Part shown: positions 1 through 22,819 of the stretch, one piece after another
How the letters are laid out: each line of letters starts with the position of its first letter
How positions within the stretch are numbered: the first letter of the stretch is position 1
DNA from: a virus
Strand: one strand, 5' to 3'
Virus record (IMG/VR): IMGVR_UViG_3300040751_000051
Coordinates: 1 to 22,819 of that record
Length of the DNA: 22,819 nucleotides
The notes under the pieces: model-generated
What the model was told of the DNA's origin: nothing
The model's database searches: none
The model's input: only the letters and a program-made list of their open reading frames with translations
Program-made: the position numbers and the translations under genes

Positions 1-441
1 CACTTTATATTCTTTGCCATTGAAGGTCAGGCACTCATGTCGGTTGCTACCCTTGTCCTTGAAAGAGCAATGCACCCAGCCAGAGGACGGATCACCAGAC
101 TTGTAATACTCAAGGATAAGCTGATCGAATGTCAGGTTGTCGCGGATCCAGCAAGCAAGATCATAGTTGTCAATCCCAGACACCTCAAAGTCAGCCGCCT
201 CACCTTTGGCGTGCTGGCTTTTCTTGCTGGAGCCAACAGCCTCACACAAGGCCGCAGAGCGATAGCCAGAAGAGGGTGTGAAGGGTATGTCAAAGTGGTC
301 GCGCACAGGCTGTAGGATCGCCTTACAGAGAGCTTGCAGGGCTTCGATATGCTCATCAGCCGGCGTGTTGTCGATCTGGTTGCGCACCGCAGTTTGGCTC
401 TTGGTTAACTCATTAAGAGAGAAGTTGCGGCTTAGTTTCAT
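1..441 (-). CDS. Peptidase M15-type endolysin (C-terminus cut by window edge)
   Basis: Likely zinc D-Ala-D-Ala carboxypeptidase/L,D-endopeptidase of the M15 family, which cuts peptidoglycan peptides at the end of infection. I translated 147 residues, open to the left edge, so the C-terminus is missing. The M15 signature is complete: SGYRS at 58-62, SQHAKGEAADF at 75-85 (zinc ligands H77 and D84), LILEYY around 108-113 (E111 is a candidate catalytic acid) and WVH at 122-124 (H124 the third ligand). There is no signal peptide, so release to the periplasm would need the holin encoded just upstream. The ATG at 441 overlaps the holin stop as ATGA, which fixes the start and implies translational coupling. 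Seen: motifs and overlap. Known: M15 ligand pattern. Inferred: role as endolysin. Confidence 0.88.
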   Translation of the reverse strand, partial: MKLSRNFSLNELTKSQTAVRNQIDNTPADEHIEALQALCKAILQPVRDHFDIPFTPSSGYRSAALCEAVGSSKKSQHAKGEAADFEVSGIDNYDLACWIRDNLTFDQLILEYYKSGDPSSGWVHCSFKDKGSNRHECLTFNGKEYKV

Positions 442-803
442 TTCTTCAACTGACTGATTGACTTGATACCAAAAGATGCGGCGATGCTTGCAAGGATGCC
501 CCACTGTAGCCACTCAGGAGCAGTACGCAGGAAATCAAACCCAGCTTGCATATATGGCTGGAGGGGTGGCACGAATGATGCCAAGATCAGCGCAATAAAG
601 CACAGCGTCCAAGCCTCATCCTTCCATGAGTTATCGGATGACGACATAGCTTGTGCTTCCCAGTCACCATCCTGCTCAACCTTTTTGACAGTAGCTTCGA
701 CCTTAGCAACCTCTAGCTTTGCCTTCGCCTCTGCCTTTTTCTGTTTTCCTTCAAGCCAAGTGCCAGCGATGTTGGCTACTGGGCCGATCAATGCTTGCCA
801 CAT
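438..803 (-). CDS. Holin of the GTA-like three-TM family
   Basis: A 121-residue protein with an N-terminal weakly hydrophobic helix (MWQALIGPVANIAGTWLEG), a Lys/Ala/Glu-rich helical stretch (about 20-55), then two clear membrane segments (about 66-84 and 97-115) separated by a short loop. The WLEGKQKK and SWKDEAW blocks match my memory of the 'holin of 3TMs, for gene-transfer release' family. It should permeabilise the inner membrane so that the endopeptidase encoded next can reach peptidoglycan. The ATG at 803 follows AGAGGA eight bases upstream and lies 16 bases inside the end of the preceding nuclease gene; the stop overlaps the endolysin start as ATGA. A family match by memory only, but the position beside the endolysin supports it. 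Confidence 0.82.
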   Translation of the reverse strand: MWQALIGPVANIAGTWLEGKQKKAEAKAKLEVAKVEATVKKVEQDGDWEAQAMSSSDNSWKDEAWTLCFIALILASFVPPLQPYMQAGFDFLRTAPEWLQWGILASIAASFGIKSISQLKK

Positions 804-1228
804 TTGAAATCCTCTATTCTATTAAGAGCATCAGCTATCTGCTGTGCTTCGTCATTCTCTAACATAATCTGCCGTGTAACGTGCTTTCGCAATACACTGT
901 GATCGCACACAGGAATAAAATAGCATCTTCGTATGTCCAATGCCACCAGAACAAGCAGATCAACCTTATCTGTGTCTAGCTTTATCTTCTGATGCGTTCC
1001 TGTGGCTGTCGTGAAAGAATAGCGACTGCACTTGCCGCTTTTGTCCAGATGTTCTTTTGAGCAGGTCTTAATCTCAACCCTATAATGATGCACATCATCG
1101 TGCATCAGGATAGCGTCAAAGTTTCTTTGCTGGCAGAGTACAGTGCGGTAGCCCATAGCTTCCATAACGCCACAGGCTAGTAGCTCACCAGCCCTGCCGA
1201 CAGACACCTCATGGATTTTTCCAGCCAT
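788..1228 (-). CDS. PD-(D/E)XK-fold endonuclease-like protein
   Basis: A 146-residue protein whose first 60 residues carry a PD-(D/E)XK layout: GRAGELL with E15 in the first helix, RNFDAIL with D38, and YRVEIKT with E52 and K54 (ExK). Many small phage and intron-associated endonucleases and Holliday-junction-resolvase-like proteins share this arrangement of helix, acidic residue, then E-x-K on the next strand. The rest is predicted alpha/beta with several His and Cys (for example FIPVCDH around 102-108), and no second catalytic domain is visible. The start ATG overlaps the stop of the upstream gene (TAATG), and the 3' end overlaps the holin gene, so it is translated within the lysis cassette. 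Substrate is unknown. It could help DNA maturation or host DNA degradation rather than lysis. Confidence 0.72.
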   Translation of the reverse strand: MAGKIHEVSVGRAGELLACGVMEAMGYRTVLCQQRNFDAILMHDDVHHYRVEIKTCSKEHLDKSGKCSRYSFTTATGTHQKIKLDTDKVDLLVLVALDIRRCYFIPVCDHSVLRKHVTRQIMLENDEAQQIADALNRIEDFKCGKH

Positions 1229-1674
1229 TAACCCCTCAACTGAGCAATAATCACAGTCAAGATTACCCCAACAATTCCAAAGGCCGCAATCAGTAATCCA
1301 CCTAAAAATATTTTCTCTAGCCGCTTGCGTTTTGCAATCCTTGCAAGGCGGTCTAGCTCTTTTTGCTTTCTCTGTCTCTTGATGTATTCAGCTTGTATCT
1401 GATCGTAGAAGCCATTGCCAAACCGCAAGTCTAGCATCATCTTCAACTCATACAGCATTTCCTCTTGCTGTTTGTATTCGATCATTTCAATGGCAACATC
1501 CTTCAAGCCGCCATTGAAGCGTTGCTTGTTGAATTGCTGATGACCTTGGAAAATGTTGGAGAGTTGTTCGCCTATCGCTCTAGCATCATTGATCGTATCA
1601 AGATTAGACTTGATAAACTCAATGCCCTGCTTGGCTAGAGCAAGACCTGTAAGGACTGTGGTGATAGGCTCCAA
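1228..1674 (-). CDS. Phage membrane-anchored protein with C-terminal TM segment, TTG start
   Basis: A 148-residue protein: a short hydrophobic N-terminus (TTVLTGLALAKQGIEFIKSN), a charged helical middle with KQQEEMLYELKMMLDLRFG around 68-86, a strongly basic stretch (KRQRKQKELDRLARIAKRKR), and one C-terminal membrane helix (about 124-145) ending in RG. I chose the TTG at 1674 because no in-frame ATG exists near the beginning and AGGGCGG sits about six bases upstream. Similar proteins, as I remember them, occur beside lysis genes in marine phages. The basic stretch before the C-terminal helix suggests an inner-membrane protein with its bulk in the cytoplasm. It may be a holin partner, antiholin or spanin-like factor; the exact role is not shown by the sequence. 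Confidence 0.7.
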   Translation of the reverse strand: MEPITTVLTGLALAKQGIEFIKSNLDTINDARAIGEQLSNIFQGHQQFNKQRFNGGLKDVAIEMIEYKQQEEMLYELKMMLDLRFGNGFYDQIQAEYIKRQRKQKELDRLARIAKRKRLEKIFLGGLLIAAFGIVGVILTVIIAQLRG

Positions 1675-1686
1675 AGCATGACCGCC

Positions 1687-1866
1687 CTAATGGTTCCAGA
1701 CCTGTAATAGAATTGTGACCAGCAGACCGATAACGCCTGTGACTGCATACAGCGCACCAGCTTCAAGACGTTTGATGCGGAACAATGTTTCACCCCAGCG
1801 TTCCGCACAAACGGCTTCGTGACTGTCAATCTGCGACTTGACCTGATCCACTGTCGGCTTTGCCAT
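1687..1866 (-). CDS. Small single-TM protein, XhlA/haemolysin-like
   Basis: A 59-residue gene between the tail fibre and the 148-residue membrane protein. The N-terminal 35 residues are charged and helical (MAKPTVDQVKSQIDSHE, then RWGETLFRIKRLEAG). The C-terminal 20 form one membrane helix (ALYAVTGVIGLLVTILLQVW) followed by NH. Charged helix plus terminal TM helix is the layout of XhlA-type phage lysis proteins, which act with a holin. The ATG at 1866 follows the fibre stop by two bases and has GAGGGC about nine bases upstream. A longer ORF in another frame covers the same DNA but lacks any recognisable composition. Confident that the gene is real, moderately confident of the lysis role. Confidence 0.7.
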   Translation of the reverse strand: MAKPTVDQVKSQIDSHEAVCAERWGETLFRIKRLEAGALYAVTGVIGLLVTILLQVWNH

Positions 1867-1868
1867 TG

Positions 1869-3248
1869 TTAATTGCCCTCAAGAACGGCAACACGCGCCT
1901 CTAATGCTTCAATCTTGGCGATGGCTTCTTGCAAAGCGGCAGTCAGCAACGGCACAAGTTTAGCCTCATCAATCTGCTGGTACTCAGGCACGGAGCGTGT
2001 ACCCATCACGGCTTCCGTAATTACATTGCCGTCATCATCCAGAACAGCTGGCGTAACTTCATATTCTTCGTCACGCATACCATCTTTTTCGCCAGTGATT
2101 GCTTCTGGCACAACAGCACCAGCTTCGTGCGCTAAAAAGCCGTCAACAACACGATCTGGTGTTGAGATAAAATTAAAGCGGCTTGGCCTTAGTTGCTTGA
2201 GACGATTAATACCATCCGTAATTGTTACAACATTTTCTTTCAGGCGATAGTCTGAAGTGGTGTAGTAACCAGTTGATGTTGTTGACGATTGAATAGAGCC
2301 GACAAAGCCACCATTCCGATAAAAATATATTTGATAACGTGAAAGTGTGTCACCGTAATTATTGTAAACATATATGGAACCTTGACCATTGGTCGCCACA
2401 GTTTGAAGATAATTACCGCTAGCCCCACTATTGTTTAAGAAAACAGGACTATTAAATCCAGTGTTCCCATAAACATTCAATCCACCAGCAGAAATTGTTA
2501 AGCCATTAGTCATACTGACGGCGCCAGTGTTGGCGATGCGCATGCGTTCTGTACTGCTAGTCCAAAGTTGCATTGAATTATCGGTATGGCTATACCTAAG
2601 CATTCCTGCATATTCTGCTGATGTTGCCGCGTTGTCGCCAAAATAAATACTTCCGTTGCCAGTAGTAGTCGTTTGAAGTGACAAAACTGCCGCACTGTCT
2701 GTGTTATCGCCTATTTGTAAGTCTCTAACTGGCGAAGTCGTACCAATCCCCACATTGCCGCCAAATGGGTTTAAAACTAAATCATCTGCGGCATCACCAG
2801 CTTCATTACAAGATTGAATGTATTGTTCCGCATCATTAGTAATCGTACCAAAAAACAATGACGTTGATGCGTCATTAGCACCCCTTATTCTAGCGGCGGC
2901 TTTCGTTGTGGATGTAAGAAGATTTGATGCACTACTTGCATAACCTTGTGCGCCTTGAACATGAAAAGGAGTGTTTGGTGAAGACGTACCAATCCCAACC
3001 CGATTATTCGTGCTATCGACGTACAGCGTATCCGTGTCAACTGTCAGGTCGCCAGAGATGGTCATGCTTGCCGCAGATGGGCTGGTCAGTGCAACTGTTC
3101 CGTCATTAACATCTGCAAGGTCAGCCATCAATTCGCGGATGGCGTTATTGATGCCGCTTGGAGCGCAGTTCTCAGCAATATCAACAGACTGAATGTCAGT
3201 GTTGTTATTGGCTACGTTATCGTAATCGGTGATGCTGTTCTTTGCCAT
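1869..3248 (-). CDS. Tail fibre/spike with C-terminal S74 self-cleaving chaperone
   Basis: A 459-residue receptor-binding protein. Residues 1-50 (MAKNSITDYDNVANNNTDIQ onward) look like the virion-attachment region used by many podovirus-like fibres. The middle is Thr/Ser/Gly/Asn-rich beta structure with repeated NRVGIGTSSP (82-91) and NVGIGTTSP (165-173) blocks. The C-terminal about 130 residues are an intramolecular chaperone of peptidase family S74: TSDYRLKENV at 331-340 gives the Ser332/Lys337 dyad with the five-residue spacing known from endosialidase chaperones, followed by RLKQLRPSRFNF and GFLAHEAGAVVPEAI. A heptad-like tail (about 428-458) should trimerise the chaperone before it cuts itself off. 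The start has AAGGAAAGAG just upstream. No enzymatic depolymerase domain is apparent. Confidence 0.9.
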   Translation of the reverse strand: MAKNSITDYDNVANNNTDIQSVDIAENCAPSGINNAIRELMADLADVNDGTVALTSPSAASMTISGDLTVDTDTLYVDSTNNRVGIGTSSPNTPFHVQGAQGYASSASNLLTSTTKAAARIRGANDASTSLFFGTITNDAEQYIQSCNEAGDAADDLVLNPFGGNVGIGTTSPVRDLQIGDNTDSAAVLSLQTTTTGNGSIYFGDNAATSAEYAGMLRYSHTDNSMQLWTSSTERMRIANTGAVSMTNGLTISAGGLNVYGNTGFNSPVFLNNSGASGNYLQTVATNGQGSIYVYNNYGDTLSRYQIYFYRNGGFVGSIQSSTTSTGYYTTSDYRLKENVVTITDGINRLKQLRPSRFNFISTPDRVVDGFLAHEAGAVVPEAITGEKDGMRDEEYEVTPAVLDDDGNVITEAVMGTRSVPEYQQIDEAKLVPLLTAALQEAIAKIEALEARVAVLEGN

Positions 3249-3260
3249 GTTTCTCTTTCC

Positions 3261-5204
3261 TTAGAAAAGTAATCCGCTCAAACCTTCGCCGCCAAGCTCT
3301 TCCGCTATTGGCGCGGGTGCGCGTCTTGCGCCTGCCTCAAGTGATTTCTGGATCTGAAGTATCCGCTTCTGGACTTGATCCCAACCTTTATTGCTATTCA
3401 ATGCTCTTGTAACAAGATCCTTGTCTTCGCTCAATAGCAAGTGCGCAATCTTACGTTGCTGATCTTGAGAGATATCCTGACCAAGAACCTTGAAGCCCTT
3501 ACCCATGAGACGTGCGGCGGCTATTGGGTTGTTAAAACCAGCCGTCTCAACAATGTCTGCAATGACGGCACCAGATCCAATGCGCTGACGGATAGCGGCG
3601 CGTGGTGTAGATTCTGTTTTAGCCTTCTCACCAGCAACTTTTGCGGCACGGGTTGCCCTGTCCCAAAGGTCATACGCCTTTTGATATTCGTCCTCTGGGA
3701 ATATCTGGGCAAAAATACGCGCCTCTTTGTTTGACATCGTTGTCAACAGTGCTGGCAGACTTTTTTCTTTTCTCTTGTTCCTGATCGCATCCATTACACC
3801 TTGGCGATATGCCGCAATCGCGTCTGCACCTTCCTGCGTCACTTTCTCAAAATCAATTTCGATTTCGTCAGCACTCTTTGTTAATACCTTGCGGCCCTGC
3901 TCAAAAAGCTCCGCTCCGCGACGTGTGTTGGCCCACACTGCGCGGACATCTGCTAACTCAGGAGATGCTGTGTCGATAACATTGCGAAGTTTTAACTCAA
4001 GAGCCTTGTAGTCCGCCTTCATTTGCCCCTTGCTGTTTAGAGCAAGGTCACTCAGAGAGCGACGTACACGCTCAGCCTCACGCAATGTTGGGGTGCGTAG
4101 TATTTCAACTTCGCCGCTCTTGGAAACCTTAAAGAAAGGATCTTTAACGCCTTGAAGTCGAAGACCCTTGAGTATCTGAGGAGCTTCGTCAATATTCCTT
4201 ACAAGGATGTCTGTCATTGCATCATTAACTGAATCTGGCAATGAACCAAACTCATCAAACACCTTGTCATATTCCCTAGATGCAAGTTGGTCAGCCTCAT
4301 CTACGCCTTTGCGGAATATCTTAAGCACATTGGCATCAACATCGCCAGTCAGGACTTTTTGAGTATTTCTTAGCGCAACTTCGCGTGCCTTATCAGCGCG
4401 TGTATCCATTGATGTGAGAGCAGGGTGAGATAGATCTGAGAGGTATGCGCCAATCGTTCTGCGTGTGGTCTCACTGATTTCCGCAAGCGTTTCACCACGC
4501 GCAACCGCATCAAGTATTTCATCTAGTGGGATGCCGCTTTCGCTCATAATTCGCTGAAGTTCAGCTTCAACGACATCCGCAGATTGCGCCCCAAACAGCC
4601 TTCTTGCCTTATTGGTTATCGCGCCAATACCCATGCCAAGTGCCCTGCCGCCAAGCTGGAATACAGGCCCTAATGCTCCGCCAATCGCGGCGGCTTCAGG
4701 AACACCTTTCAGACGCTCAGACACGCCACCTTCGCCTGAACCAAATTCATACAGGCCAGCTTCTGTTGCGCCGATGCCAGCACCCTTCAATAGAGAGGGG
4801 GCGTATGACTGCAAGAAAGTCCGCATTGCAGGATTAGCCGCAACCCTTGCGGCTGTAGATGCCGTTGCTGGAGCCGTACCTGCGCCACCAGTTAGCATCG
4901 TAGCGGCGAGCGTCGGCACAACTGCACCACCAATTTCATACGCCATAGATTCCATTGGGTATGCGGTTTGGTATTCTTCAAGCTGTTTACGGATGTCGCC
5001 GACAGTCTGCTCATATGTCGACCCGAAGTCGCCAGTAAGTAGCGACGGCAGAGAGCGGATGGCGGCCTCTATCTCATCAGCCGACGCGAAGGTTGCCCCC
5101 TGTAACCCAGAGCGTATGCGTTGCTTTTCAACTGAAGGATCAGCAAGTCTGCTAAAAGTGATTTCACCTGTCTCTTGGTTTACGCTACCAACAACCCTTC
5201 CCAT
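3261..5204 (-). CDS. Large internal-virion/ejection-type protein
   Basis: A 647-residue protein with no enzyme motif that I can see. An N-terminal charged region (1-85) ends in EYQTAYPMESMAYEIGGAVV; the pattern 'helix, Pro, Ala/Glu-rich helix, GG' precedes Gly/Ala-rich hydrophobic segments (about 89-205) and is typical of phage proteins stored in the capsid and ejected into the cell envelope. The remaining 430 residues are mostly charged helix (for example EVEILRTPTLREAERVRRSL). It follows two other proteins of the same compositional type. The ATG overlaps the upstream stop (TAATG). Function is inferred from composition and position only; a structural role in the tail is the alternative. Confidence 0.65.
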   Translation of the reverse strand: MGRVVGSVNQETGEITFSRLADPSVEKQRIRSGLQGATFASADEIEAAIRSLPSLLTGDFGSTYEQTVGDIRKQLEEYQTAYPMESMAYEIGGAVVPTLAATMLTGGAGTAPATASTAARVAANPAMRTFLQSYAPSLLKGAGIGATEAGLYEFGSGEGGVSERLKGVPEAAAIGGALGPVFQLGGRALGMGIGAITNKARRLFGAQSADVVEAELQRIMSESGIPLDEILDAVARGETLAEISETTRRTIGAYLSDLSHPALTSMDTRADKAREVALRNTQKVLTGDVDANVLKIFRKGVDEADQLASREYDKVFDEFGSLPDSVNDAMTDILVRNIDEAPQILKGLRLQGVKDPFFKVSKSGEVEILRTPTLREAERVRRSLSDLALNSKGQMKADYKALELKLRNVIDTASPELADVRAVWANTRRGAELFEQGRKVLTKSADEIEIDFEKVTQEGADAIAAYRQGVMDAIRNKRKEKSLPALLTTMSNKEARIFAQIFPEDEYQKAYDLWDRATRAAKVAGEKAKTESTPRAAIRQRIGSGAVIADIVETAGFNNPIAAARLMGKGFKVLGQDISQDQQRKIAHLLLSEDKDLVTRALNSNKGWDQVQKRILQIQKSLEAGARRAPAPIAEELGGEGLSGLLF

Positions 5205-6238
5205 TATCGCACCCCACCATCAGACTGATATATCGTATTTCCAACCTGATAATATGTTCCTTCTGGGAGTTTGTCACCCTCCGCCTCACTTGAAACAATA
5301 TGCGGATTTTCTTTTGTGCCAACAACTATTGACGCATCTTTAGTGTATCTTGAAGAATACTCATCAACTATGTTTTTCGGATCGTACCCGTACCTCTGAG
5401 AGAGATAGCCATATCTTTTCTCTATATCTCTCTGCAAACTGACAATGGCATCCATTTGGCTTGCGGCGGCATCAATAAAATACTTACGCTGATCTGGTGT
5501 CAATCTCTGACCACTGATAACACGATTGATATATGCCTTTGCGCGATCAGGTGCGCCGCCAGTGTTCTGCGCTAAGTCAAATTCACTCTCACGAACAACA
5601 GAGCTTGGGTCAATGGTTTTCATAAAACCAAAGATCAATGCAATATCTCCAGCACCTGTGTCAAGAGCCGCCGCTTGTTTAACCTTATTAAATCCAGCAA
5701 GAGATTCTCTGAAATCCTTGGTAAGATCATTGTACTCTTTACGCATATCCTTTTCGTTGCCGAAGGTTTTATCAAAGCCACCAGCCTCTCTTAGTTTTGC
5801 TTCGATGTTTGCGGTCATAAGCAAGTTTGTCATATCTTCTTCTTTTTTTGCCTTTTGAGCGGCGCGGCCTGCAAGCAAGCCTTCAGCAATCGACTGACCT
5901 ATGCCAACTTCATATTGCCGTGGGCGCAACATACTTGTGCCAAACGCAAGCGCAAAATCAGGGTCTGAAAAACGCTCACCAATCCCCTGACCAATAGCAC
6001 CAAGAAAACTTTGCTTAGGTGCAGGTGGAACCTTCGCTTCGATTTCAGGATTAAATAAAGAAAGTGGGCGGCCCAACATTGGATTTGATGGCAAGTTTGG
6101 AACGCTCATGTTGCTGTATTCCTGAGCACCCAATAGGCTTGAGATATAGTCTGTCTGTGGCGTGCGATACGGATCTGCACTCATTGGTGCGGCACTTCCG
6201 CCAAGTAAGCTCAAAATTGCATTTGGATTATAAGCCAT
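5204..6238 (-). CDS. Ejection-type virion protein with conserved phage helical domain
   Basis: A 344-residue protein. The N-terminal third is Pro/Gly/Ser-rich (MAYNPNAILSLLGGSAAP), with SFLGAIGQGIGERFSDPDFA and a short Ala/Lys helix. Residues about 165-265 carry a domain that I recognise from many phage internal/ejection proteins: KEYNDLTKDFRES, then GDIALIFGFMKTIDPSSVVR, ESEFDLAQNTGGAPDRAKAY and a helical tail RLTPDQRKYFIDAA. The C-terminus ends with a small beta element (LPEGTYYQVGNTIYQSDGG). The ATG at 6238 follows AGGGTG; the stop overlaps the next start. The conserved domain lacks an assigned biochemical function. It is probably loaded inside the capsid or at the portal and released with the DNA. 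Confidence 0.68.
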   Translation of the reverse strand: MAYNPNAILSLLGGSAAPMSADPYRTPQTDYISSLLGAQEYSNMSVPNLPSNPMLGRPLSLFNPEIEAKVPPAPKQSFLGAIGQGIGERFSDPDFALAFGTSMLRPRQYEVGIGQSIAEGLLAGRAAQKAKKEEDMTNLLMTANIEAKLREAGGFDKTFGNEKDMRKEYNDLTKDFRESLAGFNKVKQAAALDTGAGDIALIFGFMKTIDPSSVVRESEFDLAQNTGGAPDRAKAYINRVISGQRLTPDQRKYFIDAAASQMDAIVSLQRDIEKRYGYLSQRYGYDPKNIVDEYSSRYTKDASIVVGTKENPHIVSSEAEGDKLPEGTYYQVGNTIYQSDGGVR

Positions 6239-6247
6239 ATCTACACC

Positions 6248-7060
6248 CTATAGTTGTGCTAAGCCGCCACCAAGAAGACCTGCATATAAGCGGTTAGACA
6301 TCTCACCTTCGCCCTTGCCGTAGCCTTGCGGAAAGAAGCTCTGAGCCGCCGCCGCGCCGCCCAAGAATCGCTGACCGAAACTTGGGTCTGGCAGAGATGT
6401 TACGCTTGTTTGCTCCCTCACAGGATAACCAAAGGCTTGTTGCAAATATGTTGCCAAAGCCTGCTGGGGCGCAGTGGCTTCGTACTGGTAACGTTTCATT
6501 GCCTCATCAATACCTTTTTGAGCCAGAGCTTCACGCGCCGCGCCGACATTAGCAAGTTGACTGATGTCGTAATAGTCCGCCGCCGCATACTGCGGAGCAT
6601 AGGCAAGAGCCTGTTGCTGGCGACCGCGCTCTGCTCCGTAATCACCATAATAGATGTTGGAGGCAACATCACCAACCGCGCTAGTAACAGCTTGCGTGCC
6701 AAGACCTGATCCAAGCCGCCCACGACTTGAAAGGCCGCTCATTCCTGCGGCTTGAGCCTGACCAGATGCGCGACGAACAACATCTTCTAAGTATGGGTTT
6801 GACCCAAGAAATCCACCGGACAAAACACTCTGCAAATAGTCTTGACCAGCCTGCAATACAGGTGATCCTGCAAGCGCACGCTGTTCTGTAGCACGCAGAG
6901 CCTGCTCAGTTTGTGGCGCGAAGCCTGCATAAGTCTGGCCTTCATAATAAGCTGGGGCACCTTGTTGATACTGTTTGAGAGCCTCCGCTAAGCCATACTC
7001 AGCATAAGGCGTTGCAAACGCTCCTAAGCCAGTTGTTCCAGATGTTACTTGTTCTGCCAT
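6248..7060 (-). CDS. Ala/Gln/Tyr-rich internal virion-type protein
   Basis: A 270-residue protein of low-complexity, mostly helical character rich in Ala, Gly, Gln and Tyr (for example AEALKQYQQGAPAYYEGQTY and RQQQALAYAPQYAAADYYD). The pattern PQTEQALRATEQRALAGSP, then SNPYLEDVVRRASGQAQAAG and a Gly/Ser-rich linker with SSRGRLGSGLGTQA, resembles conserved proteins found next to ejection proteins in marine podoviruses; no named domain is evident. The start ATG at 7060 has AGAGGT about ten bases upstream. It lies in a run with two larger ejection-type genes, only nine bases from the next start. It may be the smallest member of an ejection-protein set; a tail role is possible. Confidence 0.62.
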   Translation of the reverse strand: MAEQVTSGTTGLGAFATPYAEYGLAEALKQYQQGAPAYYEGQTYAGFAPQTEQALRATEQRALAGSPVLQAGQDYLQSVLSGGFLGSNPYLEDVVRRASGQAQAAGMSGLSSRGRLGSGLGTQAVTSAVGDVASNIYYGDYGAERGRQQQALAYAPQYAAADYYDISQLANVGAAREALAQKGIDEAMKRYQYEATAPQQALATYLQQAFGYPVREQTSVTSLPDPSFGQRFLGGAAAAQSFFPQGYGKGEGEMSNRLYAGLLGGGLAQL

Positions 7061-7113
7061 TGTACTATACCTCTTGGGGCTAATTTACACCCTAATTTAG
7101 TGTTTGTAAAACT

Positions 7114-7845
7114 CTATCCTAATATAACATAGGCAAATGTTTTATCTGCCAAAGAATTAGGCAAATGGTTGATTGTTGCCTGTCCTTTTTGTCTGTCAGT
7201 TACATACATCTCAAAGGCGCTGTCAGAAACGCCTGACGGGTCAACCATCATTAAATTAACCATTAGTGACGGTATGGCTGGCATATTAAACGGAGTTGTT
7301 GATGCGTCATATGCCTCTAGGTAAACATTGTTATGTCCTACAGCCGCAACAACCTCAACATAATCACCTGCCTCTAGCTCTAGCGGATGATTTACAGCAA
7401 CAGGAACATAACCATCTGTTCCGCCATGATTTTCTGTAATGGCAAACTTTGTTGCTGAGTGAGGATAATCAGTTCCATTTACCCTTACCCATAAAAACCC
7501 ATTATAAATTTGCGTTTGTTGGTTTACAAATAAAGCACTAATGTCTAAATCGTATATACCACCATAATCAACAGTAATCCTGTTGGATGCTAAAGACATT
7601 CCATAGGCATATTCAGTTTCAGATAAATCTAAAACATATGGTGTATTTGCTACAGCAAATGTAATATCTGCTCTTTCTTCAAACGTACCATATGGATAAA
7701 AATTAGCGGCGGCCGCGGCAACAGATACTGGCATAAACAAAATAACAGAATCAGCACCTATACGGCGGTCATAGAGCGTTGTTGTGGTAGCTCCGCCAGT
7801 TGCTAGGGTGAGTGTGCCAGTAGAGTTTAACTTGCCCTCTAGCAA
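7114..7845 (-). CDS. Beta-sandwich virion protein (main part of a split gene), TTG start
   Basis: A 243-residue ORF whose best in-frame start is TTG at 7845, with AGAGGTG eight bases upstream. Its ends look like two halves of a small phage virion module: the first about 45 residues (NSTGTLTLATGGATTTTLYD, DRRIGADSVILFMP) and the last about 25 (KGQATINHLPNSLADKTFAY, VILG). Between them lies a C1q/TNF-like jelly-roll candidate with alternating strands (RITVDYGGIYDLDISALF, GFLWVRVNGTDYP, LELEAGDYVEVVAAVGHNN). Such domains commonly mediate trimeric surface contacts. The natural N-terminus appears to be encoded by the adjacent ORF at 7851-7916 in another frame (see that entry). Probably a fibre or decoration protein; fold assignment is by pattern only. 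Confidence 0.68.
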   Translation of the reverse strand: MLEGKLNSTGTLTLATGGATTTTLYDRRIGADSVILFMPVSVAAAAANFYPYGTFEERADITFAVANTPYVLDLSETEYAYGMSLASNRITVDYGGIYDLDISALFVNQQTQIYNGFLWVRVNGTDYPHSATKFAITENHGGTDGYVPVAVNHPLELEAGDYVEVVAAVGHNNVYLEAYDASTTPFNMPAIPSLMVNLMMVDPSGVSDSAFEMYVTDRQKGQATINHLPNSLADKTFAYVILG

Positions 7846-7850
7846 GTTAT

Positions 7851-7916
7851 TTACACCTCTGCGGTCAATCTAGGATCGCCGCCTTGGGGTGGCAGTCTGC
7901 GGTACTGGTTAGCCAT
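7851..7916 (-). CDS. 5' fragment of the beta-sandwich gene, out of frame by one base
   Basis: A 21-codon ORF, MANQYRRLPPQGGDPRLTAE then V and TAA. Its ATG overlaps the stop of the hub gene as TAATG, the same junction type used across this operon, so it is almost certainly the real translation start for the gene that follows. Reading one base back at its stop (GAG GTG TAA becomes GTG, GTA, AAT, AAC) yields ...AEVVNNLLEGKLNSTG, which continues straight into the 7114-7845 ORF; I remember homologues that read through here without interruption. So this is a one-base deletion, a sequencing/assembly error, a programmed -1 shift, or a split gene translated by reinitiation at the TTG at 7845. Confidence 0.65.
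   Translation of the reverse strand: MANQYRRLPPQGGDPRLTAEV
7854..7860 (-). promoter_or_regulatory. Shine-Dalgarno AGAGGTG inside the 5' fragment
   Basis: AGAGGTG on the minus strand overlaps the last codons of the 21-codon fragment and sits eight bases before TTG 7845. It would allow ribosomes ending at the TAA (7851-7853) to reinitiate on the main ORF. This is the sequence reason for taking TTG as a workable start if the frame break is real. Confidence 0.5.
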
Positions 7917-9385
7917 TATCTCTTGCCAATCACTGTTGCTTCGATGTCAAAACCTTGAGCCTGTGTCCAGTCGCCTGAGATGTTAAATCGTATCTTGTGA
8001 TAGCGACCATTCGCACGCACTGGGATGTAGTTGTCAGCATTTAGCGATGAAACCGATCCAAAAGACGATTGATCGTTCTGCCGCAAGCGACTTGCAACTT
8101 GCGCCGTAATCGTCGCAGGAACGGCTCCGTGCGAGTTGACATAAGGCATAATGTTTCGAACAAGTGAAACCTTACCTGCTTTAAGTTCAAATTCACCAGT
8201 CTCAAGAGTTGCTGGTAGGACGCTTCCTGTGAAGGTTTGTATTTTATTGTCGCGTGTTCCAGCAAAGAAAAACTCACCGCCACGATAAAGGCTACTATCA
8301 AGAGAGGCAGGTAGAGCATCAAGATCAGTGCCAAAAGCTGTGTCAAGATCTTCAAGACTGTAACTAGGTGAGAAGATAGGAGCAATACAATCAACCCCAA
8401 CTTCCGCAACCGACCACTTATCGACTGCATAATTATAGATAAGAATTTTATCACATAGTCCATTGCCTGCCGCCTTTGATGGATAAGACCACACAACTAT
8501 CTGACGCAATGGGTCTACAGCCGCGTGCATCTCTGATGCAAACTGCTTGTTGAAGTCTTCAAAGAAAAATTCATTGATGCGTTCCGCGCCAATCGGCTTT
8601 GATCCATTGCCGTCGAACATATAGAAGCCGTCATCAGCAAGATAAAAAACTGTGTGTCCGACATTGCAGACGGATCCAGAGTAAGCGCAACCGCGATTTG
8701 TCTCTACCTTGTCAAACTGAAATATGAGTGGCGATCCAATATATGATGCGCGAACAATTCCTTTTTCTAGCAAGATGGTTGCGTACTCACCACCAACAAG
8801 GCCGGTCACAGCACCCATGTCTGCAATGTCTTGATAGTCGGCTTGAGTGGTTGCTGAGATGGCCCAGCTAGTGTGATCGCCAAGGCCAGACCAGCGCACG
8901 CGGTACGGCTTGTTACCATCCGTGCTATCATAAGTGTAGCCAGTCATAACAAAGTCGCGCACGACAGCTACAAACTTAGCGCGTGGCGCATCAGCAGATA
9001 AATCTGCAAATAGCGATGCGGCGGCAGTTTTGTATTGCGTTTCGTTGTTAAAGTTCACCGCAATTACATCTTCGCCAAATTGACAGAAACGCCAGCGCTG
9101 TGTCGTTGAATTATAGTTGCCAGACTTGCTGATATTGCTCAGTGCGTTTGTGCTTGAGTTAAGTTCGTACAGCTTCGTGCTGTCGCCACAATAAACATCA
9201 ATGGTTCCGTCATCATCTTTAGCTGAAAACATACCAGTAATTTTTGCATCAGCCGCGTTGCTATATGCGTTTATGCCGCGAAGTGAATTATAACCAGAGA
9301 CGGCAGGCACAACATTAGTTGCAACAGTCACACCTGCATTGTTCAGGTCTGGTTGATCTGGTAACAACTGACCAAACTTTATCAT
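7916..9385 (-). CDS. Propeller-like tail hub/stabilisation protein (P22 gp10-like role)
   Basis: A 489-residue beta-rich protein. It opens with MIKFGQLLPDQPDLNNAGVT and VVPAVSGYNSLRG, the N-terminal form used by a large group of podovirus virion proteins. The body has repeated strand-turn units consistent with a beta-propeller (IDVYCGDSTKLYEL, RWRFCQFGEDVIAVNFNNE, HTVFYLADDGFYMFDGNGS, QIVVWSYPSK). It ends with a small beta domain (RYHKIRFNISGDWTQAQGFD). Length and architecture are close to phage P22 gp10 (472 residues), which closes the portal/adaptor and anchors fibres. Its place downstream of the adaptor fits. The start overlaps the upstream stop (ATGA). The fold and the P22 analogy are inferences; 'tail hub' is safer than a gene symbol. 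Confidence 0.6.
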   Translation of the reverse strand: MIKFGQLLPDQPDLNNAGVTVATNVVPAVSGYNSLRGINAYSNAADAKITGMFSAKDDDGTIDVYCGDSTKLYELNSSTNALSNISKSGNYNSTTQRWRFCQFGEDVIAVNFNNETQYKTAAASLFADLSADAPRAKFVAVVRDFVMTGYTYDSTDGNKPYRVRWSGLGDHTSWAISATTQADYQDIADMGAVTGLVGGEYATILLEKGIVRASYIGSPLIFQFDKVETNRGCAYSGSVCNVGHTVFYLADDGFYMFDGNGSKPIGAERINEFFFEDFNKQFASEMHAAVDPLRQIVVWSYPSKAAGNGLCDKILIYNYAVDKWSVAEVGVDCIAPIFSPSYSLEDLDTAFGTDLDALPASLDSSLYRGGEFFFAGTRDNKIQTFTGSVLPATLETGEFELKAGKVSLVRNIMPYVNSHGAVPATITAQVASRLRQNDQSSFGSVSSLNADNYIPVRANGRYHKIRFNISGDWTQAQGFDIEATVIGKR

Positions 9386-9960
9386 TGACTACTCCATATT
9401 TCATTGCCGGCAGGCACAGTCACCCATACCTCAGATCCAGCAGGAACATCAGACCAAAGCCCTCCGCCATCGAAAGCTACAGACCATAACTCTCCAAGCC
9501 GCTCTGCACTAGAAGATGTTGCAACAGAACATGACATTGATGCGTAACCAAATGTCTCATAACTTGCTACAGCCTCAGCAGTAACTACAGCCTCCATAGA
9601 TGATGCGCCGCTTGCAACAAGACCGCCAGAGGCAGTCATTGTAGCAGGGCCAACAATCAAAGACGCGCCAAACTGAACACGGATACCCTCTGCACTTACG
9701 CTTGCAGAAGATGATGTGCTTGCTTCACCCAAATAAATTACAGATGCAGATGCCGTCGCGCTTGCAGACGCTGACGCAGATGATGCGCCAAACTGTATTC
9801 GGATTGCTTCAGAAGTAACACTTGCTGATACTGATGGTGATGCCTCACCTTCGCGCAGGGCCGCAGTAAGCCAGATAGGGTCATCAAGGCTATAAGCTAG
9901 GGTATCAATGTTACCCCAGTTGTCTAACTGCTCAAGATTTGGCCCTACAATATCGGCCAT
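9382..9960 (-). CDS. Ser/Ala-rich 20-residue-repeat virion protein
   Basis: A 192-residue protein in three parts: an N-terminal 38 residues with LDNWGNIDTLAYSLDDPIW; six 20-residue repeats from 39 to 156; and a Trp-rich C-terminus with three short copies around LWSDVPAGSEVW, VTVPAGNEIW. Each repeat alternates small residues (SASAS) and ends in a hydrophobic core and FG or LG, as in EAIRIQFG and EGIRVQFG. Alternation suggests stacked beta strands, possibly a thin solenoid or fibre. Similar Ser/Ala-repeat proteins are common in phage tail regions but their function is not known to me. It begins two bases after the previous stop and its own stop overlaps the hub gene. Surface fibre or adhesin-like decoration is plausible. 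Confidence 0.68.
   Translation of the reverse strand: MADIVGPNLEQLDNWGNIDTLAYSLDDPIWLTAALREGEASPSVSASVTSEAIRIQFGASSASASASATASASVIYLGEASTSSSASVSAEGIRVQFGASLIVGPATMTASGGLVASGASSMEAVVTAEAVASYETFGYASMSCSVATSSSAERLGELWSVAFDGGGLWSDVPAGSEVWVTVPAGNEIWSSQ
9493..9846 (-). repeat. Six tandem 20-codon repeats
   Basis: Residues 39-58, 59-78, 79-98, 99-118, 119-138 and 139-156 of the Ser/Ala-rich protein align as a 20-residue (60-base) period; the last unit is 18 residues. Units 1 and 3 are the closest pair (SASVTSEAIRIQFGAS against SASVSAEGIRVQFGAS), so the higher-order period is about 40 residues (120 bases). DNA copies have diverged, arguing against a recent expansion. Confidence 0.8.
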
Positions 9961-9962
9961 AA

Positions 9963-10352
9963 TTAGGCCGCCGTAATGTCAACACCTGAAGCCGCGATCT
10001 TAAAGATGTCACCATCGTTGATCGTCTTGCTTACAGTCAAGGCCGCATGAAAAAGCAGGTTGCCGCTTGTAGATGCGTCCCAGATACCAATGTGAGTAAT
10101 TGTACCCCAGTTGCCACCAGAGGCGGCAGGAAACTCTACAGCACCACTATTGCTTGCTGTGCCGCTAGATGCCGCACCAAAAGCCATAGCTTGTCGTGCA
10201 TAACCAAAGCCGCTTACTTCCGCACCAGATCCGTCATCGGTTGGGTCAGCAGTGTGCAAGCCAACATATACAGCCGCAGGTGCTGATGTTGATGCTGTTC
10301 CTAAAAAATGATCCAGAAATTTATTTTCCAGATAATCACTCATCGCGCTCAT
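9963..10352 (-). CDS. Small virion protein of the 'YVGLHTADPTD' family
   Basis: A 129-residue protein. N-terminal SDYLENKFLDHFLG helix, then VYVGLHTADPTDDGSG and EVSGFGYARQAMAFGAAS, a Ser/Ala/Asn-rich strand region, WGTITHIGIWDASTSGNLLF and a final strand block. This series is widespread among phage structural proteins of about 110-130 residues; I recall it from tail/head decoration annotations, without a firm function. The start ATG overlaps the adaptor stop as ATGA; a second ATG three codons in (10343) is possible but lacks the overlap. Its place between the adaptor and the repeat protein suggests a neck, head or tail surface component. Confidence 0.72.
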   Translation of the reverse strand: MSAMSDYLENKFLDHFLGTASTSAPAAVYVGLHTADPTDDGSGAEVSGFGYARQAMAFGAASSGTASNSGAVEFPAASGGNWGTITHIGIWDASTSGNLLFHAALTVSKTINDGDIFKIAASGVDITAA

Positions 10353-10978
10353 GTTAGTTCTCCATAGTCAGATTTCATGAATAGTCCGCTTCCAGCGTGT
10401 TTGCCACGCTCTTCGTCTCTTTTAATCTCTTCAATAGCGCGTGTGAATAGCTGTTCAAAGAGTGTGGTCTTTTGATCATCCATCAGGTAAACCGATGCGG
10501 TTGCCAAGGTGCCATAGAGATATGCGTCAGGGTGCCGCGTCAGTGTCGTGTTCGACGTGTTGCTGTCCGACAGTGCAGATATACCTTCTACGTAAACAAT
10601 CTCAGCCGTGTATGAGCTGTCAGGCGTTGGGCCAAACTTAATCTCACTGCCAATGATTGTGTAGCCACGCGGCTTGCCTGCAATATTGTCAGAATAAAGC
10701 TCATTGAGCTTGTTTGGGGTGTAGTATTCCAGCGTCTCAGTGGGGCTTGTGTTTAGCTTGACCAAGCGGATAGACCGCAAGTCGGTCGGCAGAGACACAA
10801 ATGCGTCACCCGAAGACAGTGTCGCTGTCGCACGCTTTTCTTGTGATCGCGTCTCTAGCTCACGGCCCATACGTGCCTCAGCCAAAGCAATAAACTCAGG
10901 AATACGATCCGTCAGATCGTCCCTTGCAAGAAAGTTTGCTACAGCAGTTTTAAGCTCTGAATATGTGCCTATAGCCAT
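10349..10978 (-). CDS. Head-tail adaptor protein (SU10 adaptor-like)
   Basis: A 209-residue protein. The N-terminus (TYSELKTAVANFLARDDLTD, RIPEFIALAEARMGRELETR) is the helical signature of SU10-type adaptor proteins. It is followed by a beta middle (FVSLPTDLRSIRLVKLN, EIKFGPTPDSSYTAEIVYVE) and a helical end (HPDAYLYGTLATASVYLMDD, FTRAIEEIKRDEERG). Adaptors of this type form a ring below the portal that seals packaged DNA and joins the tail hub. The SU10-type major capsid gene nearby supports the call. The start overlaps the previous stop (TAATG). Family recognised from memory of its N-terminal motif; no structure comparison was made. Confidence 0.82.
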   Translation of the reverse strand: MAIGTYSELKTAVANFLARDDLTDRIPEFIALAEARMGRELETRSQEKRATATLSSGDAFVSLPTDLRSIRLVKLNTSPTETLEYYTPNKLNELYSDNIAGKPRGYTIIGSEIKFGPTPDSSYTAEIVYVEGISALSDSNTSNTTLTRHPDAYLYGTLATASVYLMDDQKTTLFEQLFTRAIEEIKRDEERGKHAGSGLFMKSDYGELT

Positions 10979-11301
10979 TATACGTTACCGCCGCCTGTTC
11001 TAAAAAACCGATTGTCGTGATCGTTCAACCATTGCCGCCAAGCCTTCGGATTGTCTTTGGGCTTGCCAAGTTTTTCGACAAGCTGATGATACAATGCCGC
11101 CGGAATGTCGGCAACCTTTTGATGATGACGTTGAGTGTTTCCTATCAACGCACCTGATCGGTATTCGTTTGCTTGCTTCTTGTTCTCCTTCAAGATAGCA
11201 TCGACGTTCTGAGTTGTCTCAAAAATAAAGCCACCATCAGCCTGATAGTGACACCATGTTTCTTTGCCTGTAATCGGGTCTTTGTGAACCAGTCGCTTCA
11301 T
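10978..11301 (-). CDS. Conserved hypothetical phage protein (107 aa)
   Basis: A 107-residue soluble, basic protein. It opens with a beta hairpin-like stretch (LVHKDPITGKETWCHYQADG, GFIFETTQNVDAILKENKK) and ends with a helix rich in Trp and Asp/Asn (NPKAWRQWLNDHDNRFFRTG). I remember similar proteins between capsid and adaptor genes of marine phages, without a function. It has a good Shine-Dalgarno (AGGAAG) and is the first gene after the hairpin behind the capsid gene, so its expression may be lower than that of the capsid. Its stop overlaps the adaptor start. A head-completion or assembly role is a guess from position. Confidence 0.7.
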   Translation of the reverse strand: MKRLVHKDPITGKETWCHYQADGGFIFETTQNVDAILKENKKQANEYRSGALIGNTQRHHQKVADIPAALYHQLVEKLGKPKDNPKAWRQWLNDHDNRFFRTGGGNV

Positions 11302-11323
11302 CTCTCTTCCTTTTTTGAAATTA

Positions 11324-11347
11324 GGGGGATGGTTTCACCCATCCCCC
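11324..11347 (-). terminator. GC-rich hairpin after the major capsid gene
   Basis: GGGGGATGG at 11324-11332 pairs perfectly with CCATCCCCC at 11339-11347 across a six-base loop. It lies eight bases past the capsid stop and before the next gene's Shine-Dalgarno. On the transcribed minus strand the stem is followed by TAATTTC, a weak U tract, so partial rather than complete termination, or mRNA 3'-end protection, is likely. Confidence 0.65.
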
Positions 11348-11355
11348 CTCTTCAA

Positions 11356-12294
11356 TTACGACAAGTCGTAGACTGCGCCGTGTGCTTTCGGAGCAGACAC
11401 TTTCAGCGTCCATTCCGTGATGATTTGGAATTTCTCCGCATCACCAGTTTTCGCCATCGGCTGAACCGCAAAGTTCCGACCGGCAAGCGTGCAGATCGAA
11501 GCATAGTCGCTGTCCAACAGGTAGACGCGGTCGCTAGAAGCGAAGCGGTCGATGACAACGTCAAGCTGACCAAAGTCGCTGAGGTACAAGGAAACCGAAC
11601 CAACGATAGCGGCTTCGCGTGGAGCCGTGTAGTTGATTTGGTTCGTGGCAACTGAACCACTGTTCAGGTCGCTAAACTCAACTTTTTTGGCAGGAGAGAC
11701 AACCAGCATATTTGGCTGACCGCCGTCTTCATAAGCCGCTTGCATTGCATTGTCGATCATAGCAAGCGTCAGCGTGCGATTCGTGCCAGCCATATCTGGA
11801 ACGTCCGTGCCGTCACCAGTTGCGGCAGACGTGCCAGAAGCGTCGTCTACGTTGGTGATCCAACTTGACAGCGAACCTGCTTTACGCGGATCCGAGCCAG
11901 AACGTGCAGTGTCGCTATGCAGATATTTTTCAATATCGCGGCGAAGCTCCAGACCTTTCAGGACTTTCTGATAGGCAGTTTCTTTGGCGCGACCAGCTTT
12001 ATCAACGGCATCCAACGTGCCAGATACAGCCGCATCTTTTTGCGAAATCTGCATGTAGTTGCCAAGACGGGTGGTTGCAGTAGGCGTGTCAAAAGTCGCG
12101 TCTGCACCTTCGTTTTGGTAGTTAGTCGCACTTGCGGCGGCTAACTCTTGTACTTGCCACTCAACGAAAACGCCGTTGCCTGCTTCCTTGCGGAGAGCAG
12201 AAAACACAGGGGTTTCATCTGGGTCAATACGGGTGATGACGTCGGAAAGGTCTTCGCGCTCACCGACGGCGGTAGTAGTAGTGTGTGTAGCCAT
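11356..12294 (-). CDS. Major capsid protein (SU10 major head protein type)
   Basis: A 312-residue capsid subunit. The N-terminus (GEREDLSDVITRIDPDETPV then FSALRKE) and the following strand VEWQVQELAAASATNYQNEG are the signature of the SU10 major head protein family (formerly a DUF). A central helix pair (YQKVLKGLELRRDIEKYLHS) and the A-domain-like stretch PNMLVVSPAKKVEFSDL, then DVVIDRF and VYLLDSDYASI, complete an HK97-like subunit. No cleavable prohead domain is apparent; the scaffold is a separate gene directly upstream. TAA of the scaffold gene abuts the ATG, with AAAGGA upstream. It is followed by a GC-rich hairpin, consistent with strong separate expression. Confidence 0.9.
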   Translation of the reverse strand: MATHTTTTAVGEREDLSDVITRIDPDETPVFSALRKEAGNGVFVEWQVQELAAASATNYQNEGADATFDTPTATTRLGNYMQISQKDAAVSGTLDAVDKAGRAKETAYQKVLKGLELRRDIEKYLHSDTARSGSDPRKAGSLSSWITNVDDASGTSAATGDGTDVPDMAGTNRTLTLAMIDNAMQAAYEDGGQPNMLVVSPAKKVEFSDLNSGSVATNQINYTAPREAAIVGSVSLYLSDFGQLDVVIDRFASSDRVYLLDSDYASICTLAGRNFAVQPMAKTGDAEKFQIITEWTLKVSAPKAHGAVYDLS

Positions 12295-13332
12295 TTAGCT
12301 GTTCCTTTGTAACAAATAATCAACGGCGGCATCTTTAGTGCCAGTTTTTTTGAGGCGATCAAAAGCCTGCTTATTGCGTGTACCCTGCACCTGCTTCTTA
12401 GTTTTCGGAGTACCAGACTTAACCACTTTTGGTGCCTTGCTAACCTTCTTTTGAGCCTCTGGTCTTTTAGACATTAGCTCATCATACAGGTAAGCCTTGC
12501 GCAGTGCTTCGATGGCGCGACTATCGCTGGCGACGGAAAGCTCTTGCTCACTATAGCCTAGCCGCTGGGCGTAGCTAATAATGGCCTGCTTTTCGCGGCT
12601 GGCAATGTCTTCATTGCGCCACTCAGGTATGCGCTCCAGCAAACGATTTTGCTCTTCTACCAGCTTTTGCCGGTGAGCTTGCAACATTTGCTGTTGATGC
12701 TCCTGCTGAACGCGCTGTTGCTCTTGCTGGACTTTTGCAAGTTTCTCTTTACGCTCACGATACACGTCACGCTGACGTGTCCATTCAAGAGGATCATTTT
12801 CATAGAGCTTGTCCCAATATTCTTTGGGCGGCTCTTGCACTTGGTTAAGTTGGGCTTCGATAATCTGCAAAGCCTGCGCGTATTGTTCACGCTGTTGAGC
12901 AAGTTGTTGTGCTTCGGCTTCTGCTTGCTTCCGTGTCTGTGAAGCCTCTTGCATACGCTTCTGCGCGGCTTGCTCTAGTTGATATGATTTGACAAGCTCC
13001 TCAGAGGTTACTTGTTTTTCCTCACCATCAACTTTTACGGTATAAACGTCATCTGCAACGACTTCTACTTCGTTCTCATCAACGTCATACTCTTCATCAT
13101 CATCTTCCTCTTCTGACTCAGATGGCTCTTCAGCGTCATCGTCATAAGACTCGTCTTCAGATGTTTCAGCCTCTTCAGTCTCAACTTCTTCTGTTTCGAC
13201 TTCTTCGGCTACAGGCTCTTGAGTATCTTCGCTTGCCTCTTGGGGGGCGTTGACATTCAAGAGTAGGTCAACAGCTTGACCTTTATCAAGTGCTTCGCCT
13301 GATCCTAATAGGGTACTGGTTTCGTCACTCAT
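12295..13332 (-). CDS. Capsid scaffold protein
   Basis: A 345-residue protein of typical scaffold composition and place. Residues about 35-95 are extremely acidic (EETEEAETSEDESYDDDAEE type runs), then a Lys-containing strand (VYTVKVDGEEKQVTSEEL), a long Gln/Glu/Arg coiled coil (about 110-230), and a basic C-terminus (SKAPKVVKSGTPKTKKQV, RLKKTGTKDAAVDYLLQRNS) that would bind the inside of the capsid shell. It is directly upstream of the capsid gene. No protease motif is present, so removal would be by exit or another factor. The Shine-Dalgarno AGGAGATAAGA is very strong. Seen: composition. Inferred: role. Confidence 0.83.
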   Translation of the reverse strand: MSDETSTLLGSGEALDKGQAVDLLLNVNAPQEASEDTQEPVAEEVETEEVETEEAETSEDESYDDDAEEPSESEEEDDDEEYDVDENEVEVVADDVYTVKVDGEEKQVTSEELVKSYQLEQAAQKRMQEASQTRKQAEAEAQQLAQQREQYAQALQIIEAQLNQVQEPPKEYWDKLYENDPLEWTRQRDVYRERKEKLAKVQQEQQRVQQEHQQQMLQAHRQKLVEEQNRLLERIPEWRNEDIASREKQAIISYAQRLGYSEQELSVASDSRAIEALRKAYLYDELMSKRPEAQKKVSKAPKVVKSGTPKTKKQVQGTRNKQAFDRLKKTGTKDAAVDYLLQRNS

Positions 13333-13336
13333 AATT

Positions 13337-13347
13337 TCTTATCTCCT
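13337..13347 (-). promoter_or_regulatory. Strong ribosome binding site AGGAGATAAGA for the scaffold gene
   Basis: The same 11-base box AGGAGATAAGA also precedes the 86-residue gene at 13601-13611. It lies four bases before the scaffold ATG (one base before ATG in the other copy). These are among the strongest Shine-Dalgarno sequences in the window. Confidence 0.7.
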
Positions 13348-13599
13348 CAGTTCAATTTCAGTTTTCGCTAGGTTGCCAGTATTGACAACCTCTTGCAGAT
13401 GGCCCCTGACCGCAATCAGGTTTTGGTACATCTGAAAGAGCTTTTCCCTGTCGGCTTCCGCCGTCACAGGTGAATTTCTCCAAGCGTCGATATACTTTTG
13501 CTCAAGTGTATCAAACGCCTCTTGTAACATCGGATTGCGAAGCAGGGCTTCCGCCTTGGCTCCGCGATCCTGTTCGGCACGCCTCTTGCCATCGTCCAT
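13339..13599 (-). CDS. Small helical phage protein upstream of scaffold
   Basis: An 86-residue, charged, almost entirely helical protein (GAKAEALLRNPMLQEAFDTL, EQKYIDAWRNSPVTAEADRE, LFQMYQNLIAVRGHLQEVVN). Small helical proteins with the pattern 'Leu-Leu-x-Asn... Ala-Phe... Tyr-Ile-x-Ala-Trp' are common beside capsid genes in marine phages, with no function known to me. A strong AGGAGATAAGA precedes ATG 13599, and the gene ends six bases before the scaffold start. An assembly cofactor is a reasonable guess from position. Confidence 0.7.
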   Translation of the reverse strand: MDDGKRRAEQDRGAKAEALLRNPMLQEAFDTLEQKYIDAWRNSPVTAEADREKLFQMYQNLIAVRGHLQEVVNTGNLAKTEIELRR

Positions 13600-13600
13600 C

Positions 13601-13611
13601 TCTTATCTCCT
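13601..13611 (-). promoter_or_regulatory. Ribosome binding site AGGAGATAAGA for the 86-residue gene
   Basis: Identical over 11 bases to the scaffold gene's box at 13337-13347. It decides ATG 13599 as the start. The surrounding 51-base gap (13600-13650) is one of the few true intergenic gaps here, but I see no convincing -35/-10 pair in it. Confidence 0.65.
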
Positions 13612-13650
13612 ATGTGACAAAAATACCACACTATACGATTAACGCAAGCC

Positions 13651-15708
13651 CTAGCCGTATCGTGGTGCTGTAAATCCTGCAAATGGGCTGGGGATTGATA
13701 TGCCACCGCCAAATATGTTTTGAAGCTGTGCTGGCGTATATTGCTGTCCATCTAATGTATAGTATTCAGGCTCTGGTGCTGGTTGGTAATCTGATGCGAC
13801 CTGCGGAAGGTTTAACGCGCTAAAGTCAAGGCCAGAAAGATCTAGTCGCCCAAACTGCTCAGCAATATCTGCGCTCCACTGGAACGGATCAAGACCCATT
13901 TTCATGCGCTCAACTTCAAGCGGATGTGGTCCTTCTGGGCCATAGGCTTCGCTCTCTTGCATTTGACGCGCACGTTCTTGACCACGCGCAAACGATGACA
14001 TTGACTTGTTGGTTGTGTATGGGGCTTCTGACATATAGAGGCGTGCATCTTTCAGCATATTAACAAAGTCAAGACTGCGTGGAGTACCCTCAGTCGGAAC
14101 CAGCGCCCCCTTTTGAAGCGCATCAATGATCACGTCATGCGCTCCGCGCACCCAGCGACCATTGTCGAAGTCAACACGCTTATTAACTTGCTCCCAAGCA
14201 TCAGGGTTAAACTTGTAACCATAGTTACGCTCAAGCTCACCAAGCACAAGCATAGCGGCATTAGCTTCAGGTTTAGCTATACTTTCGCCCTCACCTTTGT
14301 AGCCTTCGCTTGAAATTGAATATCCGCCAAAGTCGTCCCTGCCAACAATAGCGTGACCAAGGTTTGCTTCTGGCTTGTTTAGAATTTGATATGCACCATA
14401 AAGAGCGGCGACCGGCCCAAGCACAGGCAATGCCGCAGTGCCAGCAGATCCGATTGCAGTTCCGCCGCCAAACATACTAGCGGCCGTTGCCGCGCCGGTA
14501 GCCACCTGCAATGCTTCACCTGCGCTGTCGATGCCACCCTCAAGTGCCTGTAGTCCACCGACGATGTTGCCTATACCTGCAATGTTTTGAGCGTATGGCA
14601 GTCCAGATCCAAGATTGGATCCTAAATATCCCTGCTGAGCAAGATAATCAAGACTGCCATAAGCATTTGCAATGTTTACAGGTGTTGGATTGTCAAAAGC
14701 ATTTGCTATTGACGCGATTGAAGAAACATCAAGCGCAACTCCAACAGCAGGCCCAATGTCTGCCGCAATTCCCTGCACCGACTTTTGCAAGTCTTCTGGC
14801 AGGTATGTTGTTAGCTTATTCATAGCGTCGATGGCTTTGAAAGCATCCATAGGGTTGGGATTGTTTACAAAGTTCTCAATGCGACCATAGGCATTAAAAG
14901 CATCACCACCAATATCAAATGCAGTCTGACCAGCCTTGTACAGGTCGCTCTTTTTAATCTCTGCAAGGTACTCTTTTGCTTTTTCTTGAGCGTTATTGAT
15001 AAACTCTGGCTTGTTGAAGTTTTCCTTGAACCAAGTGCCAATTCCAGTGCCAGAGCTTGATAGGTCTATATCCTTGAACCAACTTCCCAAACCAGTTCCG
15101 CTACTCACGCCATCACCACTGAAACCAATGGCACTTGCTATATCGTCAGTGTATGGCGTTAATGCCTTGAGCGCGGCACCACCTGCAAGCACCCCAGCAA
15201 TACCACCAAGCGGACTACTTGTGTCTTCTGTCATGCCCCTTGGCATACTTGGTATCATGTATCCAGACCGATACACATTACCGAACCAGCTAGGATCCAA
15301 TGCAAAACTCTCTTGAAATTGTTTCTCTAGCGGATCGTACTCTGACGCATATCCCTGAGAGAAGAGAGATTGAACATTGTCCATTGTCGGAGGCACGCCA
15401 AGCAACCCCTGAGACATCACAAAGCGACCGCTAGGTGTCTGCTCATAACCTTGCATAAACTCTGGCAGGTTAGTTGCTGAGTATGGTGTTGATGGCTGGA
15501 ACGCAGGGGCATATCCAAATGAGCTTCCGCCAGATTGTGCATCTGGCATCATCATCTGACCAACTGGCGCATTGAACAAGGATGGCGGCTTAACATTCAG
15601 AAGCGACTGCACATCAATACCACCTTGGCCCAACTGCTGTTGCGGCAACAAGTTGGACTGACCCAACAGATCTTTTATGCTATCTGCAATGTTAAGCGGC
15701 ACAGCCAT
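13651..15708 (-). CDS. Large Gly/Ala/Ser-rich protein between portal and scaffold
   Basis: A 685-residue protein with no recognised enzyme domain. The N-terminus is Gln/Pro/Gly-rich. Hydrophobic Gly/Ala stretches lie at about 166-184, 309-345 and 365-443 (for example GIAGVLAGGAALKAL and LPVLGPVAALYGAYQIL). A near-duplicate occurs at about 203-231: SSGTGLGSWFKDIDL, then SSSGTGIGTWFKENF. Residues about 451-560 have a more globular character (HAIVGRDDFGGYSISSEGYK, YGYKFNPDAWEQVNKRVDF). The C-terminus is Pro/Gly/Tyr-rich. Composition resembles injected/internal virion proteins. The start follows AAGGG and lies three bases after the portal stop. An unusual size for this spot between portal and scaffold. 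Function unknown; probably a virion protein. Confidence 0.62.
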   Translation of the reverse strand: MAVPLNIADSIKDLLGQSNLLPQQQLGQGGIDVQSLLNVKPPSLFNAPVGQMMMPDAQSGGSSFGYAPAFQPSTPYSATNLPEFMQGYEQTPSGRFVMSQGLLGVPPTMDNVQSLFSQGYASEYDPLEKQFQESFALDPSWFGNVYRSGYMIPSMPRGMTEDTSSPLGGIAGVLAGGAALKALTPYTDDIASAIGFSGDGVSSGTGLGSWFKDIDLSSSGTGIGTWFKENFNKPEFINNAQEKAKEYLAEIKKSDLYKAGQTAFDIGGDAFNAYGRIENFVNNPNPMDAFKAIDAMNKLTTYLPEDLQKSVQGIAADIGPAVGVALDVSSIASIANAFDNPTPVNIANAYGSLDYLAQQGYLGSNLGSGLPYAQNIAGIGNIVGGLQALEGGIDSAGEALQVATGAATAASMFGGGTAIGSAGTAALPVLGPVAALYGAYQILNKPEANLGHAIVGRDDFGGYSISSEGYKGEGESIAKPEANAAMLVLGELERNYGYKFNPDAWEQVNKRVDFDNGRWVRGAHDVIIDALQKGALVPTEGTPRSLDFVNMLKDARLYMSEAPYTTNKSMSSFARGQERARQMQESEAYGPEGPHPLEVERMKMGLDPFQWSADIAEQFGRLDLSGLDFSALNLPQVASDYQPAPEPEYYTLDGQQYTPAQLQNIFGGGISIPSPFAGFTAPRYG

Positions 15709-15711
15709 CCA

Positions 15712-17745
15712 CTAGACCCTTGGTAGGTTAGTCGATACATTCACACCAGATGCCATTTGCTGTGCGCGTAGCTCACGTTCAAATGCAAGCTCCTGTTGAC
15801 GCAGTTGCAACTCAGCCGCCATTTGCTCACGCTTGAAGGCAAACTCCATCTGCATCTTCTCTTTTTGAAGTTGAAGATCTTGAGCCGCTTTCTGTTGAGC
15901 CATTTGCATTTCCGCCTGCATCTTCTGCATTTCAGCCTGCACTTTAGGATCAACTTGAGGCTGTTGTGGCTGTGGCGGAGGCGCGTTGCGCGGATCCATC
16001 CAAAACTCATTAACATCTTTGAATCCAGACAGCTCAGTGATTTTTGCAAGCGTGTTGCGATATTGCACTGGGCTTACAATCATATTGTTTGGCCCAAGTG
16101 CCGCAATGATCTGCTCTTGTCGCGTAGCGATCTGGAACAATGTTGCAAGCTGTTGTTCACGCTGACCGGTGCCAAGGCCGACATTGATCTGCACATCATA
16201 AGACGTTGCCCACTGGCGCGGATCCATCGGAACAAACTGATTACGCAGGCGTACAATCTTCGGCTTGTTCTGGTACTTCGTAACCAGATGCAAGATGCCA
16301 CGGAACAAATCCTTAACACCTGTTTCTGCGAATACACGCGCAATCATTTCGATCTTGCCTTGCGATGCGGCTTGCATGGCGGCAACGGCAGTTGCGGTTG
16401 TCGATTGCAGTGCGTTAGCATCTAAGCCCATCGACTGACGGCTTACGCCAGTGCGCTGTTCCTTCATCCGATCCATATATTCAAGAGCTGGGAACACCGC
16501 GCCTGATACCTCTGGAACCTGCAATGGCTGAACCATGTTTGGAGCGCGTGTGCGGATAATGCCAGCAGGACGATTAGTCAGAAGGTCATCAAGATTGACC
16601 TGACCTTCAACTGCAATCACACGCGCATTGTTTGCGTTGTAGATGTTGTCCAACAACTGACGCATCAGTGTTGACTTGATCAACTGAACATCCATCACAA
16701 GTTCTGCGACCGAGCGACCGATTGCACGATGCGGCATTAGAATTGGCGAAAGAATGGCAAATGGGACATAGTCACATTCTTCATTTTCTATGATATGATA
16801 GCCAGTCCCAATAGCAAGAACGCGGCGCAACTCAGCAACACCATCGCCGTCATAATCAGCTTTGATGTAGCTTTCAGTAACCATGACATCGCGCATGGCT
16901 GGGTCTTTGCTGTCATCCTCAGATCCGCTTTCAAGATCTTCGAACCGAGTTGTTCTTTCGTCCGACGTGTCAAGGTCTGTGTAACCTGCATATTGCATCA
17001 CCTCATCTTTGTCGTAACCCATACTAACCAGATCGCTAACAGTCATCGTCGTGCGGTGCGAAACAAAGTCGGCATCTTTGAGAGACTTCGCACGCTTGCT
17101 GATCAAAAACTCTTCTGGCGGCACATTCTCAACATTGATGCGACCGCTTGTTTTGGTGCGGCGCAGTTTCACATTGTAGGCAATCGGAGGCGGCATGACC
17201 TGACCATCAGGCATTAGCTGAGGCTCACCCATAACAATCTCTTCTTGCTCAGCAACCTCAACGTCGTCGTCGATGATCAGGGCTGTCATCTCATTTTCGT
17301 TTAGCCCTTCATACTCCTCATACTCAATATCGACGATTTCATCCCAGTTATATTTGACAACGCCGACCTTGAATAGAAGCGCGTCCTTAAACCAGTTGTG
17401 CATGATTGCAAAACCTGAGTTGTCAGTATTGATAACCCAGTTGACGTAGTCACTTGCCTGTTCAGCTACCTGCACATCTTCAGGGCCATTAGGCATAAAG
17501 CGCACATAGTCTTCCGACTGCGTGAAGATACGCATCAGGTTAGGCATGATCGTCTCAATGGTGTCAGAGACTTCGGTCGCAATTACTTGGGAGCGGTCTG
17601 GCTGTTCATTGCCAAACGGCTCACCAAGGTAGTAGTCCATCGCGTCAATACGATCCTGACTAAACTCAGTGTCATAGTAACCAAGTGCCTGCTCAATCTC
17701 AGTGCGCAGGATAGATTGAAATTCAATGTCAGTTAATTTCGCCAT
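15712..17745 (-). CDS. Portal protein
   Basis: A 677-residue portal, which forms the dodecameric DNA channel at one capsid vertex. The N-terminal region has LTDIEFQSILRTEIEQALGY, DAMDYYLGEPFG and VSDTIETIMPNLMRIFTQSE, followed by FMPNGPEDVQVAEQASDYVN and HNWFKDALLFKVGVVKYNW: the series I know from P22/SU10-like portals. A helical stem (AIGRSVAELVMDVQLIKSTL, MRQLLDNIYNANNARVIAVE) follows. The C-terminal about 90 residues are Gln/Met/Lys-rich coiled coil (EMQKMQAEMQMAQQKAAQ), a barrel-like extension. I chose ATG 17745 over the in-frame TTG at 17760 because GTGGAG lies seven bases before it. The start overlaps the zinc-ribbon gene by 17 bases. Confidence 0.9.
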   Translation of the reverse strand: MAKLTDIEFQSILRTEIEQALGYYDTEFSQDRIDAMDYYLGEPFGNEQPDRSQVIATEVSDTIETIMPNLMRIFTQSEDYVRFMPNGPEDVQVAEQASDYVNWVINTDNSGFAIMHNWFKDALLFKVGVVKYNWDEIVDIEYEEYEGLNENEMTALIIDDDVEVAEQEEIVMGEPQLMPDGQVMPPPIAYNVKLRRTKTSGRINVENVPPEEFLISKRAKSLKDADFVSHRTTMTVSDLVSMGYDKDEVMQYAGYTDLDTSDERTTRFEDLESGSEDDSKDPAMRDVMVTESYIKADYDGDGVAELRRVLAIGTGYHIIENEECDYVPFAILSPILMPHRAIGRSVAELVMDVQLIKSTLMRQLLDNIYNANNARVIAVEGQVNLDDLLTNRPAGIIRTRAPNMVQPLQVPEVSGAVFPALEYMDRMKEQRTGVSRQSMGLDANALQSTTATAVAAMQAASQGKIEMIARVFAETGVKDLFRGILHLVTKYQNKPKIVRLRNQFVPMDPRQWATSYDVQINVGLGTGQREQQLATLFQIATRQEQIIAALGPNNMIVSPVQYRNTLAKITELSGFKDVNEFWMDPRNAPPPQPQQPQVDPKVQAEMQKMQAEMQMAQQKAAQDLQLQKEKMQMEFAFKREQMAAELQLRQQELAFERELRAQQMASGVNVSTNLPRV

Positions 17746-17911
17746 CAATCGGCTCCACAATAATTTTCTTGGAAGAAACCTTCTTAGCCTTTTTTGTCAC
17801 AGTTTCCACGGCTTGTATAGTCTCTTGCTCAACCACTAGGGGTTGGCGGCAGGACTTACAGGCACCTAAATATCCGTTTGGGTTGGGATAGCCACAGTTG
17901 TTACAGTTCAT
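17729..17911 (-). CDS. Small zinc-ribbon protein
   Basis: A 60-residue protein. Four cysteines in CxxC pairs (C3-x2-C6 and C18-x2-C21, in NCNNCGYPNPNGYLGACKSC) form a rubredoxin/zinc-ribbon-like knuckle. The C-terminal half is Lys/Val-rich and disordered-looking (VTKKAKKVSSKKIIVEP). Zinc ribbons of this size in phages usually bind nucleic acid or other proteins; none is catalytic. The ATG overlaps the stop of the 51-residue gene as ATGA and its 3' end overlaps the portal gene by 17 bases, so translation is coupled to the portal. Role unknown; it may be a packaging or assembly cofactor. Confidence 0.75.
   Translation of the reverse strand: MNCNNCGYPNPNGYLGACKSCRQPLVVEQETIQAVETVTKKAKKVSSKKIIVEPIDGEIN
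17753..17758 (-). promoter_or_regulatory. Portal ribosome binding site GTGGAG
   Basis: GTGGAG on the minus strand is seven bases before ATG 17745, inside the end of the zinc-ribbon gene. It decides the portal start in favour of this ATG over the upstream TTG at 17760. Confidence 0.6.
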
Positions 17912-18063
17912 GGTTGAGCCTTTCGTCTTTTGGGTCGCCCCTTTTTTACCTTCTTGGTTTCTTCGTCTGATTCAGCCTTTGCCGCCTCTGCCTCTTTAGC
18001 AAGTGCTTCTTGCGCCAAAGCCTTCTCTCTCTTTCTGTCTCTGCGATAGATGGTGACATACAT
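17908..18063 (-). CDS. Basic small protein with AT-hook-like tail
   Basis: A 51-residue protein: a basic start (MYVTIYRRDRKREKALAQEA), an Ala/Glu-rich helix (LAKEAEAAKAESDEE) and a very basic C-terminus KKVKKGRPKRRKAQP. The GRP core flanked by Lys/Arg is the AT-hook form, which binds the minor groove of AT-rich DNA. The ATG directly follows the previous stop, and its own stop overlaps the zinc-ribbon start as ATGA, so the frame is set by two neighbours. Likely DNA- or RNA-binding; role unknown. Confidence 0.62.
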   Translation of the reverse strand: MYVTIYRRDRKREKALAQEALAKEAEAAKAESDEETKKVKKGRPKRRKAQP

Positions 18064-18213
18064 TTACGCTTTCCTCTTTTTGCGTTTCTTCTGCTCCGCA
18101 CCCTTTAGTTTACCAGAGTTTATCATCGCATAAAACACGCCTTCCCCACGCTTCTTTCCGTATTCGCCTTGAAGCTGAGCAAGCGTCTTTTTACCTTTGG
18201 CGGTAAGAGGCAC
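18064..18213 (-). CDS. Basic small phage protein, GTG start overlapping previous stop
   Basis: A 49-residue protein, (M)PLTAKGKKTLAQLQGEYGKK then RGEGVFYAMINSGKLKGAEQ and a KKRKKRKA tail. It matches a small family I remember from marine phages that begins with PLTxxGKK. I chose GTG at 18213 over the ATG at 18279: the GTG overlaps the preceding stop (TAGTG), has GGTGGA five bases upstream, and gives the family N-terminus, while the longer form would run 67 bases into the upstream gene in another frame. The lysine-rich end suggests nucleic acid or membrane binding. No function can be assigned. Confidence 0.68.
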   Translation of the reverse strand: MPLTAKGKKTLAQLQGEYGKKRGEGVFYAMINSGKLKGAEQKKRKKRKA

Positions 18214-18332
18214 TACTTTCCACCCTTCATGCACCGGCCCATCTTCATGCAGGCCATTGGGCTTTTGCAAGTTGCGCATGGGGTAAAACTTTTTTTCTTG
18301 TTAGGTGATGATTTCTTTTTTGCGTATGCCAT
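18213..18332 (-). CDS. Lys- and Cys-rich 39-residue protein
   Basis: A 39-residue protein, MAYAKKKSSPNKKKSFTPCA, then TCKSPMACMKMGRCMKGGK. An N-terminal Lys-rich half is followed by four Cys in a C-x2-C-x6-C-x5-C pattern, which may bind one metal ion. ATG 18332 has AAGGA six bases upstream and is ten bases after the previous stop. Its 3' end overlaps the next start (TAGTG). I recall similar short Lys/Cys peptides in marine phages near the portal, without function. Its small size makes it easy to miss in automatic annotation. Confidence 0.62.
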   Translation of the reverse strand: MAYAKKKSSPNKKKSFTPCATCKSPMACMKMGRCMKGGK

Positions 18333-18342
18333 AGTCTTTCCT

Positions 18343-18618
18343 TTACCATTTAACTTTGTCTGCCCAGTAAGCGGCTGACATTTTTCCTTTAGCGATGTTC
18401 TGCGCATGACGCGCCTTGAACGACTTGCGGCGATTAGCATAAGACTTGCTTTCGCCTTTTTTCTTTGGTGATCCAGATACACCTTGCTGACCAAAACGGA
18501 TCAGGCGGATCTTGTCGCCCTCTTTTGCCAAAACGGCGTGGCTCTTCTTCGGATGGTTGGGGGTGCGCTTCGGCTTGTTGTAGCCGGCAAAGCGTTCGCC
18601 GCGATAAACTACAGCCAT
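18343..18618 (-). CDS. Conserved basic phage protein (DUF6321-like by memory)
   Basis: A 91-residue strongly basic protein. The core KIRLIRFGQQGVSGSPKKKG, then ESKSYANRRKSFKARHAQNI and AKGKMSAAYWADKVKW is one of the better conserved small-protein signatures in marine phages; I recall it as DUF6321 but am not certain of the number. The N-terminus has RGERFAGYNKPKRTPNHPKK and a short strand SHAVLAKEGDKIRLI. It begins at the stop of the 919-residue gene (TGATG). Arg/Lys content and fixed aromatic ending suggest nucleic-acid or capsid-interior binding. Function unknown. Confidence 0.78.
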   Translation of the reverse strand: MAVVYRGERFAGYNKPKRTPNHPKKSHAVLAKEGDKIRLIRFGQQGVSGSPKKKGESKSYANRRKSFKARHAQNIAKGKMSAAYWADKVKW

Positions 18619-21377
18619 CAGTAAATCACTCCGTTATTCGAATCTTCTTTCAAAAGCTCTTCGATCATCTGCGCCGTAACAATGGGTGCCGCAATGCTTG
18701 CGCCTATGTTCGCAAGGTGTCCTAGTCGCGGATCAAAACGTGCAGTTGGTGATCTTACATTTGAAGAATACATATCAACCCTTGTGGTTGATGGGAGACG
18801 ACGTTGAGCTTTTTCGTTTTCAGTCAAGTTTCTCCAAATAGGCCCAAAGTCAACAACATCAGAAAACTCCAAACTTGGAATCCCAGCCTCAGATGCTAGT
18901 GCGGCGACATCGTCAGTCGTGATATATTTTTCATCACCCTTCGCTATGGTGCTGGGCCACCTCTCACCAAATATATCATAAAGGTCTTCTAGGTTCATAT
19001 TGAAAACCTGACCGCCTGCGCCGGCTCTTTCTACTGGCGTTCTTTTTGTTAGGCGATCCCAGTTTTCACCATGAGCAAAAACAGTGCCACCCAAGTTTTC
19101 TTTTAGAAGTAGTGGGTATATATTTTCGCCATACATCTCAGCAATTTTAGGGTTGCTTGAAGTCCATATAGCCTGCGTTATTTCGTCGATAGTTTTGTCT
19201 GTCCCACTGTATCTAACATCTTCAGGATCAAAGCCCATCTCTCCTGCTCTTTTCATGCGGCTTTCAACGTCAAGCGGCAGATCGTAGTTTTTATCAAGAT
19301 AGGTTTTGTCTGCGTATCGCAACATCGCATCCGTTACTTCAGATCCACGATCATTTTCCAGCAACCTTAAAACATCCCTTGCGATCCGTTCTTGTTGGTT
19401 CTTTGGTGTTGGATAACGACGATCAAGCGTAGATGGTGTTACGCGCACAGGATCAAAAACGCTTGTCACAGGGCCGCCGCCTTTTTGCCTAGCGACATAG
19501 CCCTGATAACCATAGACAGGCAGTAAGCTCTCAAAAGTATTCAGGGCCGCATCATTTCGGTTGATGTTTGTGTCTGGATAACGCGCACCAGCAAGCGTCA
19601 AAAGCCCAAGAGGGTCTTCGTCAAAATTATAGAGATTAAGCCCTTCGCCTGTCGCCCTGTATGGTTGGCCTATGAAACTCTCAGGCTGAATAGCCCCCAT
19701 CTCATCCGGCCCATAAAACATTTGACGCGGTGGTGCCGGTGCATCTTCGCGTGTAAGCCTTTGAGCCTCTTCGCCGCGTGCACGACTTGTGCCCTGATAT
19801 GCAGGATCAACAACAGACAAGCCTTGTGGCCCTATGTGTAAGCCGTAGAATGGTTGAGCCTCACGCTGAGACATATTTAATTCACGCAGATATGGCGGAA
19901 TAAAATAAGGATCATTAAAATTTGGGCTGACATATTCTGGCGGCAATAAAACCGATCTTTGTTCAGCGTATTGCAAGTCATCATACAGGCCCTTCTTTTG
20001 AGCTTGCAGTTCATCAATTTTTGCTTGATCTGGCTTCTGCCCCATGCGGCTTGCTTGAGAGCGTATATCTTTTATTTCGTTGTCGATAACGCGAATGTCT
20101 TTGAACATTGGTGCGTTGGCTGTGCCGTAATTCAGCCAGCTATTTTGGCCTCTTGTCTCCGATGCCATCGCAAGACGCGCAAGTGGTGAGTACATTTGAG
20201 AATGAGATAAAAACGCAATCTCTTCGCCTTTTGGCTGGAAGCTGTTGCCGCCGGCGGCATGACCAAACATATCATGCACAGCCCTAAACATTTCATTTTC
20301 AGTTAGGCCGGTATCTGGATCAATATTCTTTAGATACTCATGTTCGTCGCCGCCGCGAAAGACATTCAGGTTTCTATTCTCTGTTACATCCCTGAACGCA
20401 TCTGATGCTTTACCATATTCAAGCTCACCTTGGTGAAATGTAAATGTCATGTCTGACGGCATCATTTGGTTAAACTGATCTTTAGTCTCACGCGCCATCG
20501 CTTCGTAAGATGCCTGCACAAGATCATCGTAATTTTCTGCACCAGACTGCGCAACAACGTCAGGCATCTCACGCTTGTAAGCATCAAAAACAAGAGCCTT
20601 GTAGTCGTCGTCACCCATAACAGCAAGCTCATAGACGCGGCCTATGGCGGCCTGTTTTACGATGTTGCTTTCAACTGACGCTGGGTCTATTCGGTTGTAC
20701 GGAACGCCAAAGTTATCTTGCGTGTATTTGTCTGCAAGCTGGTACGCGACATTAAGTTTGTCGTCGGCTAGAATTTCTTTGACTTCTGCATCCGTGAGAT
20801 TTGTGCCACTTGCCCCCTCAACGACCTGACGCTCTCCTGATACGGAGGCAGTGGATCCTCTCCCAGCTCCTTGGTCATCCGCTCTTGCAGAGCCGCCTCT
20901 AACTTTGAGTATGCCTGCTTCGTCGTCTCTTTCGACTGTCCATTTTGGTGTTTCACCTGTTTCACTCCATCTCTTTAAGTCACTAAAAACATCTAGGGCT
21001 TCCATCCCCTTTAGAATTTTATTGCCCACACTCACTACAACAATAGGATCAATAATACCAGAAATAAACCTGCCTGTGTTCTCCGCCACAGAGCCAGTCC
21101 TTTCCATTGACGGCGCAAATTTTGAGTAAAGATCAATGAGCCAATCACTGCCGCCCACCGGCTTCTCAATGGGCCTGCCGGTTATAGCTTGGTTAATTGG
21201 CGACGCAATCAGGTTCATAAGATCAACTGGCGCACCAACAAGATCGAATGGTGCGTAAGAAAGCCCACGCGCAAATGACATTGGGTCTTCTTTGACAGCC
21301 GTACCCACCTTGATTGCAGGATCAGAAACTATCAGTGATGGGTCTGCAAGATACTCACCTAAATATCTACTAGCCAT
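18618..21377 (-). CDS. Multidomain polyvalent-type protein with C-terminal ADP-ribosyltransferase-like domain
   Basis: A 919-residue protein. Residues 1-125 (SFARGLSYAPFDLVGAPVDL, MNLIASPINQAI) resemble the N-terminus of phage internal proteins. At 363-414 lies FRAVHDMFGHAAGGNSF ... YSPLARLAMASETRGQNSW, a block I know from large phage proteins of unknown function; H368, H373 and E407 could bind metal. Residues about 424-470 are a coiled coil, followed by YAEQRSVLLPPEYV. At 570-650 is LYNFDEDPLGLL ... YGYQGYVARQKGGG ... FDPVRV. The end (703-892) fits the ADP-ribosyltransferase domain of polyvalent proteins: GFDPEDVRYSGTDKTIDE, WTSSNPKIAEMYG, and YSSNVRSPTARFDP. Such proteins are thought to be injected with phage DNA to modify host targets. 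Both ends overlap neighbours (TAATG, TGATG). Domain calls are by motif memory. Confidence 0.75.
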   Translation of the reverse strand: MASRYLGEYLADPSLIVSDPAIKVGTAVKEDPMSFARGLSYAPFDLVGAPVDLMNLIASPINQAITGRPIEKPVGGSDWLIDLYSKFAPSMERTGSVAENTGRFISGIIDPIVVVSVGNKILKGMEALDVFSDLKRWSETGETPKWTVERDDEAGILKVRGGSARADDQGAGRGSTASVSGERQVVEGASGTNLTDAEVKEILADDKLNVAYQLADKYTQDNFGVPYNRIDPASVESNIVKQAAIGRVYELAVMGDDDYKALVFDAYKREMPDVVAQSGAENYDDLVQASYEAMARETKDQFNQMMPSDMTFTFHQGELEYGKASDAFRDVTENRNLNVFRGGDEHEYLKNIDPDTGLTENEMFRAVHDMFGHAAGGNSFQPKGEEIAFLSHSQMYSPLARLAMASETRGQNSWLNYGTANAPMFKDIRVIDNEIKDIRSQASRMGQKPDQAKIDELQAQKKGLYDDLQYAEQRSVLLPPEYVSPNFNDPYFIPPYLRELNMSQREAQPFYGLHIGPQGLSVVDPAYQGTSRARGEEAQRLTREDAPAPPRQMFYGPDEMGAIQPESFIGQPYRATGEGLNLYNFDEDPLGLLTLAGARYPDTNINRNDAALNTFESLLPVYGYQGYVARQKGGGPVTSVFDPVRVTPSTLDRRYPTPKNQQERIARDVLRLLENDRGSEVTDAMLRYADKTYLDKNYDLPLDVESRMKRAGEMGFDPEDVRYSGTDKTIDEITQAIWTSSNPKIAEMYGENIYPLLLKENLGGTVFAHGENWDRLTKRTPVERAGAGGQVFNMNLEDLYDIFGERWPSTIAKGDEKYITTDDVAALASEAGIPSLEFSDVVDFGPIWRNLTENEKAQRRLPSTTRVDMYSSNVRSPTARFDPRLGHLANIGASIAAPIVTAQMIEELLKEDSNNGVIY

Positions 21378-21499
21378 TAACGGATCCTCATATTACTCTT
21401 TGGGCCGTGCACCTTACGGACATTCAGACCACGCTTACGCCCCCTGCGTTTTGTTTTCGGCAGGGGGGTGTACATTCCGACTGTCTGTTTTTTTGCCAT
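21377..21499 (-). CDS. 40-residue highly basic peptide
   Basis: A 40-residue gene, MAKKQTVGMYTPLPKTKRRG, then RKRGLNVRKVHGPKSNMRIR, with 14 Lys/Arg and no acidic residue. The RRGRKRG stretch is AT-hook-like. Its ATG overlaps the upstream stop (TGATG) and its stop overlaps the 919-residue gene start (TAATG), which strongly supports translation although it is below usual length limits. Probably nucleic-acid-binding or virion-associated; no family is recognised. Confidence 0.66.
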   Translation of the reverse strand: MAKKQTVGMYTPLPKTKRRGRKRGLNVRKVHGPKSNMRIR

Positions 21500-21732
21500 C
21501 AGCAATCTCCGTGGACGCCGTCGTCAGTCATGCGGATACTGCGCACGATTTCCATAAACTCATCTGCGTCAATGCCAGCCTCTGACGCGCAGTAGCCAGC
21601 CGCCATCAGGCAAGTATACATCAGATCTTCGAAATTAGAACCAGAATTTTCAAGTTCCATCATCAGCATGATGATCTGCTTAAGATCGTCTAAATTTTCT
21701 TCGCCTAACGTGACAAACTCTGTCTCACTCAT
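21499..21732 (-). CDS. Small acidic protein next to the terminase
   Basis: A 77-residue acidic helical protein (MSETEFVTLGEENLDDLKQI, then LMYTCLMAAGYCASEAGIDA). I chose ATG 21732 rather than the in-frame GTG 14 codons upstream because it overlaps the terminase stop as ATGA and follows AAGGTGGA. No domain is recognised. The acid/hydrophobic helices suggest a small regulatory or binding protein, perhaps for the terminase or the following basic peptide. It is not an obvious small terminase subunit: no HTH is visible. Confidence 0.68.
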   Translation of the reverse strand: MSETEFVTLGEENLDDLKQIIMLMMELENSGSNFEDLMYTCLMAAGYCASEAGIDADEFMEIVRSIRMTDDGVHGDC

Positions 21733-22819
21733 ACAATCCACCTTGCTTTCGGATAATTGATCTGGTTGCTCCACTTAAACTTACTTCCGCTTCTAGCAAT
21801 GGAGGCGTTGCCAGCAAAAGTCAAACAAAACGCATCAGCCAAGTCAGGGCTATTCATGCCACGCTTTTTCATTTCGTCCTTGCTCTCAACCTTGAGCTTG
21901 CCATTGGAAGAAAACTTGAAGCGCGGCTTCGACAGGTCTGCAATCAACTCCTCTTGATCAGGTATCGTGCAGTCGCGGCCCTCAAACCATTCTTTTGCGC
22001 TGAACCACAACTCATCGCGCAGGCGAAAATACTTCTGTTTCATAGCTGAGCTTTCAGCTACGTTTATACCCCTAGCAGGTAGATCAAGCTCCTGAAGACG
22101 ATCCACCACCCCAGCACCAATGCCAATACTATCAACCAAAATTTCAAGCGGTCGTTCCGACCATCTGGTAGTTTCATATTCATTCAGGATAATCCCACAC
22201 AGTTCCATTAAGTCCTTATTACGCCACGTCTTGAGCGGCTCCACAACCACATTTCCTTTTCTCTTGCACAAGGCGGTTCTATCGGATCCAAAGCGTGCAA
22301 CGTCAAGCCCCCAAACAACAGGTGTCGTTTCCGCCGCCTCTTGGTCGCGCTTGGTGGCGCTCTCAATCAAGTGCAGTGGGATGACAACGTCGTCGTCGGC
22401 TTCGGGCCACTCACCCAGAACACGCACGCGATAGATGTTGCTCTCTTCGCCGTATTTCGTTTTCATGTCTTCAATAAAGTTGTCGGACACTTGCGTGCTG
22501 TCGCCAGACGCAACCTTCATTGTGAACCATCTCTCTCTCATCTTGTTGAACGCCTCATAAAAATAGCCAGACGTTCTTGTCGGGTTGCCGGTCATCACAG
22601 TCTTGGCACCCTCTGTAGACATGGCACCTTCACCAACCTCAAAGATCAGGTCATCAACACCAGATGCCTCATCAATCAAAAAGAGCATATTGGGACTGTG
22701 GAAGCCTTGCAGTGCCTCTGGCGTTTCGCGGCGTGCAGTTCTTGCAACTGCGAAGCTATCGGCTCCGACGACTTCGACCTTATCCGATTTCACCTGTATT
22801 ACCTCTTGGAAGCGTTTTG
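21729..22819 (-). CDS. terL: Terminase large subunit, C-terminal part (N-terminus beyond window)
   Basis: The visible 362 codons are the second half of a phage packaging motor; the frame is open to the right edge, so the Walker A half is outside. Walker B with catalytic Glu: MLFLIDEASG. Motif III: VMTGNPTR. The nuclease domain follows: VVWGLDVARFGSDRTAL (first Asp), ILVDSIGIGAGVVDRL (second Asp), and SPDLADAFCLTF (last Asp pair), in RNase H-like order. Terminases cut concatemeric DNA and drive it through the portal with ATP. The stop overlaps the next start (ATGA). All key residues of the visible part are intact. The upstream codons read KRFQEVIQVKSDKVEVVGAD, so no start should be placed at the GTG at 22793. 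Confidence 0.93.
   Translation of the reverse strand, partial: KRFQEVIQVKSDKVEVVGADSFAVARTARRETPEALQGFHSPNMLFLIDEASGVDDLIFEVGEGAMSTEGAKTVMTGNPTRTSGYFYEAFNKMRERWFTMKVASGDSTQVSDNFIEDMKTKYGEESNIYRVRVLGEWPEADDDVVIPLHLIESATKRDQEAAETTPVVWGLDVARFGSDRTALCKRKGNVVVEPLKTWRNKDLMELCGIILNEYETTRWSERPLEILVDSIGIGAGVVDRLQELDLPARGINVAESSAMKQKYFRLRDELWFSAKEWFEGRDCTIPDQEELIADLSKPRFKFSSNGKLKVESKDEMKKRGMNSPDLADAFCLTFAGNASIARSGSKFKWSNQINYPKARWIV

What the first reader, a model, noticed from the sequence alone, without database searches (positions are those of the whole stretch)
18702..19271. ADP-ribosyltransferase-like domain at the end of a 919-residue late phage protein
Residues 703-892 show the series expected of polyvalent-protein ADP-ribosyltransferases: GFD.... 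YSGT, a W-T-S-S-N-P strand with ..AEMYG, then a distal strand ending NVRSPTARFDP. Encoded between terminase and portal with other virion genes, the protein may be packaged and injected to modify host proteins early, as T4 Alt does. If so it is a self-contained takeover factor in a small-tailed marine-type phage. The N-terminus resembles internal virion proteins, which fits delivery.
Basis: partly seen in the sequence, partly recalled or inferred. Interest (0 to 1): 0.62.

Follow-up and report, generated by a model that had tools for sequence, protein, structure and literature searches.

The report
Modular phage protein with altered ADP-ribosyltransferase-like end
A small-tailed phage carries, between its DNA-packaging and portal genes, a swappable multi-part protein whose tail end belongs to a known phage family of protein-tagging enzymes, but with a key histidine changed to serine, so whether it still tags proteins is uncertain.

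Summary
The 919-aa ORF is intact and its C-terminus (about residues 656-890) belongs to the ART-PolyVal group of phage ADP-ribosyltransferases. The window protein has no direct Pfam hit, but 23 of 41 aligned homologues match PF18760 (best 3e-8), the AlphaFold model matches viral proteins named 'PolyVal ADP-Ribosyltransferase' (E 1.4e-4), and the best solved structure is the anti-CRISPR ART AcrIF11 (6kyf; E 0.055). Homologues often sit next to the terminase gene.

Two corrections. (1) The active site is non-canonical. Relatives read YHGT, aromatic, and an invariant Asp (28/28); the window reads YSGT, Trp738, Asp843. His-to-Ser arose at least twice on the tree and is shared with a 55%-identical copy in a near-identical phage. 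The T4 Alt analogy crosses ART clades (R-S-E versus H-Y-D). Activity is plausible but unproven. (2) The gene is a fusion in an accessory slot that holds no ORF of 85 aa or more in 44 of 54 related contigs. The ART module occurs alone in two relatives, the N-terminal 654 residues in another. That N-terminal part holds a widespread uncharacterised HDxxGH domain and, by fold, a second ART-like domain.

Packaging and injection are inferred from context only. New variant of a known kind.

The parts
18618..21377 (-). 919-aa modular (polyvalent-type) protein P0001
   Evidence: Open reading frame. ATG preceded by GAGGA and overlapping an upstream stop (TAATG); its stop overlaps the start of the 91-aa gene (TGATG).
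20811..21377 (-). N-terminal region, residues 1-189, of unknown function
   Evidence: No significant PHROG, Pfam or tblastn match; 60% identical with the rest of 6-654 in L079.
19908..20810 (-). helical HDxxGH domain (phrog_3170 type), about residues 190-490
   Evidence: phrog_3170 E 3.7e-21; 571 relatives in viral contigs; invariant H368, D369, G372, H373, E385, E386, H392, E407, TRGQN; model pLDDT 89.5.
20259..20276 (-). HDMFGH motif, residues 368-373
   Evidence: H, D, G, H invariant in 33 aligned sequences.
19416..19871 (-). second, divergent ART-like domain, about residues 503-654
   Evidence: Best PDB fold match of the model that contains it is AcrIF11 6kyf (prob 0.95, E 0.13), MbcT 6fkg at rank 7; invariant H514 in 18 sequences; hhalign with the C-terminal ART family in register but weak, E 0.014.
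18708..19412 (-). C-terminal ART-PolyVal-type module, about residues 656-890
   Evidence: Homologues match PF18760; AlphaFold model and fold matches; stands without the HDxxGH part in L008 and L078.
19200..19211 (-). motif I YSGT, residues 723-726; S724 replaces the usual His
   Evidence: His in 21/28 of the clade and 11/13 of the other aligned sequences; Ser in window, L088, L094, L095, L109.
19131..19166 (-). motif II WTSSNPKIAEMY, residues 738-749; W738 at the aromatic position
   Evidence: F 19, W 4, Y 3 of 28 in the clade.
18849..18851 (-). D843, the only invariant acid between motif II and the last strand in the clade
   Evidence: Asp in 28/28 clade members; follows strand 4 as the catalytic Asp of AcrIF11 does (PMC12421852).
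18729..18794 (-). last-strand motif PSTTRVDMYSSNVRSPTARFDP, residues 862-883; no Glu
   Evidence: Position 865 is V/I/T in the clade, Glu in 5 of the 13 other sequences.
18343..18618 (-). 91-aa conserved neighbour (phrog_7595) that marks the downstream edge of the slot
   Evidence: E 7.8e-40; conserved in SU10-like relatives.
21729..22793 (-). large terminase subunit, upstream edge of the slot
   Evidence: phrog_2 E 1.3e-33; conserved in relatives.
15712..17760 (-). portal protein
   Evidence: PF23899 SU10_portal E 1.4e-228.

Best explanation
The gene is accessory cargo of an SU10-like podophage: a polyvalent-type protein made by fusing two separable modules. Its C-terminus has an ADP-ribosyltransferase fold of the ART-PolyVal / AcrIF11-like (H-aromatic-D) kind, with S-W-D in place of H-F/Y-D. 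Most likely mechanism: the protein is made late, packaged with the DNA, delivered at infection, and its ART module binds NAD and acts on a host or defence protein. Shown here: family, fold, active-site substitution, modularity, slot. Inferred: packaging, delivery, NAD use, target. My own split: ART fold about 0.93; still catalytic about 0.45; virion-packaged about 0.55.
For: PF18760 is matched by 23/41 homologues, by L078 at 1.5e-6 and by Octadecabacter DB virus 2 gp6 at 7.7e-4, which aligns to the window protein. AlphaFold core pLDDT above 90; BFVD hits named PolyVal ADP-Ribosyltransferase E 1.4e-4 and ART-PolyVal-like E 1.9e-4; PDB rank 1 is AcrIF11, a proven ART whose residues are H-F-H-D (PMC12421852). 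D843 invariant in 28/28. Around about 40 homologues, 24 neighbour ORFs match a terminase family, 12 a virion structural family, 5 a portal family. L008 is 96-97% identical in DNA on both sides but carries only a 55%-identical ART module.
Against: No direct Pfam, NCBIfam or PDB sequence hit for the window domain. The strand-1 His, which H-Y-E/D ARTs use to bind NAD, is absent. The PDB fold match alone is not significant (E 0.055) and hhalign to AcrIF11 is weak (E 0.16). No virion or expression data.
Confidence: 0.6

Rival explanations
1. The C-terminal domain is a catalytically dead ART fold kept as a binding module, for a target protein, for NAD/ADP-ribose, or for docking in the capsid; enzymatic work is done by the HDxxGH domain or the middle ART-like domain.
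For: His to Ser in window and L088; loss of His at several separate places on the tree (6 changes); last-strand Glu absent; HDxxGH domain has many invariant polar residues.
Against: D843, G725, Y749 and the fold are kept over about one change per site between window and L088; loss of catalytic constraint would be expected to release D843 too.
Confidence: 0.3
2. Ordinary structural (internal virion) protein with no enzymatic role; the ART likeness is only ancestral.
For: Late operon position and overlaps with neighbouring genes.
Against: Not needed for assembly in relatives: no such ORF in 44 of 54 contigs with both slot edges; alternative occupants such as a LysM protein.
Confidence: 0.08
3. 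T4 Alt-type (R-S-E clade) injected ART that modifies RNA polymerase.
For: Context analogy only.
Against: No Arg in motif I and no ExE on the last strand; the published classification puts polyvalent ARTs in the H-Y-D clade (PMC5512222).
Confidence: 0.02

Closest known systems
ART-PolyVal (PF18760; Tox-ART-HYD2 clade; prototype Roseovarius Plymouth podovirus 1 vRNAP)
   Same: Homology through intermediates, YxGT and aromatic-TSxNPxxA..Y motifs, conserved Asp, multidomain protein, late gene context.
   Different: Strand-1 His replaced by Ser; the window protein itself scores no hit; fused to an HDxxGH domain, not to a virion RNA polymerase.
AcrIF11 anti-CRISPR ADP-ribosyltransferase (PDB 6kyf, 8dwq)
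   Same: Best PDB fold match for both models that hold ART-like regions; H-F-D type site with Asp just after strand 4, like the window's clade.
   Different: About 10% identity; free-standing small protein; has the His; known target Csy1 N250 (PMC12421852). No evidence of CRISPR targeting here.
T4 Alt
   Same: Idea of a head-packaged, injected ART.
   Different: R-S-E clade active site; no sequence relation detected.
phrog_3170 family (Bixzunavirus gp99, Gordonia phage Skog gp166)
   Same: Residues 255-423 match at 3.7e-21; Bixzunavirus and Skog genes align at 34-37%.
   Different: No ART module seen in those two proteins; function unknown.

Membership tests
ART-PolyVal (PF18760) | Profile match above the curated cut-off (31.2 bits) | tested here: not met
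   No hit for the window protein; L078 reaches 29.5 bits, E 1.5e-6; 23/41 relatives match at E up to 0.1, best 3e-8.
ART-PolyVal (PF18760) | ART fold | tested here: met
   AlphaFold model; viral fold match E 1.4e-4 to a named PolyVal ART; PDB rank 1 AcrIF11 though E 0.055.
ART-PolyVal (H-Y-D) | His in strand 1 | tested here: not met
   S724.
ART-PolyVal (H-Y-D) | Tyr (aromatic) in strand 2 | tested here: inconclusive
   W738; the clade has F/W/Y in 26 of 28.
ART-PolyVal (H-Y-D) | Asp in the late strand region | tested here: inconclusive
   D843 invariant in 28/28, but its place in the pocket could not be measured; D840 is the residue that hhalign pairs with AcrIF11's catalytic Asp.
ART-PolyVal | ADP-ribosyltransferase activity | not testable with these tools
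   Needs an NAD labelling assay.
Polyvalent proteins | Several unrelated globular domains in one phage protein encoded with late genes | tested here: met
   N-terminal region, HDxxGH domain, ART-like middle, ART end; between terminase and portal.
Polyvalent proteins | Packaged in the virion and injected | not testable with these tools
   Context only (PMC9503650).
T4 Alt / R-S-E ARTs | Arg in motif I and acidic ExE on the last strand | tested here: not met
   Motif I is YSGT; no ExE on the last strand.

The most novel reading that the evidence does not exclude
One phage cargo protein carries three enzyme-like parts: a metal-enzyme-like HDxxGH domain of a large uncharacterised family, a divergent middle ART, and a C-terminal ART whose Ser-Trp-Asp site has replaced His-aromatic-Asp and still uses NAD, perhaps with a different outcome (NADase, or an unusual target such as a defence complex). 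The slot between terminase and the 91-aa gene would be a defence-facing swap site.
Probability: 0.15. Interest if true: 0.65.

Novelty: new variant of a known kind. Interest (0 to 1): 0.42.

Why it matters
ARTs are reported in only about 3% of podoviruses (PMC9503650), and head-packaged effectors of small marine-type phages are little studied. The recurrent His-to-Ser change makes a sharp, testable question: is the strand-1 His dispensable in polyvalent ARTs, or are these dead folds kept for binding? The slot and the HDxxGH domain are also practical places to look for new counter-defence factors.

Tried and rejected
Direct Pfam, NCBIfam and PDB sequence searches with the window domain: nothing. 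My first idea that the clade is simply dead because position 865 is not Glu was dropped: the literature places an Asp, not Glu, in this family, and D843 is invariant; last-strand Glu occurs only in a different sub-clade. hhalign to AcrIF11 aligned only strand 4. N-terminus as internal virion protein: best hit a crAss-like virion protein at E 0.2 and a tape-measure PHROG at E 0.031 over 46 residues, neither usable. PDB profile hits at E near 1 were ignored as chance. HDxxGH domain as aromatic amino acid hydroxylase: phenylalanine hydroxylase appears only at rank 22, E 2.9; kept as a lead only. Single-sequence scans with P0001, with the L008 protein and with the HDxxGH region found almost only themselves and near copies.

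Full report
WHAT WAS CHECKED. The window is a 22.8-kb piece of an SU10-like podophage: portal PF23899 (E 1.4e-228) and major capsid PF17236 (2.5e-84), terminase large subunit phrog_2 and scaffold. The 919-aa ORF (18618-21377, minus strand) is open and is tied to its neighbours by TAATG and TGATG overlaps.

IS IT AN ART? The window protein alone hits nothing in Pfam, NCBIfam or the PDB by sequence. Intermediates settle it. tblastn finds Octadecabacter Antarctic DB virus 2 gp6 (E 7e-6), which matches PF18760 ART-PolyVal (E 7.7e-4). A module in the related contig L078, 35% identical to residues 658-909, matches PF18760 at 1.5e-6. A scan of viral contigs gave 151 relatives; of 41 aligned sequences 23 match PF18760 at E up to 0.1, best 3e-8. 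The AlphaFold model (mean pLDDT 78, core above 90) matches viral models named PolyVal ADP-Ribosyltransferase (E 1.4e-4) and ART-PolyVal-like (1.9e-4). Among solved structures the first hit is 6kyf, AcrIF11 (prob 0.89, E 0.055), a proven ADP-ribosyltransferase (PMC12421852). The PDB hit is not significant on its own; the converging lines are.

ACTIVE SITE. Polyvalent ARTs are described as H-Y-D (PMC5512222) and AcrIF11 as H-F-H-D (PMC12421852). In the window's 28-sequence clade motif I is His in 21, Ser in 5, Thr 1, Arg 1; the strand-2 position is F/W/Y in 26; D843 is Asp in all 28, G845 in 27, P862 in 28, S863 in 27. The window reads S724, W738, D843. The last-strand Glu of another sub-clade (position 865) is absent throughout the clade. 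On an IQ-TREE tree Ser arose at least twice (window+L088; L094/L095/L109), and His/non-His needs six changes. Ser is shared by window and L088, which are separated by about one change per site (0.54 + 0.47), so it is not a recent error. D843 follows strand 4, as the catalytic D115/D146 of AcrIF11 does, but hhalign pairs D840 with that residue (weak) and I had no model coordinates to decide.

MODULARITY. L008 is 96-97% identical to the window in DNA on both sides, yet between terminase and the 91-aa gene it encodes a 351-aa protein with a different short N-terminus and an ART module only 55% identical. L078 has the same two-part arrangement. L079 has only the part equivalent to residues 6-654 (60%), and in the next slot, between the 91-aa gene and the portal. 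The window gene is therefore best read as a fusion of two separately mobile genes. Of 54 related contigs with both edges of the first slot, 44 hold no ORF of 85 aa or more there and 10 hold varied cargo, including a LysM protein (E 1.7e-14) and families without a match. In other phages the ART family is often next to packaging genes: of 86 neighbour ORFs scanned, 24 match phrog_2 (terminase), 12 a virion structural family, 5 a portal family.

OTHER DOMAINS. Residues 255-423 match phrog_3170 (3.7e-21), found also in Mycobacterium and Gordonia phages. At least 571 viral-contig stretches encode relatives. The aligned family keeps HDxxGH, GEE, a later His, and ETRGQN invariant, which suggests a metal site (inference). 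The model of residues 190-656 is very good (pLDDT 89.5). Its best PDB match is again AcrIF11 (prob 0.95, E 0.13), with the NAD-degrading toxin MbcT at rank 7. Foldseek did not print the aligned range, but the first two thirds of the model are mainly helical and the strands lie in the last third, so a second ART-like domain at about 503-654 is the likely source; hhalign with the C-terminal family is weak but in register over strands 4-5 (E 0.014). The same pairing, HDxxGH plus an ART-like stretch with YHGT, is visible by eye in L170 and L224.

HOW IT PROBABLY WORKS. Shown: family, fold, substitution, slot and module shuffling. Inferred from context and published surveys (PMC5512222, PMC9503650): late expression, packaging, injection, action on a host or defence protein. 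The swapping in otherwise near-identical genomes fits an arms-race factor more than a structural part. Whether the S-W-D site still transfers ADP-ribose is open; I put it at about 0.45.

NOVELTY. ARTs in polyvalent proteins near terminase/portal are known. What is new is the altered motif I that recurs, the fusion with the HDxxGH domain and a probable second ART-like domain, and the cargo slot. By the membership rule I do not file it as a canonical H-Y-D ART-PolyVal enzyme, since the strand-1 His was tested and is absent; it is a variant of that kind.

Noticed in passing
window 19908-20810 (-): Widespread uncharacterised helical HDxxGH domain (phrog_3170 type) with invariant H368, H373, E385/E386, H392, E407, recalling a metal-binding enzyme; H-x4-H-x33-E spacing resembles non-haem iron hydroxylases but there is no significant fold match.
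   Followed up: partly
window 19416-19871 (-): Probable second, divergent ART-like domain in the same protein, with invariant H514.
   Followed up: partly
L008 1386-5001, L021, L034, L009, L032, L051: Slot between terminase and the 91-aa gene holds different cargo in different SU10-like phages: ART, a 450-458-aa unknown family (also found in the second slot), 131-136-aa unknown, LysM protein, and a protein with a HEMVHAAL motif.
   Followed up: partly
L006 2183-3484; L005 2168-3043: Mycobacterium phage Alice gp99 and Gordonia phage Skog gp166 are relatives of the HDxxGH domain; the Skog gene is annotated glycosylase without visible support.
   Followed up: no
L012 1823-2281: 152-aa Cys-containing ORF in the second slot that looks like a small HNH-type nuclease by eye; no Pfam match.
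   Followed up: no
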